DNA of 64,000 nucleotides from NCBI RefSeq assembly GCF_900141665.1, contig NZ_FQYI01000009.1, positions 1 through 64,000 on the forward strand. Direction: 5' to 3'. The stretch comes from Cruoricaptor ignavus. GTDB lineage: Bacteria > Bacteroidota > Bacteroidia > Flavobacteriales > Weeksellaceae. The position numbers and the translations under genes are program-made. The notes under the pieces are model-generated. The model was not told where the DNA came from and ran no database searches. It worked only from the letters and a program-made list of their open reading frames with translations. Positions 1-64,000 of this stretch are shown in pieces. The stretch's first letter is position 1, and each line of letters starts with the position of its first letter.

Positions 1-522
1 AGCAGGATTTGCAAGGATGTAGATTATGCTTATCCCAACAAAGGATTTTGTGCTTCGCAGAACCTGCATTTCTATGGGTATAAACTACATGCTGTATGTT
101 CAATTTCTGGGGTTTTTCAGAGTTTTGATATTTCTCCCGCATCCGTTCACGACATCCACTACTTGCAAGATATAAAACTCCAAATGTCTGACTGTGTGTT
201 ACTTGGGGACAAAGGCTATTTGTCTCAAACCATCCAGTTAGACTTATTCAATGAGGTAAATATAGAATTAGAAACTCCTAAAAGGAGAAATCAAAAAGAC
301 TACAAGCCACAGTTTTATCAATTCAAAAAATATCGGAAAAGAATCGAAACGTTATTTTCCCAACTTTGTGACCAATTTATGATTAGAAGGAACTATGCCA
401 AAACTTTTCAAGGTTTTAAAACCAGAATTTTGGCTAAAATTGCAACACTAACAACTATTCAATATCTGAATAAATTTCTTTTCGGCAGAAATATAAACAA
501 GCTAAAAATAAATCTCGCGTGA
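1..522 (+). mobile_element. IS982-family transposase, 3' part only (starts before the window)
   Basis: The frame is open from base 1 to a TGA at 520-522. It reads through residues that look like the C-terminal half of an IS982-type DDE transposase: a YGYKLHAVCS stretch, then GDKGYLS (the second acidic block), then a basic C-terminus with the KKYRKRIETLFSQL segment typical of the final catalytic Glu region. The ORF has no internal start that makes biological sense, so it is the end of a gene that begins upstream. The bases right after the stop (about 521-538, ending in ACGGGTT) may be the right inverted repeat, but the left end is out of view and this cannot be checked. Family identity is by motif recall. 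Confidence 0.75.
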
Positions 523-704
523 TAATGCACTACGGGTTAATTTACAATGTGGATACTATTTACTGTTTATATACGGAAAAAAATATTTCACCACACAAGT
601 TTAAAAAATGGCATCCAAACTTAAAATTAATGATGTAATTCTGACTTTGATGAGCTATTTATGAATTAATCCCAAAAGTTCACTTAAAATCAATTGAATT
701 AAGT
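523..704. other. AT-rich spacer between the IS remnant and the tRNA-Ser terminator
   Basis: No ORF or RNA signal was found here. It may include the end of the insertion sequence. The position next to a tRNA gene would suit an integration site, but no integrase or duplicated tRNA end is visible. Confidence 0.4.
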
Positions 705-738
705 CCAAAAAAATTACACCTACTTTAAAAGTGGGTGT
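705..738 (-). terminator. Hairpin terminator downstream of tRNA-Ser
   Basis: An inverted repeat pairs 716-726 with 728-738 with one wobble. On the minus strand it is followed by a run of seven T (complement of 707-713), so it ends transcription coming from the tRNA gene. Confidence 0.6.
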
Positions 739-785
739 ATTTTTGGGTGTAACTACTGTAAACCATTAATTATCAGTGTTAAATG

Positions 786-870
786 CGGAGAGAGAGGGAT
801 TCGAACCCCCGGAGGTGTTACCCTCAACGGTTTTCAAGACCGCCGCAATCGACCACTCTGCCATCTCTCC
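786..870 (-). tRNA. tRNA-Ser (anticodon UGA)
   Basis: On the minus strand the gene starts GGAGAGATGGCAGAGTGG and ends with the matching TCTCTCC acceptor arm plus a discriminator G. The T-loop reads GGTTCGAATCC. The anticodon loop CTTGAAA gives anticodon TGA, and the long variable arm (GAGGGTAACACCTC region) marks a class II tRNA, as expected for serine. CCA is not encoded at the 3' end. A consensus promoter lies 25 bp upstream and a hairpin terminator downstream, so it appears to be a single-gene unit. Confidence 0.95.
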
Positions 871-894
871 AAAACCTTCCGGTTTTTGGTGGTG

Positions 895-926
895 CAAATA
901 TAAGGTGCTTTTGTATTTTGAGCAAA
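895..926 (-). promoter_or_regulatory. Bacteroidota promoter for tRNA-Ser
   Basis: On the minus strand TTTG (926-923), a 20-bp spacer and TATATTTG (902-895) fit the -33/-7 consensus of Bacteroidota sigma factor exactly. The tRNA 5' end lies 25 bp downstream. Confidence 0.75.
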
Positions 927-973
927 TTATTTTAGCAAAATTCTTTTAAAGCCTTTGTTTTCAGGATAAAAAA

Positions 974-1339
974 TTAGCTTTTCATTAAATGGGAACCCAC
1001 AAAAACAGCTGCGAGCCCCACGAATACACTCAAAAGTACATAGGCAACAAGCACAAAGCTGTTGCCGCTTTGCCATAATGAATAATTTTCTGCAGAAAAA
1101 GTAGAAAATGTGGTAAAGCCGCCACAAAAACCTGCAATCATAAAGAACTTCAGCTGGCTGTCAGTTTTAAAAAAATACGCAGAGAATAATCCGATGAGGA
1201 AACAACCAATTATATTCACTACAAAAGTGCCCACCGGAAAACTGCTGATATTCCACAGTTTCTGGGTATGTTTTGAAATGAGGAAGCGCAGGACGCTCCC
1301 CAGTCCGCCACCAAGAAATATGTAGAGAATTTGTTTCAA
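974..1339 (-). CDS. crcB: Fluoride ion exporter CrcB/Fluc
   Basis: A 121-residue, four-helix membrane protein of the usual length for the fluoride channel family, which works as an antiparallel dimer to export F- from the cytoplasm. The N-terminal GGGLGSVLRF, the PVGTFVVNIIG helix and the GGFTTFSTFS motif (pore Phe and central Na+ site region) are all present. The only available start is TTG at 1339, where the homologous Met sits. No fluoride riboswitch was recognised upstream. It follows trxB on the same strand but is separated by about 130 bp, so co-transcription is uncertain. Confidence 0.92.
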   Translation of the reverse strand: MKQILYIFLGGGLGSVLRFLISKHTQKLWNISSFPVGTFVVNIIGCFLIGLFSAYFFKTDSQLKFFMIAGFCGGFTTFSTFSAENYSLWQSGNSFVLVAYVLLSVFVGLAAVFVGSHLMKS

Positions 1340-1466
1340 TTTTAGCTCAAGTTCTTCCGAGATAAACCCTTCGGCAGGCCCAAGATGACACTCTCTGATG
1401 TTTAGAGGTTAAAGTTTTAAATTGTAAATTAAAAATTTACCATTCACCATAATTAGTCCTTCACTC

Positions 1467-2411
1467 CTACTGCAATTCTGCCAGATATTTTTCCGCATCC
1501 ATGGCTGCCATACAACCTGTTCCGGCAGCAGTAATGGCTTGCCTGTATACATGATCCTGAACATCTCCTGCCGCAAAAACGCCCGGAATATTAGTAACCG
1601 TAGTGCCAGGATTTGTAAGGATGTAGCCGTTTTCATCCAGATTTACCTGCCCTGCAAAAACTTCCGTATTCGGTTTGTGGCCTATCGCAATAAAAATTCC
1701 GTCCACATTTTGCGTGGAAATTTCCTTCGTTAAGTTATTGATAATCACCGCCCTTTCCACCAAATTATTCTCACCTTCAATGCCTATCAGCTCGTGGTTA
1801 AATTTCACTTCGATGTTCGGCGTGCTCATCACTTTATTCGCCATAAATTTGGACGCGCGAAACTCATCCCTGCGCACAAGCATCGTAACTTTCGACGCAA
1901 GGTTTGCCAGGTAGGTGGCCTCTTCGGCCGCCGTATCACCGGCACCCACCACTATCACCTCACGGCCTTTGTAGAAAAATCCATCGCAGGTTGCACACGC
2001 CGAAACACCGCCGCCAGAATATTTTTTCTCGTCTTCCAGCCCAAGATATTTCGCCGTAGCGCCGGTTGCAATTATCACCGTTTTTGCCAAAATTTCCTTC
2101 GTGCCGGCATACAGTTTATGCACGCCGCCATCTTTTGAAAATTCCACTTTGGTGATGAGCTCGTAATGAATTTTCGTGTCAAATCTTTCCGCCTGTTTCT
2201 GCAAATCCAGCATCATCTGTGGCCCGGTAATTCCATCGGGATATCCTGGGAAGTTCTCCACATCGCTTGTTGTGGTCAGTTGGCCGCCAGGCTCTAAACC
2301 TGTGTACAGTTCCGGCTTCAAATCGGCTCTTGCAGCGTAGATTGCCGCCGTAAAACCTGCAGGCCCGGAACCTACAATTACGCAGTTTAAAACATTATCG
2401 CTAATTTCCAT
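1467..2411 (-). CDS. trxB: Thioredoxin-disulfide reductase
   Basis: The protein is 314 residues, the standard length for the low-molecular-weight FAD enzyme that passes electrons from NADPH to thioredoxin in the cytoplasm. The N-terminal FAD site GSGPAGFTAAIYAARA, the redox motif CATCDG near residue 140, the NADPH site GAGDTAAEEA and the C-terminal FAD motif GVFAAGDVQDHVYRQ are all seen. It lies about 45 bp downstream of holA on the same strand and may be co-transcribed with it. Nothing is odd. Confidence 0.97.
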   Translation of the reverse strand: MEISDNVLNCVIVGSGPAGFTAAIYAARADLKPELYTGLEPGGQLTTTSDVENFPGYPDGITGPQMMLDLQKQAERFDTKIHYELITKVEFSKDGGVHKLYAGTKEILAKTVIIATGATAKYLGLEDEKKYSGGGVSACATCDGFFYKGREVIVVGAGDTAAEEATYLANLASKVTMLVRRDEFRASKFMANKVMSTPNIEVKFNHELIGIEGENNLVERAVIINNLTKEISTQNVDGIFIAIGHKPNTEVFAGQVNLDENGYILTNPGTTVTNIPGVFAAGDVQDHVYRQAITAAGTGCMAAMDAEKYLAELQ

Positions 2412-2455
2412 ATTCTCAAAAATTTCGTTTAATTATTATCGATTATTTAATTCGG

Positions 2456-3490
2456 TCAAACAGCAACCTTCACCTTGTCCACATTCAAGATTTTGTAAAC
2501 CATTTCCACCAGAAGTTCTTCGTGCGGCGTTTGCTGTACGCCCAAGCCTTTGCTTTTCAAGTCATATTCCCGCAAAATGGAAATCACCCGCGTTGCCAAT
2601 TTGAACGGATAAAAATTGGCGGCTTGCGCAAAATCTTTTACGAAATAAGGATTTACGCCCATTTCTGCAGCCACGGTTTTAGAATCCACGCCCTTCATCG
2701 TTTGGTAAATGATGATGTTGGAAAAAAAGTTGTACAGATTGCCCAGCATCATCGGAAACGGACTGCTTTTCGGGTTCTTCGCAATGTAGTGCGCAATTTT
2801 CATCGCCCTTGCTGAATCCCTTTGCCCAAGCGCTTTCTGCAGTTCAAACACATTGAATTCCTTACTTATCCCGATGTGTTTTTCCACCATTTTAGCATCC
2901 AGAATTTCGCCATCCTTCATCAGCATTTTCACCTTAGAAAGTTCGTTGGAAATTCTTGATAAATCGCTGCCCAGATATTCGGCGAGCATTAGCGAAATAT
3001 TCGGCGCCATCTTGATTTGCAGCCGTGCCGCTTCCTCGCTAATCCATTGCGGTACTTGATAATCCTTTACTGCAGGGCTTTCGAACAAAAATCCTGCCGA
3101 TTTTAAAACTTTGGCAGTCCTCGTATTTCCGGCCAATTTTTTGTGTTTGTGAGCGAAAGCGAGAACGCTGGTGGGCACAGGGTTTTGCGCAAAATTCTCG
3201 AGAATCTTTTTTTCCTCATCGCTGAATTTCAAATCCTGAGCTTCCTTTACGATAATCATATTCGTATCGCCAAACATCGGGAATTGCTGTGCCTGTGCCA
3301 CAATTTCCGCAATGTTCGTGTCTTTTCCGTACACAACCGTCAGCCCGAAATCGCGCTCTTCTTCCGGCAAAATTTGCTCCAAAGCATCGGTAACTTGGTC
3401 GATGAAAAAAGGCTCTTCGCCGTGCAGAAAATACAGCGGCAGAAGTTCTTTATTTTTAATATTTTTGAGCAGTATTTCTAAATCCTTCAT
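2456..3490 (-). CDS. holA: DNA polymerase III subunit delta
   Basis: A 344-residue protein of the clamp-loader delta family, which opens the sliding clamp for loading at primed sites. The LYFLHGEEPFFIDQ start corresponds to the family's N-terminal nucleotide-binding-like fold, although delta itself does not hydrolyse ATP. The central SDLSRISNELSK segment and the C-terminal helical collar match the family pattern. The ATG at 3490 lies only three bases from the divergent TTG start of the neighbouring gene, so each gene's promoter must lie inside the other's reading frame or overlap it. Confidence 0.9.
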   Translation of the reverse strand: MKDLEILLKNIKNKELLPLYFLHGEEPFFIDQVTDALEQILPEEERDFGLTVVYGKDTNIAEIVAQAQQFPMFGDTNMIIVKEAQDLKFSDEEKKILENFAQNPVPTSVLAFAHKHKKLAGNTRTAKVLKSAGFLFESPAVKDYQVPQWISEEAARLQIKMAPNISLMLAEYLGSDLSRISNELSKVKMLMKDGEILDAKMVEKHIGISKEFNVFELQKALGQRDSARAMKIAHYIAKNPKSSPFPMMLGNLYNFFSNIIIYQTMKGVDSKTVAAEMGVNPYFVKDFAQAANFYPFKLATRVISILREYDLKSKGLGVQQTPHEELLVEMVYKILNVDKVKVAV

Positions 3491-3493
3491 TGT

Positions 3494-3931
3494 TTGGAAA
3501 TCCCAAGGCTAAATTTTCCGGATCCTTATGATTTTAAAATCCGTAAGTACAAAGATAAATTTTTTATTTATGATGTGTGCCGAAAGATCTGGCTGCTGCT
3601 TACGCCTGAGGAATGGGTGCGCCAGCATTGGATTCAGTACTTCATTACCGGCAGGGGCTATGCAACATCGGCGTTTTTAATAGAAAAAAAACTGACAATC
3701 AATACCTTGACGAAAAGAAGCGATATCATCCTCACAGAAAAGGCCAAACCTGTAATTCTAATCGAGTGCAAAGCTCCGCACATAAGGCTATCTGAGAAGA
3801 CCTTTGACCAAACGGCACGCTACAACTCTGAAATCGGCTGCCGGATGATTGTCCTCAGCAATGGCCAATCCCACATTTTTGCAGAAAAAAAGGAAAATGG
3901 CTATCAATTTTTACCGAATCCATTTTTTTGA
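3494..3931 (+). CDS. Stand-alone HsdR N-terminal-type nuclease-like protein (HSDR_N_2)
   Basis: The 145-residue protein matches the type I restriction enzyme R N-terminal family (PF13588) with no helicase attached. A PD-(D/E)xK-like core is readable: Asp near 77 in KRSDIIL, Glu-x-Lys near 91-93 in ILIECKAP, and Gln near 106 in FDQTARY. The residues expected for catalysis are therefore present. A LTPEEWVRQH segment precedes the core. The start is TTG at 3494, where homologous N-termini begin (LNFP follows). No methylase or specificity subunit is nearby, so it is not a restriction system. Substrate and role are unknown. Confidence 0.75.
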   Translation: MEIPRLNFPDPYDFKIRKYKDKFFIYDVCRKIWLLLTPEEWVRQHWIQYFITGRGYATSAFLIEKKLTINTLTKRSDIILTEKAKPVILIECKAPHIRLSEKTFDQTARYNSEIGCRMIVLSNGQSHIFAEKKENGYQFLPNPFF

Positions 3932-4034
3932 TATAATAAATTTATGCATCAGCGCTAAAAAAATTGCTGAAGAAAAAGCACCATATTGTAAATGATTTTT
4001 TTATATTTGCTGCAAATTAAAAACTCATAGATTT

Positions 4035-4703
4035 ATGAAAAAATTATTCATCTTCTCAGCTCTAGCTGCGAGTGCAACTGCATTTTCACAATATGTTGAA
4101 AAGCGTTCCCAATTTGGTATCACAGCCGGAGTACACGGCTCGCACATCCACGGCATCCACCAGGATTCCGAAGCGCGTGTAGCCCCATCTGTAGGTGTTT
4201 TTTTCGAGGCGCCTATCAGCCAGAGATCTACTTCGGAGCTCAGCCGTAGCGGCGGTTTGTTCTTTGCTCCTCAAGTGGAATATTCTATGCAGGGTGAATA
4301 CAATAAATATCCTGGCGGCAAGCAAAAATTCTTCGCAGATTTCATAAATCTGCCTATTCTTTTGAAATATTATTTCGGTGCAAAAGCGAACAGCGGCTTA
4401 AATTCCAGCTGGTTTCTAACCGTAGGGCCTAAAGTAGGCTTCATCGTGAACCAGAAAGTCTCAGGAGACAGCATTAATGACCCAACAACCGGCATCAATT
4501 ATATCGATCTCCATTTTAATGACAACGATGAGTTTAATAAGTTTGATTTCGGCGTAGTGGGCGGCTTAGGCTACGCGTTCGATAACCACTGGCAGCTGAT
4601 GCTCCGCTACGATCATGGCTTTACAAAAATGTATGACAACACCCCGCACGATAAAACCACTTATAACTATAAACTTGGTTTGAGTGTTAATTATGGTTTC
4701 TAA
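4035..4703 (+). CDS. Outer-membrane beta-barrel protein (PorT-like family)
   Basis: A 222-residue secreted protein. The N-terminus is a short basic stretch followed by a hydrophobic segment and a cleavage site around residue 18-19 (TAFSQ). The rest alternates polar and hydrophobic residues in strand-like fashion, with YGYAFDNHWQLMLRY-like strands and a terminal aromatic (NYGF), the usual outer-membrane barrel end. This fits the small porin-like barrels common in Bacteroidota, whose cargo is usually unknown. A TATATTTG box (4002-4009) lies 26 bp before the ATG. It forms a monocistronic unit ending in a perfect 12-bp hairpin. Confidence 0.8.
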   Translation: MKKLFIFSALAASATAFSQYVEKRSQFGITAGVHGSHIHGIHQDSEARVAPSVGVFFEAPISQRSTSELSRSGGLFFAPQVEYSMQGEYNKYPGGKQKFFADFINLPILLKYYFGAKANSGLNSSWFLTVGPKVGFIVNQKVSGDSINDPTTGINYIDLHFNDNDEFNKFDFGVVGGLGYAFDNHWQLMLRYDHGFTKMYDNTPHDKTTYNYKLGLSVNYGF

Positions 4704-4721
4704 TCCCATAAAACTTTTTTC

Positions 4722-4752
4722 AAACAGGCTGCCGATTGGCAGCCTGTTTTGT
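4722..4752. terminator. Bidirectional terminator between the barrel gene and queG
   Basis: A perfect 12-bp stem pairs 4722-4733 with 4738-4749 around a GATT loop. T runs follow on the plus strand and A runs precede it, so it can serve both converging genes. Confidence 0.85.
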
Positions 4753-4759
4753 TTAAAAC

Positions 4760-5686
4760 TTAAGGAAGATTTTTAATGTTTTTCATTAGTCCGGAAAATT
4801 TAGCCCTCTTCACGGGAGACTTTCTGAAAATCTCGGCATAAACTTCCTCGGTAAGCTCCTTCCAATCCTCCTTCCGCATTGCTGTAAGTTTTTCATTCAG
4901 GTAGAATTTCGGCTGACTGTGCGGTTGGGAAAACCGGTTCCAGGGGCAAACATCTTGGCAAATATCGCAGCCGAACATCCAGTCTTCCATCTTATCCTGA
5001 AAAAAATCCGGGATCTGATCTTTAAGTTCGATGGTCGCATAGGAGATACACTTACTGCCGTCCACCACTTTTTCCGAAACAATGGCGCCCGTAGGGCAGG
5101 CATCAATGCAGCGACGGCAATTGCCGCAATGGTCAGTTGTCGGCGGGTCCGGTTCCAGTTCCAGATCGCAGATGATTTCCGCGAGAAAGTAAAACGAGCC
5201 GTGCTTTTTAGTGATGAGATTCGAATTTTTTCCTACCCAGCCAATGCCACCCCGCTTCGCCCAGGCACGCTCCAAAACCGGCGCAGAATCCGTAAAAATT
5301 CTGAAATGGAAATCCCCGATCTCCTCCAGCAAATGCTCACACATCTCCCGAAGGATGGCTTTTATTACCTCGTGATAATCCTCGCCATAGGCATACTTTG
5401 CAATTTTGTAATTCCCTTCCTCCGGCAAAATTTCTTCCGGAAAATAATTGTAAGATAATGAGATCACGGACCTGGCACCTTCCACCAGCAGCCTTGGATC
5501 CAGCCGCTTATCAAAATAATTCTCCATATATCGCATCTCCCCGTGCATGCCCTCGCGCAGCCACCTCTCCAGGCGCGGTGCCTCATCTTCCAGAAATTCT
5601 GCCCGGGAAATACCGCAACTCTGGAAGCCGAAACGCCGAGCAGTAGATTTGATTATTTGAGAAAAATATTGTGTTTTTGCGTGCAT
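4760..5686 (-). CDS. queG: Epoxyqueuosine reductase
   Basis: QueG carries out the last step of queuosine synthesis, reducing epoxyqueuosine in tRNA with a cobalamin cofactor and two 4Fe-4S clusters. Both ferredoxin-type cluster motifs are readable: CGNCRRCIDACPTGA and, later, CDICQDVCPWN. The upstream AKRGGIGWVGKNSN block is also characteristic. I choose ATG at 5686 (308 residues, family length) because the longer frame runs across the divergent rhodanese promoter and adds no conserved residues. Its cobalamin dependence is consistent with the B12 uptake operon further along the window. Confidence 0.93.
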   Translation of the reverse strand: MHAKTQYFSQIIKSTARRFGFQSCGISRAEFLEDEAPRLERWLREGMHGEMRYMENYFDKRLDPRLLVEGARSVISLSYNYFPEEILPEEGNYKIAKYAYGEDYHEVIKAILREMCEHLLEEIGDFHFRIFTDSAPVLERAWAKRGGIGWVGKNSNLITKKHGSFYFLAEIICDLELEPDPPTTDHCGNCRRCIDACPTGAIVSEKVVDGSKCISYATIELKDQIPDFFQDKMEDWMFGCDICQDVCPWNRFSQPHSQPKFYLNEKLTAMRKEDWKELTEEVYAEIFRKSPVKRAKFSGLMKNIKNLP

Positions 5687-5690
5687 TGGC

Positions 5691-5720
5691 TTTGCAAAAC
5701 TAATATTTTGATTATATTTG
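5691..5720 (+). promoter_or_regulatory. Promoter of the rhodanese gene
   Basis: TTTG (5691-5694), 18 bp, then TATATTTG (5713-5720) matches the Bacteroidota consensus. It lies 20 bp before the ATG at 5741. Confidence 0.7.
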
Positions 5721-5740
5721 GAAGTGTAAATAATACAATT

Positions 5741-6028
5741 ATGGATCTGAAAGAACTTTTGAGTGGTGACAATTATCACCTGATAGATGTGCGCGAGCCG
5801 ATGGAGCTCGATGTGGACGGCTCCGTGGAGGGCGCAACAAACATTCCGCTAGACGAGATTGAGGTGCGCAAACAGGAAATCGAGAATCTGGCGGGCCCGA
5901 AGATTTTCTTCTGCAAAAGCGGGCAGCGCAGCCAGAAGGCGGCAGATTACTTCAAAGAGCAAGGCCTGACGGAAGTGTACAACGGGGGCGGGTATGAAGA
6001 TGTGAAAGCCGCGCTGGAGGCGAGATAA
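5741..6028 (+). CDS. Single-domain rhodanese-like sulfurtransferase
   Basis: A 95-residue rhodanese domain: YHLIDVREPMEL at the start, the active-site loop FFCKSGQRS with the catalytic Cys and the CxxGxR pattern, and the GGYEDVK ending. Such stand-alone domains carry persulfide sulfur in the cytoplasm, with partners that differ by organism. ATG 5741 is preferred because a consensus promoter lies just before it. The longer frame lies antisense to queG. The gene ends before a strong hairpin that separates it from gldA. Confidence 0.9.
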   Translation: MDLKELLSGDNYHLIDVREPMELDVDGSVEGATNIPLDEIEVRKQEIENLAGPKIFFCKSGQRSQKAADYFKEQGLTEVYNGGGYEDVKAALEAR

Positions 6029-6048
6029 TCTTAAAAAATATTACAGAA

Positions 6049-6075
6049 ATCATCGGAGTCTCCGGTGATTTTTTT
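6049..6075 (+). terminator. Terminator after the rhodanese gene
   Basis: A 10-bp stem (6049-6058 with 6060-6069, one wobble) is followed by seven T. Confidence 0.8.
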
Positions 6076-6078
6076 GTT

Positions 6079-6086
6079 TAAATTTG
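6079..6086 (+). promoter_or_regulatory. -7 box for gldA
   Basis: TAAATTTG matches TAnnTTTG. No convincing -33 element is seen. Its position inside the longest reading frame argues for a gldA start downstream, at 6107. Confidence 0.5.
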
Positions 6087-6106
6087 CCCACCGAAAGCTG
6101 ATTATT

Positions 6107-6814
6107 TTGTCTTTAAAAATATTAAACCTTACCAAAAAATACGGCAGCCAGACTGCGCTGAATGCCATCAGTCTGGAAATTGGCGCTAACGAGATCGTAG
6201 GATTGCTGGGACCGAACGGTGCAGGAAAATCCACCCTGATGAAATCTATCACCGGAGCGCTGACTCCGGATGACGGCGAGATATTTTTTAACGGGAAAAA
6301 TATTGCAGAATTTCCCCTGGAAACCAAGGCGAAAATGGGATTTCTCCCCGAGAATAATCCGCTGTACAATGATATGTTCGTAAGGGAGTACCTGGATTTC
6401 GTGGCAGATGTGCGGAAGGTTTCAAGAAAAAGAATAAATGAGGTAATAGCGCTTACCGGGATCACGCCGGAAAAATCGAAAAAAACGGGACAGCTTTCCA
6501 AGGGCTATAGGCAGCGGGTGGGCTTGGCGGCGAGCATACTGCACGAGCCGGAACTCCTGATCCTGGACGAGCCTACCAACGGGCTGGATCCCAACCAGAT
6601 CCTGGAGATACGGGAGGTGATCCGCAATGTGGGCAGCGAGAAATCCGTGATACTCTCCACACACATTATGCAGGAGGTGGAGGCGCTGTGCACACGCGTA
6701 ATCCTCATAAACAAAGGGAGCATTGTGCAGGATTGTGCCGTGCAGGATTTCAAGGGAAGATTCCGCTCGCTGGAGGAAGCCTTTGCGGAATATACGATGG
6801 GAGGATATTCATAA
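6107..6814 (+). CDS. gldA: Gliding-motility ABC transporter ATP-binding subunit GldA
   Basis: An ABC ATPase with Walker A GPNGAGKS, signature LSKGYRQRVG, Walker B LLILDEPTNGLDP and the switch His in LSTHIMQEVEA. The wording of the last two blocks is characteristic of GldA, which with GldF and GldG forms an ABC transporter linked to gliding motility in Flavobacteriia. The longest frame starts at GTG 6065, but a promoter -7 box lies inside that extension and the family's N-terminus aligns with TTG 6107, giving 235 residues. gldF and gldG are not adjacent, so the partner permeases must be elsewhere. It could also be a generic ABC-2 ATPase. Confidence 0.8.
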   Translation: MSLKILNLTKKYGSQTALNAISLEIGANEIVGLLGPNGAGKSTLMKSITGALTPDDGEIFFNGKNIAEFPLETKAKMGFLPENNPLYNDMFVREYLDFVADVRKVSRKRINEVIALTGITPEKSKKTGQLSKGYRQRVGLAASILHEPELLILDEPTNGLDPNQILEIREVIRNVGSEKSVILSTHIMQEVEALCTRVILINKGSIVQDCAVQDFKGRFRSLEEAFAEYTMGGYS

Positions 6815-6830
6815 GTCTCTCCTTAAAAAT

Positions 6831-6863
6831 AAACGCGGCTCAGAAGTACTGCGCCGCGTTTTT
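6831..6863. terminator. Bidirectional terminator between gldA and the RND operon
   Basis: AAACGCGGC (6831-6839) pairs with GCCGCGTTT (6853-6861), with T runs on both outer sides. Confidence 0.8.
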
Positions 6864-6878
6864 ATTTGAGCTAAAAAA

Positions 6879-9800
6879 TTATATTTCGTACTCTTCCTTT
6901 ATTTTGATGGGCTCATAGTCTTCCACCATTGCTTCTTCATAGTTTATCTTGTCGTGCTTACTGAAGCGGTTTTCCAGCTTCACAATGATGTAGTACACCA
7001 CCGGCACTATGACGAGGGTAAGGAAGAGAGAGGAGAGCAACCCGCCAATAATTACAATCGCGAGGCCTTTGTTGGTCTCCGCCGCACCACCGGTAGCCGT
7101 TGCAATGGGTATCATCCCGAACACCATGGCGATGGTAGTCATAAGGATCGGCCGTAGCCGGGCGTGGTTCGCCTGTACGAGTGCAGTTTCGATATCTTCG
7201 CCGGCTTCCATACGGTGGTTTACGAAATCTACAAGAAGGATCGCGTTTTTCGCCACGAGACCGATGAGCATAATGATACCGAGGATGGTGAAAATATTAA
7301 GTGACTCGTTGGTGAGCGCCAGCGCCCAGAGTGCCCCGATGAAAGAGAGCGGGATGGAGAAGAGTACGATGAAGGGTTTTACGAAATCATCATACAGCAC
7401 CACCATAATCATATAAACGAGCATAATAGCCGCCAGTAGCGCGTAGCCGAGCGTCCCGAAGCCTTCGCTCTGATTTTCCCTATTGCCTCCCCACCGCCAT
7501 TCCACGCCGGATGGCTTCTGCACCGCGGATAGCTTTTCTTCCCATTCGGAGGCCAGCGTACCGGTAGTTTTACCCACGACTTGTGACTGTACGGTAACGG
7601 ATGGCGCGCGGTCGTAGCGCTCCAGGAGCGTAGGTCCGGAGCCATAGGAAACATCGGCAAACTGGGAAAGGAAAACCTTCTGCCCCATGGGGTTAATGAA
7701 GGAGAGGTTCCGGATATCGTCTATGGTGGAGCGGTTGCCCTCATCCATAATGATATTTATGTCGTACTCAGTACTGCCGGTGCGGAATTTATTATCCGTA
7801 TTTCCTGCGAAGGCGGTGCGCATAGTTTGCCCTACGGTAGCTATATTCAGCCCCAGCATAGACATTTTGTCTCTGTCAATGCTTACTTCAACCTCCGGGT
7901 TTCCTTCCTCCACAGTGGTTTTCACCTCGGTAGATCCATCGATGGATTGCAGGATTTTCATAGCTGTTTCGGCATATTCCATCGCATCCTTGGTTGTGGG
8001 ACCGGTAATTGTCATCTGCAGGGGAGCTTCTTCCGCTCCCATAAAACCAATGGGTATCACGCTGATTTTCGGACCGATGAGTATCTTCTCCAGCTCTCGT
8101 TTCAGTTTTGCGCCGTATACTTTTGTAGGCTCGTTATTCCGTTCCGTTTTATCCGTGAGGAAAACGCTTATCTCCGATTTGTATGCGGTGGATTGAGATG
8201 CCCCGAAGCCCGTGCTGGACTGCCCCACCATCGTGATCTGCCGCACTACCTCCGGCCTTTTCGCCAGGTATTGCTCTGCGCGGCGGGTCATAAAGTTGGT
8301 CTCTTCGATGGAGGCATCTTTGGGCATTTCCAGCTGCAGGAGGAACTGGCTTCTGTCGTTACCCGGAAAGAAATCTGAACCGATGTACCCTAAGGCAGGA
8401 AGGGCTAAGGAGCTGATGAATAGTACTGTAACAACGGCAAAGGTGGCAATTTTATGGTGAAGGCTCCACTTCAGGATGTTTTCCATTTTTAAGGTAAACC
8501 ACTTCAGCCCGTCCTCGAATTTGTAAATTATCTTACCAAAAATATTGTTTCTGCTGATGTGCTCCAGCTTACCGAATCTGGAGAAAAGCCACGGCACTAC
8601 TGAGAAAGACACGATGAGGGAAAGCAGTGTCGCGATAACCACGGTGACGCAGAATTGCTTTATAATGTTCGAAACCATACCCGTGGAGAGCGCAATGGGG
8701 AGGAACACCACTACAATCACCATCGTGATGGCAACTACGGTAAAGCCAATTTCCGAGGCGCCGTCATAAGCGGCACGCACTTTATTTTTCCCCATCTCCA
8801 TATGGCGGTGGATGTTTTCAATCACGACTATCGCGTCATCCACCAGGATCCCCACCACCAGGGAGAGGCCGAGCAAGCTCATCAGGTTTAATGAATAGCC
8901 GAAAAGCAGCATCCCGATAAATGTGGCGATGAGAGACGCCGGGATTGCCACCATCACTATCAGCGCATTGCGGAGGCTGTGCAGGAAGAAAAGCATCACG
9001 AAAGCTACAAGCGCGATGGCTATCATAAGGTCTTTCAACACATGGTCTGCAGCCTCCAGCGTAAATTCCGAAGTGTCGTTGGCTACCGTAAGCTGCACAT
9101 TTTGAGCTTTGTACTGATTCTGGATCTGTACAATTTTTTCTTTCACCAGCCGGCTTACCTCTACGGCGTTGGCATCCGTCTGCTTCTGCACCTGCAGCAG
9201 CAGCGTATTCTGCTGGTCTATTCTCGCCAGTTTTTCCGTTTTCTTCTGGGTATCTTCCACCTCCCCTATGTCGGAAAGACGGATCACCTGCCCATTTACA
9301 GAGGAGATGACGAGGTGCCTCAGTTCATCCACGGTGGCAAGCTTTCCGGAAAGCCTAATGATAGTGGAGGTTTGGCGGGACTGTAGGTTCCCCGTCGGGA
9401 AATCCAGATTGGATGCGGCGATCATCTGCTGTACCTGCGGCACGGTGAGGCCGTATCCTTCCAGCTTCTCACGATTGAGGTTCACCCGTATTTCCCGCTC
9501 CTGCCCACCGATAATATTCACCTGCGCCACGCCCGATATCCGCGAAAGCTCCGGCTGGATGCGCTGATCCACAAGGTCATAGAGCTCTGCCTCGGTAAGG
9601 TTAGCAGTAATTCCCATCGTGATGATTGGAAGATCGGAGAGGGAAAATTTGCTGAGCGAAGGCTCTTCCGCATCCTCTGGGAGATCTGAACGAATGGCGT
9701 TTATCTTCCTCTGAGCGTCATTCAGCGCATAATCCACATCCACATCATCCGTGAACTGAATCATCACCACCGAAAGGCTCTCATACGATTTACTCTGAAT

Positions 9801-10037
9801 TTTTTTAATGCCCTCCAACGAGGCTATCGCATCTTCCACCTTCCGCGTCACGGTGTTTTCCACCTCGGATGGTGCAGCGCCGGGGTAAATTGTAGCAATG
9901 GTAACTACCTTTACCTCAAATTTCGGAATGAGCTCGTAATTCAGCCTGGTATAGCTGAAAAGGCCGCCGATAAGCATCAGCGCGAGCACTACGATGACTA
10001 TGCTTGGTCTTTTTATCGATATTTCTGCTAATTTCAT
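6879..10037 (-). CDS. RND efflux pump inner-membrane permease (AcrB/HAE1 type)
   Basis: The 1052-residue protein is full length for a proton-driven RND exporter. It has the N-terminal helix after KRPSIVIVV, the periplasmic EVENTVTRKVEDA segment, a large second loop after about residue 560, and TM4 with the paired Asp of GILVDDAIVVIENI that relay protons. It is the last gene of a tetR-tolC-MFP-RND operon, 17 bp after the adaptor gene, so the products likely assemble one tripartite pump across both membranes. Substrates cannot be read from sequence. Drugs, dyes or detergents are usual for the family. Confidence 0.95.
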   Translation of the reverse strand: MKLAEISIKRPSIVIVVLALMLIGGLFSYTRLNYELIPKFEVKVVTIATIYPGAAPSEVENTVTRKVEDAIASLEGIKKIQSKSYESLSVVMIQFTDDVDVDYALNDAQRKINAIRSDLPEDAEEPSLSKFSLSDLPIITMGITANLTEAELYDLVDQRIQPELSRISGVAQVNIIGGQEREIRVNLNREKLEGYGLTVPQVQQMIAASNLDFPTGNLQSRQTSTIIRLSGKLATVDELRHLVISSVNGQVIRLSDIGEVEDTQKKTEKLARIDQQNTLLLQVQKQTDANAVEVSRLVKEKIVQIQNQYKAQNVQLTVANDTSEFTLEAADHVLKDLMIAIALVAFVMLFFLHSLRNALIVMVAIPASLIATFIGMLLFGYSLNLMSLLGLSLVVGILVDDAIVVIENIHRHMEMGKNKVRAAYDGASEIGFTVVAITMVIVVVFLPIALSTGMVSNIIKQFCVTVVIATLLSLIVSFSVVPWLFSRFGKLEHISRNNIFGKIIYKFEDGLKWFTLKMENILKWSLHHKIATFAVVTVLFISSLALPALGYIGSDFFPGNDRSQFLLQLEMPKDASIEETNFMTRRAEQYLAKRPEVVRQITMVGQSSTGFGASQSTAYKSEISVFLTDKTERNNEPTKVYGAKLKRELEKILIGPKISVIPIGFMGAEEAPLQMTITGPTTKDAMEYAETAMKILQSIDGSTEVKTTVEEGNPEVEVSIDRDKMSMLGLNIATVGQTMRTAFAGNTDNKFRTGSTEYDINIIMDEGNRSTIDDIRNLSFINPMGQKVFLSQFADVSYGSGPTLLERYDRAPSVTVQSQVVGKTTGTLASEWEEKLSAVQKPSGVEWRWGGNRENQSEGFGTLGYALLAAIMLVYMIMVVLYDDFVKPFIVLFSIPLSFIGALWALALTNESLNIFTILGIIMLIGLVAKNAILLVDFVNHRMEAGEDIETALVQANHARLRPILMTTIAMVFGMIPIATATGGAAETNKGLAIVIIGGLLSSLFLTLVIVPVVYYIIVKLENRFSKHDKINYEEAMVEDYEPIKIKEEYEI

Positions 10038-10054
10038 TTTTCCTGTTTTCTAGA

Positions 10055-11110
10055 TTACTTCAGCACTTGCACTTTTGTTTTGTCCTGAAGGTTTATCTGG
10101 CCGCTGGTCACCACTACATCGCCGGCAGAGAGGCCGCCGGCAACCTCTACCCTATCGCCTAGGTTGGCTCCTATCTGTATTTTTTTCAGGTACGCCACAT
10201 TATCTTTTACAATGAACACCTGCCCGTCGCTCACGCTGCCTACGAAGGCACTCCTCGGTACGGTGAGCGCATCCGATGCGCCGGAGCGGTTGAAGTACGC
10301 GGTACCGTACATGCCGGCTTTTAGCGTGTTTCCGGAGTTGTTTACCGCGATTTCCACGGGGAACTGAAGCGCCCCGGAGGCAGTAGGCGCAATGAAGCTG
10401 ATGCGGCCTTCCATCTCGGAATCCAGAACATCTGGTTTTATTTTCACGATATCCCCATTGTGCAGGTGGCTCACCACGGACTGATCTACATCTACCTTAA
10501 GCTTTACCACGGAGATATCCACTATTTCCACAAGTGGAGTGCCGGCTCCTACCACGCTGCCTACTTCAACAAACTTCTGGTTTACGATGCCGCTGACTTT
10601 GGAGATAATGTTGGTATCGCCGGAAGTTAGGTTTGCAGACTGCATCTGGGCTTTGGCATTTTTCACGGCAAGCCTTGCCTGATCCAGCTGCAGGGCCGTA
10701 ACCCCACCTGTCTTGTATGCCATTTCGTAGCGGTTCAGCGCAGCCTGGGCATTGTCCAGATTGGCTTTTGCATTGCTCACATTCACATTGATTTTCTCTC
10801 CCCCGAGCCTGCCGATGCTCTGCCCTGCCCTTACATAGCTGCCTTCGCGTACATAGAGCGCAACCAGCTGCCCGCCGATTTCCGGGGAGATATTCGCCTG
10901 TTTATTGGGTTTGAAGGTACCGTTGGCGGAGAATTCCCTACTTAGGCTTTCGCGTTTTACGACTTCTGTGCGCACGGCTACATTGCTGTTCTTCTGTGCC
11001 ACTACGGCTACATTTGCCTCGTTTTTTTCCTTATTTTTCTGAAGGATGAAGTAGATTCCTGCGCCGATAGCCAGCAGGATGAGGATGGTAATTATTGTAT
11101 TCTTTTTCAT
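10055..11110 (-). CDS. Periplasmic adaptor (membrane fusion protein) of the RND pump
   Basis: A 351-residue HlyD/AcrA-type adaptor. An N-terminal hydrophobic anchor (residues 5-24) is followed by a lipoyl half-motif around ANISPEIGGQLVALYVREGS, a helical hairpin (NVSNAKANLDNAQAALN), the second lipoyl half, and a C-terminal barrel (DRVEVAGGLSAGDVVVTSG). The N-terminus lacks a lipobox Cys, so it is probably anchored by its helix. It lies four bases after tolC and 17 before the permease gene, which indicates tight co-expression. Confidence 0.93.
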   Translation of the reverse strand: MKKNTIITILILLAIGAGIYFILQKNKEKNEANVAVVAQKNSNVAVRTEVVKRESLSREFSANGTFKPNKQANISPEIGGQLVALYVREGSYVRAGQSIGRLGGEKINVNVSNAKANLDNAQAALNRYEMAYKTGGVTALQLDQARLAVKNAKAQMQSANLTSGDTNIISKVSGIVNQKFVEVGSVVGAGTPLVEIVDISVVKLKVDVDQSVVSHLHNGDIVKIKPDVLDSEMEGRISFIAPTASGALQFPVEIAVNNSGNTLKAGMYGTAYFNRSGASDALTVPRSAFVGSVSDGQVFIVKDNVAYLKKIQIGANLGDRVEVAGGLSAGDVVVTSGQINLQDKTKVQVLK

Positions 11111-11114
11111 GATT

Positions 11115-12446
11115 TTATTGGGTTAAAGTCCGGAGTCTGCCCTGAGATTTTAAAAGCTCTACCTCTGCCATTTTGTACTCTAGCAGTGCATTGGTATAGT
11201 TGTTCTTCGCTTCTGCCAGATCGCTTTCGGCATCTACGATATCGTTCATAGTGGCAAGGCCGTACTGATAGTTGCTGCGGGTGTTGTTCATCACATCCTC
11301 TGCCAGCTTTACATTGCCTTGTTGGATCTCAATTTGTGTCATATTATTCTGCAGTTTGGTAATTGCGTTTTGATATTGCATATCCAGTCCCATCTTGGTG
11401 TCCTTCAAATCCAGCTGGGCCTTTTCAATATCGATTTGGTTTTGCTCAATTCTTGATTTTACGGAAAACCCGCGGAAGACGGGGATATTGATATTGAGCC
11501 CTATCTGGGAAAAATCGTTCCAGTAAACCCCGTCCTTCTCGCCGTGCCACCAGGGGAATTTGGCACCCTGCCCCATCCAGCCGTAGTTTGCTGTAAGAGC
11601 CACCACCGGGTAGTATTCTGATTCTGAGGCTCTCTTTTGCCATTGCAGCAGCTCTATCTGCTTTTTTGCCAGTTTTATTTCCGATCTTTCATCGTACTGG
11701 GTTTGCTCTCCCGGGAGGTATTTTGGTTCAAAGGTATCCTGCGGCAGGCGAATGGGCTGGGCGATATCCATCCCCATGTAGAATTTCAGGGCGTTCTCTG
11801 CGAGTTGGGTTGCATTTTCCAGCGTTTTTACCGTGGAAGCGATGTTGTTTTCCGCCACTACGATCCGGTCATAATCGATCTTGCGTGCCAGCCCGGCATC
11901 CAGCAAACCTTTGATGACTTTGGAGGTCTGCTGCGTGAGGGAGAGGTTCTCCTGCATATTCTTCATCATCTGGTCGGTTTTGTACACCTGATAGTAGGCG
12001 TTTGCCACACGCTCTATGAGGTTTTCATCCGTAAGTTGGGCATTCAGCTGGTAAAATTCCCTAGTGGATCTTGCGGCTTTCAGCCCCGTGAAGACCTGCT
12101 CGTTGAAAATCAGCTGCTGCATCTGCGCCACATTGGTGGAGTTCCACTTCGTGCCAAAAGTTACCGGCACCTTCTGCCCCGGCATACCGGCAAGCTCGCC
12201 TGGCAGCAGCGACTCCTGCAGCAGGGGATTGTAGTTGGTAGCGCTATTCACCGAGATCTGTGGGAATACATTCCCCCGGACTTCGCGGATTTTAGCCTCC
12301 GCTCTTTCGATATCCTTGCGGGCTTTCAGCGCGTCTGCCTTGTTTTCCAAGGCATAATTGACGGCATCCTGCAGCGTGAGCAGCCGCGCCTCCTGGGCGT
12401 GCATCAGGCCTGCGGCAAGCAAGGTTGTTAATATTATTTTTTTCAT
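11115..12446 (-). CDS. TolC-family outer-membrane efflux channel
   Basis: The 443-residue protein has a signal peptide ending near HAQ (residue 18) and the two-fold repeated long coiled coils of the OEP family. The first begins LTLQDAVNYALENKADALKA and the second ends in the usual DIVDAESDLAEAKNNYTNALLEYKMAEVEL-type helix. It forms the trimeric exit duct of the pump encoded by the two downstream genes. Its ATG overlaps the tetR stop by four bases, so translation is probably coupled to that of its regulator. Confidence 0.93.
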   Translation of the reverse strand: MKKIILTTLLAAGLMHAQEARLLTLQDAVNYALENKADALKARKDIERAEAKIREVRGNVFPQISVNSATNYNPLLQESLLPGELAGMPGQKVPVTFGTKWNSTNVAQMQQLIFNEQVFTGLKAARSTREFYQLNAQLTDENLIERVANAYYQVYKTDQMMKNMQENLSLTQQTSKVIKGLLDAGLARKIDYDRIVVAENNIASTVKTLENATQLAENALKFYMGMDIAQPIRLPQDTFEPKYLPGEQTQYDERSEIKLAKKQIELLQWQKRASESEYYPVVALTANYGWMGQGAKFPWWHGEKDGVYWNDFSQIGLNINIPVFRGFSVKSRIEQNQIDIEKAQLDLKDTKMGLDMQYQNAITKLQNNMTQIEIQQGNVKLAEDVMNNTRSNYQYGLATMNDIVDAESDLAEAKNNYTNALLEYKMAEVELLKSQGRLRTLTQ

Positions 12447-13042
12447 AAATTTTGGGTGTATTTTTTCACAATATGTCTACCGGCATCCGTAGTAATGGCG
12501 TTCAGGTAAAAGTCAATCACTTTAAAATTAAAATCGTACCGCGACGCGAAGGTATCGCACTGATCGGGATTGAAATCATAGGAAATAAACAGACGAAAAA
12601 CGAAATCTGCATATACTTCTTCATCAAAATCCTCCCTGTACAAGCCCATTTCCCTGCCTTTTTTCACATTTTCAACGGTAAATTTTATAAATTGATCTGA
12701 AAAATTGGCAATATATTTTTCAAAAATGGAAGGATAATATTTTATGAGCTGGCGCACGAAAACTGATTTGTTGCTCTTTACCTGCTGCTGGAAGTTTTCG
12801 TGCTTGTAGAAATATACTTCTAAAGGATTCTCAATTCTTTGATTGATTTCATGCATTTCTTTCAAGCCTTCATCAAGTTTATAAGCTATCACATCCTCCA
12901 GCAGGGCTTCCTTATTTTTATATTTTTGGTAAAGCGTGCGCTTGGATATGCCCATTTCCTTGGCTATATCGTCCATAGTAACGGTTTTTGCGCCGTTTTC
13001 TGCAAAAAGGTTTAGCACTTTATCTAGAAATTCCTTCTCCAT
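12443..13042 (-). CDS. TetR-family regulator of the efflux operon
   Basis: The 199-residue protein has an N-terminal helix-turn-helix (GAKTVTMDDIAKEMGISK with RTLYQKYKNKEALLED), the standard TetR DNA-binding head, and a divergent C-terminal ligand domain. It is the first gene of the operon it presumably represses, with its stop overlapping tolC. A consensus promoter stands 18 bp upstream, so the regulator most likely controls its own transcription together with the pump. A clear operator palindrome was not identified. Confidence 0.92.
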   Translation of the reverse strand: MEKEFLDKVLNLFAENGAKTVTMDDIAKEMGISKRTLYQKYKNKEALLEDVIAYKLDEGLKEMHEINQRIENPLEVYFYKHENFQQQVKSNKSVFVRQLIKYYPSIFEKYIANFSDQFIKFTVENVKKGREMGLYREDFDEEVYADFVFRLFISYDFNPDQCDTFASRYDFNFKVIDFYLNAITTDAGRHIVKKYTQNL

Positions 13043-13059
13043 ATTTCTGAATACGGCGG

Positions 13060-13092
13060 CAAAGATAAAGCAATGGAAACTAAAAAACCAAA
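13060..13092 (-). promoter_or_regulatory. Promoter of the tetR-tolC-MFP-RND operon
   Basis: On the minus strand TTTG (13092-13089), 21 bp and TATCTTTG (13067-13060) match the Bacteroidota consensus. TetR probably binds at or near it. Confidence 0.7.
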
Positions 13093-13147
13093 AAAGTTTT
13101 CAAGTTTTCAAAAAAATAACATTGAGGGGGCAAAGAAATTTATATTA

Positions 13148-13203
13148 GAACACAGAGACACTGGGTTATTTTTTTCCTAACTTTTATACACAAAGACACA
13201 GAT
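13148..13203. repeat. ACACAGAG/ACACAAAG-rich intergenic repeat
   Basis: The stretch contains ACACAGAGACACTGGG and ACACAAAGACACAG motifs. A related pair of units occurs at 27790-27917. I read these as members of a dispersed intergenic repeat family, but only these copies are visible. Confidence 0.4.
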
Positions 13204-13204
13204 T

Positions 13205-16200
13205 TCAATTCAAAAATATCTCATACCTTTTTTCTTCCGCAATTTCCGTCATCAGTGCTGCGTCCAGATCAACGAAGCCTTTCCGTGACGGCATTTCCAG
13301 CTGAGTTCCGTCGTCTGAGTTTTTTATGAGGATGCTCACCTTCTGTTTGCCATCCTTTTTCATCAGTGAATTGCGGAAGAATTCCAGGTCGGTTTTTCGG
13401 ATTTCCTTCACATCCAGCACCACAGTTAGGCTTTTTGCAAACTGGTCGAAGGCTTCCTTCAGTTCCAACACATCGTTCACATTCAGGAAAATTCTGCCGT
13501 CGCTCCCTATAGTGAATTTTATTTTCAAAATCAGGAAGCGCTGCAGATCGATTTTTTCGCGAAGTCTCATATAATCCTTGTCGCCAAGCCTGAACTGGTA
13601 ACTTCCGGTGTAATCTTCAAGCGTTACGAACGCCACCTTTTCGCCGCTGTTTCTGCCGTCCCGAACGAGAAATTCCGTCACCAGCCCAGCCACCGTATAT
13701 TCCCGGAAGGTCGCCTTCATCTTCTGCTTTTCGCGGTAGTCCTTCGTTTCTTCAAACAGCTTTATTTGCTCAGCACCAAAGGCTTTCTCGCGGAAAACAT
13801 CTATTTCATCCAGGTTCAGGAAATTGAAACTTCCCTTCGGTTCCACATCTTTTTTCACCGGCCCTTCGGAAATTTCGCCGTCTTCATTCAGCTCTATTTC
13901 CACGGCTTCTGCCGATATTTCTTCAGGTAAAATCTCATCGGAAAAATTTCCTGCTAAATTATCTTCCGTAACCTCCTGTTTTTCAAGCACTTGCTTTCTG
14001 CCGAAATTTCCCTGGATAAACTGATACTGGTACCGAAATTCGTCCAAAGGGTGCGCCGAAAGGTAGAAGCCGATGATTTCCTTTTCCCTGTTCAGCTTGT
14101 GCATATTTGGCCATTCCTGTGCAGGCTCTATTATTGGCTGTTCCACATCCAGTCCTTCCGCAAATTCTGCGAAGAGCGAATTTTCCAGCTGCGTTTTCCC
14201 GTTCTGAAAATTGAAGCCGTATTTCAAAAGCCTTTCCACATTGGTTCTGCCCTGAGAATCCACAGCGAAATACTGCGCGCGGTGATAATCGTCCACCTCA
14301 TCGAAAGCGCCGGCAATTACCAGGCTTTCCACCACCCTTTTGTTGATTTGCGCCGAAGGAATCCGCTCGAAGAAATCGTAAATATTCTTGAATTTCCCAT
14401 CCTTCCTTGCTTCCACGATGCTTTCGCTGGGCCCTTCACCAATGCCCTTTATCGCACCCAAACCGAAACGGATCTGCCCTTTTTCATTCACCGCAAAGCC
14501 GTACTGGCTCTCGTTCACATCAGGGCCAAGTACATCCACACCCATACTTTGGCAGTCCTCCATAAACATCGTGATTTGCTTGGTATTGTTAATGTTGTTG
14601 CTCATTACGCTGGCCATATATTCCGCCGGAAAATTGGCCTTCAGGTAAGCCGTGTGATAGGCAATCAAGGCATAGCAGGTGGAGTGCGATTTGTTGAAAG
14701 CGTACTCTGCAAAAGCTTCCCAGTCTTTCCAGATTTTGTTGAGTTTTTCTTCGTCCAGGTTGTTCGCTTTTCCACCCTCGATGAATTTCGGATACATCTT
14801 ATCAAGCACATCTTTCTGCTTTTTACCCATCGCTTTGCGCAGCGTATCGGCTTCACCCCTGGTAAAATTCGCCAGTTTTTGCGAAAGCAGCATCACCTGT
14901 TCCTGATAAACCGTAATGCCGTAGGTTTCAGCCAGGTACTCTTCGTTTTCCGGCAAATCATACACGATTTCTTCCAGGCCGTGCTTCCGGTTAATAAAAT
15001 TCGGGATGTACTTTATCGGGCCAGGCCTGTACAGCGCATTCATCGCAATCAGGTCGGCAAATACCGTGGGCTTCAGCTCACGCATATATTTCTGCATTCC
15101 TGGGCTTTCGTACTGGAAGATTCCAATCGTTCTTCCTTCCTGAAAAAGCCGGTAGGTATTGGCATCATCCAGCGGAATTTCATCTGGATTAATCTCGATG
15201 CCGTGCCTTTCCTTGATGAGCTGAATGGCGTGTTTAATGATAGTTAAAGTCCTGAGGCCCAGGAAGTCCATCTTCAGAAGCCCGGCACTTTCCGCCACGG
15301 AATTATCGAACTGGGAGACCAAAATTTCCGCATCCTTCGCTGCCGTAGTTATCGGCACCAGGTTGGAAATATCTTCCGGCGTGATGATGACACCGCAGGC
15401 GTGAATTCCGGTATTTCGCACCGCACCTTCCATCTTTTTCGCTGCGTCCAGCACAGGGTACCTCGCATCTTCAGGGTTATCCAGAATGGATTTCATTTCA
15501 TCGGCAAGCACCTTGTCTTCCGGCGAAAGTTTTTCGTATTTTTTGAAGGCTTTGCCGATGTTCATACCTGGCACGGAAGGCACAAGTTTCGCGATGTTGT
15601 TCGTCTCGGGAATTGGCAGCTCCAGCACACGGCCTGCATCCTTTATCGCAGATTTTCCGCCGAGAACAGAGTAGGTGATGATTTGTGCCACATTCATTTT
15701 GCCGTACTTTTCCACCACCCATCTGATGATTTTATCGCGGCCTTCATCATCGAAATCAATGTCAATATCCGGCATCGAAATCCGCTCAGGATTAAGGAAT
15801 CTCTCGAAAAGCAGGTCGTATTTTATCGGGTCCACATTCGTAATGCCGATGCAGTAGGCCACCGCAGAACCGGCTGCAGAGCCTCTGCCCGGACCAACCC
15901 ACACACCCATTTTCCGCGCTTCGTTGCAGAAATCCTGCACGATAAGGAAGTAACCGGGATATCCGGTGTTCGCAATGACCTCCAGTTCAAAATCCAGTCG
16001 CTCGGAAATTTCGGGCGTTATTTCGCCGTACTTTTCCTGCGCACCCTTGTAGGTTAAATGCCTTAGGTAAGCGTTTTCGCCGCGTTTTCCGCCGTCCTTC
16101 AAATCTTCTTCGCTGTGGAATTCTACAGGAATTTCAAACTTCGGCAGCAGTACATCGCGCTTTAGTTTATAGGGTTTAAATTTGGCGAGAAACTCCGTGT

Positions 16201-17839
16201 AGGCTTCAAATGCATCGGGATAATTGCGGAACGCCTGCTTTATTTCCTCGGAATTTTTGATGTAAAATTCCTGAGACGGAAGCCCGCGCCTTTTCCCGAA
16301 ACCCTTTCCAACAGGCGATGAAAGTTTCTCGCCATCCTTTATGCAGAACAGGATATCCTGAATCTGTGCATCATTTCTCTCGGTATAGAAAGTTTCATTC
16401 TGCGCCAGAATTTTCACGCCATATTTATCGGCGAAACTCAGCAGAACTTCGTTCACATATTCTTCCTCCTCAATTTGATGATTTTGCAACTGAACATAGA
16501 AATCATTGCCAAATTCATTTTTCCACCATTTGAAAATTTCTTCGCCTTTCTGCTCGCCAAATTCCAAAATTGTGTTCGGCACATCTCCTAAAGTTCCACC
16601 AGTAACAGCGACGAGGCCTTCCTTATGCTGCGCCACCATATCCCGTGAAATTCGCGGAACGCCGAAATAAAAGCCATGCAGAAAGCCAAGGCTTGAAAGT
16701 TTTGCCAGATTTTTATACCCAGTGAAATTCTTCGCCAGCAATACCATCAGCGTTCTTCTGTCCGGATCATCCTTCGTAAACTGCTTCTGTTCCGGCCTTT
16801 CGGAAATATAGAATTCACAGCCGATGATTGGGATTAAAGGCAGTTGCCGTGGTTCTGCTTCGTTGAAATCCGTGCCTTCGTTCTTGGCTTTTTCTTTTTG
16901 CTCGATGTAATTTTGGTAATTGCTGCTGATGTTTTTATTCGCTTCTTCCACTTCGGAAACGAATTTGAAAGCGCCCATCATATTGCCCAAATCTACTAGA
17001 CCAACAGCCGGAAAATTATCAGCTAATGCTTTGGCTACCAAATCGTTAAGGTGCGTATTCGATTGCAAGGCAGAGTAAATGCTGTGGTTGTGAAAGTTGA
17101 AATAATCCCCGATTTCAATTTCCGCGGTGTCGCCAAAATCTACAGTTTTCCGCTTCTTAATTGCCGCTACCTGCCTTCTTATTTTGATTTCAAACGGCGA
17201 AATCGGTTTTACATTTTTCTCACGAAAATCCTGATAATTTTGAGAATCTGAAAAAACCTGCTCTACCGAAATTACACCTTGCCGCCACATTTCGAAAAAC
17301 ACCTGTGCTGTGGCGTTCACATCGGCAGCGGAATTGTGCGCCTCGTCAAACTTTTCGCCGTAAAGTTTCTCGTAAATTTCCTCAAGTTTGGGCGACTTGT
17401 ATTTTCCTTTTCCCGAAGGAATCGCCGTGTATTCCGTGCCTAGAATCATCGTATCTGCCATCGGAATTTTCTGCAGATGGTCTTCCAGATTTTTCCGGAA
17501 AAATTCCGCGCCCACGATTTTGTAATCGAATTCCACATTGTGCCCTACCACAACTTTCGCGCGCTTCAGCACGGCGGAAAACTGGGCTAAAATCTCTGCC
17601 AAATCACGGCCTTCTTCGTTTGCAATTTTCGTGGTAATGCCATGGATCCTGGAAGCATTGTAAGGAATATCGTAGCCTTCCGGCTTTATTATAAAGTCCT
17701 GATTTTCAATGAGATTCCCAAGTTCATCGTGCAATTGCCAACTGATCTGCACCATTCTTGGCCAATTCGCAGAATCAGAAAGAGGCGCATTATAATTAAT
17801 CGGCAATCCGGTAGTTTCCGTATCGAAAATCAAGTACAT
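13205..17839 (-). CDS. dnaE: DNA polymerase III alpha subunit with fused N-terminal DEDDh exonuclease
   Basis: At 1544 residues this is much longer than a standard DnaE (about 1160). Residues 1-190 form a DnaQ-like exonuclease: FDTETTG with D6 and E8, HNVEFD at 100-105, and HNSAAD at 168-173. A PHP domain begins near 248 (FHNHS), but the usual TDHGN metal ligand block reads VDLGN, so one His is missing. The polymerase core follows with GPGRGSAAGS and the catalytic PDIDIDFDDEGRDK near residue 690. A C-terminal OB-type region comes last. The fusion likely supplies replicative proofreading on the same chain. A -7 box (TAATTTTG, 17878-17871) lies upstream. Confidence 0.95.
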   Translation of the reverse strand: MYLIFDTETTGLPINYNAPLSDSANWPRMVQISWQLHDELGNLIENQDFIIKPEGYDIPYNASRIHGITTKIANEEGRDLAEILAQFSAVLKRAKVVVGHNVEFDYKIVGAEFFRKNLEDHLQKIPMADTMILGTEYTAIPSGKGKYKSPKLEEIYEKLYGEKFDEAHNSAADVNATAQVFFEMWRQGVISVEQVFSDSQNYQDFREKNVKPISPFEIKIRRQVAAIKKRKTVDFGDTAEIEIGDYFNFHNHSIYSALQSNTHLNDLVAKALADNFPAVGLVDLGNMMGAFKFVSEVEEANKNISSNYQNYIEQKEKAKNEGTDFNEAEPRQLPLIPIIGCEFYISERPEQKQFTKDDPDRRTLMVLLAKNFTGYKNLAKLSSLGFLHGFYFGVPRISRDMVAQHKEGLVAVTGGTLGDVPNTILEFGEQKGEEIFKWWKNEFGNDFYVQLQNHQIEEEEYVNEVLLSFADKYGVKILAQNETFYTERNDAQIQDILFCIKDGEKLSSPVGKGFGKRRGLPSQEFYIKNSEEIKQAFRNYPDAFEAYTEFLAKFKPYKLKRDVLLPKFEIPVEFHSEEDLKDGGKRGENAYLRHLTYKGAQEKYGEITPEISERLDFELEVIANTGYPGYFLIVQDFCNEARKMGVWVGPGRGSAAGSAVAYCIGITNVDPIKYDLLFERFLNPERISMPDIDIDFDDEGRDKIIRWVVEKYGKMNVAQIITYSVLGGKSAIKDAGRVLELPIPETNNIAKLVPSVPGMNIGKAFKKYEKLSPEDKVLADEMKSILDNPEDARYPVLDAAKKMEGAVRNTGIHACGVIITPEDISNLVPITTAAKDAEILVSQFDNSVAESAGLLKMDFLGLRTLTIIKHAIQLIKERHGIEINPDEIPLDDANTYRLFQEGRTIGIFQYESPGMQKYMRELKPTVFADLIAMNALYRPGPIKYIPNFINRKHGLEEIVYDLPENEEYLAETYGITVYQEQVMLLSQKLANFTRGEADTLRKAMGKKQKDVLDKMYPKFIEGGKANNLDEEKLNKIWKDWEAFAEYAFNKSHSTCYALIAYHTAYLKANFPAEYMASVMSNNINNTKQITMFMEDCQSMGVDVLGPDVNESQYGFAVNEKGQIRFGLGAIKGIGEGPSESIVEARKDGKFKNIYDFFERIPSAQINKRVVESLVIAGAFDEVDDYHRAQYFAVDSQGRTNVERLLKYGFNFQNGKTQLENSLFAEFAEGLDVEQPIIEPAQEWPNMHKLNREKEIIGFYLSAHPLDEFRYQYQFIQGNFGRKQVLEKQEVTEDNLAGNFSDEILPEEISAEAVEIELNEDGEISEGPVKKDVEPKGSFNFLNLDEIDVFREKAFGAEQIKLFEETKDYREKQKMKATFREYTVAGLVTEFLVRDGRNSGEKVAFVTLEDYTGSYQFRLGDKDYMRLREKIDLQRFLILKIKFTIGSDGRIFLNVNDVLELKEAFDQFAKSLTVVLDVKEIRKTDLEFFRNSLMKKDGKQKVSILIKNSDDGTQLEMPSRKGFVDLDAALMTEIAEEKRYEIFLN

Positions 17840-17997
17840 TCTATGAAAAATTTATCGAAGAAAAAGTTACCAAAATTACGGAAAAAAGATGGCACACATC
17901 TGCACGCAAAAACGCAGTGAAAATTTTCGAAAGCCGCACAGCCGAGACTTGCTATTTAGAACCCTTCCATATTTGAATAAATTTTCACCGATGGATT

Positions 17998-18025
17998 TTT
18001 GCGGCGGCGTTTCTCTTTATCTTTG
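17998..18025 (+). promoter_or_regulatory. Promoter of the catalase gene
   Basis: TTTG (17998-18001), 16 bp and TATCTTTG (18018-18025). The -7 box is a perfect match, while the spacing is slightly short. The ATG follows 20 bp later. Confidence 0.55.
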
Positions 18026-18045
18026 GTTAAAATATTTTTACCCAA

Positions 18046-20148
18046 ATGAAAAACCACGAGAAACCGACTGCAAAGACCGATGACCTGCAGCACGAAACCA
18101 TTAATCAACAAGGGAAAACCTTTACCACAAACACCGGAGTTCCGGTAAATGACAGCCATAATACACTAAAACTTGGTGAGCGTGGTCCGTCTTTGATAGA
18201 GGATTTCATCTTCCGCGAAAAACTCGCACATTTCGACAGGGAGCGTATTCCAGAGCGCGTAGTGCACGCCAGAGCAAGCGGTGCGCACGGCGTTTTCAGG
18301 CTTACAAAGGATATGAGCCAATACTCCAGCGCAGATTTCTTAAACGGCGTTGGCAAGGAAACCCCAGTGTTCGTGCGGCTTTCCACGGTGGCGGGCTTCC
18401 GCGGCTCCACAGATCTTCCGAGGGATGTTCGGGGTTTTTCCGTAAAATTTTACACTCAGCAGGGGAATTTTGACCTTGTAGGAAACAACATCCCCGTGTT
18501 CTTCATTCAGGATGCGATGAAGTTTCCCGATGTGGTGCACGCCGTAAAGCCGGAGCAGGACAATCAGATGCCGCAGGCTGCCTCCGCACACGATACTTTC
18601 TGGGATTTCGTATCGCTTTCCCCCGAGACGGCACATATGATAATGTGGACTATGAGCGACCGCGCCATTCCGCGCAGCCTGCGGATGATGGAAGGCTTCG
18701 GGGTGCACACCTTTAAACTTGTAAATAAAGAAGGCAAGGCGCATTTCGTGAAATTCCACTGGAAGCCCGTGCTGGGCGTGCATTCCGTAGCCTGGGACGA
18801 GGCGCAGAAAATCAGCGGGAAGAACAGCGACTTCCACCGTGAAGACCTTTGGCAGGCGATAGAAGACGGCGATTTTCCAGAATGGGATTTCGGCGTGCAG
18901 ATCATCCCGCAGGAGGATGAGCACAAATTTGATTTCGACATCCTCGACCCTACCAAGCTGATCCCTGAAGAACTGGTGCCGGTAGAGATCATCGGGAGAA
19001 TGACTTTGACGAAAAACCCGACAAACTTCTTCGCGGAGGTAGAGCAATCGGCATTTCACCCAGGCAACATCGTACCAGGAATCGACTTCTCCGACGATCC
19101 GCTGCTGCAGGGAAGGCTGTTCTCCTACTCGGACACGCAGATGTACCGACTTGGCGTAAACCACCAACAGCTGCCTATCAATCGGCCCCTGGAGCAGGTA
19201 CAAAATACGCTGCGCGAGGGTGCGTCTCAGCATTTTATCCACAAAGGGAAAGCATCCTACACCCCGAACTCCACGGGCGGGGGCTGCCCATTCCTAGCAA
19301 TGGCGACTCAGGGCGGTTTCGTATCCCACGGAGAGAGAGTGGATGCGCACAAGGTCCGCGCAAGGAGCAAAAGCTTCCTGGATCACTACAGCCAGGCGAA
19401 ACTTTTCTACAACAGCCAGGCAGAGTACGAGCAGCAGCACATTAAGGATGCACTTTCGTTTGAACTTTCCAAAGTGAAAACGCCGGAAATTCGGGAAAGA
19501 GTGGTGCAGATGCTTACCAACATCGATCTCGATCTTGCTCAATATGTGGCGAAAAAACTCGGCATCGATGAACCGAAAGAAGCCAAACCGGTAGAGAATT
19601 TTGTGCGGAATGCAGATGAAACCGCAGAGGATGCTGCAAGCGTTATTAAAGAACCATCTGTATCCAAGTCTGAAGCGCTGAGTATGGCGAATACTGCGAA
19701 AGACACGATGAAATCGCGGAAAATTGCCGTGTTCATCAGCGATGGTTTTGACAGAAAATCCTTCGACAAAGTGAAATCTGCCATTGAAAAAGAAGGCGGA
19801 AAATGTGCGACAGTTGCACCAATGCTTGGTATGATAAAAGCTGATGACGGCAGCGAAATCGAGAACAAGGAATTCACTTATTTCAATTCTGCATCGGTTT
19901 TGTTTGATGCGCTTTATGTGATTGGCGGCGAGAAAAATGTGAAGTTTTTGCTGAATGAAAAGAATGCCAGTGAATTTGCAAACGATGCGTTCAAGCATTG
20001 TAAAGCGATAGGCTATGATGCTGATGCTCAGAAATTTATAGACAAAACCATCATTAAAAATGATGAAGCGATTTTGAAAGATGACTTGGAGAACTTCCTG
20101 AATGCTGTGAAAAAACACCGCTATTGGGAACGCGAAAAAACGCTTTAA
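18046..20148 (+). CDS. katE: Large-subunit (clade II, HPII-type) catalase
   Basis: The 700-residue protein breaks down hydrogen peroxide. The catalytic His lies in RVVHARASGAHG, the distal Asn in VGNNIPVFF, and the haem-ligating Tyr in RLFSYSDTQMYRLG. After the catalase core (to about residue 530) there is a C-terminal flavodoxin/DJ-1-like domain starting RKIAVFISDGFD near 560, the hallmark of large-subunit catalases. It is a single-gene unit between its own promoter and a terminator. An OxyR-type operator was not recognised. Confidence 0.95.
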   Translation: MKNHEKPTAKTDDLQHETINQQGKTFTTNTGVPVNDSHNTLKLGERGPSLIEDFIFREKLAHFDRERIPERVVHARASGAHGVFRLTKDMSQYSSADFLNGVGKETPVFVRLSTVAGFRGSTDLPRDVRGFSVKFYTQQGNFDLVGNNIPVFFIQDAMKFPDVVHAVKPEQDNQMPQAASAHDTFWDFVSLSPETAHMIMWTMSDRAIPRSLRMMEGFGVHTFKLVNKEGKAHFVKFHWKPVLGVHSVAWDEAQKISGKNSDFHREDLWQAIEDGDFPEWDFGVQIIPQEDEHKFDFDILDPTKLIPEELVPVEIIGRMTLTKNPTNFFAEVEQSAFHPGNIVPGIDFSDDPLLQGRLFSYSDTQMYRLGVNHQQLPINRPLEQVQNTLREGASQHFIHKGKASYTPNSTGGGCPFLAMATQGGFVSHGERVDAHKVRARSKSFLDHYSQAKLFYNSQAEYEQQHIKDALSFELSKVKTPEIRERVVQMLTNIDLDLAQYVAKKLGIDEPKEAKPVENFVRNADETAEDAASVIKEPSVSKSEALSMANTAKDTMKSRKIAVFISDGFDRKSFDKVKSAIEKEGGKCATVAPMLGMIKADDGSEIENKEFTYFNSASVLFDALYVIGGEKNVKFLLNEKNASEFANDAFKHCKAIGYDADAQKFIDKTIIKNDEAILKDDLENFLNAVKKHRYWEREKTL

Positions 20149-20161
20149 AATCTGCAAAAAG

Positions 20162-20184
20162 CCGGACGAAAGTTCCGGTTTTTT
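20162..20184 (+). terminator. Terminator after katE
   Basis: CCGGA (20162-20166) pairs with TCCGG (20174-20178), followed by six T. Confidence 0.75.
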
Positions 20185-20271
20185 ATTTTGAATTATTATA
20201 TAATTATATTTTTGTATCAATCTATATTTATACGATTATATTCTGCCGCCGATGATTTATTGCTTGGCTAA

Positions 20272-22302
<2,031 letters not shown>

Positions 22303-22327
22303 AAACTGCCGGAAAGCCCGGCAGTTT
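22303..22327. terminator. Bidirectional terminator between ligA and the convergent gene
   Basis: A perfect 10-bp stem pairs 22303-22312 with 22318-22327. The T run is better on the minus strand. Confidence 0.75.
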
Positions 22328-22340
22328 CAACGGTTTTGCG

Positions 22341-22817
22341 TTATTCGCTAAGTTCAGGATCGTTCACCTTCACCGCAAGTTCGTAAAGATCGCCACGCAT
22401 CAAAAACTTAATTCTTTCACGCGTGGTAATCGTATTGATTTCGCCGTCTTTGAAAATCATAATTCTGTCGCCAGTTGCAATGTTCTGGTCGGCAAGCCAA
22501 TCTTCCGGCGCCACATCGTTTTCCAATTTTTTCATATCTTCCAACAAGTCCTGCGCCCTTTCCTGGAAGCCTTCTTCGTCGGAATATATCACATCGTACT
22601 CAGGGTCCAGCGCTACACGGAAAACCTTGCGGTTTTCGATAAGTTTAGCGTGGTCGTTCGGCATAGGATTGTCCGAACCATCAGTGAAGCCCACCTCAAT
22701 CAGCTCGCCGTTTTTCTCTCTGGCATAATTTTCAGCTTCTTCAAAATTTGCGAAATTCGTTACGATTTTATAATCATCGTAGCCGTATTCTTGCAATTTC
22801 CTTTCTTCGTTTTCCAT
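22341..22817 (-). CDS. Conserved acidic protein of unknown function
   Basis: A 158-residue soluble, strongly acidic protein without signal peptide or membrane helix. It opens with ENEERKLQEYGYDDYKIV, suggesting a short ferredoxin-like or stress-protein fold, and carries a DRIMIFKDGEINTITTRER segment that looks like a small beta domain near the C-terminus. I cannot name the family. It stands 13 bp after a small membrane-protein gene on the same strand and shares the terminator with ligA, so the two small genes probably form an operon. Confidence 0.7.
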   Translation of the reverse strand: MENEERKLQEYGYDDYKIVTNFANFEEAENYAREKNGELIEVGFTDGSDNPMPNDHAKLIENRKVFRVALDPEYDVIYSDEEGFQERAQDLLEDMKKLENDVAPEDWLADQNIATGDRIMIFKDGEINTITTRERIKFLMRGDLYELAVKVNDPELSE

Positions 22818-22830
22818 TTTATTATAAATT

Positions 22831-23235
22831 TTAATCGTTAATTTCTTCCTTTACTTCGCGCCATTCATTATCTTTCAGGTTGCCTTCCAGTCTTTCCACC
22901 TTCAGCATTTGCCGTAAAATGGCATATACCGTGATGTAAAAATTTGCCACGAAAACCACTGCAAAGCCTGAAATCAGGTATCCCGTCCAATTTTCGGTGA
23001 GCATTTTAAACTTCGTTAAAATTAAGAAAAAAATCGCAACATAATGGCTGAAACAATAATGGCAGGTAGGCAAATAATAAAAAAGTTTGCCGGGCAGGTT
23101 GTCACAGTTTTCCGAGCGGTATTGGCATTTCTCGCGAAACTCTTGGAAAATCCGTTCATTAGTTACCGTCCAGGAAACGCAGGCTACCGGAATCGCGAGC
23201 AAAAGCAGGTAGAGAATCTGATGGTGAAGTTCCAA
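22831..23235 (-). CDS. Small membrane protein with a CxxC motif, function unknown
   Basis: The 134-residue protein has an N-terminal hydrophobic helix, a Cys-containing loop, a helix preceded by TCHYCFSHYVA, and a further helix around GYLISGFAVVFVANFYIT, then a charged tail. The CxxCxSH motif beside a helix is reminiscent of DUF1360-type membrane proteins, but this is a weak resemblance. The start is a TTG at 23235, as no ATG precedes the first helix. It is the upstream member of a two-gene unit with the acidic protein. Confidence 0.6.
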   Translation of the reverse strand: MELHHQILYLLLLAIPVACVSWTVTNERIFQEFREKCQYRSENCDNLPGKLFYYLPTCHYCFSHYVAIFFLILTKFKMLTENWTGYLISGFAVVFVANFYITVYAILRQMLKVERLEGNLKDNEWREVKEEIND

Positions 23236-23307
23236 TTTTTTGGGTAAAATTTTTGTGGGAATTATGCTTCAAAAATTATTCCGTATTTTTATGCAAAATT
23301 GAATTTT

Positions 23308-25431
23308 ATGACGAAAATGAAATGGTTTTCCGCACCGGCCATTTTTGCGGCGGCGCTTGCTTTCGCGCAGCAATACGGCGGGATGTGGATTCCCACCGAA
23401 CTGAATGAAAAGGAAATGAAGCAGCTTGGCATGAAAATTTCGGCGAAGGACATCTTCAGCCGGGACAAGCCTTCGATAAAGGATGCAGTGGTGCAGTTCA
23501 ACGGTGGATGCACGGCGGAAATTGTATCGCCGAAGGGCCTTCTGCTCACCAATCATCACTGCGGTTACGGCCAAATTCAGTCGCATTCATCCGTTCAGAA
23601 TGATTATTTGCGAAACGGTTTCTGGGCGAAAAATATGGCGGGCGAATTGCCAAACCCTGGCGTAATAGTGGATTTCATCGTGGATATCATTGATGTGACA
23701 GCGCAAATTCTGCCGACTACAAATTTGACGGAAAATGAAATTAACGCTAATATCCAGCGCGTTTCGCAATCTTTCAGAACCGAGCCGTACCAAAAGGTTT
23801 CCGTGAAGCCGATGTACTACGGCAATAAATATTACGCCTACATCATAGAAACTTTCAAGGATGTAAGGCTCGTAGGTGCACCACCGGAAAGCATCGGAAA
23901 GTTCGGCAGTGATACGGATAACTGGGTTTGGCCAAGGCATACCGGCGATTTTGCATTCTTCCGAATCTACGCCGATAAGAACAACAAGCCTGCGGAATTC
24001 AGCAAGGATAATGTGCCATATGTGCCGAAGCATTTTCTGCCGGTTTCCATCAAGGATAAAAACGAGGACGACTTCACCTTCGTTTTCGGCTTCCCAGGAA
24101 GAACGCAGGAATACCTGCCGGCAATTGCGGTGCAGAAGATAATGACGGAAATAAACCCTGCGATGATTTCCGTACGGGATGTGGCGCTGAAAACGCTGAA
24201 CGAAAAAATGCGGGCGGACGATGCCACGAGAATTAAATACGCTTCGAAATATGCATCCGTAGCCAACTACTGGAAAAAGTGGATTGGCGAAGCAGAAGGC
24301 CTGAAGAAATCAAACGCAGTTGGGAAGAAATTGGTTTACGAGCAGAAATTGATTTCCAAAAATCCGGCAATGAAAACCACGATTGACGGGCTGAACAAGG
24401 CATACAACGAACAGGCACCCTACGCCTTGCACCGCGCCTATTACGGTGAGCTTTTGCGCAATGCCGAAACTTTGGCGATTGCTGATCTTTACAGCACTTA
24501 TCTCAATCTTTCGCAAAGCGGAAAGTTGGATGCAGAAACGCTGAACAACCTGAAGAGCCGGCTTAAAAGAATCTACCGAAACTACGATGCAGAGCTGGAT
24601 GCCAAGGTTACGGCGAAACTTCTGGCGCTGTATGCCAACCAAATTCCGCAGCAGTTCTTGCCGCAAAATTTTGCACAGTACAAGGATGAAAACCGCAATC
24701 TTCAGGCGATTGAAGAAATGTCTAAAAACTCGCTAATTACCGGAAGAACTTCGCTGAACGGCATTTCTGCAACGGCAGATTTGGATAAATTTTTAGCGAA
24801 CCCTTCCCTGCTGCAAAATCTGCAAAACGACCCGCTGATTAAGCTTTCGGCAGAAATTAAGAATAATTATTTACAAACCACCGAGCTGAAATTTGCCGCA
24901 CTGCAAAACGAGATAGATGCACTTCAGAAAAAATTTATGGCTGAGCAAATGGCGACAGATAAAGAGCGGCAGTTCTTCCCGGATGCTAATTCCACTTTGC
25001 GCGTTACCTATGGTCAGGTGAAGGGTTCAAATCCGCGCGATGCCGTGCATTACAACTACCAAACGCATTTGTCTGGTGTGATGGAAAAGTACATCCCGGG
25101 CGATTATGAATTTGATGTGCCGGCAAAACTTATCGACCTTTACAACCGTAAGGATTTCGGAATCTATAAGGATAAAACCGGCGATGTTCCGCTGGCATTT
25201 ACCGCTACCAACCATACAACCGGCGGAAATTCCGGAAGCCCGGCACTTGATGCCTACGGAAATTTGATTGGTTTAAATTTCGACAGACAGTGGGAAGGCA
25301 CGATGAGTGACATCAACTATGATCCGAAATTTAGCCGGAACATAATGGTGGATACCAAGTACATTCTCTTCATCGTGGATAAATTTGCTGATTCGAAATG
25401 GCTTCTCGATGAGATGAAAATTGTAAAATAA
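23308..25431 (+). CDS. S46 family dipeptidyl-peptidase, DPP11-like
   Basis: The exported serine peptidase removes dipeptides from peptide N-termini in the periplasm of peptide-feeding Bacteroidota. A signal peptide ends at AFAQ near residue 21. Catalytic residues are readable: His in TNHHCGYGQ, Asp in the DNWVWPRHTGDF region, and Ser in TGGNSGSP (about residue 642). In the segment NFDRQWEG the residue that discriminates the subfamilies is Arg (about 660), as in DPP11, which prefers Asp or Glu at P1. DPP7 has Gly there. ATG 23308 is chosen over the upstream TTG. The assignment of specificity is from recalled family knowledge. Confidence 0.9.
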   Translation: MTKMKWFSAPAIFAAALAFAQQYGGMWIPTELNEKEMKQLGMKISAKDIFSRDKPSIKDAVVQFNGGCTAEIVSPKGLLLTNHHCGYGQIQSHSSVQNDYLRNGFWAKNMAGELPNPGVIVDFIVDIIDVTAQILPTTNLTENEINANIQRVSQSFRTEPYQKVSVKPMYYGNKYYAYIIETFKDVRLVGAPPESIGKFGSDTDNWVWPRHTGDFAFFRIYADKNNKPAEFSKDNVPYVPKHFLPVSIKDKNEDDFTFVFGFPGRTQEYLPAIAVQKIMTEINPAMISVRDVALKTLNEKMRADDATRIKYASKYASVANYWKKWIGEAEGLKKSNAVGKKLVYEQKLISKNPAMKTTIDGLNKAYNEQAPYALHRAYYGELLRNAETLAIADLYSTYLNLSQSGKLDAETLNNLKSRLKRIYRNYDAELDAKVTAKLLALYANQIPQQFLPQNFAQYKDENRNLQAIEEMSKNSLITGRTSLNGISATADLDKFLANPSLLQNLQNDPLIKLSAEIKNNYLQTTELKFAALQNEIDALQKKFMAEQMATDKERQFFPDANSTLRVTYGQVKGSNPRDAVHYNYQTHLSGVMEKYIPGDYEFDVPAKLIDLYNRKDFGIYKDKTGDVPLAFTATNHTTGGNSGSPALDAYGNLIGLNFDRQWEGTMSDINYDPKFSRNIMVDTKYILFIVDKFADSKWLLDEMKIVK

Positions 25432-25436
25432 AAACG

Positions 25437-25465
25437 CCGCGCTGAAATTCTCAGCGCGGTTTTTT
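25437..25465. terminator. Terminator between the S46 peptidase and lipA
   Basis: A perfect 9-bp GC-rich stem pairs 25437-25445 with 25451-25459, followed by six T. The A run on the other side allows bidirectional use. Confidence 0.85.
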
Positions 25466-25490
25466 AAAACTTTAAACCTAAAACATTGAA

Positions 25491-26357
25491 CTAATGTATA
25501 TGTTTCTCAGCGTGGTAAGAACTTCTCACCAAAGGTGAACTTTCCACGTGTCTGAAGCCAAGGCTTCTCGCGAAATCTCCGTATTCATCGAACTCTTCAG
25601 GCGTTATGAACTTCTTCACCGGTAGATGTTTCTTCGTAGGTTGCAGGTATTGCCCCAGCGTTATCACATCCACATCAGCACTGCGGATGTCCTCTATCGT
25701 TTGGAAAACCTCGTGTTTTTCTTCGCCAAGACCCAGCATCACGCCGGTTTTCGTGCGGCGTTGCCCTGCGCTTTTCAGGTACTTCAGCACTTCCAGGCTT
25801 CGCTCATATTTTGCCTGAATCCGCACTTCACGCGTCAGTCTCTTCACGGTTTCCATATTGTGCGAAATCACTTCCGGTGCCACTTCCACCACTCTATCCA
25901 GATGCTTATGTATGCCCTGGAAATCCGGTATCAGCGTTTCCATCGTAGTTCCCGGCGAAATTCTCCGCACGGCATTTACAGTTTCCGCCCAAAGAATCGA
26001 GCCCATATCCTTCAGGTCATCCCTGTCCACGGAAGTCAGCACCGCGTGCTTTATCTTCATCAGCTTTATCGAGCGGGCTACTTTCTCCGGCTCATCCCAG
26101 TTCACATCCAACGGCCTTCCAGTTTTCACGCCGCAGAAACCGCAGCTCCTGGTGCAGATGTTCCCCAGAATCATAAATGTAGCCGTGCCTTCGCCCCAGC
26201 ATTCCCCCATATTTGGGCAGCTTCCGCTTTGGCAAATCGTGTTCAGCTTGTATTTATCCACCAGGCTTCGCAGTTCGCGGTAATTTTTTCCCGTGGGAAG
26301 TTTCACGCGAATCCACTTCGGTTTCTGCACCGCATTTTCCGTCACATTCTCCGTCAT
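25491..26357 (-). CDS. lipA: Lipoyl synthase
   Basis: A radical-SAM enzyme that inserts two sulfurs into protein-bound octanoyl groups, completing lipoate on the pyruvate and 2-oxoglutarate dehydrogenases. Both iron-sulfur sites are present: the auxiliary cluster [12 protein letters not shown] near residue 43 and the radical-SAM cluster CTRSCGFC near 68. The C-terminal RSSYHAEKH carries the Ser that ligates the auxiliary cluster. At 288 residues it has family length. lipB is not in view. Confidence 0.96.
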
Positions 26358-26519
26358 CAGAAATTCCGAACAGTTTTTTAATTGATTTTTTTCGCTGAGG
26401 TTAATGGGTTAAAATTGACAGTAAAATTAACCGAAGAATTAATTGCCACCTCAAAACTTCATAACCTTCTAAATACAAAATTATAAATTTTCGCTAACTT
26501 AGTCCTACATTCCAAAAAT

Positions 26520-27779
26520 ATGATGAAGGCTTGCATCCTAAGCATCGGCGATGAGATTCTCTCCGGAAGCACCGTGGATACCAACTCGAATTTTATAGCG
26601 CAGAAGCTGAAATCCATCGGCATCGCAGTTTCTGAAATCCGCACGATTTCCGATGATATGGAAGTCATCAAAAATGCTTTGCAGCAAGGCTTTCAAAAGA
26701 ATGACCTCATCATCACAACCGGTGGACTTGGCCCTACAAGAGACGACAAAACCAAGATGGCTTTTGTCGAATTTTTCGGTGATGAACTAGTTTTCGATGA
26801 AGCCACTTTCGAAAATCTCCGCCAAATTTTCAAGCAAAGAAACCGCGAACATTTGCTCGAACTGAACAGACCGCAAGCCGAAATTCCGAAATCTGCGCAC
26901 ATTTTTCTAAATGACTACGGCACAGCGCCTTCCCTGCTGATGCAGAAAGATGGTAAAACTGCGATTTGCCTTCCGGGAATTCCTTCTGAAATGAAGGCTT
27001 TGATGCGCACCAAAATTATTCCACACCTGAAAAACGAGCATCAGCTGAACTTCATCATTTCCCGAACGCTTACACTTGTGAACATTCCCGAAAGTTTGCT
27101 GGCAGAAAAAATCGAAGCTTGGGAATTGGCTTTGCCCAAAAATCTCAGCCTTTCTTACTTACCGATTGGCAATCGCATCAAGCTGAAAATCACAGGCTTA
27201 GGAGAAAATGGACGCGAAGTAAAAACGCAAATAAGCGATGAAGTGGAAAAACTTCACCCGCTGATTTCTGAAAATGTAATTTCCTGGAATGGCGAAAGCA
27301 TCACGGAAATTTTTGCGACGGCAGTTTTCAATTCAGGGCTCACGCTTTCCACGGCGGAAAGCTGCACAGGCGGCGAAATTGCGAAATTAATCACAAGTAT
27401 TCCTGGGATTTCACCATTTTTCAAGGGCGGAATTGTGGCGTACGAAACCGCGAAAAAAGTTGAGATTTTAAAAGTCAGTCAGCAAACGATTGACACCTAC
27501 AGCGTTGTTTCTCAGCAGGTTGCGCAGGAAATGAGCGAAGGCTGCCGCCAAATTTTTGACACCGATATTGCGATTTCAACAACAGGTGTTGCAGGCCCGA
27601 TGAGCGATGAGGACGGCAACGAAATCGGGACGGTTTTTTATTCCATCAGGGTGAAGGATTTTGAAATCACTAAAAAACTTTTCCTGCCGCACTATGAACG
27701 GAAAGATTTTATGGCATTCGTAGCGCAAAAAACCCTGCAGGATTTAGTGGAAATTTTGACGCTTGGTAAAAATCGGTAA
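26520..27779 (+). CDS. cinA: CinA-family nicotinamide-nucleotide amidohydrolase
   Basis: The 419-residue two-domain protein has an N-terminal molybdopterin-binding-like domain (SIGDEILSGSTVDTN; TTGGLGPTRDD) and a C-terminal CinA amidohydrolase domain (LSTAESCTGGEIA; STTGVAGP). The family deamidates nicotinamide mononucleotide in pyridine-nucleotide salvage and has a loose link to competence. Two adjacent ATG codons (26520 and 26523) both fit. It is a single-gene unit. Confidence 0.94.
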   Translation: MMKACILSIGDEILSGSTVDTNSNFIAQKLKSIGIAVSEIRTISDDMEVIKNALQQGFQKNDLIITTGGLGPTRDDKTKMAFVEFFGDELVFDEATFENLRQIFKQRNREHLLELNRPQAEIPKSAHIFLNDYGTAPSLLMQKDGKTAICLPGIPSEMKALMRTKIIPHLKNEHQLNFIISRTLTLVNIPESLLAEKIEAWELALPKNLSLSYLPIGNRIKLKITGLGENGREVKTQISDEVEKLHPLISENVISWNGESITEIFATAVFNSGLTLSTAESCTGGEIAKLITSIPGISPFFKGGIVAYETAKKVEILKVSQQTIDTYSVVSQQVAQEMSEGCRQIFDTDIAISTTGVAGPMSDEDGNEIGTVFYSIRVKDFEITKKLFLPHYERKDFMAFVAQKTLQDLVEILTLGKNR

Positions 27780-27789
27780 GATTTTATTT

Positions 27790-27917
27790 AAACACAACGG
27801 CACGGCATATTTTTAGTTTAATCTGTTAAAAACACTGAGAATCAGTGAGTTACAAAAGGATTTTCTGCGAAAAATAAAACACAGCGGCACGGTGATTATT
27901 TTTTATTAAAACACTGA
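27790..27917. repeat. Two tandem copies of a bipartite intergenic repeat
   Basis: AAACACAACGGCACGG at 27790-27805 recurs with one change at 27877-27892. AAACACTGA follows each copy (27830-27838 and 27909-27917). The rest of the unit is AT-rich and less conserved. Similar ACACAGAG words occur at 13148-13203. No ORF is present between 27780 and 28047. Confidence 0.5.
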
Positions 27918-27998
27918 AATACAGAGCGTTGCGTTTTAAAAACTGTGACGCTTGGACTAGCCCAGCGTGACAACATTTACTTTTCTTTTGCCTTTTAC

Positions 27999-28027
27999 TT
28001 GGCTCTTGTCTCTTTTTACTAACTTTG
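27999..28027 (+). promoter_or_regulatory. Promoter of the M13 peptidase gene
   Basis: TTG (27999-28001), 18 bp and TAACTTTG (28020-28027), 20 bp before the ATG. Confidence 0.65.
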
Positions 28028-28047
28028 GAAGTTAAAATGATTTTGAG

Positions 28048-30129
28048 ATGAAAAAACTTTCGATGGCTGCACTGGCTTTTTCCGGAATGCTGGCGCTGAA
28101 TTCCTGCGCTACCAACCAAAATACTAAAATTTCAAAAGCGGAACACGCTGAAAATCAATCAAATGAAAACATTCAGGATGTTGGGCTGAACTTGGAATAT
28201 ATGGACAGAAGCGTTCGTCCGCAGGATGATTTCTTTTCGTTTGTAAACGGCGGTTGGTATAAGCAGGCGGAAATTCCGGCAGATAAATCAAGTTGGGGTT
28301 CCTTCAACGAACTTAGGGAAAATACTGACAATCAATCACTTAAGATTTTGGAAGACATCAATTCCAAAACTTATGCGAAGGGTAGCGAAGGCCAAAAAAT
28401 TCAAGATCTGTATGCCACCTATATGGATTTGAATAAGCGCAACGCTCTTGGAATTTCTCCGCTGAGAAATCAGTTAGCGGAAATCGACAACATCAAGAAT
28501 CTTGCTGAATTTCAATCATATATCAACAAAGCGACATTGACTGGCGATAATCCGTTCTACAATTGGTACGCTTCGGCGGATATGAAAGATTCCAATATGA
28601 ACGCCGTTTATCTTGGTGGGCCGAGCCTTGGTTTAGGTAAAGATTATTACCAAAAAGAGAATGAGGCTAATGCTAAAACGCTGGCCGAATATCAGAAATT
28701 TGTAGGGCAAATGCTTGATATTCTGCAGATTAGCGATGCCAATGCTGCAAAGCAAATCGTAGATTTTGAAAAAAGAATGGCGAAAAGCCTGCTTACTTTG
28801 GAAGAAGGCCGTGATGCCAACAGGCGCTACAATCCGAAAACTGTGGCAGAGCTTGGGACTTTGGCTAAAAATGTCAATCTGCCAAAATATCTGAAAACAG
28901 TGGGCGTTCAAACGGACAGGGTGATAATCGGTGAGCTGAAATATTACCAAAACCTTGACCAGTTCATCAATCAGCAGAATCTGCCATTGATGAAAAACTA
29001 TATGAAATACAGGCTTTTGGCGAGCAATGCAAGTTACCTGGACAAGAGAACGGACGATGTGAATTTTAATTTCTACGCGAAATATCTACAGGGCCAGAAA
29101 GAGCAACGGGCGATGAATAAGCGGGCGCTTTCGATGGTGAACGGCTCTTTGGGCGAAGCTTTCGGGAAACTTTATGTGGAACAGTACTTCCCTGCGGAAG
29201 CCAAGGAAAAAATGGAAGAACTGATAAGCTACCTGATGAAGAGCTACGAAATGCACATAAAGGAACTGGACTGGATGTCGCCCGAAACGAAAACTAAGGC
29301 GCTGGAAAAGCTCTCGAAATTTACGGTGAAAGTGGCATATCCAGACAAATGGAAGGATTATTCTGCGCTTACCATCAATTCGCCGAAAGACGGTGCAAGC
29401 CTTTATGACAATATGGAAAATATTTCGCGCTGGCATTATCAGCGCAAGCTGGACAAGGTAGGAAAACCAGTGGACAAAACCGAATGGGGTATGACGCCGC
29501 AAACTGTAAACGCTTACTACTCAAGCAGTTATAATGAAATTGTTTTCCCTGCCGCTATTCTTCAGCCGCCGTTCTTCAATTTCAAGGCAGATCCTGCCGT
29601 GAATTTCGGTGGAATTGGCGCGGTAATTGGGCACGAAATTTCGCACGGCTTTGATGACGGCGGTTCACGGTTTGATGGCGACGGAAATTTGAATAACTGG
29701 TGGACAGATACCGACCGGAAAAACTTTGATGCCAAGGTAGAAGCACTGGCAGAGCAGTTCAGCAAATATGAGCCGGTGAAAGGCAGCTTCATCAACGGGA
29801 AATTTACGAGTGGCGAAAACATTGGCGATTTGGGTGGTGCAAGCGTTGCGTACGATGCCCTGCAGCTTTACCTGAAGGACCACGGCAACCCTGGGAAAAT
29901 CAATGGCTTTACCCAGGATCAGAGATTTTTTATGAGCTGGGCTACGGTTTGGCGCACCAAATCTACCGACCAATATGTGGTAAATCAGGTGAAGACGGAT
30001 CCGCATTCACCAGGCTATTACAGGGCTTTTGCGCCGCTTACCAACATCGATGCTTTTTACAAAGCTTTCGACATTAAGCCTGGCGACAAGCTCTACCGGA
30101 AACCTGAAGACCGCGTGAAAATCTGGTAA
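28048..30129 (+). CDS. M13 (neprilysin/PepO-type) metallopeptidase, lipoprotein
   Basis: The 693-residue zinc endopeptidase carries a lipoprotein signal (LALNSC lipobox, Cys near residue 20), so it sits in the periplasm or outer membrane. The zinc site reads IGHEISHGFDD (HExxH) followed by the glutamate ligand in ENIGDLGG, and the substrate-binding block NAYYSSSYNEIVFPA precedes it. The C-terminal tail KPEDRVKIW ends as M13 enzymes normally do. Together with the S46 peptidase at 23-25 kb it points to a peptide-degrading lifestyle. Confidence 0.95.
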   Translation: MKKLSMAALAFSGMLALNSCATNQNTKISKAEHAENQSNENIQDVGLNLEYMDRSVRPQDDFFSFVNGGWYKQAEIPADKSSWGSFNELRENTDNQSLKILEDINSKTYAKGSEGQKIQDLYATYMDLNKRNALGISPLRNQLAEIDNIKNLAEFQSYINKATLTGDNPFYNWYASADMKDSNMNAVYLGGPSLGLGKDYYQKENEANAKTLAEYQKFVGQMLDILQISDANAAKQIVDFEKRMAKSLLTLEEGRDANRRYNPKTVAELGTLAKNVNLPKYLKTVGVQTDRVIIGELKYYQNLDQFINQQNLPLMKNYMKYRLLASNASYLDKRTDDVNFNFYAKYLQGQKEQRAMNKRALSMVNGSLGEAFGKLYVEQYFPAEAKEKMEELISYLMKSYEMHIKELDWMSPETKTKALEKLSKFTVKVAYPDKWKDYSALTINSPKDGASLYDNMENISRWHYQRKLDKVGKPVDKTEWGMTPQTVNAYYSSSYNEIVFPAAILQPPFFNFKADPAVNFGGIGAVIGHEISHGFDDGGSRFDGDGNLNNWWTDTDRKNFDAKVEALAEQFSKYEPVKGSFINGKFTSGENIGDLGGASVAYDALQLYLKDHGNPGKINGFTQDQRFFMSWATVWRTKSTDQYVVNQVKTDPHSPGYYRAFAPLTNIDAFYKAFDIKPGDKLYRKPEDRVKIW

Positions 30130-30140
30130 AAATGAAAAAT

Positions 30141-30167
30141 AAACCGCCGAAGACTGGCGGTTTTTTT
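30141..30167. terminator. Terminator between the M13 peptidase and the sigma factor gene
   Basis: AAACCGCC (30141-30148) pairs with GGCGGTTT (30156-30163), followed by T up to 30167. Confidence 0.8.
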
Positions 30168-30170
30168 ATG

Positions 30171-30728
30171 CTAAATTTCCTCGGAACTTCTCAGCAAATC
30201 GCTCAGGATTTTTTTCCCGCGCATTATCCGAACTTTCGTGTTGGAAACGGAGATGCCCAATTCTTCAGCGATTTCCTTGATGCTTTTCTCATCATAAAAC
30301 CGTAACCTAATGATTTCCTGGTAATTAGCATCCAAACTTTCCACGGCACGCAAAATTCTTTCCTGCTCTTCATCGGAAATTAAAAGCTCTTCCGGTGAGC
30401 GCGCAAAATCGTTTTTGATGCCGTTCAAATCACTGAAGCTCTCTTCATTCTGATTGCGGTTTTGCTTTCGCCAAAAATCAATTACGGAATTTTGCGCAAT
30501 CGTAAGAATCCAGGTTTTAAAATGAAAATTTGGATCATAAAGATCCAGTTTGTTGAGAACTTTTGAAAAAACCGCTACGGTAATTTCATCTGCCAAGGTT
30601 TCATCCTGCACCTTGTTCAGCACAAAAGAAAAAACCGGTAGCCAATACTGGTTGATGAGTTTCGTCTGCGCTTTGCGATCTTTATTCTTCGCCGCTTCAA
30701 TCAAATCCAGCAATGCGCGGTCTTCCAT
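30171..30728 (-). CDS. ECF-type RNA polymerase sigma factor
   Basis: A 185-residue sigma-70 family member with only regions 2 and 4: QYWLPVFSFVLNKVQDETLADEITVAVF (written here in parts of region 2.1-2.2), the FHFKTWILTIAQNSVIDFWR block of region 2.4 and the C-terminal IAEELGISVSNTKVRIMRGK helix-turn-helix of region 4. No anti-sigma gene follows or precedes. Its ATG overlaps the stop of the upstream flavoprotein gene by one base (TGATG), so translation of the two is coupled. The regulon is unknown. Confidence 0.9.
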   Translation of the reverse strand: MEDRALLDLIEAAKNKDRKAQTKLINQYWLPVFSFVLNKVQDETLADEITVAVFSKVLNKLDLYDPNFHFKTWILTIAQNSVIDFWRKQNRNQNEESFSDLNGIKNDFARSPEELLISDEEQERILRAVESLDANYQEIIRLRFYDEKSIKEIAEELGISVSNTKVRIMRGKKILSDLLRSSEEI

Positions 30729-31672
30729 CAGATGGAAATATCTTCGGTTTCTCGAAATTCTCTCAGCAGATTTTCGAATACTTTTTCCACAGGCAAAATT
30801 TCATCTATCAATGCTGAAACCTGCCCTATTTCAAGCTCGCCGTTTTCCAAATCGCCCTCGAACATTCCGCGCTTTGCCCTTGCCCTTCCCAGTTTTTCGC
30901 GAAGGATTTCCGCATTTCTTCCGCTGTTGTAAATTTCTTCCAGCTCACTGAAAAACTGATTTTTTACCAGCCGAACTGGTGCTAATTCCTTCAGTGTGAG
31001 GAATGTATCGCCTTCACCAATCTCGGTAATTTTCTGCTTCCAATTATCGTGCGCGCTCGCTTCATCAGTCGCCGCAAAACGCGAACCGATTTGCACGGCA
31101 TCAGCACCCAGCATCATCACCGCTTTCATCTGTGCACCAGTTGCAATTCCGCCTGCTGCAATCAGCGGTGTGGAAACATTGCGCCGCACATTCGGTATCA
31201 GGCAAAGCGTGGTGGTTTCATCCCTGCCATTGTGCCCGCCCGCTTCAAAGCCTTCGGCAACAATCGCATCTACACCGGCTTCTTCGCACTTCAGCGCAAA
31301 TTTTGTGGATGAAACTGCGTGGGCTACTTTCAGCCCTTCCTTCTTCAATGTTTCCGTGTAAGTTTTCGGGTTTCCTGCAGAAGTGAACACGATTTTCACG
31401 CCTTCTTCCAAAATAATCTGGATGATTTCCTCAAGGTTTGGGTAAAGCATCGGCACATTCACGCCGAAAGGCTTATCCGTAGCCTTCTTGCATTTCTGAA
31501 TATTTTCCCGCAAAATATCGGGATACATACTTCCAGCGCCAAGCAAACCGAGACCGCCGCAGTTTGAAACCGCGGAAGCCAAACGCCATCCGGAATGCCA
31601 AATCATCCCCCCCTGAATGATGGGATAGCGAATCCCGAAGAGCTGGGTGATTGGATTTTTCGGGTTATTCAT
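30728..31672 (-). CDS. Nitronate monooxygenase / FabK-like FMN flavoprotein
   Basis: The 314-residue TIM-barrel flavoprotein has the PIIQGGMIW N-terminus, the ALKCEEAGVDAIVAEGFEAGGH block, and the FMN phosphate site AAGGIATGAQM with GADAVQIGSRFAAT. This family includes nitronate monooxygenase and the enoyl-ACP reductase FabK, which share the fold. The motifs do not clearly separate the two. No fatty-acid genes are adjacent. It is translationally coupled to the ECF sigma factor downstream, an association seen here but not explained by known function. Confidence 0.85.
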   Translation of the reverse strand: MNNPKNPITQLFGIRYPIIQGGMIWHSGWRLASAVSNCGGLGLLGAGSMYPDILRENIQKCKKATDKPFGVNVPMLYPNLEEIIQIILEEGVKIVFTSAGNPKTYTETLKKEGLKVAHAVSSTKFALKCEEAGVDAIVAEGFEAGGHNGRDETTTLCLIPNVRRNVSTPLIAAGGIATGAQMKAVMMLGADAVQIGSRFAATDEASAHDNWKQKITEIGEGDTFLTLKELAPVRLVKNQFFSELEEIYNSGRNAEILREKLGRARAKRGMFEGDLENGELEIGQVSALIDEILPVEKVFENLLREFRETEDISI

Positions 31673-31752
31673 TTGCTTAAAATTAATGCTTTTTCCCGGC
31701 TAAAGTAGAAAAAATGTTCCTAATAATTTTTTTCTGAGTTACGGATTATATT

Positions 31753-31873
31753 GTTAGTAATGCTTTCAGATTTTTTATTTTTGTGATTATTCACAACTGG
31801 AGAACACTCCGGAACTAAGTAAAAACAGTTGTGAATTGCTTTCAGATTTTTTATTTTTGTGATTATTCACAAC
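31753..31873 (+). CRISPR. Two-repeat, one-spacer type II-C CRISPR array
   Basis: Repeat 2 (31828-31873) is 46 bp, begins GTTGTGAATTGC and ends ATTCACAAC, so its ends are inverted repeats. Repeat 1 (31753-31797) is identical over its last 37 bases but degenerate at the 5' end (GTTAGTAA) and one base shorter. The single spacer is 31798-31827 (30 nt). The 5' part of the repeat is complementary to the anti-repeat of the tracrRNA at 37046-37070, which fixes the crRNA orientation as plus, toward cas2. No protospacer was found in the window. Confidence 0.92.
31829..31859 (+). promoter_or_regulatory. Promoter embedded in the CRISPR repeat
   Basis: Within repeat 2, TTG (31829-31831), 20 bp and TATTTTTG (31852-31859) form a consensus Bacteroidota promoter firing on the plus strand. 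In repeat 1 the same -7 box is at 31776-31783, with TTG at 31751-31753 and a 22-bp spacing. The repeat 1 copy would start crRNA transcription just before the spacer. Confidence 0.65.
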
Positions 31874-31883
31874 CTCAAAAGAT

Positions 31884-31918
31884 AACCCGCTAAAAATCAG
31901 CGGGTTGCTTTTGTTTTT
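31884..31918 (+). terminator. Terminator of the CRISPR array transcript
   Basis: AACCCGCT (31884-31891) pairs with AGCGGGTT (31899-31906), followed by GCTTTTGTTTTT. It ends plus-strand transcription 14 bp before the cas2 stop codon, so crRNA synthesis does not run antisense into cas2. It may also act on the cas operon from the other side, but the T run there is weaker. Confidence 0.75.
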
Positions 31919-31931
31919 AGAATTGAAATTT

Positions 31932-33180
<1,249 letters not shown>

Positions 33181-33181
<1 letters not shown>

Positions 33182-36100
33182 TAATTTTCACCAATTTTTA
33201 TAATCTCTCCTAAATGATTAACTTTAACCTTTTTTGGATTTAGTTTTAGGAAAGAGCCAACACTTGTCAACCGATAAAATCTTTTGGATTCTTTAGCACC
33301 TTCTATTTTTTTCAGGTCAGAATTTTTAGTTTCTAAATGATGTCTGAACCAGTAGTCATTATCGGCAATACTCCAAGTTAAGTATAAATGCTCACTAATT
33401 AACTCATTGTCATTATTCCTTATAGCATATTCAAAATCTTCATCTTCTAGACCTAAAATGAACATTTCATTTTGCTGTAATGAAAATTTTAATGTGAGAT
33501 TGTTATCAGGTAATTGTTTTAAAAAATCTTCTGGATATGCACCTTCTAAAACAGTATTCCACAGCTCCGCAGAATTCTTAATAATTACAGGAAATTTATA
33601 TTTTTTCCTTTCAACGGCATGCCAAAAGCTGCATATATGCTGATGAATATTCTGCTCATTATCGTAATACAATGCGATATGATGATTGTTGCCTGTTTTT
33701 GCAAAGCCAATATTTTTACCGTTTCCATCCTGCTTCACTGGTTGCACTGCTGAAAGACCTGTCCTGCACCGTACTGTCTTTATCGGGATTCCTTTTTCCT
33801 TGTTGAACCACACTGTTTCTTTGAAAGCTTCTTTTTCATTTCCATTATGTTCACCAATCTTAGCAGAAAGAATTGCCCTTATTTTATCATCGACAATAAA
33901 CTGTAAGTCTTTTTTCTTTAAATCCTGGATTTTATATTTGATAACATATTCGTCCTTATAGCAGTCCGCTTTGTCAAGTGTTTTTTTTGTCTCAATGTCT
34001 ACATAAATAGGCGACTTTTTTACAGAAGCTAAGGCTTTTTTCCCATCGCCATTGTATTTTGCTATTCTCGCTTCAATCAAAGTCTTTATTTTTTCATCTT
34101 TTATGAGATCTACATTTTCGAAAAGAAATTTTAATGGCTTGTCTGAATCTATAGTCTTAATTTTTCCATAAACAAACTGTTCGTGTAAAGCTCCCCGCGG
34201 CGTTAAGACACCAATAGACTTATTTTTGCCCTGCGCTTTGTATTTGCTGATCGTTGCGACTTTTTTCCCGGTCTTGAAAGATACAAGAATTTGACTTGCA
34301 GCTTCTTCAACATCCCTAGTTGTAAAGGGCTTTTGAGCAATCAAATAGTTTTCAAGTAATGTCAACCTTTCATTATACTTAACTGCAGCGTCAGAAATTT
34401 CTCTTAGCATTTTATTTCGTGTATCACTAGCATTCAAAGTGTTAAGCCTTTGAATATATCCCTGTTTTGTACAAGCAACAACAAGTGCATCGATAGCGTG
34501 ATGCCTATGATCATCTCTTTTTGTCCAATTTTTTATTCTTTCTTCTTTGTGCTGCTCTTTTCCGAAATTGCTTGTCCATTCTACAATTTCAGTTTGGCCA
34601 AGTTTCCTATACTTTTCAATATTTAAATTCATCAAAACATTATCCCATCCCCAAAGTTTTCGTAATTTTGCAGTTACACCGCCTTCTGTTGTGCTCACAT
34701 TTCTGCACACATTTTTTAAAATTTCTGTTGCTTTTCTTGATATATAGGAAGATTCTCTAAGCTGTCTATCGATGAAATTTTCCCAAAGTCTTTTATCGGC
34801 TTCTGTTTGCTTGTTTTTACTTTTCCTTTCTAAGTATTCTTTGTGCGATACTTTTAACCTCAGCATTTTCCCATAAGAAATTATATTTTGGTTATACCAA
34901 GTGTCAACTCTGTCCAAATATTTCTTCAATTCATCTTCGCCTTTTGATGCAATATAATCATAAGCGGTAAGCTTGCCCTTATTATCATTGCATTCTCTGT
35001 GCACTAAAACTTTATTCATCTGAGAATCATCAAACAGCAATGCTTTAGGAACAATATGGTCTATATCAAAATTATCACCACGCATCGCATCAGAAAGACT
35101 GAAACTTTTTCCGCAATAAATACACTGATTAAATACCTTGCCTTCGGTTATTTTTTTATCCCTTACAGGAAATATGAATTTGTATTTCTGTATGTTCTTT
35201 TTAGTGCTCGGCAATCCTAATTCCTGTAACCTCTTCGCAATTTCCTGATTAAGTTTATTATTTTTCGAGATTTGAATGTCTGCATCATTTCTTTCATCTT
35301 TGCTTTGCTTCAGCTCCCTTGCCAATTCTACTCTGATCTCTGCAGGCCTTCCGTATTTTTCAATTATAGCATTTACAATGTGTATCGTCTGATTAAGAAT
35401 TTTTTCAACAACCGGCTGCCGAAGTTCGTTCTTTTTAAGAAGTTTAAGCTTGTCCTTTAAAAACCTTTCGGAATTTTCAACTCTTGTTAAACTGTTAGAA
35501 TGGTTGTAACCGGCAAGACTGCAAGCCTGTGAATAATTGTATCCTTTCAAAAGATAGGGCAGAATTTTCCGCATTGCTTTGTGCGATTTGTTTGCATATC
35601 CGGAACTAGTGAAGTCTAATTTTGAAAGTTTTTCTGCCTTTTCCTCCTCAATATAATGTCCAAATTTTTTTATCAGCGCGTTTTTGCATTCTTCAGAATC
35701 TTTGATTGAATAGATTGTATGCCACAGTCTATATAATGGCTCTTTTTCAATATTTTCATCGACTATATAAGAAGCGTGCTCTTCTAAAATTTCACCGGTT
35801 TTCCTATCTACTAAAAATGCTTGTTTTTCTTGTGGCTTTATATCTATTTCAAAATTCAAAAGCGGATGCTTTTCTCCTAAAATTTTTGCAATTGCTGAGA
35901 ATGTTTTATTTCCTTGAAGCCCTTTTAGTATTTGCTTGTTGGTATAAACTTCTTCCTTCTTTAAATTTACTATTTTTAAAAGTTCTGAAAATGTTAAAGA
36001 ATCGTGAGTATTTAGATAGTTAGCAATTTCAATTTTATTTTCCAATGTGGGAGTCCAGTCACTCCATTTATATTTTGAGCCCTCCGGATTTTTAATTTTC

Positions 36101-36981
36101 AAGGAAATATTATTTACAGTTTCCCAAATTTTACAAAGTTGATTTAATGGTGATGATTTTGGCGCAATCTTAGGTCCAAGTATCTTAGTTATTATTTTTC
36201 CGTTTTCATTTATCACTTCTTTTTTTACAAGTTCAAAATCACAAAAACTCACCAAACCCTTTTGTGATTTCAGATGCCTTTGATAAAAAATAATTTTATT
36301 TCTAATTTCATCAACTACATCGTCTGTTAGAAATTTGTGCTTCTCCTTCTGTACTTCAATTATTTTGTCAAATTCTTCTATGTAGGCTTCTCTCGGATAT
36401 ACTTTCTTTTTTACTTGGAAATATTCAGAATTTTCTTTAGCTCTCAAAAGTTCCCCGTAAAAATATTGCCCTATAGTTTGATTACTTTCTTTCAGTTGAG
36501 CGTGCCTGGACTTTACATCTGCTACATATTCAGTGTCTTTTTTATCCATATTAGCTTCGCTTCTTGCCGACTTATACCCCCTTTTTTGATTCATCATATA
36601 GAACACTCTTCCGAGTTCTTCATCAGTAAGAATTTTGTCGCTGCTTGCAGCATCACTTCTCAGCTTCCAAAGCTCGAGAGAAGGCAGTTTCATTAAATTT
36701 TCTGAAGGAAAGATGTCTAGGTTTTCTAAAATTTTTTTCAGATTTTCTTTTCTGTCTTGTTTCCTATCATATCCTTTACGCTGTGTTCGGTTAGTCGTCC
36801 TATTTTGATTTTTGCTGATGGACTGCCCTCTCTGAAATTCTGTTTTTTCATCAGTTGTTAAAGGAATAATTCGGGAGCCCATTGCGGTAATCCGTATTGG
36901 AAACTTTTCTTCACAAACTTCTATTAAAGCCCACCCAATTGAAGTTACCCCCAAATCCAGTCCAAGTATAGTTTTGCTCAT
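33181..36981 (-). CDS. cas9: Type II-C Cas9 endonuclease
   Basis: The 1266-residue RNA-guided nuclease is apparently intact. RuvC-I is GLDLGVTSIGWAL with catalytic D9. An Arg-rich bridge helix follows (NRTTNRTQRKGYDRK). RuvC-II has the Glu in IRVELAREL near residue 552. The HNH domain has a CIYC metal-binding pair and DIDHIVPKAL near 640. RuvC-III has the HHAIDA block near 829, and a C-terminal PAM-interacting region follows. It is longer than compact II-C enzymes of about 1000-1100 residues. Sampled lines give about 30-38% GC, clearly below cas1 and cas2. No anti-CRISPR gene was recognised. Confidence 0.97.
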
Positions 36982-37009
36982 ATTAAAATTTTTCTCTAAT
37001 TTAATAAAA

Positions 37010-37040
37010 TTGTCAATATGAAAAAAATGTTATAAATTTG
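37010..37040 (+). promoter_or_regulatory. tracrRNA promoter
   Basis: TTG (37010-37012), 20 bp and TAAATTTG (37033-37040), the same spacing as in the CRISPR repeat. It fires away from the divergent cas9 gene. Confidence 0.75.
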
Positions 37041-37045
37041 CTACA

Positions 37046-37123
37046 GAAAAATCTGATTTGCAATTCACAATAAGGATTATTCCGTTGTGAAAACATTTAA
37101 GGCGGGGCAACTCGCCTTTTTTT
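37046..37123 (+). ncRNA. tracrRNA of the type II-C system
   Basis: The anti-repeat (37046-37070) is complementary to the 5' part of the CRISPR repeat: AAAAATCTGA and GCAATTCACAA match, separated by a three-against-two base bulge. A short nexus-like hairpin follows (GGA TTAT TCC, 37074-37083), then a single-stranded linker, then the terminator hairpin GGCGGG-GCAA-CTCGCC (37101-37116) and seven T. Expected length is about 75-80 nt. It lies between cas9 and hpt, divergent from cas9. TTCACAA (37064-37070) can also pair with TTGTGAA (37085-37091) inside the molecule. Confidence 0.9.
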
Positions 37124-37145
37124 ATTACAACATTTTTTATTTCCC

Positions 37146-37153
37146 TAAATTTG
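37146..37153 (+). promoter_or_regulatory. -7 box for the hpt operon
   Basis: TAAATTTG lies 18 bp before the ATG at 37172. No good -33 element was found, as the upstream bases are the tracrRNA terminator. Confidence 0.5.
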
Positions 37154-37171
37154 CTTCCTAATCTTCAGAAG

Positions 37172-37726
37172 ATGGCTGCGATACAAGTTCACGACAAGCA
37201 TTTTGTGCCCTTCATCAGTTCCGCCGAAATCCAGGATATCGTGAAGGATGTGGCATTGAGAATTTTTGAAGATTTTAAAGATGAAACGCCCGTATTCATC
37301 GGCGTTCTGAACGGCGTAGTGATGTTTTTCTCAGATTTGATACGGCATTATCCTGGGCCTTGCGAAATCGCCTTCCTACAGATGAGTTCGTACATCGGCA
37401 CACAGTCCACCGGCATCGTTTACCAAAAAATGGAACTCACGAAAGACATCAGGGACAGGCACATCATCATCGTGGAAGACATCGTGGATACGGGCAATAC
37501 CGTGGAAAACCTGTTCAAATATTTCGAGCAGACACAGCGGCCAAAATCCGTGAAGCTCGCCACATTTTTGCTGAAGCCGGAAGTTTATAAAAAGGATTTC
37601 AAACTGGACTATGTAGGCTGGGAAATCCCGAATAAATTTGTGGTAGGCTACGGTCTGGATTATGATGAACTCGGCAGAAACCTACCAGAGCTTTACCAAC
37701 TTTCCGAAGGGAAAATAAATGACTAA
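37172..37726 (+). CDS. hpt: Hypoxanthine phosphoribosyltransferase
   Basis: A purine-salvage enzyme that turns hypoxanthine or guanine plus PRPP into the nucleotide. The PRPP-binding motif IIIVEDIVDTGNT is present near residue 100, as is the flexible-loop SSYIGTQST. ATG 37172 (184 residues) is preferred to the upstream TTG at 37151, because that TTG falls in the promoter -7 box. It is followed 25 bp later by adk, a pairing common in Flavobacteriia. Confidence 0.95.
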   Translation: MAAIQVHDKHFVPFISSAEIQDIVKDVALRIFEDFKDETPVFIGVLNGVVMFFSDLIRHYPGPCEIAFLQMSSYIGTQSTGIVYQKMELTKDIRDRHIIIVEDIVDTGNTVENLFKYFEQTQRPKSVKLATFLLKPEVYKKDFKLDYVGWEIPNKFVVGYGLDYDELGRNLPELYQLSEGKIND

Positions 37727-37751
37727 TTTACAATAAACCATTGATTATCAG

Positions 37752-38333
37752 ATGATTAATATCGTACTTTTCGGCCCTCCTGGAAGCGGCAAAGGAACGC
37801 AGGCGAAGAACCTGGTGCAGAAATTTAACCTGAAGCAAATCTCAACGGGCGAACTTTTCCGCGAGAATATGAGCAACGAAACGGAGCTTGGGCTTTTGGC
37901 GAAATCCTTCATCGATGTCGGTCAGCTTGTGCCGGACCACATCACCATTGATATGCTGATTGATGAACTGAAGAAACCTACTGATACACAGGGCTTTATT
38001 TTTGATGGCTTTCCGAGGACAAGGCAGCAGGCCATTGCGCTAGATGACATCGTGCGGCAGCACCTGGCTGCGGAAATTTCCGTGTGCCTATCGCTCATCG
38101 TGGAAGATGAAGTACTGGTGGAAAGGCTGATAGAGCGTGGCGCAACAAGCGGGAGAACAGACGACAGCGATGAGCTGATCATCCGCAACAGAATCAAGGA
38201 ATATTATGCGAAAACTGCGGAGGTTGCCGATATTTACAAAGAGCAGAACAAATATGTGGAAGTAAACGGCGTGGGCGAAATTGATGCGATTGCGGAAAAC
38301 CTTTACAGGGCGGTGGAAAGCATTGAAGGTTAA
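37752..38333 (+). CDS. adk: Adenylate kinase
   Basis: The 193-residue short-form enzyme interconverts AMP, ADP and ATP. It has the P-loop GPPGSGKGTQ at residues 8-17, the AMP site STGELFRENM, the DGFPRTRQQ block and the RGATSGRTDDS segment. The large zinc-type LID insertion of longer adenylate kinases is absent, normal for this form. It lies between hpt and the Doc module. Confidence 0.96.
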   Translation: MINIVLFGPPGSGKGTQAKNLVQKFNLKQISTGELFRENMSNETELGLLAKSFIDVGQLVPDHITIDMLIDELKKPTDTQGFIFDGFPRTRQQAIALDDIVRQHLAAEISVCLSLIVEDEVLVERLIERGATSGRTDDSDELIIRNRIKEYYAKTAEVADIYKEQNKYVEVNGVGEIDAIAENLYRAVESIEG

Positions 38334-38366
38334 GGTTTGATACTCAAGGTTTAAGGCTTCAAAGCA

Positions 38367-38588
38367 ATGAAAATGGAAGAGGTAGGGAATAAACCTGAAA
38401 GAAAGATTCCGACTTTCCGTGAGTTTCTTGAAACTTACGATGGGGAAAAGCGCGCCTTTCCGCCGGAACCTGTGGTGCCTATGAACCTTGATCCGAAAAA
38501 TCCTGGAACGCAGAGGCTGATACTGAATACCGCAAAAAGGATTCTTCGAGATCACCGCACTGAAATTGAAGCACTGAAAGACAGATAA
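38367..38588 (+). CDS. Putative antitoxin partner of Doc, family not recognised
   Basis: A 73-residue charged protein with a Pro-rich middle (FPPEPVVP) and a basic C-terminal helix (NTAKRILRDHRTEIEALKDR, 20 residues). Its TAA overlaps the doc ATG by one base (TAATG), the arrangement expected of an antitoxin-toxin pair. It does not resemble Phd or any antitoxin I know, and no DNA-binding fold is obvious. A second ATG six bases downstream is possible. The role is inferred from its position only. Confidence 0.6.
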   Translation: MKMEEVGNKPERKIPTFREFLETYDGEKRAFPPEPVVPMNLDPKNPGTQRLILNTAKRILRDHRTEIEALKDR

Positions 38589-38971
38589 TGACTTTCGTTG
38601 AACTTGAATCCATCATTCTTATCCACGATAATATAATTGCTGAAACAGGTGGGGCTGTCGGTATTGACAGAAACAAATTGGCCGGTGCTTTATCGCGTAT
38701 TGAGCAGAACATTTATTACGAGAATGTAACCGATGTTTTTGAAATCGCAGCGTGGTATGCGGTTGCCATTTCTAAAAGTCACGCTTTTGTTGACGGAAAC
38801 AAAAGAACTGCCGTTTCCACAATGTTGACTTTTTTAGCTTTACAGGGGGTGGAACTTTTGCCAAATCTTGGTTTGGATGATTTAATTGTCGAAATTGTAG
38901 TTTCGGATTTGGAACATAAAATCCTTGTAAGAAAAGTTGCAGATTATGTTCAATATTTGCGAAAAGTTTAA
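38588..38971 (+). CDS. doc: Doc-type (Fic-fold) toxin
   Basis: The 127-residue protein contains the Doc catalytic motif HAFVDGNKR (residues 65-73) in the HxFx(D/N)GNK(R) form. The family phosphorylates EF-Tu and so stops translation. The ID-R-LAGAL N-terminal block (GIDRNKLAGALSRIEQ) is the usual Doc substrate-flap region. It is overlapped by the small upstream gene and ends 63 bp before obg. The motif is complete, so it is probably active. Confidence 0.88.
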   Translation: MTFVELESIILIHDNIIAETGGAVGIDRNKLAGALSRIEQNIYYENVTDVFEIAAWYAVAISKSHAFVDGNKRTAVSTMLTFLALQGVELLPNLGLDDLIVEIVVSDLEHKILVRKVADYVQYLRKV

Positions 38972-39034
38972 AATCAGAATAAAAATTTGTTGCTGTTTTC
39001 CTATCTAAATCTCTAAATCTTTCAATTTTACTCC

Positions 39035-40024
39035 GTGAACAACTTTGTAGATCATGTGAAAATCCATTGTGCGGCAGGCCACGGCGGCGCAGGCTCGGCG
39101 CATCTCCGCAGGGAAAAGTACATCCCGAAAGGCGGGCCAGATGGTGGTGATGGCGGCAGAGGAGGCAACATCATTATGAAGGGAAATTCGCACGAATGGA
39201 CGCTGCTGCCGCTGCGCTATACGAGGCACCTGAAGGCTGGCAGAGGTGAGAACGGTGGCAAAAATCAGCTGACCGGTGCTGCCGGACAGGATGTTTTCAT
39301 CGAGGTGCCGATTGGGACGATTGCGAAGGATGAGGAGGGCGAAATCATCGGTGAAATTCTGGAGCACGGGCAGGAAATTGTGGTAAAGAAAGGTGGTTTG
39401 GGCGGTCTTGGAAACGAGCACTTCAAATCGGCTACAAACCAGACACCGCGCTACGCACAGCCTGGAACACCAGGTGAAGAGGGCTATGTAACCTTCGAGC
39501 TGAAAGTGCTTGCAGATGTGGGTTTGGTGGGCTTTCCGAACGCAGGGAAATCTACACTTCTGGCGGCAGTTTCTGCGGCAAAACCGAAGATTGCAGATTA
39601 TGCTTTCACTACGCTCACGCCAAATCTCGGCATTGTGAATTACCGCAACTACCGCTCCTTCGTAATGGCAGATATTCCCGGAATCATCGAGGGTGCGGCG
39701 GAAGGCAAAGGCCTGGGACACCGATTTTTGCGGCATATTGAGCGGAACTCGATTTTGCTTTTCCTCATTCCTGCGGATTCCGATAATCATTGGAACGAAT
39801 TTAAAATTCTGGAAAACGAGCTGAGAAAGTACAATCCCGAACTTCTGGACAAGGAATTTATCCTTTCGGTTTCCAAAGCTGATCTGCTGGACGACGATTT
39901 GAAAATTGAAATCGCTAGGGAATTTCCCGAAAACCAAAAGCCGCTGTTCTTTTCCGCAGTTACAGGCGAAGGCATCGAAGCGCTGAAGGATGAGGTGTGG
40001 AGACGGCTGAGTATGGAAATTTAG
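39035..40024 (+). CDS. obg: GTPase Obg/CgtA
   Basis: The 329-residue ribosome-assembly GTPase has the Gly-rich Obg fold ([26 protein letters not shown]) and a G domain with G1 [10 protein letters not shown]3 DIPGIIEGA and G4 SKAD. It starts with GTG at 39035, where homologues begin (FVDHVKIHC follows). The Doc module separates it from adk, which breaks the usual closer hpt-adk-obg arrangement. Confidence 0.95.
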
Positions 40025-40102
40025 CGAGTAATTTTGCAACAAAATAGGCTTTAACTGATTGAGCCGCTCTATCAATTATCAATATCATCAATCCTAAAAA
40101 AA

Positions 40103-40651
40103 GTGGACGAAAGCATCAGCGTATTAAAGTCCGGCGGCACGATCCTCTACCCTACCGATACGGTGTGGGGCATTGGCTGCGATGCCACGAATCCTGAAGC
40201 GATTGCGAAAATTTTCGACATAAAAAAGCGCGAGCAAAGCAAGGCGATGATTATCCTTGTGGAAAGCGAAAGACGCCTGCAGGATTTGGTGGATGTGCCT
40301 GAAATGGCGTGGCAGATTATCGACCTTTCCGAAAAACCTGTAACCTTCGTTTACGAAGCGGCACGAAATTTACCCAAGGAAATCCTTGCGGAAGACGGCA
40401 GCATCGGCATACGATTAACGAAGGATGATTTATGTAAAAAACTGATTTCCAAACTGAACAGACCCTTGGTTTCCACATCGGCAAACCTTAGCGGACAAAA
40501 ATCGCCAATGAAGTTTGCGGATATTTCCGATGAAATAAAAAACGCGGTGGACTATATTGTGCCGGAGCATCACGACAAGATTTCGCAATACAGCGGCTCA
40601 TCCGTTATACAGATTTGGCAGGATGGCAAAGTGAAGGTGCTGAGGGAGTAA
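40103..40651 (+). CDS. tsaC: Threonylcarbamoyl-AMP synthase (TsaC/Sua5 type)
   Basis: The enzyme makes threonylcarbamoyl-AMP, the donor for the t6A modification in ANN-decoding tRNAs. The LYPTDTVWGIGCDA block near residue 16 and the LVSTSANLSGQ block near 130 are diagnostic. At 182 residues it is the short YrdC form without the Sua5 extension. The start is a GTG at 40103, as no ATG is nearby. Confidence 0.93.
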   Translation: MDESISVLKSGGTILYPTDTVWGIGCDATNPEAIAKIFDIKKREQSKAMIILVESERRLQDLVDVPEMAWQIIDLSEKPVTFVYEAARNLPKEILAEDGSIGIRLTKDDLCKKLISKLNRPLVSTSANLSGQKSPMKFADISDEIKNAVDYIVPEHHDKISQYSGSSVIQIWQDGKVKVLRE

Positions 40652-40722
40652 AGATTTGTGATGGAAAATAGGTAATAACCTAAGAGAAAATCAATTATCC
40701 ATTATCGTTTACCAATTATCAA

Positions 40723-42564
40723 TCAGTACCCGTACGGCATATCGCTGTAGCGCACGATGCTTGGCGCATTGATTTCAAATGTGTTCAGCGGGATGTAATA
40801 ATTCCGGTAGCCGTTGAACCTGAAATCCCCTTTTTCCTCAAACGGCCTGCGAGGATAATACGCCAGCGATAGCTGGAAGCGGTTGAAGGCAAGATATGGG
40901 TTGTACAGCAATATCCCCACCGCAAATTTATAGTTAGGCGGGTTTTTGAATAGATTTTTATCTGTGCCAAGGAATCCCAGAGTCGCGTTGAAGTAAGGAT
41001 TCAGGTAAAAATTTTTCCAAGGTTTATTGATAAATACCTGCGCCTGGTAGCGCAGCAGCAGCTTATCCAGCCCCACCACGGCTTCATCGAAGTTGGGAAA
41101 TTCCTCCCGGTTGTTGATGTTCAGGCGGTCGGCAAGCGTGGCGCTGCGCCTATCCCCCATCACGAGGGTATGCGAGAAAAAGTGCCGCAGGTTGAGCTTA
41201 CCGTAATCCCTGAGTGGCGTGAAGAATGTGCCGTCCCAGCGGAAGGTGGATCGGTGCATTTCGCCATCTCGCAGAAAGGTGCCATACTGCAGCCTCTGAT
41301 TCAGCATCCCCCAGTCCAGCAGCGCGCCGTAGCCTAGATCTCCGCCGAAATAGGGCAATAGCTTACCGCCCTTTACATTCATCGCGCCTGCTGTCACAGA
41401 ATATTTCAATCCGTATGGCAAATCTTCCGGAAGATTAAAATTAAAAATATTCTTAGACACCTGATATTTCCTGCGCGTATAGCCTACCGACGCAAGGTAT
41501 AGCTGGTGCGAACTGAAATACGCCTCCGGATCCAGCCACTCTTCGGGCGTATCTACATAGGCCATATTGCGGAAGCGCGCCGCCAGCGTGATGTTGCTGC
41601 GCACGGTATTGGAATTCTGGGCAAAAAGGCGGAACTGATAACCGGCCCAGACTTCCTGCGCGTGGAATTTTATGGGCTCCAGCGGCATATTTTCCGGCGC
41701 CGTTTGGTAGTCTGGAGGGATGCGTTTAAAGTAATTGTAAAAATAAAGCCCGCCCCCGCCAGCCCAGCGCATCAGCGGGGAGATAAAATTTCTCCCAGCA
41801 TAGAGGTAGGCATACTCATTTTCATCCATATCCCTCTCCCAGAAAGCTGTTGAATTCACAAAAGTACCGAAGAGATTATTAGCCTTATAATATGTCCTTG
41901 TGAAATCTTCTTTTTCCTTAAAATTCCTGCGGTAGTAGACAGATAGCTCGTGCCCGAGACCGAGGAAATTCATCTCCTCCAGCCCGAACCCGATTTTGCT
42001 TCCGGACGCGCTGCCCATCGGGCGGAGGCTCCAGCTGTCGCGCAGGCTGATATTTACATCCACCGAATCGCGCGTCGCAGTGCTGTCCACAGCGCGGATG
42101 GATACCCGGTGTACAAAACGGGTGGCACGGAGCAAGCGCTCCGATTCGTAGAGTGCCTGCTGGCTGTACTCGTCACCAGGGCGGAAGAGCAGATAGTTGC
42201 GTACCGTACCCGGACGGGTTTTCACATGCAGGCGGTTTCCCAATCGGTCGTACCAGCGCTGATTTTCATCGGGAATGCCGAAGCCGAGCGGGTCGTTTGT
42301 TTCTATGTTAATCTTCCGGATGTGCTTCCCTCGGAACAATTCAGGATTTTCCGGAATAAGGTCCTTTGCTCCTTTCTTATCGGATACATTCCGGAATAGT
42401 AATTTATAAAAGAATCTGGAAGTTTTGTTCCTTTCTGAAAAATCCTCAATCTTCTGATAGAGGGAATCACGCACAGGTACGCTCAGGGTATCCCGTGGAA
42501 TTTCCTGAGAAAAAAAGCAGGCTGGTATAAATGCCGCAATTGCTAATACTGCTGATTTTCGCAT
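40723..42564 (-). CDS. POTRA-containing outer-membrane beta-barrel protein (BamA/TamA-like)
   Basis: A 613-residue exported protein. A signal peptide ends at CFFSQ near residue 19. A POTRA-like region follows with RKINIETNDPLGF and YESERLLRATRFV, the latter typical of Omp85 POTRA folds. The rest is rich in alternating strands with many Tyr and Arg and ends near an aromatic residue, as barrels do. The start is ATG 42564, five codons inside the longest frame. The family is widespread in Bacteroidota and of unknown cargo. It is too short for BamA itself. Confidence 0.75.
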   Translation of the reverse strand: MRKSAVLAIAAFIPACFFSQEIPRDTLSVPVRDSLYQKIEDFSERNKTSRFFYKLLFRNVSDKKGAKDLIPENPELFRGKHIRKINIETNDPLGFGIPDENQRWYDRLGNRLHVKTRPGTVRNYLLFRPGDEYSQQALYESERLLRATRFVHRVSIRAVDSTATRDSVDVNISLRDSWSLRPMGSASGSKIGFGLEEMNFLGLGHELSVYYRRNFKEKEDFTRTYYKANNLFGTFVNSTAFWERDMDENEYAYLYAGRNFISPLMRWAGGGGLYFYNYFKRIPPDYQTAPENMPLEPIKFHAQEVWAGYQFRLFAQNSNTVRSNITLAARFRNMAYVDTPEEWLDPEAYFSSHQLYLASVGYTRRKYQVSKNIFNFNLPEDLPYGLKYSVTAGAMNVKGGKLLPYFGGDLGYGALLDWGMLNQRLQYGTFLRDGEMHRSTFRWDGTFFTPLRDYGKLNLRHFFSHTLVMGDRRSATLADRLNINNREEFPNFDEAVVGLDKLLLRYQAQVFINKPWKNFYLNPYFNATLGFLGTDKNLFKNPPNYKFAVGILLYNPYLAFNRFQLSLAYYPRRPFEEKGDFRFNGYRNYYIPLNTFEINAPSIVRYSDMPYGY

Positions 42565-42669
42565 AAATCGAGTATGCAAAGATAAAAACTCTGCAGTGTT
42601 TATCCATACCTGAAAAATTTTTCGTGCCTACCGTAATGCGTATCTTTGCAGATTAAACGAAGATTTTTA

Positions 42670-44094
42670 ATGAAAATCAGCCTTGCGCAGAATAAAAACT
42701 TCCGGCTTTTCAAGCAGATTTCCCAGGTGGCAGCGGAAGAAGGGATGTCCGTTTTCATCGTGGGCGGTTTCGTGCGGGATTTGCTGATGAAGCGCAAAGC
42801 GCCCACTGATATTGATTTCGTAACGGAGCAGAGCGGCATAGCTTTGGCAAACGCCGTGGCGAAAGGCATTAACCCAAATGCCAAAGTTGCCGTATTCAAA
42901 ACCTACGGCACCGCGATGTTTCGCCACCAGAATTTGGAGCTGGAATTTGTGGGCGCCAGGAAGGAAAGCTATTCCGAAGATTCCAGAAATCCCAGCGTGC
43001 AGGCAGGCACTTTGGAAGACGACCAAAAACGCCGCGATTTCACCGTGAATGCGATGGCGATTTCCTTAAACCAAAATGATTTCGGCGAGCTGATTGACCC
43101 TTTTGGCGGACTTCAGGATCTGGAGCGGAAAATCATCCGAACGCCTTTGGAGCCGAAGCAAACCTACAGCGATGACCCGCTGAGAATGATGCGTGCCATC
43201 CGCTTTGCCAGCACTTTGGATTTTGAAATTGAGGAAAATTCTCTTCGGGCAATTTCCGAAGAAGCCGAGCGCATCAGGATTGTTTCGATGGAAAGAATTA
43301 TGGTGGAATTTCACAAAATTCTGATGAGCGAAAAACCATCAAAAGGCCTGAAACTGATGGAAGAAACCGGGCTTCTGCAAATCATCCTGCCAGAACTTAC
43401 CGCTCTGAAAGGCGTGGAATATGTGGAAGGCCATTCGCACAAAGATAATTTCTACCACACTTTGGAAGTGGTGGATAACATTTCGCAACACACTGAAAAT
43501 CTGTGGCTTAGGTGGGCTGCCTTGCTTCACGACATCGGTAAAGCCTGGACGAAAAAATTTGTGGAAGGCACCGGCTGGACCTTTCACGGCCACGAATTTC
43601 AGGGCTCAAAGTATGTCAAGAAAATTTTCCGCCGACTGAAATTACCGATGGGAAACGAGCTGAAGTTCGTGGAAAAAATGGTAAAAATGCACGCCAGGCC
43701 TATTGCCCTGGTGGATGACGGCGTTACGGATTCTGCGGTGCGCAGGCTTGTTTTCGATGCCGGCGAAGATTTGGAGAGCCTGTTCACCCTTTGTAAAAGC
43801 GACATCACTACGAAAAATGCGGCGAAGCAGAAACGCTACCGAAAAAATTTCGACTATGTGCTGGAAAAAATCCGCGAGGTGGAAGAGCGCGACCAAATCC
43901 GGAATTTTCAGCCGCCAGTTTCCGGCGAAGAAATTATGGCAATGTTCGGCATACCGCCATCAAAGGAAATTGGCATCCTGAAAGAGAAGGTGAAGGAAGC
44001 CATACTTGAAGGCGAGATTCCCAACGAAAAACCCGCCGCCACAAAATTCGTCGTCGAAGAAGCGGAGAAAATCGGGCTGGTTTTGAAACAATAA
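42670..44094 (+). CDS. cca: CCA tRNA nucleotidyltransferase with HD domain
   Basis: The 474-residue enzyme adds or repairs the 3' CCA end of tRNAs, which is needed here because the tRNA-Ser gene at 786-870 does not encode CCA. The nucleotidyltransferase head has VGGFVRDLLM and the catalytic DIDF, with RRDFTVNAMA and the RDDPLRMMRAIRFAS-type block downstream. The HD phosphohydrolase domain reads LLHDIGKAWTKKF near residue 295. The start is ATG 42670 rather than the upstream frame. Confidence 0.93.
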   Translation: MKISLAQNKNFRLFKQISQVAAEEGMSVFIVGGFVRDLLMKRKAPTDIDFVTEQSGIALANAVAKGINPNAKVAVFKTYGTAMFRHQNLELEFVGARKESYSEDSRNPSVQAGTLEDDQKRRDFTVNAMAISLNQNDFGELIDPFGGLQDLERKIIRTPLEPKQTYSDDPLRMMRAIRFASTLDFEIEENSLRAISEEAERIRIVSMERIMVEFHKILMSEKPSKGLKLMEETGLLQIILPELTALKGVEYVEGHSHKDNFYHTLEVVDNISQHTENLWLRWAALLHDIGKAWTKKFVEGTGWTFHGHEFQGSKYVKKIFRRLKLPMGNELKFVEKMVKMHARPIALVDDGVTDSAVRRLVFDAGEDLESLFTLCKSDITTKNAAKQKRYRKNFDYVLEKIREVEERDQIRNFQPPVSGEEIMAMFGIPPSKEIGILKEKVKEAILEGEIPNEKPAATKFVVEEAEKIGLVLKQ

Positions 44095-44095
44095 A

Positions 44096-44380
44096 TCAAG
44101 CGGTAATCGGTTCCACTTTTATCTGTCCGCCAACTGCTTTCAGCACTTTCATCACGGTAGAAAACTGCGGTTTTGCACCGTCAGAAAAAGCCTTGTATAA
44201 ACTCGGTCTGCTCATACCGGTTTCTTCCGCAATCTTCGTCATTCCGATAGCTTTCGCCACATTTCCAATAGCGATTACAACATCGGAATCCTCACCTTCT
44301 TCCAGAACTACATTCAGATATTCAGCAATCATTTCATTGCTGTCCAGATAATCCGCAATGTCAAATCTTGAAACTTCCAT
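44096..44380 (-). CDS. Addiction-module antidote protein (HTH, HigA-like)
   Basis: The 94-residue antitoxin begins with the family's FDIADYLDSNEMIAEYL block and has a C-terminal helix-turn-helix (IGMTKIAEETGMSRPSLYKA). I choose ATG 44380, one base after the toxin stop, because family members begin exactly there. The longer frame runs back into the toxin gene. It would neutralise the upstream toxin and repress the pair. Confidence 0.88.
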   Translation of the reverse strand: MEVSRFDIADYLDSNEMIAEYLNVVLEEGEDSDVVIAIGNVAKAIGMTKIAEETGMSRPSLYKAFSDGAKPQFSTVMKVLKAVGGQIKVEPITA

Positions 44381-44381
44381 A

Positions 44382-44681
44382 CTATTTTTTAATTTTTTCC
44401 CAAATTTTCTTGGCTTTCTCAACATCTTTTTGCTGACTTGATTTATCACCACCAATTAGCAAAATAATAATCTTTCCACTGGTTTCTCTGAAATAAACCC
44501 TATAGCCTTTTGCAAAATTGATGCGCATTTCACTAATTCCGTTGCCCACAGGTTTGCAGTCACCGAAATGTCCTTCATTCTCCAGCTTCTGTATTCTGAA
44601 CAAAATTTTTGCTTTTGCAGTTAAATCCTTCAGCTTCCGAAACCAGCGGTCAAACTCAGCTGTTTTCTCAATTATGAACAT
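44382..44681 (-). CDS. RelE/ParE-superfamily addiction-module killer protein
   Basis: A 99-residue toxin of the RelE/HigB-like fold, likely a ribosome-dependent or RNA-cutting inhibitor. [17 protein letters not shown] at the N-terminus and [20 protein letters not shown] near residue 58-77 are typical. The toxin gene precedes the antitoxin gene, as in HigBA-type pairs. ATG 44681 is chosen because the longer start at 44702 lies on the promoter -7 box. Confidence 0.88.
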
Positions 44682-44699
44682 TTCGTATTCATTTGGATA

Positions 44700-44707
44700 C
44701 AAAGTTA
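44700..44707 (-). promoter_or_regulatory. -7 box of the toxin-antitoxin operon
   Basis: On the minus strand TAACTTTG matches TAnnTTTG, 18 bp before the toxin ATG. Confidence 0.6.
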
Positions 44708-44712
44708 AAAAA

Positions 44713-44741
44713 TCCCTGCAAACTAAATATAGCGGCAGGGA
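44713..44741 (-). terminator. Terminator after btuG
   Basis: TCCCTGC (44713-44719) pairs with GCAGGGA (44735-44741). On the minus strand a run of six T follows. Confidence 0.7.
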
Positions 44742-44767
44742 AATTTTAAGCCTAAGTTTATCAGCTT

Positions 44768-45817
44768 TTAATTCTTATAAAAGCCATTAGCACCCATTCC
44801 AGCCTTGGTTTGAAGAATTTCCTTTCCAGCCAAATCATACACATACACCGTGGAATTTTCCGTGAAGGTGGACGATGCAATGTAGATTTTCCCGTCAATC
44901 ACATTGAAACCGTACACCGACTGTGCAGGGATGCTCACGCTTGAAGAAGGCGCCGTATTCGATTGCAGCGGCATATTGTAAACTTTTTCGCTCGCACGGA
45001 TGTAGAGTTTTCCGCCGTCAGCAGCCAAATCCTGGGCGTTCGGAATTCCCAGCGAAATTTTCTCAAACGCCGCACTTTGCCCGTTGATGCGGTACACGAA
45101 ACTTCCCGAACTATCGGAGCTCAGCACATACAGTGCACCGCTCGCAGAAATCATATCCCGGATAATCCCAGTGTCAGTCAGCTCAATCGTCTTGTCCACC
45201 GCATTGCTATTGGCATTGATGCGCGAAATCGTGTGCCCTGTAGCTACAGGCTGCCAGGTTGTCGGCGAATAAGCGATGCCATCGGTCTGCACGAAAATAT
45301 TTCCACCGGCTTCCGCAATTTTTTCTGCATACCTTGGAAATTCAATTTTCTTCAAAAAAGCGTGGTCATTTTTATTATATATGTAAACGAAACTCGTGGA
45401 ATTATAGCCATTGCTTGTTACATACAAATTCTTATTAGAAAAGGCCGCATACCTCGGCTGTTTCATCTCATTTTTAATTTCCGTTTTCTTCTTTAAAGTG
45501 TAGCGGTTCACCACATTAATCTTGTTGGAATTATTCACCACAAAATAAGCATCATCGCCGCTAAAGCTGATGGATTGGAGGATATCACCGATTTTCTCGC
45601 CATTATTTTCCGCGGAGTAAATGTCGTTGGAAATTTTTCCGTTGCTATCCAGAAACGAAACGGAAGAATTTCCTTTGCCGAAATTCCCTTCATTCACCAC
45701 CAGAATTCCGTTTTCGTAAGCGCCTTTCGGAACGATTGGATCATTGTCATCGGAACAGGAAACCGTCACTGCCAAACTTGCAGCAAATACCCACTTCAGA
45801 ATTTTGTTTGTGTTCAT
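44768..45817 (-). CDS. btuG: BtuG-like surface lipoprotein (YncE-type beta-propeller)
   Basis: The 349-residue lipoprotein has a lipobox ending VTVSC near residue 21, followed by acidic SDDND, which resembles a Bacteroidota surface export signal. The body is made of repeated propeller-like blades ([42 protein letters not shown]). In Bacteroides, BtuG is a surface propeller that captures cobalamin and passes it to BtuB. Its location directly downstream of a riboswitch-controlled TonB receptor supports that role, while the symbol rests on context. Confidence 0.78.
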
Positions 45818-45830
45818 AATTTATTGATTT

Positions 45831-47657
45831 TTAAAAAGTTAAGTTAAGATTAATACTGTAATTTCTTTTTGGTAAATAATATTCGCTTACGGACTGATAA
45901 ACTTGATTTGTTAAATTATGGATTTTAAAACAAAACTGGTATTTTTTTATCAATTTCACAAAGCCACCTAAATTCATCACAAAGTAAGGATTAATCGCTT
46001 CTTCCCTGCTTTCATCGGTGGTTGTAAAAGTTAATCCATTAAACATTCCCTGTAGAAACATCCCGAAATTTTTGTAGGAATAATCCAGATTTCCGGTAGC
46101 CTTATGCTTGGGAACATAGGTCAGTTGCCTTCCCGTTTCCTTATTTTTCGAATTGGTGTAAGAATAAATCACCGAGGTTTTAAAGTAATGATTATCAATA
46201 CTTTGGTGATAAAAAACTTGAGATTCCAAGCCGAAAGATTTTACCCGGAAAACATTTTGCGGCGACCAATATCCCACCGAAGTTGGCACCCATTGTATCA
46301 AATTCCGGATGTCCATATAATATGGCGTTGCCGAAATTTCAAAATTTCCGAACCGGAATTCATTGGGTATCTCAGCCTGATGAGCAATTTCGGATTTCAG
46401 GTCTAAATTTCCGCCGGGCTGCCAATACAGATCATTGAAAGTTGGGTAGCGAAAGTTTTTTGAAGCATTAATTTTCACCGTATAGAAATCTGCAGCTTTC
46501 CATCGCAATCCCGATGAATAAAGCAACGGTGTTTCAAGTTGCTGCACCCATTCTTTCTTTACGCCTGCTTCCCAATAAAGATTTTGCAGAGAATTCCATT
46601 TTATCAAAAACGCAATATTTCCCGAATTTCTTTGCGGATTTGAAATTCCAGAACTAAAACCTTCACCCTCGGTTTTCCGGAATTCGCCCAAAAAACTTAA
46701 TGCCATTTTTTTTGTCAAAAGAAAATTAAAATCATCTTTTATCAGATAAGTTTTCCCTTTTCCGCCGCTGGTTTTCGGTTGAGTAGAATCCGAAAAATAA
46801 TCGAAGTTTTCTTCCAGAAAGGCCGTTGCTAACTGATTTGTGAATTTTCTGTTTCTAAAATTCCAGCCCAGCATTGTGCGGAAATTATAGGTTTCATATT
46901 TCGTCGGCGTCGATGTTTCCGAAGGCAACGGGAAATTCTGCTCACCATCAAAAAAATGAGTCTGCCAGAAGACCTCATTAAAGCCTCCCAATTTTTTCCC
47001 AGCACCAAAGTCAAAACTTGTATTACGATACGCTGCATTCCGCATCACGAAACGCTTTTCCGGCACCTCATAGTCATTCGCACTTTCATTGTACGCCGCC
47101 GAAAAATTCACGCTGAAATCTTCATCACCGAAACTGATTTTCGCCAGAGAATTCAATGTAGAAAATGAGCCGTATTCCAGGAAAAGCTTGCCCACCCAGC
47201 CTTCATCGTACTTCAAAACATTGTTGAGATGAACGGTGCCGCCAATTGCACCGCTACCGTAAATCACGCTGCCGCCACCAGGTTTCACCGCCAGATTATC
47301 AAAACTCAAAAGCCCGAGATTGTTAATATCGCCCTGCCCAAGAAAAATGGAATTGATGCTGATGCCGTTCCACAGAAATGCCGTTTGTTGCGCTGTAGTC
47401 CCACGAAATGACGGCGAAGAACTCATCCCTCTGCCATTTTCTTTGATGTAAATCGGCGACTGAAATCTTAAAACTTCCGAAAGATTGGAAGCGTTCCTAG
47501 AAATTTCTTCATCGGAAATCCTGAAAAGCCGCTGAGTTTTTTCAGAGCTAAATAATTGACGGTCAATGATTTGCACCGTATCAATAATGCGTTCCTGCGC
47601 AGCAGAAACACAAGGCAACAAAGCCGCAGCGAAAAAATGCAGTTTCCCGATGTTCAT
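45831..47657 (-). CDS. btuB: TonB-dependent cobalamin receptor (BtuB type)
   Basis: The 608-residue outer-membrane receptor has a signal peptide ending near VSAAQ, an N-terminal plug (SNLSEVLRFQSPIYIKE; RGTTAQQTAFLWNGISIN) and a 22-strand-type barrel that ends with a terminal Phe (NLNLTF), the usual TonB-receptor signature. A cobalamin riboswitch lies directly upstream and the BtuG-like lipoprotein gene follows after 13 bp. ATG 47657 is used rather than the upstream GTG. Substrate is inferred from the riboswitch. Confidence 0.9.
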   Translation of the reverse strand: MNIGKLHFFAAALLPCVSAAQERIIDTVQIIDRQLFSSEKTQRLFRISDEEISRNASNLSEVLRFQSPIYIKENGRGMSSSPSFRGTTAQQTAFLWNGISINSIFLGQGDINNLGLLSFDNLAVKPGGGSVIYGSGAIGGTVHLNNVLKYDEGWVGKLFLEYGSFSTLNSLAKISFGDEDFSVNFSAAYNESANDYEVPEKRFVMRNAAYRNTSFDFGAGKKLGGFNEVFWQTHFFDGEQNFPLPSETSTPTKYETYNFRTMLGWNFRNRKFTNQLATAFLEENFDYFSDSTQPKTSGGKGKTYLIKDDFNFLLTKKMALSFLGEFRKTEGEGFSSGISNPQRNSGNIAFLIKWNSLQNLYWEAGVKKEWVQQLETPLLYSSGLRWKAADFYTVKINASKNFRYPTFNDLYWQPGGNLDLKSEIAHQAEIPNEFRFGNFEISATPYYMDIRNLIQWVPTSVGYWSPQNVFRVKSFGLESQVFYHQSIDNHYFKTSVIYSYTNSKNKETGRQLTYVPKHKATGNLDYSYKNFGMFLQGMFNGLTFTTTDESREEAINPYFVMNLGGFVKLIKKYQFCFKIHNLTNQVYQSVSEYYLPKRNYSINLNLTF

Positions 47658-47694
47658 AATCACAGGCTTTCCACCGAAACCTTTTTTTATTAGA

Positions 47695-47850
47695 GCACTT
47701 TCAGCAAGGTCTCCTGGCTTTCACTTTGCCGCGCCTTCCCATTTTACAACAGTGGCAAAAAATTGCGGCAAACTTTGAGAAATCCTCAATCGTGATTTAC
47801 AGTTGCGGGGACAGCTCGCGATTTCCACGCGATTCCCTTTTCCGAAAGTC
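47695..47850 (-). promoter_or_regulatory. Cobalamin riboswitch
   Basis: On the minus strand the conserved elements appear in the right order: GCTGTCCCCGCAACTG (47815-47800), GCCACTG (47756-47750), a GGGAAGGC segment, and AAGCCAGGAGACC (47720-47708). The leader ends about 40-50 bp before the btuB start, so B12 binding can block expression of the btuB-btuG unit. Boundaries are approximate. The exact fold of the expression platform was not worked out. Confidence 0.92.
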
Positions 47851-47853
47851 CTG

Positions 47854-47861
47854 CAAAGATA
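47854..47861 (-). promoter_or_regulatory. -7 box of the btuB operon
   Basis: On the minus strand TATCTTTG matches TAnnTTTG just upstream of the riboswitch. The spacing to a -33 element is not convincing. Confidence 0.5.
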
Positions 47862-47970
47862 GAAATTTATTGCAAAAAAGAGCTAATAAATTTGACTTGG
47901 CTATGATAATTTCAGTTAATTTAGCAATTGACTATTTTTATAAAAACCGAGAAATTAAAAATACTGCCTT

Positions 47971-49230
47971 ATGCCCTACTTCCATTCTCTCAGCGAATCT
48001 GAAATTATCTCAATAATATACGGAACCGAAAGGCAACTCCTACTTTCGTTACCGTCTTTTCATCAGGAAATCAGTACAGCAATACTAAATTTAAGATTTG
48101 AGAATTCAGACGAATTGCAAATATCTCTTCTTATGGATTTCGATCCCGAAACTTTTAGAAACGGTTACGGCGATAAGGATTCCGTGGAAAGGTTAATGAA
48201 AGAAGGTCTCGAAATAAAGAATCTCCACAATAACCGTATTTCTTTCATCATTTCTGATGATGTCGGCTACTATCTATTTATTGAATCAAGAACTCTCATT
48301 GATGCAGAAAAAAAAACTATAAATGCAGTACAGATTGATCCTGTGAGCGTAGTGCGACTAAAAAAATACTTTTTTGCAGAAAGCCATTTAAATTTAGATA
48401 TTGAAAATGAGCTTGCCAATGCAATTATTGAAGAGAGTAAAAATCTCGAAGATGCCAAGGAGTTGTTAAACGAAAATACGGCAGGAGTTATGGAAATTAC
48501 AGAAGAGGAAAAAGATTTTGTGTTTAAGGATCTTCACGAAAACCCACCGCTTCATCCCGATTTCAAAAGAATTGTAGAATACTACAACAACCAGTTCCAG
48601 TATGTGAGGCTGCGTTTTGAAGGCGCAAACATTGAAAATCGTAAAATTACTATACCTTCCAGCATTTTGCCTGTGAATAGTATCGAATTGAAAGAGCGCC
48701 TTACTACAAAATTGGAAATTTTCAGCGAGGGGAACAACATTGATATTTTGAGAAAAATCGATGCTTTGAAATTAGATATAGAAAAGCTTCGCGAGCAGTT
48801 GCTGAAAAAAGTAAAATCAAGAGAGGAAAGTATCCTGAAGAAAACCGATAAACTTAAATTCAATCAGAAAGTTGATGAGTTAAGGAGGAAGCTTGAAATA
48901 ATCAAGTTTGAATCCCTGCAAGAAATAACCGACAATATTAATAAAGCAAAAATTATAGTTGAGGATGAACTGAGGGCATTTGTAATAAATTCCGGGAGGC
49001 TTACGAATGGCAATGAAGTGAGGTGGGAGGTAAGCAGATTACTTGATAAAGTGAGGTTTCCAAAGGCAGATAAGTTGTTCGAAGATATGAAAATCTCTGT
49101 GCAATACAGTGATATTACTTTTGAAGATTTAAAAAATAAACAATTTCTTGATGAACTGATTTCAGCAGGTATAATAGAGGATAGCGAGCAGCTCACTAAT
49201 TTTTCCAGAGGTATTGCATTGCTGAATTAG
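47971..49230 (+). CDS. Unknown AT-rich protein, possible degenerate PLD-like fold plus coiled coil
   Basis: The 419-residue cytoplasmic protein has no signal or membrane segment. Residues about 10-140 alternate strands and helices, ending DDVGYYLFIESRTL; the pattern resembles one half of a phospholipase D-like fold, but the HKD catalytic spacing is not met. Residues 260-340 are a charged coiled coil (LREQLLKKVKSREESILKK). The gene is AT-rich in a sampled line (about 35% GC) and stands alone between btuB and hemL. A TAAATTTG box is at 47887-47894. Function is unknown. Confidence 0.6.
   Translation: MPYFHSLSESEIISIIYGTERQLLLSLPSFHQEISTAILNLRFENSDELQISLLMDFDPETFRNGYGDKDSVERLMKEGLEIKNLHNNRISFIISDDVGYYLFIESRTLIDAEKKTINAVQIDPVSVVRLKKYFFAESHLNLDIENELANAIIEESKNLEDAKELLNENTAGVMEITEEEKDFVFKDLHENPPLHPDFKRIVEYYNNQFQYVRLRFEGANIENRKITIPSSILPVNSIELKERLTTKLEIFSEGNNIDILRKIDALKLDIEKLREQLLKKVKSREESILKKTDKLKFNQKVDELRRKLEIIKFESLQEITDNINKAKIIVEDELRAFVINSGRLTNGNEVRWEVSRLLDKVRFPKADKLFEDMKISVQYSDITFEDLKNKQFLDELISAGIIEDSEQLTNFSRGIALLN
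48585..48600 (+). repeat. First copy of a 16-bp direct repeat in the unknown gene
   Basis: CAACAACCAGTTCCAG is repeated exactly at 49302-49317, 717 bp away. 717 is a multiple of three, so both copies read NNQFQ in the same frame. Confidence 0.8.
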
Positions 49231-49301
49231 ATAATTAGACAAAAAAAGATTGTGGAAGAGCGCACCTACCCAAAACGCTACTGCTGCATTTTCCCTTTTT
49301 C

Positions 49302-49317
49302 CAACAACCAGTTCCAG
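49302..49317 (+). repeat. Second copy of the 16-bp direct repeat, downstream of the unknown gene
   Basis: It lies in a short open stretch that reads SNNQFQKVCNRC and stops at 49336-49338, in the same frame as the gene ending at 49230. It may be a leftover of a shorter or duplicated version of the gene. Confidence 0.7.
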
Positions 49318-49422
49318 AAAGTTTGTAATCGATGTTAATTCGAAAAAATTATCAAAAATCAGTTGCTAATAAACAGTAAATTTTCAGGCAAAAAGTCATA
49401 AAATTGCATCAAGAAAAACGCA

Positions 49423-49713
49423 ATGACCGCAGAAGAGTTTATGATTCCCTGCCTTATCAAAGCCATCACCGGTTTTGATTGCCCTGGTTGTGGCGCACAG
49501 CGCTCATTTTGGCTTTTGCTGAACGGCGAATTTTCCGAAGCCTTCCAAGCCTGGCCTGCAATTTATACAATGTTGATTTTCAGCATTTTAGCAGTCATCG
49601 CTTACTTTGATGGGAAGCATACCTATAAATTACCGCTCACCGTTTTAACGGTGCTAAATGTGGTGATTATTTTGGCGACATATTTCCTTAAATTGTTTTC
49701 TAGCGCCTTTTAA
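49423..49713 (+). CDS. DUF2752 small membrane protein
   Basis: The 96-residue protein has the DUF2752 motif [18 protein letters not shown] near residue 16 and two C-terminal hydrophobic helices ([30 protein letters not shown]). The two Cys suggest a metal or redox site at the membrane face. The role of the family is unknown. Its stop overlaps the end of the convergent hemL gene by four bases. Confidence 0.82.
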
Positions 49714-50990
49714 TACTCGAATTTCTGCACAGCTTCCAGCGTTTTCTCGATTTCAACTTCCCTGATGGCATCGGAAATGAACCAGGTTTCAAAACCGCTT
49801 GGCGGAAGGTAGATGCCCTGCTCCAGAAGCTGATGGAAAAAGTTGTTGAACAGCGGATGATTGGCTGCCGCAGCTTCCGCAAAATTCGCCACAGATTTGA
49901 TGTGGAAGAAAATGCTCATCATCGAGCCTTTACGATTAATGCGGTGCTGTATCCCTTTGGAATTCAGTATTTTACCGATTTCAAAGTCCAGCGTTTCAGT
50001 CGTTTTATTGATTCGGCTGTAAATTTTTTCATCCGATTTTATCAGCTCCAAAGTTGAAAGTCCGGCACGCATCGCCAAAGGATTTCCGCTGAGCGTACCT
50101 GCCTGATACACACCACCATTCGGCGCAAGATGCTCCATAATTTCACGGCGGCCAGCAAACGCACCCACAGGCAAACCGCCGCCAATCACTTTGCCGTAAG
50201 TTACCAAATCTGCACCCACGCCGAAAACTTCCTGAGCGCCGCCAAAAGCCAGACGAAAGCCGGTCATCACCTCATCGAAAATTAAAAGTGCGCCGTTTTC
50301 ATCGCAGATTTTCCGAAGGTGTTTCAGGAAATCATTTTCCGGCAAAACGCAGCCCATATTTCCTGCCACAGGCTCCACGATCACGGCAGCAATTTCACCT
50401 TCGTTCAGGCGGAATAAATCCCTAACTTGCTCAATATCATTGAATTGCGCCAGCAGAGTATCCATTGCCGTTCCCTGAGTAACACCGGGCGAACTTGGAT
50501 TTCCGAAAGTTGCAGCACCGCTTCCAGCCTTTATAAGAAATGCGTCAGAATGCCCGTGATAACAGCCTTCAAACTTGATGATTTTATCCCTACCGGTAAA
50601 ACCTCTCGCCAAACGAACCGCACTCATACAAGCTTCTGTGCCGGAATTTACCATCCGGATTTCATCGATGTTCGGAACATTTTCCACGATAAGTTTCGCG
50701 ATTTCCGTTTCCAGTTCGGTAGGCGTTCCGAAGGAAAATCCGTTCTCCGCCTGCTTCTGAACATCCTCCAAAACTTTCGGGTGGGTATGCCCTAAAATCG
50801 CTGGCCCCCAGGAATTGATGTAGTCGATGTATTGCCGTCCGTCAGCATCTGTCAGATACGCACCCTTTGCCGATTGCATAAAAACTGGGACACCGCCCAC
50901 CGATTTGAACGCACGAACTGGCGAATTCACGCCGCCTGGAATATACTTTTGAGCCTCGCTAAACAAGGCAGAACTTCTTTGGTAAAGCAT
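49710..50990 (-). CDS. hemL: Glutamate-1-semialdehyde 2,1-aminomutase
   Basis: A PLP enzyme that makes 5-aminolevulinate in the C5 haem pathway. The N-terminal [16 protein letters not shown], the [16 protein letters not shown] block, the acidic [11 protein letters not shown] and the PLP Lys in [16 protein letters not shown] are all present. At 426 residues it has family length. Haem made by this route would serve the large catalase, and it stands at the 3' end of a minus-strand cluster from asnS. Confidence 0.97.
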
Positions 50991-51004
50991 TGATTTTGTT
51001 TAAG

Positions 51005-52054
51005 TTAAGAACGCGGTTTGCGGTTCTGAAGATAAATGATTTGTCCAATTTTCGGCTGATCACCAGGTTTCATTCTGTTCAGCGAGTAAAGGTTCGAAAC
51101 TTTCACGCCAAATTTCTGCGAAATGCTGTGCATCGTATCGCCATTTTTCGCCTGATAAGTTGGCACAGTGCCTTTAACTGATTTTCCTTCGAGGAAAAGT
51201 ATCTCATTTTCAGCAAGTTCCGTTGAAGTAATTTCGTTCCACTTCATCAACTGAGCTTCCCGAATTCCAAATTTTTGGGCAATGAATCCCACATCGGTTT
51301 TTGCCGGAATGATGATGAATTTTTTGCCGCCGTTCGGATGAGATTTCACCAGGATAGAATTCAGCAAAGCCTTATCATCACGCATTTCTTTCACGGTTTG
51401 CTGATGCTTGGCATAGGAAGTCTGCTGGTATGGCACCTTCAGCGTTACGGCTTCCTGCTTTGGTTTCGGCGGCTCATTTTGTGCGATGAAAGCCTGATCG
51501 TTTTTTAATTCTGGATAGCGTTGAACGAGCGCTGCAAAAACTTCCTCCGCCGAATAATTGTCAAACTCGTAAAGCCTGTATTTCTCAATTTTGTCAATCA
51601 GCATCTGTGGATACCGCGGATTTGTGGCGTAGCCAGCCTTTTTCAGTCCGTATGCCCAGGCTTTGTAATCCTTCATATTCAGCAGAAAAAGCCCTTTGTA
51701 ATAAGGCCTTTCGGCAAGAAATTTGGAATGGTCTTCGTAAGATTGCCTCGCACTGTCATACACACGGAAGCATTCATTCGGCGCATCATCATTGTGCGAA
51801 ATCGTTCTGCCCGTCCATTCCGTTTTGCATTTTATCCCGAAATGATTGTTGGCCTGCTGTGCCAGCCTGCTTTGTCCGCCGCCCGTTTCTATGAGGCCTT
51901 GCGCCAGTTTTATGGATGCCGGGATTTTGTATTTTTCCATTTCTTCCACGGCAAACTGCGCGAATTTTTGGATGTACTGGTCTTCGGTTTTCCAGGTTTG
52001 CGCCGAAAGCTGCGCCATAAAAAAAATCGCTGACGCCAAACAGAATTTTTTCAT
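51005..52054 (-). CDS. Secreted N-acetylglucosaminidase with two LysM domains
   Basis: The 349-residue peptidoglycan hydrolase has a signal peptide ending QLSAQ, a GH73 (FlgJ/LytG-type) catalytic domain with ASIKLAQGLIETGGGQSRLA carrying the catalytic Glu and a following NNHFGIKC block, then two C-terminal LysM repeats (FIIIPAKTDVGFIAQKFG; YQAKNGDTMHSISQKFG). It acts in the periplasm. ATG 52054 overlaps the stop of the upstream PLP-enzyme gene by four bases. Confidence 0.92.
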   Translation of the reverse strand: MKKFCLASAIFFMAQLSAQTWKTEDQYIQKFAQFAVEEMEKYKIPASIKLAQGLIETGGGQSRLAQQANNHFGIKCKTEWTGRTISHNDDAPNECFRVYDSARQSYEDHSKFLAERPYYKGLFLLNMKDYKAWAYGLKKAGYATNPRYPQMLIDKIEKYRLYEFDNYSAEEVFAALVQRYPELKNDQAFIAQNEPPKPKQEAVTLKVPYQQTSYAKHQQTVKEMRDDKALLNSILVKSHPNGGKKFIIIPAKTDVGFIAQKFGIREAQLMKWNEITSTELAENEILFLEGKSVKGTVPTYQAKNGDTMHSISQKFGVKVSNLYSLNRMKPGDQPKIGQIIYLQNRKPRS

Positions 52055-52977
52055 TGACAAAATTTTATCTGCGGTCGGTTTTTCCTTTGCAGAAAGGCAT
52101 TGGCACCGGAAATTCCCTGCAAACCGCCGGTATGAAACGCCAGAATTTCCGAGCCTTTCGGGAAATAATTTTCTTCCGCAAGTTGGAAAATTTTCAGCAG
52201 CATTTTTCCAGTGTAAACCGGTTCCAGCGGAATTTTCGTTCTTTGGTAAAAATCGTTAATAAAGTTCACCACCTCATCGCTGATTTTACCGTAACCGCCG
52301 AAATCTGCAGGAATCATTTTAAAGTTTTCCCTGCCCGAAAGTTCTGCTATTTTTCGTTTCAAGGAATCGTCCTTCACCACGGGAAAACCCAGCACCTTCT
52401 GATGCGTTTCCGCAAACCGTGAAATGCCGGCTAAAGTTCCGCCGGTTCCTACCGCACAGCAAAGATAATCAAAATGTTTCGTCCGCTCATCCAGCATCAT
52501 TTTCACGCCCAAAACTGCGGCTTCGTTCGTTCCGCCTTCCGGAATTATCAGTGCATCTGGAAATTCACGCTGAAGTTTTTCGGATAAAATATCTTTGCGG
52601 CGGTAAATTTCCCGTGAGGCAAATCTGAGCTGCATTCCGTTTTCTTCCGCAAATTTCAGTGTTGGATTTTCCTGAAATTTTGCTGACAATTCTTCACCAC
52701 GAATTAATCCTAAACTTTTGATACTCAAATTCTTCGCTGCAAAACTGAGCGCAGAAATATGGTTGGAAAAAGCACCTCCAAAGGAAATCACCATTGGATT
52801 TTCCGGTTTTGTTTCAAGGTAGTTTTTCAGGTTGAAATAAAGTTTCCAAAATTTGTTCCCAGAAATCTGAGGATGAACCTGGTCTTCCCTTTTAATAAAA
52901 ATTCTGACACCGTTCAGTGCCAGAACTTCCTGAAATTGAATTTCGCAATTTTTTCGCTCAAATATTGAAAAATCCAT
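52051..52977 (-). CDS. PLP enzyme of the D-cysteine desulfhydrase / ACC deaminase family
   Basis: The 308-residue fold-type II enzyme has FIKREDQVHPQISGNKFWKL with the PLP Lys near residue 40 and a phosphate-binding Gly loop CAVGTGGTLAG. Members deaminate 1-aminocyclopropane-1-carboxylate or split D-cysteine, and sequence alone does not decide. The start of rpoN's stop region is two bases away and the next gene overlaps it by four bases, so they form one operon. Confidence 0.85.
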   Translation of the reverse strand: MDFSIFERKNCEIQFQEVLALNGVRIFIKREDQVHPQISGNKFWKLYFNLKNYLETKPENPMVISFGGAFSNHISALSFAAKNLSIKSLGLIRGEELSAKFQENPTLKFAEENGMQLRFASREIYRRKDILSEKLQREFPDALIIPEGGTNEAAVLGVKMMLDERTKHFDYLCCAVGTGGTLAGISRFAETHQKVLGFPVVKDDSLKRKIAELSGRENFKMIPADFGGYGKISDEVVNFINDFYQRTKIPLEPVYTGKMLLKIFQLAEENYFPKGSEILAFHTGGLQGISGANAFLQRKNRPQIKFCQ

Positions 52978-52979
52978 AA

Positions 52980-54446
52980 TTACAATTCCTTCCGCAATCT
53001 TGCCACAGGAATGTTCATTTGCTCGCGGTATTTTGCGATGGTGCGCCGTGCGATATTGAAACCTTTCTCCTTCAGAATTGCCACCAAAGCATCGTCTGTA
53101 TAAGGCTTTCGCTTGTTTTCATTGTCTATGGCTTCCTGAAGGTGCGTCTTGATTTCCTTCGTGGAAACTTCCTCACCGTCATCATTCGTCAAACTATCGG
53201 AAAATAAATCTTTTAGATAAAGGATTCCGTTCGGCGTATCGGCATATTTACTTTTCACAACACGGGAAATCGTAGAGATATCAAAACCCGTAATATCCGC
53301 TACATCCTTCAGAATCATCGGTTTCAGCGTTTTTTCATCGCCGGTCAGAAAGTATTCCTTCTGTAGTTTCACGATGGCAGTTATCGTCTGCATCAGCGTA
53401 TTTTGCCGCTGATTTATGGCATCTATGTACCATTTCGCAGCGTCCAGCTTTTGCTTGATGAATAGTGCGGCCTGCTTGTGTTCTGGCGATTTCTTGTCGT
53501 GAGAATAGGTTTGCAGCACTTCCTTATACTCTTCAGAAACTCGCAAGGTAGGTGCGTTTTTACTGTTCAGCAGCGGAATTACCTCGCCGTCTTTCACCTG
53601 AATCACGAAGTCCGGAATAATTTCCTGGTTGATCGTAATCGTCTGAGTATCAAAATTTCCGCCCACTTTCGGCGATAGTTTGGAAATCTCATCCAGCGCA
53701 TCACGAAGGTCATCCTCGTCCACATCGTACTTCTGCATTATCTTGTTGTAATGCTTGTTGGTCAGCGCATCAAATTGGTTGCGAAGAATGTTGGCAGCCA
53801 GCGTTACAGCCTTATCTGCGCTCACTTTTTTCTCGATTTGCAGCAGCAAGCATTCCTGCAGATTTCTTGCGCCTACACCAGGCGGATCCAGTTTTTGGAC
53901 ATAATTTTCCAGAATATCCTGCACCTTTTCCTTCGTGGTGTAGATGCCCTGCGAAAACGCCAAATCGTCCGTCACAGCCTTGATGTCCCGCCTTAAATAG
54001 CCATCGTTATCCAGGTTCCCGATGAGATATTCCGCGATTTGCAAATCCTCGTCCTCAATGTTTACCAAGCGGATTTGCTCTATCAGGTAATCGTACATCG
54101 TTTGGCCCTCCGTCAGAAAGCTCTCATTATCGTATTCCTCATCGTCCGGCGAATAATTGCTTGATGCGGTTTTGTAGCTTGGCTCATCATCGAAAAGGTA
54201 CTCATCCACATCGAAATCTGTCTCGATGCTTTCCGAGCCTTCGTCCTCGTATTCATCGCCCAGTTCATCGTAGTTCTCTTCCTTCCCTTCGTCCTCGCTC
54301 ACTTTTTCCAGCGCAGGATTTTCCTCCAGCTCTCTTTCGAGTTCTTCCTCAAATTCCAGGGTGTGCAGCTGTATCAGCTTCATCAGCTGTATTTGCTGCG
54401 GCGCTAATTTCTGCCCGAGTTTGAGTTGTAAATTTTGTTTCAGCAT
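52980..54446 (-). CDS. rpoN: RNA polymerase sigma-54 factor
   Basis: The 488-residue protein opens with the Gln-rich activator-binding region (LGQKLAPQQIQLMKLIQL), then a strongly acidic region II, the core-binding region, a helix-turn-helix, and the RpoN box ARRTIAKYREQMN at the C-terminus. It recognises -24/-12 promoters and needs AAA+ activators, none of which is in the window. It is 42 bp downstream of asnS. Confidence 0.97.
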   Translation of the reverse strand: MLKQNLQLKLGQKLAPQQIQLMKLIQLHTLEFEEELERELEENPALEKVSEDEGKEENYDELGDEYEDEGSESIETDFDVDEYLFDDEPSYKTASSNYSPDDEEYDNESFLTEGQTMYDYLIEQIRLVNIEDEDLQIAEYLIGNLDNDGYLRRDIKAVTDDLAFSQGIYTTKEKVQDILENYVQKLDPPGVGARNLQECLLLQIEKKVSADKAVTLAANILRNQFDALTNKHYNKIMQKYDVDEDDLRDALDEISKLSPKVGGNFDTQTITINQEIIPDFVIQVKDGEVIPLLNSKNAPTLRVSEEYKEVLQTYSHDKKSPEHKQAALFIKQKLDAAKWYIDAINQRQNTLMQTITAIVKLQKEYFLTGDEKTLKPMILKDVADITGFDISTISRVVKSKYADTPNGILYLKDLFSDSLTNDDGEEVSTKEIKTHLQEAIDNENKRKPYTDDALVAILKEKGFNIARRTIAKYREQMNIPVARLRKEL

Positions 54447-54488
54447 CAGTATTATCGCCCGGAAGATTTCCGGTAAATTTTTCTTCTG

Positions 54489-55937
54489 TTAAAATTCCGC
54501 ACTTTTTGGTGTTCTTGGGAAAGGAATTACATCACGGATGTTGCTCATCCCCGTTACGAATAGCACCAGCCTTTCCAGCCCAAGACCGAAGCCGGAATGC
54601 GGTACAGAGCCGAACTTTCTGGTATCCAAGTACCACCACAGCTCCTCCTCGTCCACCTGCATTTCGTGCATTTTCTTTTGCAAAATTTCCAGCCGCTCTT
54701 CCCTTTGGGAACCTCCGATGATTTCGCCGATTCCTGGGAACAGCACATCCATAGCAGCCACGGTTTTTCCGTCCTCGTTCAGGCGCATATAAAATGCCTT
54801 GATTTCTTTCGGGTAATCGAACAGAACCACCGGGCTTTCGAAGTGCTTTTCCACCAAAAATCTTTCGTGCTCGCTCTGCAAATCTGCACCCCAGCTTTCA
54901 ATCGGGAATTGGAATTTTCCTTTCTTATTCTCCTTAGAATTCAGCAAAATATCGATGGCTTCCGTATAAGAAACCCTGCGGAAACGCTTGCTGGTTACAC
55001 TTTCCAGCTTTTCTATCAGGCCTTGCTTCGCCCTGTCCTTTTCCGGTTTCTGCTTTTGTTCATCGGCAAACCTCTTGTCCAAAAATTCCAAATCCGCACG
55101 GCAATTTTCCAGAACATACCTGATGACGAATTTCAGGAAATCCTCCGCCAAATCAATATTATCCTCCAGATTATTGAACGCAACTTCCGGCTCTACCATC
55201 CAGAATTCCGCAAGGTGCCTTGCCGTGTTAGAATTTTCCGCACGGAAAGTAGGCCCAAAAGTATAAACCCTGCCAAGGCCCATCATTGCGGTTTCCACAT
55301 TCAGTTGACCGCTCACTGTAAGCGAAGTTTTCTTCCCGAAAAAATCTTCGGAAAAATCGATCTCGCCGTTTTCAGTCCGCGGAATATTTTCCAAATCAAA
55401 ATTGGTAACGCGGAACATTTCCCCCGCACCTTCCGCATCTGCACCTGTAATCAAAGGGGTATGGATGTAGAAGAAATGGTTCTGGTGGAAGAACTGATGA
55501 ATGGCAAAGCTGATGGCGCTTCTCACGCGGAAAACTGCGCCGAAAAGATTGGTGCGGAAGCGAAGATGAGCCTGCTCCCGCAGAATTTCCAGCGAGTGCT
55601 TTTTCGGCTGGAGCACGGTTTTCTCCATCTCTTCCGAAAAATTATCTCCCAGGATTTTAATTTTTTTCGCCAGGATTTCCACGCTTTGCCCAGCACCCTG
55701 GCTTTCTACCAGTTCGCCGGAAATTTCCAGCGAAGATGCGGTTTTGATGTTCTTAATCAGCTCTTCGCCGAAGACTTCAAAATCCACCACGATTTGGATA
55801 TTCTCCATCGTAGAGCCGTCGTTCAGCGCAATAAAGCGGTTCGAGCGGAAAGTGCGCACCCATCCACTCACAGAAACTTCGTGGTGCAGCTGCTTTTTGT
55901 AATCCTGCAGCAGATCCTTTATCGTCCTTCTTTTCAT
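54489..55937 (-). CDS. asnS: Asparaginyl-tRNA synthetase
   Basis: A class II synthetase of 482 residues that charges tRNA-Asn. It has the N-terminal OB anticodon-binding fold ([21 protein letters not shown]), class II motif 2 around [20 protein letters not shown], and motif 3 [15 protein letters not shown], ending [10 protein letters not shown]. It is the first gene of a likely asnS-rpoN-PLP-hydrolase unit. Confidence 0.97.
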
Positions 55938-56004
55938 AGCCTAAAACTTTGCAAATATAGCGTTTTTCGCTTGCCGAAAGCCATCCCTTCCGCAAAAAGC
56001 TGCG

Positions 56005-56334
56005 CTAAAGCCGGTATTTCCAGAAGGAAAAAACTTTGCGTTTATTCAGGTAGTTCAAATCATCTTCCTTGGCGAAAGCCTCCCTTTCAAAGCTGATGCT
56101 TTTGTAGGCTAAGTAGTTGTCTTTCAGCTTGTAGCAGAGATAGTAATACTCCAGAACATACCAGATGTAGAACGGGACGATGAGCAATTCTGCCTGCTGT
56201 CTCAGGTGAATTTTTTCGTGGTTGATGAGCACGGCGTTTCTCAAATCTGCACGGTTTTTGATGAAAATGAACGGGAACAGCGTAATCCCGTTGATCCGGG
56301 AGTTTTTGAGAATTTTGGTAAGCACGATGATCAT
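56005..56334 (-). CDS. Small conserved protein with an HExxH motif
   Basis: The 109-residue protein has LINHEKIHLRQQAELL near residue 38, a HExxH zinc-site pattern, followed by an aromatic-rich hydrophobic stretch (VPFYIWYVLEYYY) that may be a membrane helix, then FEREAFAKEDD, where a third ligand could lie. The layout resembles a minimal M48/M56-type metallopeptidase core. It is much shorter than known enzymes, so activity is uncertain. Confidence 0.65.
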   Translation of the reverse strand: MIIVLTKILKNSRINGITLFPFIFIKNRADLRNAVLINHEKIHLRQQAELLIVPFYIWYVLEYYYLCYKLKDNYLAYKSISFEREAFAKEDDLNYLNKRKVFSFWKYRL

Positions 56335-56370
56335 CAGGCAAATTTAAATTTTCTTTGCTAATTTTAACCT

Positions 56371-56541
56371 ATGAAACAATTGCCAATCAAAGAAGGTGAA
56401 GATTTTTACTATAATGAGCAGGGCTACAAGGTTTTCACGGAAGCCTACCACCTGAAACGCGGCTACTGCTGCAAAAGCGGCTGCAAGCACTGCCCTTATG
56501 GATATGACAAAAAAACGGACAGTTTTCGGAAAAATCAATAA
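56371..56541 (+). CDS. DUF5522 cysteine-rich small protein
   Basis: A 56-residue protein, too short for many ORF searches. It carries VFTEAYHLKRGYCCKSGCKHCPYGY, quoted here only in part: the key residues are the CC, SGC and HC pairs, a Cys/His set that could hold a metal. The family is widespread in Bacteroidota with no known role. A minus-strand frame at 56344-56538 overlaps it but lacks any family resemblance. It is followed after 9 bp by the DUF4136 lipoprotein gene. Confidence 0.8.
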   Translation: MKQLPIKEGEDFYYNEQGYKVFTEAYHLKRGYCCKSGCKHCPYGYDKKTDSFRKNQ

Positions 56542-56550
56542 TTTAAACTT

Positions 56551-57078
56551 ATGAAAAAATACTTGCTCTTCATCATTGCTGCGGCCACGCTTTTGCTGGC
56601 TTCCTGCAGCCCTTTCCAGGTGCGTTCAGATTATGCGCAAACTGCGAATTTCAACCAGTACAAATCCTACAAACTACGGATAGACGACCTGAACATCAAT
56701 GACATAGATAAGGACCGGGTGCTGAACGAGCTTTCGCGCCAGCTGCAATCCAAAGGGTTTATGCCGGCGGAAAACCCTGATGTGATTATCAACATTAAGG
56801 CGAGCCACAAACTGGTGAACGATGTGCAATCTGCACCGTACTACGGTGTGTATGGCTACGGCTACCCGTACGGTTTTGGCGTGGGCTTCGGCAGAACCTG
56901 GACGAATTCTTATAACCGTGGTGCCCTGGTGATTGATATGATTGATGCGCAAACTCAGAAGCTGGTTTGGCAGGGCATTGGCTCGGGAATTAATGTGGAT
57001 TCGCCAAAATCCAAGCAGAAGGAAATTCCACAAATTGTAGCGGAAATTATGGCGAATTATCCGCCGAAAAAGAATTAA
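56551..57078 (+). CDS. DUF4136 lipoprotein
   Basis: The 175-residue lipoprotein has a lipobox ending LLASC (Cys near 19) and the DUF4136 body (DYAQTANFNQYKSYKL; NPDVIINIKASHK), a Gly/Tyr-rich middle loop (YYGVYGYGYPYGFGVGFG) and the LVIDMIDAQTQKLVWQGIGSG strand pair. Envelope location is expected, and no function is known. It probably shares a transcript with the DUF5522 gene. Confidence 0.85.
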   Translation: MKKYLLFIIAAATLLLASCSPFQVRSDYAQTANFNQYKSYKLRIDDLNINDIDKDRVLNELSRQLQSKGFMPAENPDVIINIKASHKLVNDVQSAPYYGVYGYGYPYGFGVGFGRTWTNSYNRGALVIDMIDAQTQKLVWQGIGSGINVDSPKSKQKEIPQIVAEIMANYPPKKN

Positions 57079-57142
57079 GGAATTAAGAAATTCAGAGATT
57101 TAGCAATTAATCAAAATACTATCAAAAAATATGAAAAATCGC

Positions 57143-57379
57143 TCAGTTCTGCTGGGCGATTTTTTGTGCGAATTCTTCAGCGAAAAGTTTTCGGTCCGCT
57201 TCTAATTTTTCGGGATTGTTTGGCAGTATGTAGGTGAAGAGAATCTTCTCATCATTATCCAAAAACATGATTTCAACTTCTTCATTTTCAATCATTTGTG
57301 AAAATATTTCCCACATTGATGCGTCTTTCTGTTTCAGTAAATCGAAAAACGGCTCGGCCTTTATCTGAATGGATTTCAT
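57143..57379 (-). CDS. Small conserved protein of unknown function
   Basis: A 78-residue soluble, acidic protein. It has a short helical N-terminus (PFFDLLKQKDASMWEIFSQM) and a strand pair (EVEIMFLDNDEKILFTYIL). I do not recognise a family. Its codon use and clean ATG start at 57379 make it likely to be a real gene, flanked by short AT-rich spacers on both sides. Confidence 0.5.
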   Translation of the reverse strand: MKSIQIKAEPFFDLLKQKDASMWEIFSQMIENEEVEIMFLDNDEKILFTYILPNNPEKLEADRKLFAEEFAQKIAQQN

Positions 57380-57512
57380 TCCGCAAAGTTAGAATTTAGA
57401 TTTTAGATTTAGGATTGCCCTTCGGCAAGCTTCCTAACATCATAACCTTCATCAGCACAATAACTTCCTAACCACAAAACCAAATCTCAGCCTTAATTCC
57501 TAAATTTATCCC

Positions 57513-59435
57513 GTGATTTCCAAGCAGACGATTGATAAGATTTTCAGCGCGATTCGTGTGGAAGAAATCGTGGGTGAATATGTGCAGCTGAAAAGGGCGG
57601 GCTCCAACCTGAAAGGCCTGAGCCCTTTTCAGGACGAGAAAACGCCAAGCTTCGTGGTCTCGCCAAGCAAGCAAATCTGGAAAGATTTCTCCACCGGAAA
57701 AGGCGGCACGGCGATTTCCTTCCTGATGGAAATTGAAAATTTCACCTATCCTGAAGCACTGCGCTACGCCGCGAAAAAATACGGCATTGAGGTGGAGGAA
57801 GACCGCCGCGAAATGACGGACGAAGAACGGCAGGCACAAACCAACCGGGATTTGCTGTACAAAATTCACGAAGTGGCGAACGAATTTTTCCAAAGCCAGA
57901 TGCACGATACGGAAGAAGGCCGCAGCATAGGGCTTTCGTATTTTCGTGAGCGCGGCCTGAACGATGCCACCATCAGAAAATTTCAGCTGGGATATTCGCC
58001 GGAACGGAAAAATGCCTTCACGGAATTTGCCCTGAACAAAGGCTATTCCAAAGAAATTCTCGAAAAATCCGGGCTTTCGATTTTTCCAGATTACAATGAA
58101 AACGGCATCGACAGATTTCGGGAAAGGGTGATTTTTCCAATCCACAGTTTCAGCGGAAGGGTCTTAGGCTTCGGTGCAAGAATCTTAAAAAATAACACCA
58201 AAACTGCGAAATATCTCAATTCGCCGGAAACGGAAATTTACCACAAATCCAATGTTCTATATGGATTAAACCAAAGCAAGCAGGCGATTTCCCGGCAGGA
58301 TTTGTGCCTTCTGGTAGAAGGCTATATGGATGTGGTTTCGTTGCATCAGTCCGGAATTGAAAATGTGGTAGCAAGCTCCGGAACATCCCTAACAACCGAG
58401 CAAATCAAGCTAATCAGGCGGCTCACGGAAAATGTAACGATACTTTTCGACAGTGATAAAGCCGGGATAAAAGCAAGCTTCCGAAGCATAGATATGCTAC
58501 TTTCCGAAGGGATGAACATCCGCGTTTTGCTCTTCCCTGAAGGCGAAGACCCAGATTCTTTCGCAAAAAAGAATTCGCAAGAATTTGTCGAAAATTTTAT
58601 CAATTCCTCAGCGCAAGATTTTATCAATTTCAAGGCGGAAATTCTGCTGAGCGAAGCGAATGATGACCCGATAAAAAAAGCGGCAGCGATAAGGGACATC
58701 GTGAAATCCATCGCTTTTGTGAAAAATTCGCTAAAGCAGGAAATTTACCTGAAGGAAGTTGCGCAGAAATTCGACCTTACAGAGCGCGCATTATTCAATG
58801 AGCTGAAAGCATTGCAAAGCATTAAAAATCAGCAAAATACAGCTCAGCCAAGAAATGAAAAACCGGAAAAATTAGCAATCGTTCCAGAAACGCCAACGGT
58901 AAATCCATTGCTGATTCTTGAAGAAAAACTGGTGGAACTGATGCTGAAATACGGGGATTATCTTTTGACCGAAAAAGATGAAAACGGCGAGAGTTTCCAG
59001 ATTACCGTAATTGAAAAAATCCTGGCGCACTTTGATGAAGACGGCTACGAAATTCAGTCGGAACTCAACAAGAAAATTATCGGCGAAATAGCCGCAGGCG
59101 TGGAAAATGGCGAGCTGAGAACTGGGAAATTCTTTCTATCACTGATGGAAGAAGGCCTTAGCGAAAAGGTTGCGGATTCATTAATTGAGCCTTATGAAAC
59201 TAGCAACTGGAAAAAATACGACATTTATTTCAGCAAAGAAAACGAGGTGGTGCCAAAACTTGTCTCTGATGTATTAATCCGTCACAAAAGAGCCTTCGTA
59301 CTGGAGCTCATTGAAAAGCTTAAAAATTCCATATCTGCGTCTGAGACGGAAAATCAAGAGGATATTTACTCAAAAATAATGAGGCTAAATGGGCTTCGCC
59401 GCACGATGGACGCTGAACTCCATCGAATATTATGA
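57513..59435 (+). CDS. dnaG: DNA primase, zinc ligands missing
   Basis: The 640-residue replication primase makes RNA primers. The N-terminal domain has the primase frame but its Cys/His zinc ligands are replaced: the usual CPFH reads SPFQ (residues 37-40) and the CFGCG block reads DFSTGKGG (58-65). The TOPRIM catalytic core is normal, with LVEGYMDVVSLHQSG and ILFDSDKAGIKA. A C-terminal helicase-binding region follows. It starts with GTG at 57513, where family alignments begin. Confidence 0.95.
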   Translation: MISKQTIDKIFSAIRVEEIVGEYVQLKRAGSNLKGLSPFQDEKTPSFVVSPSKQIWKDFSTGKGGTAISFLMEIENFTYPEALRYAAKKYGIEVEEDRREMTDEERQAQTNRDLLYKIHEVANEFFQSQMHDTEEGRSIGLSYFRERGLNDATIRKFQLGYSPERKNAFTEFALNKGYSKEILEKSGLSIFPDYNENGIDRFRERVIFPIHSFSGRVLGFGARILKNNTKTAKYLNSPETEIYHKSNVLYGLNQSKQAISRQDLCLLVEGYMDVVSLHQSGIENVVASSGTSLTTEQIKLIRRLTENVTILFDSDKAGIKASFRSIDMLLSEGMNIRVLLFPEGEDPDSFAKKNSQEFVENFINSSAQDFINFKAEILLSEANDDPIKKAAAIRDIVKSIAFVKNSLKQEIYLKEVAQKFDLTERALFNELKALQSIKNQQNTAQPRNEKPEKLAIVPETPTVNPLLILEEKLVELMLKYGDYLLTEKDENGESFQITVIEKILAHFDEDGYEIQSELNKKIIGEIAAGVENGELRTGKFFLSLMEEGLSEKVADSLIEPYETSNWKKYDIYFSKENEVVPKLVSDVLIRHKRAFVLELIEKLKNSISASETENQEDIYSKIMRLNGLRRTMDAELHRIL

Positions 59436-59499
59436 CAAAATGACATAAAATAGATTAGGAATAAAATTTGCGACAGAACAGGCAACAGATTTTAGACAA

Positions 59500-60180
59500 A
59501 TGGACATTAGAAAAGAGTTTAGAGATTTCTCGGTAAAGCATCTTGGCAACAGCGGTTTGGCGACTGACCAATATTTAGGAATGTATGGCCCGACGAATTT
59601 GACGCCCTACATTATTGAAGAGCGCCGGATGAATGTGGCACAGATGGATGTATTTTCCCGCCTGATGATGGATCGCATCATCTTTCTGGGGACGGGTATT
59701 GATGATCAGGTGGCAAATATTGTGACGGCGCAGCTTCTGTTCCTTGAAAGTGCGGATTCCGCGAAGGATATCCAGATTTACATCAATTCGCCTGGTGGTA
59801 GCGTTTATGCAGGGCTGGGCATTTATGACACGATGCAAATCATCAAGCCTGATGTAGCGACGATTTGTACCGGGATGGCAGCCTCGATGGGCGCCGTTCT
59901 GCTGGTAGCCGGCGAAAAAGGGAAACGCAGCGCGCTGAAGCATTCAAGGGTGATGATCCATCAGCCTTCTGGCGGGGCACAGGGTGTAGCCTCGGATATG
60001 GAAATTAATTTGCGCGAAATGCTGAAGCTGAAAAAGGAACTATACGAAATCATCTCCCAACACTCTGGGCAAAGCTACGATTGGGTGGAAAAGGCCTCCG
60101 ACCGTGATTATTGGATGACCTCTCAGGAAGCAAAGGAAATGGGTATGGTAGATGAAGTGCTTGAAAGAAAAAGAGACTGA
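59500..60180 (+). CDS. clpP: ATP-dependent Clp protease proteolytic subunit
   Basis: The 226-residue serine peptidase forms the ClpP double-ring chamber and works with ClpX or ClpA-type unfoldases. The catalytic Ser is in CTGMAASMGAVLLVAG, the His in HSRVMIHQPSGG, and the Asp follows in the DRDYWMTSQEA block. The start is ATG 59500. It stands between dnaG and a thioesterase gene, with its own terminator. Confidence 0.97.
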   Translation: MDIRKEFRDFSVKHLGNSGLATDQYLGMYGPTNLTPYIIEERRMNVAQMDVFSRLMMDRIIFLGTGIDDQVANIVTAQLLFLESADSAKDIQIYINSPGGSVYAGLGIYDTMQIIKPDVATICTGMAASMGAVLLVAGEKGKRSALKHSRVMIHQPSGGAQGVASDMEINLREMLKLKKELYEIISQHSGQSYDWVEKASDRDYWMTSQEAKEMGMVDEVLERKRD

Positions 60181-60206
60181 TATATTTAAATATTTTGTAA
60201 AAAATT

Positions 60207-60232
60207 CCGCTTGAAATTCAGGCGGTTTTTTT
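60207..60232 (+). terminator. Terminator after clpP
   Basis: CCGCTTGAA and TTCAGGCGG form a near-continuous stem (60207-60225), followed by seven T. Confidence 0.8.
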
Positions 60233-60252
60233 ATTTTTACGAAAAATTATTT

Positions 60253-60696
60253 ATGGCATCTCAATCTACCGACCTGTCTAATTTTAAATTTTCTATGCCC
60301 GTTCCCATTCGCTGGAATGATATGGATGCGCTGGGCCATATTAATAATGTTCTGTATTTTGAATATTTTCAAATCGCAAGAGGTGAGTATATGAATACAG
60401 CGAGCAAATCCTGGGACTGGACTAAGCATATGTTTGTAATCGCCCACATTGAGTGCGATTATTTTAAAGAAATAAATCCCTTCACCAAGGATCCGTTAAT
60501 AAAAACCAGGGTATCCGGCATTTCCAATAAAAGTTTTGATATGGAATATGCGATCGTGAGTACTGGTAAAGATGGAGAGCAGGTACTGCACGCTATCGGC
60601 AAAAATGTAAATGTCTATATCGATATGACTACAAAAAAATCTGAAACCATTCCTGACTGGCTAAGGGAGGAGCTTAGCCATTTTGAAGGATTATAA
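60253..60696 (+). CDS. Acyl-CoA thioesterase, 4HBT (hot-dog) family
   Basis: A 147-residue hot-dog-fold thioesterase. RWNDMDALGHINNVLYFEYF near residue 21 holds the Asp of the 4-hydroxybenzoyl-CoA-type active site. ATG 60253 is preferred over the upstream frame, which falls inside the clpP terminator. Substrate is not predictable. It faces dnaJ across a strong bidirectional hairpin. Confidence 0.85.
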   Translation: MASQSTDLSNFKFSMPVPIRWNDMDALGHINNVLYFEYFQIARGEYMNTASKSWDWTKHMFVIAHIECDYFKEINPFTKDPLIKTRVSGISNKSFDMEYAIVSTGKDGEQVLHAIGKNVNVYIDMTTKKSETIPDWLREELSHFEGL

Positions 60697-60730
60697 CAAA
60701 ATCCCGCAGCAAGTTTGCGGGATTTTGTTT
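60697..60730. terminator. Bidirectional terminator between the thioesterase gene and dnaJ
   Basis: A perfect 12-bp stem pairs 60697-60708 with 60716-60727, with T or A tracts on both sides. Confidence 0.85.
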
Positions 60731-61845
60731 TAGCTGAATAAATCTTTTACTTTATCGAAAAATGTTCTCTCCTTTCCTGAGGGTTCTGCCTTCATCTCGC
60801 CCTCTTTCAGCTGGCGTTCGAAGAATTCTTTTTGTTCGGGGGTAAGGTGCTGCGGCGTCCATACATTAATATGCACAAACATATCGCCTTTGCCATAGCT
60901 CTCCAAACTTGGCAAGCCTTTCCCGTTCAATCGGAGAATTTTTCCTGACTGCGTGCCAGGATCTATTTTTACTTTCGCCTTTCCACCCACTGTCGGTATT
61001 TCCTTCGAAGTTCCGAGAGCTGCCTCTGCAAAGGAGATGTAAACTTCCTGATGCAGATTATCCCCCTCCCGCTTAATACTCTCGTGTTCCTCCTCTTCTA
61101 TCAAAACAAGTAGATCGCCGGGAATACCGCCAAACGGCGCATCATTTCCTTTACCTCGCACGCTAAGCTGAACCCCTTCCCGGGCACCTGGCGGTATGCT
61201 GATTGTAACTTCCTCATCTTCTTTAATAAGACCTTGGGCATCCGCTCCCGCCGGGATATAATCAGCAACTTTCCCTACTCCCTGGCAAGTAGCACAAGTC
61301 TGCTGGCTCTGCATCTGCCCGAACATTGTATTGACAACTTTGAGCTGAACTCCCGAACCACCACAAGCAGGGCAAGTTTTGGAAGTGGCCCCATCAGCCA
61401 TTTTCAAGCGTTTTACTTTGATAACTTTCTGCGCGCCACCCATCATTTCCTCAAGATTAAGCTTGATGCGTACCCGCAAATTGGAGCCGCGCACCTGCTG
61501 AGGCCTTCCACCACCAGCACCACCGAAACCAAAATGCCCGCCGAAAATATCCCCAAACTGGCTGAAAATATCTTCCATACTCATACCGCCGCCGAAGCCC
61601 CCGCCGAAGCCTCCTGCACCACCTACGCCGGCATGGCCGTACTGATCATAGCGAGCACGCTTATTTGGATCGCTGAGGATTTCATAGGCTTCCGCAGCCT
61701 CCTTAAACTTTTCCTCTGCCACGGCATCGCCTGGGTTTTTATCCGGGTGGTACCTTACCGCCTGCTTCCGGTAAGCTTTTTTTATCTCTTCGGCCGTCGC
61801 AGTTTTCGGTACTTCTAAAATTTCGTAATAATCTCTTTTTGCCAT
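60730..61845 (-). CDS. dnaJ: Chaperone DnaJ with a reduced zinc domain
   Basis: The 371-residue co-chaperone stimulates DnaK ATP hydrolysis. The J domain has the HPD motif in [10 protein letters not shown] (residues 31-40), a Gly/Phe-rich region follows, then a zinc domain with only two CxxCxGxG repeats (C158/C161 and C184/C187) instead of the usual four. The positions expected for repeats 1 and 4 read KRLKMADG and PAGADAQG. The C-terminal substrate domains are complete. It is 18 bp downstream of grpE. Confidence 0.96.
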
Positions 61846-61863
61846 CCCACTGTTTTAGAAAAA

Positions 61864-62406
61864 TTACTGCCCGATTACTACCTTCGCAAAACGGACTACC
61901 CTACCGTTCAGGATGTAGCCAGTTTCTACCACATCTACAATCTTGCCTTTCAACTCTTCGGATGGGGCGGGAATTTGCGTAATAGCTTCGTGGTGCTCCA
62001 CATCAAAATCATCCCCGGGTTTTACCTCCATTGTCTGCAAGCCTTTTTCTGTAAGTTTATTTTTAAATTTTTGGTAGATGAGTTCTACACCCTTCACCAG
62101 ATCTTCATTGTCAGTTTTTGAGATCTCCTTTAGTGCCCGCTCAAAATCATCCAAAATCGCGAGCATAGAAACCATCATATCCTGATTAGCAAATTGGAAA
62201 AATTCGAGTTTCTCCTTTGCAGTTCGCTTTTTGTAATTTTCAAATTCAGCATATAGTCTTACATACTTCTCTTTTTCCTCGGAAAGTAAATCTTCTACAG
62301 ATTTTTGATTCTCTTCCGTAGATGGTTCTTCTCTTGCCTCTTTCGTTGCAGGATCCGCTTGGTTAATATCTATTTGCTCTTCTGGCAATTCTTGATATTC
62401 ATTCAT
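61864..62406 (-). CDS. grpE: Nucleotide exchange factor GrpE
   Basis: The 180-residue partner of DnaK releases ADP from it. An acidic, disordered N-terminus leads into a long coiled coil (EKYVRLYAEFENYKKRTAKEK) and the C-terminal beta domain (GDDFDVEHHEAITQ; GYILNGRVVRFAKVVIG). It forms a grpE-dnaJ operon. No CIRCE or other heat-shock operator was recognised upstream. Confidence 0.96.
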   Translation of the reverse strand: MNEYQELPEEQIDINQADPATKEAREEPSTEENQKSVEDLLSEEKEKYVRLYAEFENYKKRTAKEKLEFFQFANQDMMVSMLAILDDFERALKEISKTDNEDLVKGVELIYQKFKNKLTEKGLQTMEVKPGDDFDVEHHEAITQIPAPSEELKGKIVDVVETGYILNGRVVRFAKVVIGQ

Positions 62407-62473
62407 AATTTAAATTTTATAACAAGAATATGACAAAGAATCTGCCAAATTTTGTATGTGGACAATTAGTCAC

Positions 62474-62502
62474 AAAAAAACTCCCGACCAAGGCCGGGAG
62501 TT
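62474..62502 (-). terminator. Terminator after the DUF937-OmpA gene
   Basis: AACTCCCG (62479-62486) pairs with CGGGAGTT (62495-62502). On the minus strand a run of seven T follows. Confidence 0.8.
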
Positions 62503-62521
62503 GTGTATAGTGTGAAATTAA

Positions 62522-63799
62522 TTATTTTGAGAATCTTATAGCCATCTTTCTGTCTTTAGCTCTTTCAGCGTCAGAAGCAGAAGCATCAACAGTAGCAAAT
62601 TCTGATCCGTAACCTTCAGCACCAGTTACTTGTGAACCTACACCATATTTTTCAAGCTGAGACTTAATAAAGTTCGCTCTTCCTTGAGAAATTTCTTTGT
62701 TTACGGCTTCATTACCTGTTTTATCAGTGTAGCCTCCAATTTTAACTTTAGCATCAGGATACGCCTTCAGGATTTTAGCAAGGTTTTCAATTTGAGCTTC
62801 AGAACCAGCCTCTAGCTGATCTTTAGAGCCGTGTACGAAGTTTACATTATCAAAATCATACCATACAGCTTTCAGACCTTCTTCGTTGGCATTTGCGTAT
62901 TGACCGCTCTGAAGGTAAGAAATCATTCTCTGTTCAAGACCATTAGGATAGCCTCTGAGAGCGGTACCGTTTAGGTCAATGTCCTGAAGTTCTCCACGGT
63001 TAGCAGGAGCTGTAACGGCTGCTGTATCTACCATAGTAGAATCTTCTACAACAACTGTGGAATCAGCCGGCTGCATAGGGGTTTCAGGATTTTTCTTATC
63101 GCACTGCTTCCAAAGGAACCATCCTGCGAGAAGAAGCAGAAGAAGCGGAAGAAGCCACTTCCAGATTGAATTGTTATCCTTTCTGTCCACATTTACATGC
63201 GTGTTGCCTGCTCTGTTTACATCAGGATTGCCTTGGTTGTTTGAGTTCATAGTTTTATCATTTAGATTGTTGTTTGTTGTGGAGGTTGTAAAATCACCTA
63301 GACCAAGGCTAGCAAGTGAAAGGCCAGTAGGAAGCAGTGCGGAAACATGAGATTTCTGCTGCTCTAGCAGTCTGGAAACGCCCGCTCTGTCAAGATTTTG
63401 ATCAGATGCATACTTGCTTACAGTACCCAGCGTAGCGCCTGTCACCATATTTGCAAGGGAATTCACAGTAGAGTTATTTACACCTGCAAAAGATGCTACA
63501 GATGAAAATAAATCACTAGCTCTGCCGCCGAAAATCGTATTCAGTACTGCTGAGATTACGGAGTTATCAGAAGTGCCTCCGATTAGGTTGTTTAGATAGC
63601 CCTGGCTTGCAGAACCAAAAATTGCATCAAGAAGCGTAGGGTTTGATGCATTTCTAGCCATACCGCCAACCACTGCAGGAAGCAGTCCGCTGATCGCTTT
63701 GCTGATTCCGGATTCACTTTCGCCAAATTGCGTTGATGCCTGAGTAATCAGGGCAGGACCAAGTTGTCCTTTGATTAGATCAATTAAATTTACTGACAT
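62522..63799 (-). CDS. DUF937 - transmembrane - OmpA-type fusion protein
   Basis: A 425-residue protein with no signal peptide. Residues 1-170 form a DUF937 (YidB-like) helical domain (ISKAISGLLPAVVGGMARNA). A low-complexity Asn-rich linker leads to one membrane helix at about 213-230. A charged linker then carries a C-terminal OmpA peptidoglycan-binding domain (ADAKVKIGGYTDKTGNEAVN) near 350-425. The likely topology puts DUF937 in the cytoplasm and the OmpA domain in the periplasm, bound to the cell wall. A clean terminator follows. No partner is known. Confidence 0.88.
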   Translation of the reverse strand: MSVNLIDLIKGQLGPALITQASTQFGESESGISKAISGLLPAVVGGMARNASNPTLLDAIFGSASQGYLNNLIGGTSDNSVISAVLNTIFGGRASDLFSSVASFAGVNNSTVNSLANMVTGATLGTVSKYASDQNLDRAGVSRLLEQQKSHVSALLPTGLSLASLGLGDFTTSTTNNNLNDKTMNSNNQGNPDVNRAGNTHVNVDRKDNNSIWKWLLPLLLLLLAGWFLWKQCDKKNPETPMQPADSTVVVEDSTMVDTAAVTAPANRGELQDIDLNGTALRGYPNGLEQRMISYLQSGQYANANEEGLKAVWYDFDNVNFVHGSKDQLEAGSEAQIENLAKILKAYPDAKVKIGGYTDKTGNEAVNKEISQGRANFIKSQLEKYGVGSQVTGAEGYGSEFATVDASASDAERAKDRKMAIRFSK

Positions 63800-63895
63800 A
63801 ATAGTTTGTTTTTCTGGTGAACTTTAGCAATTATTATTCCAAAAACTGAAAAATGTCATATTTTCTTTCGAAATTTATATTAAGTTTATGTTAAT

Positions 63896-64000
63896 TTAAT
63901 ACGCTTTCGCGAAAATAACCCGTTGGTTCGATGGTTTTCCGCTGATTAAGGAAACGCCTTCCTCCAAATCATTATCCAAAGGAATGCAGCGGATGGTAGC
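63896..64000 (-). CDS. proS: C-terminal end of prolyl-tRNA synthetase (gene continues past the window)
   Basis: On the minus strand 34 codons from the window edge read ATIRCIPLDND, then EEGVSLISGKPSNQRVIF (quoted in parts), and end AKAY before a TAA at 63898-63896. This matches the C-terminal tail of archaeal-type ProS (TIRCIP...SGKPS...FAKAY). Only the end is visible, so full length cannot be judged. It is too short to appear as an ordinary ORF call. Confidence 0.85.
   Translation of the reverse strand, partial: ATIRCIPLDNDLEEGVSLISGKPSNQRVIFAKAY

Follow-up and report, generated by a model that had tools for sequence, protein, structure and literature searches.

The type II-C CRISPR locus of Cruoricaptor ignavus raises the question of how an array is transcribed when its leader lies at the far end, downstream in the direction in which the crRNA is read. 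The explanation favoured here, to which the comparative sequence evidence lends a probability of about 0.78, is that the long II-C repeat is itself a promoter recognised by the primary sigma factor of the Bacteroidota, each copy driving the spacer that follows it. The locus was studied within a window of 64,000 nt (contig NZ_FQYI01000009.1), meaning the whole stretch of DNA that was analysed.

A minimal II-C locus and its candidate tracrRNA gene

A profile search of the genes around the locus found cas9, cas1 and cas2 to be contiguous, with neither csn2 nor cas4, which identifies the system as type II-C; a FabK-like gene and adenylate kinase are among the genes scanned beside this trio. The array on the far (downstream) side of cas2 is minimal, consisting of two 46 nt repeats and one 30 nt spacer.

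31752 to 31797, + strand: repeat 1, at the leader-distal end; decayed over its first 9 nt and matching repeat 2 exactly over the remaining 37 nt on the 3' side
31798 to 31827, + strand: the sole spacer, 30 nt
31828 to 31873, + strand: repeat 2, intact, leader-proximal
31932 to 32270, - strand: cas2 (TIGR01573)
32267 to 33181, - strand: cas1, type II (TIGR03639)
33181 to 36981, - strand: cas9, 1266 aa (TIGR01865, 484.7 bits)
37010 to 37040, + strand: candidate tracrRNA promoter, TTG-N20-TAAATTTG, with the same spacing as repeat 2
37045 to 37123, + strand: tracrRNA candidate, with the anti-repeat at 37047-37070 and a terminator hairpin and T run extending to 37123

The tracrRNA candidate is upstream of cas9, and its anti-repeat is complementary to the repeat, as is characteristic of type II-C; this anti-repeat sets the crRNA sense as the + strand. 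The duplex formed between repeat and tracrRNA has a predicted energy of -28.4 kcal/mol, with paired repeat positions extending up to approximately 26. Repeat 2 is the only place in the genome with an exact match to the first 32 nt of the repeat. No exact match to the spacer was found in viral contigs, spacers showed no first-base bias of note, and Rfam returned only sub-threshold matches, in which the repeat resembled CRISPR-DR50 and one sRNA scored at chance level. Outside the CRISPR locus, a short, partly palindromic repeat is present twice between two genes, at 27829-27851 and 27908-27930.

Promoter-like motifs within the repeats

The first-pass annotation had claimed that repeat 2 contains TTG-N20-TATTTTTG and that repeat 1 keeps the -7 box. 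Both are borne out, and repeat 1 has in addition a TTG at N22 that had been overlooked. Predicted starts were placed by taking the box to span positions -12 to -5 (PMC9723704).

31751 to 31753, + strand: TTG at N22 from the box, a candidate -33 element for repeat 1
31776 to 31783, + strand: repeat 1 -7 box, TATTTTTG; transcription predicted to begin at about 31788, leaving 10 nt to the spacer
31829 to 31831, + strand: TTG at N20 from the box, a candidate -33 element for repeat 2
31852 to 31859, + strand: repeat 2 -7 box, TATTTTTG; transcription predicted to begin at about 31864, directed into the leader

Exact matches to TTG-N17-23-TAnnTTTG number 12 in the window, counting both strands, and the three at the locus are those of repeat 1, repeat 2 and the tracrRNA gene. 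In shuffles of this AT-rich repeat, the chance of an exact TAnnTTTG is 0.016 at N17-23 and 0.007 at N19-21. Across the genome there are 64 matches to TTG-N20-TAnnTTTG, approximately twice the 33 found for a reversed control; the wrong spacing of N12 produces a similar result (57 against 38), and therefore the motif alone is weak evidence, to which the TTG adds little. The proposition that a single match is significant was rejected, as it is expected by chance in around 1.6% of cases and the TTG spacing is not special genome-wide; hence the case rests on comparison with relatives. Although the -33 TTG is present at N20 in repeat 2, it is common to the II-C repeats of other phyla, and it cannot count as independent evidence because GTTG opens these repeats in many phyla and pairs with the tracrRNA. 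A scan of the locus region for sigma-70 promoters found none.

Conservation of the box among Bacteroidota repeats

The comparison encompassed approximately 115 Bacteroidota Cas9 regions, together with 80 named Cas9 loci of which most belong to other phyla. One repeat was extracted from each locus in the crRNA sense and similar repeats were removed, with those of 44-50 nt being classed as long; a box was scored as TAnnTTTG with at most one mismatch, N17-23 after the TTG of the repeat. By this measure it is present in 25 of the 32 non-redundant long Bacteroidota repeats, compared to a mean of 5.4 and a maximum of 13 in shuffles, although these repeats are related and so their counts are not independent. 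Exact boxes are found in 10 of the 32 (0.5 in shuffles), and under a stricter 80% clustering the box is found in 10 of 14 repeats (2.0 in shuffles). Alignment of related repeats had been suggested as a check on the conservation of both boxes: that of the -7 box is upheld, whereas the TTG is shared with other phyla. A search for selection on internal variants found too few differences between repeats within arrays, with no contrast at the box.

The seven long repeats without a box include the GTTCTTTG subclass. In this group of 46 nt repeats (L062, L088, L092, L138 and L215), a conserved GTTCTTTG or TTTCTTTG takes the place of TAnnTTTG.

A different pattern is evident in other phyla, where TAnnnT forms the 3' end of 34 of the 35 II-C repeats and an exact TAnnTTTG is found in none; the TAnnnT ending occurs in 0 of the 32 long Bacteroidota repeats. 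Hence the latter lack the -10 box at the 3' terminus that typifies the sigma-70-type repeats of Neisseria and Campylobacter, and instead carry the -7 box of the Bacteroidota primary sigma factor (consensus as in PMC9723704). The repeats of each phylum thus tend to bear the box that suits the polymerase of that phylum.

A calibration is provided by the tracrRNA genes that accompany these repeats, since they have to be transcribed. An exact TAnnTTTG precedes this gene in 30 of 49 long-repeat loci, mostly 4-6 nt before the anti-repeat, and the modal TTG spacing there is N20. Pairing with the tracrRNA fails to explain the conservation of the box in the repeat, because the tracrRNA is predicted to begin only at the anti-repeat and thus offers this box almost nothing to pair with.

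These comparisons also bear on whether the TAnnTTTG region might serve recognition by Cas1-Cas2, or the structure of the repeat, and merely resemble a promoter. The box lies within an inner inverted repeat in many long repeats (for example GTATCTTTGAGATAC), and the palindromic ends of the repeats are likely to be read by the integrase. However, the same box is found ahead of tracrRNA genes, the repeats of other phyla have a -10 type box of their own in its place, and the nn positions vary; TA and TT, by contrast, are nearly fixed, a pattern that is illustrative only, given that the repeats were selected on the box. Such a role therefore appears distinctly unlikely as the reason for the motif.

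Repeat length and the position of the predicted start

The first-pass annotation had attributed the accommodation of the promoter to the 46 bp length of the repeat. This does not hold, because the distance from the TTG to the end of the box is only around 31 bp and several 36 nt repeats hold the box; a requirement for 46 nt was rejected, with 36 nt Bacteroidota repeats such as L067 and L127 containing the candidate promoter. The 36 nt repeats of this phylum are mixed, with an inner box in 7 of 16 and a TAnnnT end in 6 of 16. On the Cas9 tree, some nodes of which are weakly supported, most long repeats fall in one clade, while the box-bearing 36 nt repeats L124, L129 and L127 are found elsewhere. 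The box may have been gained more than once, since 36 nt repeats with GATCTTTG or TAATTTTG belong to another Cas9 clade.

In the long class the box is 12-17 nt from the spacer, such that, if the box spans -12 to -5, the start is predicted to be 8-13 nt before the spacer. Hence, judging from these distances, the extra 10 nt would alter the position of the predicted start rather than the fit of the promoter. Within positions 31788-31836, the predicted 5' repeat tag ATTCACAAC is complementary to the beginning of the next repeat, GTTGTGAAT, and it is possible that pairing between the two forms a hairpin around the spacer in the precursor.

A separate class of 36 nt Flavobacterium repeats ends in GATATT (L074, L080, L086, L217 and others) and has no TAnnTTTG. 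These repeats have TTTG at positions 8-11 and GATATT at 31-36, separated by N19, an arrangement that could be a promoter extending into the spacer.

Polarity of the array and its flanking sequences

In 34 long arrays the repeat at the crRNA-5' end is decayed and that at the 3' end intact, the reverse is found in none, and the array in the window follows the same pattern. This decay indicates growth at the crRNA-3' end, as is characteristic of II-C arrays, and in Riemerella anatipestifer new spacers enter on the cas2 side (PMC6008519). The leader is therefore downstream, and unable to drive crRNA transcription. In Riemerella, a promoter in the leader, beside cas2, has nevertheless been proposed to transcribe the array, on the basis of promoters that a general tool predicted there (PMC5006608). 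Its product would be the strand opposite to the crRNA sense set by the tracrRNA anti-repeat, and an exact box facing the array is found in the leader of 0 of 49 loci, making this explanation highly improbable.

The alternative of one external promoter upstream of repeat 1 on the crRNA strand, with the box in the repeat a relic or chance occurrence, draws on the 79 nt of AT-rich DNA ahead of repeat 1, in which there is a box with one mismatch, TAATTTTT, at 31724. Nonetheless, an exact box is absent upstream of the array in the window and present at only 5 of 49 long-repeat loci, with a full promoter at 2 of 49, and the conservation of the box across repeats would be left unexplained. An external promoter thus seems unlikely to account for transcription of the array.

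The decay of first repeats is chiefly at the 5' end; the box is as good as the consensus in 30 of 36, and the TTG is weakly retained (13 of 36). Even without selection, the 3' part of a decayed first repeat could be maintained through recombination with inner repeats.

The interval between the array and cas2 contains one further element.

31883 to 31917, no strand assigned: terminator-like hairpin in the leader with T-rich tails on both strands (z -4.5)

On the crRNA strand, 47 of 65 long-repeat loci have a hairpin of this terminator-like kind after the last repeat, compared to 2.35 in shuffles. The same hairpin is nearly equally common on the opposite strand (44 of 65), which suggests that it probably stops cas2 transcripts too. 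Such a G+C-rich hairpin flanked by T-rich stretches may terminate transcription in both directions or serve as a landmark for integration; a similar palindrome has been described in the Riemerella leader (PMC5006608).

A model for transcription of the array

If the long repeat is the promoter, the -33 TTG at its 5' end and the -7 TAnnTTTG in its middle would be read by the primary sigma factor, with RNA polymerase initiating approximately 5 nt past the box and about 10 nt before the spacer. The transcript would then run across the spacer into the following repeat, the 5' half of which would pair with the tracrRNA, and RNase III and trimming would presumably produce the crRNA. Because spacers are added downstream, on the cas2 side, each new copy of the repeat would come with a promoter, relieving the leader of that role. 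In the window, repeat 1 would drive the sole spacer, and repeat 2 would yield only a short leader RNA that should end at the hairpin. The earlier suggestion that each repeat starts transcription of the next spacer, such that no leader promoter is needed, is thus supported by a box that is conserved, faces the spacer and matches tracrRNA promoters, and by a leader on the wrong side; the TTG cannot be added to this list as independent evidence.

Were this correct, it would explain the expression of II-C arrays in a large gut and environmental phylum despite the leader being on the far side. It would also tie the evolution of the repeat to the specificity of the host sigma factor, which could limit the transfer of II-C systems between phyla.

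Comparison with known systems

The II-C repeats of Neisseria meningitidis are 36 nt long and have a sigma-70 -10 box at their end; work by Zhang in 2013 reportedly identified these repeats as promoters. Both the principle and the polarity of the array are the same in the long Bacteroidota arrays. In Campylobacter jejuni, repeats terminate in GGTAAAAT, an extended -10, and starts map to position 5 of the spacer (Dugar 2013, PMC3656092). This system likewise has one promoter per repeat in a II-C locus, a tracrRNA, a minimal cas set and transcription within the array. It differs in that its start lies in the spacer and sets the 5' end of the crRNA, whereas the long Bacteroidota box is 12-17 nt before the spacer and the start is predicted to be inside the repeat, implying a different crRNA 5' end.

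The first-pass annotation had noted repeat promoters in Neisseria and Campylobacter with another consensus, but proposals within the phylum already existed. In F. columnare and F. psychrophilum, promoters encoded in II-C repeats were proposed from TTG alone, at 33 or 35 bp from the spacer (PMC8092290, PMC10309648). These proposals share the phylum, the idea and transcription towards the variable end, with weak RNA-seq support, but identify no -7 box in the repeats; furthermore, the F. columnare repeats are 36 bp and form a class separate from the long repeats. The paper on F. psychrophilum transcript starts (PMC9723704) contains no text on CRISPR. In Riemerella, no promoters were reported in the 47 bp II-C repeats, using a promoter tool not built for the Bacteroidota consensus (PMC5006608). 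Extracts of a study of II-C extra repeats (PMC12080349) state that the first repeat decays in its first ~15 nt and that the repeat must remain a promoter; these extracts cover II-C systems generally rather than the Bacteroidota specifically, and describe no TAnnTTTG. In the literature searched, neither the full -33/-7 form in long repeats nor its conservation across the phylum was found. The present reading, if true, would supersede the TTG-only proposal with a full, testable promoter and correct the claim that Riemerella-type repeats are promoterless.

It is about an even chance that the repeat promoter has been matched anew to the sigma factor of the host phylum, with an inner TAnnTTTG, probably acquired through repeated gains, where a terminal -10 is lacking, and that the start inside the long form gives a crRNA precursor beginning with a repeat tag and the whole 30 nt spacer, unlike that of Campylobacter. 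Hence the best reading of these sequences is that the long Bacteroidota repeat promoter would represent a phylum-matched version of a known II-C trait.
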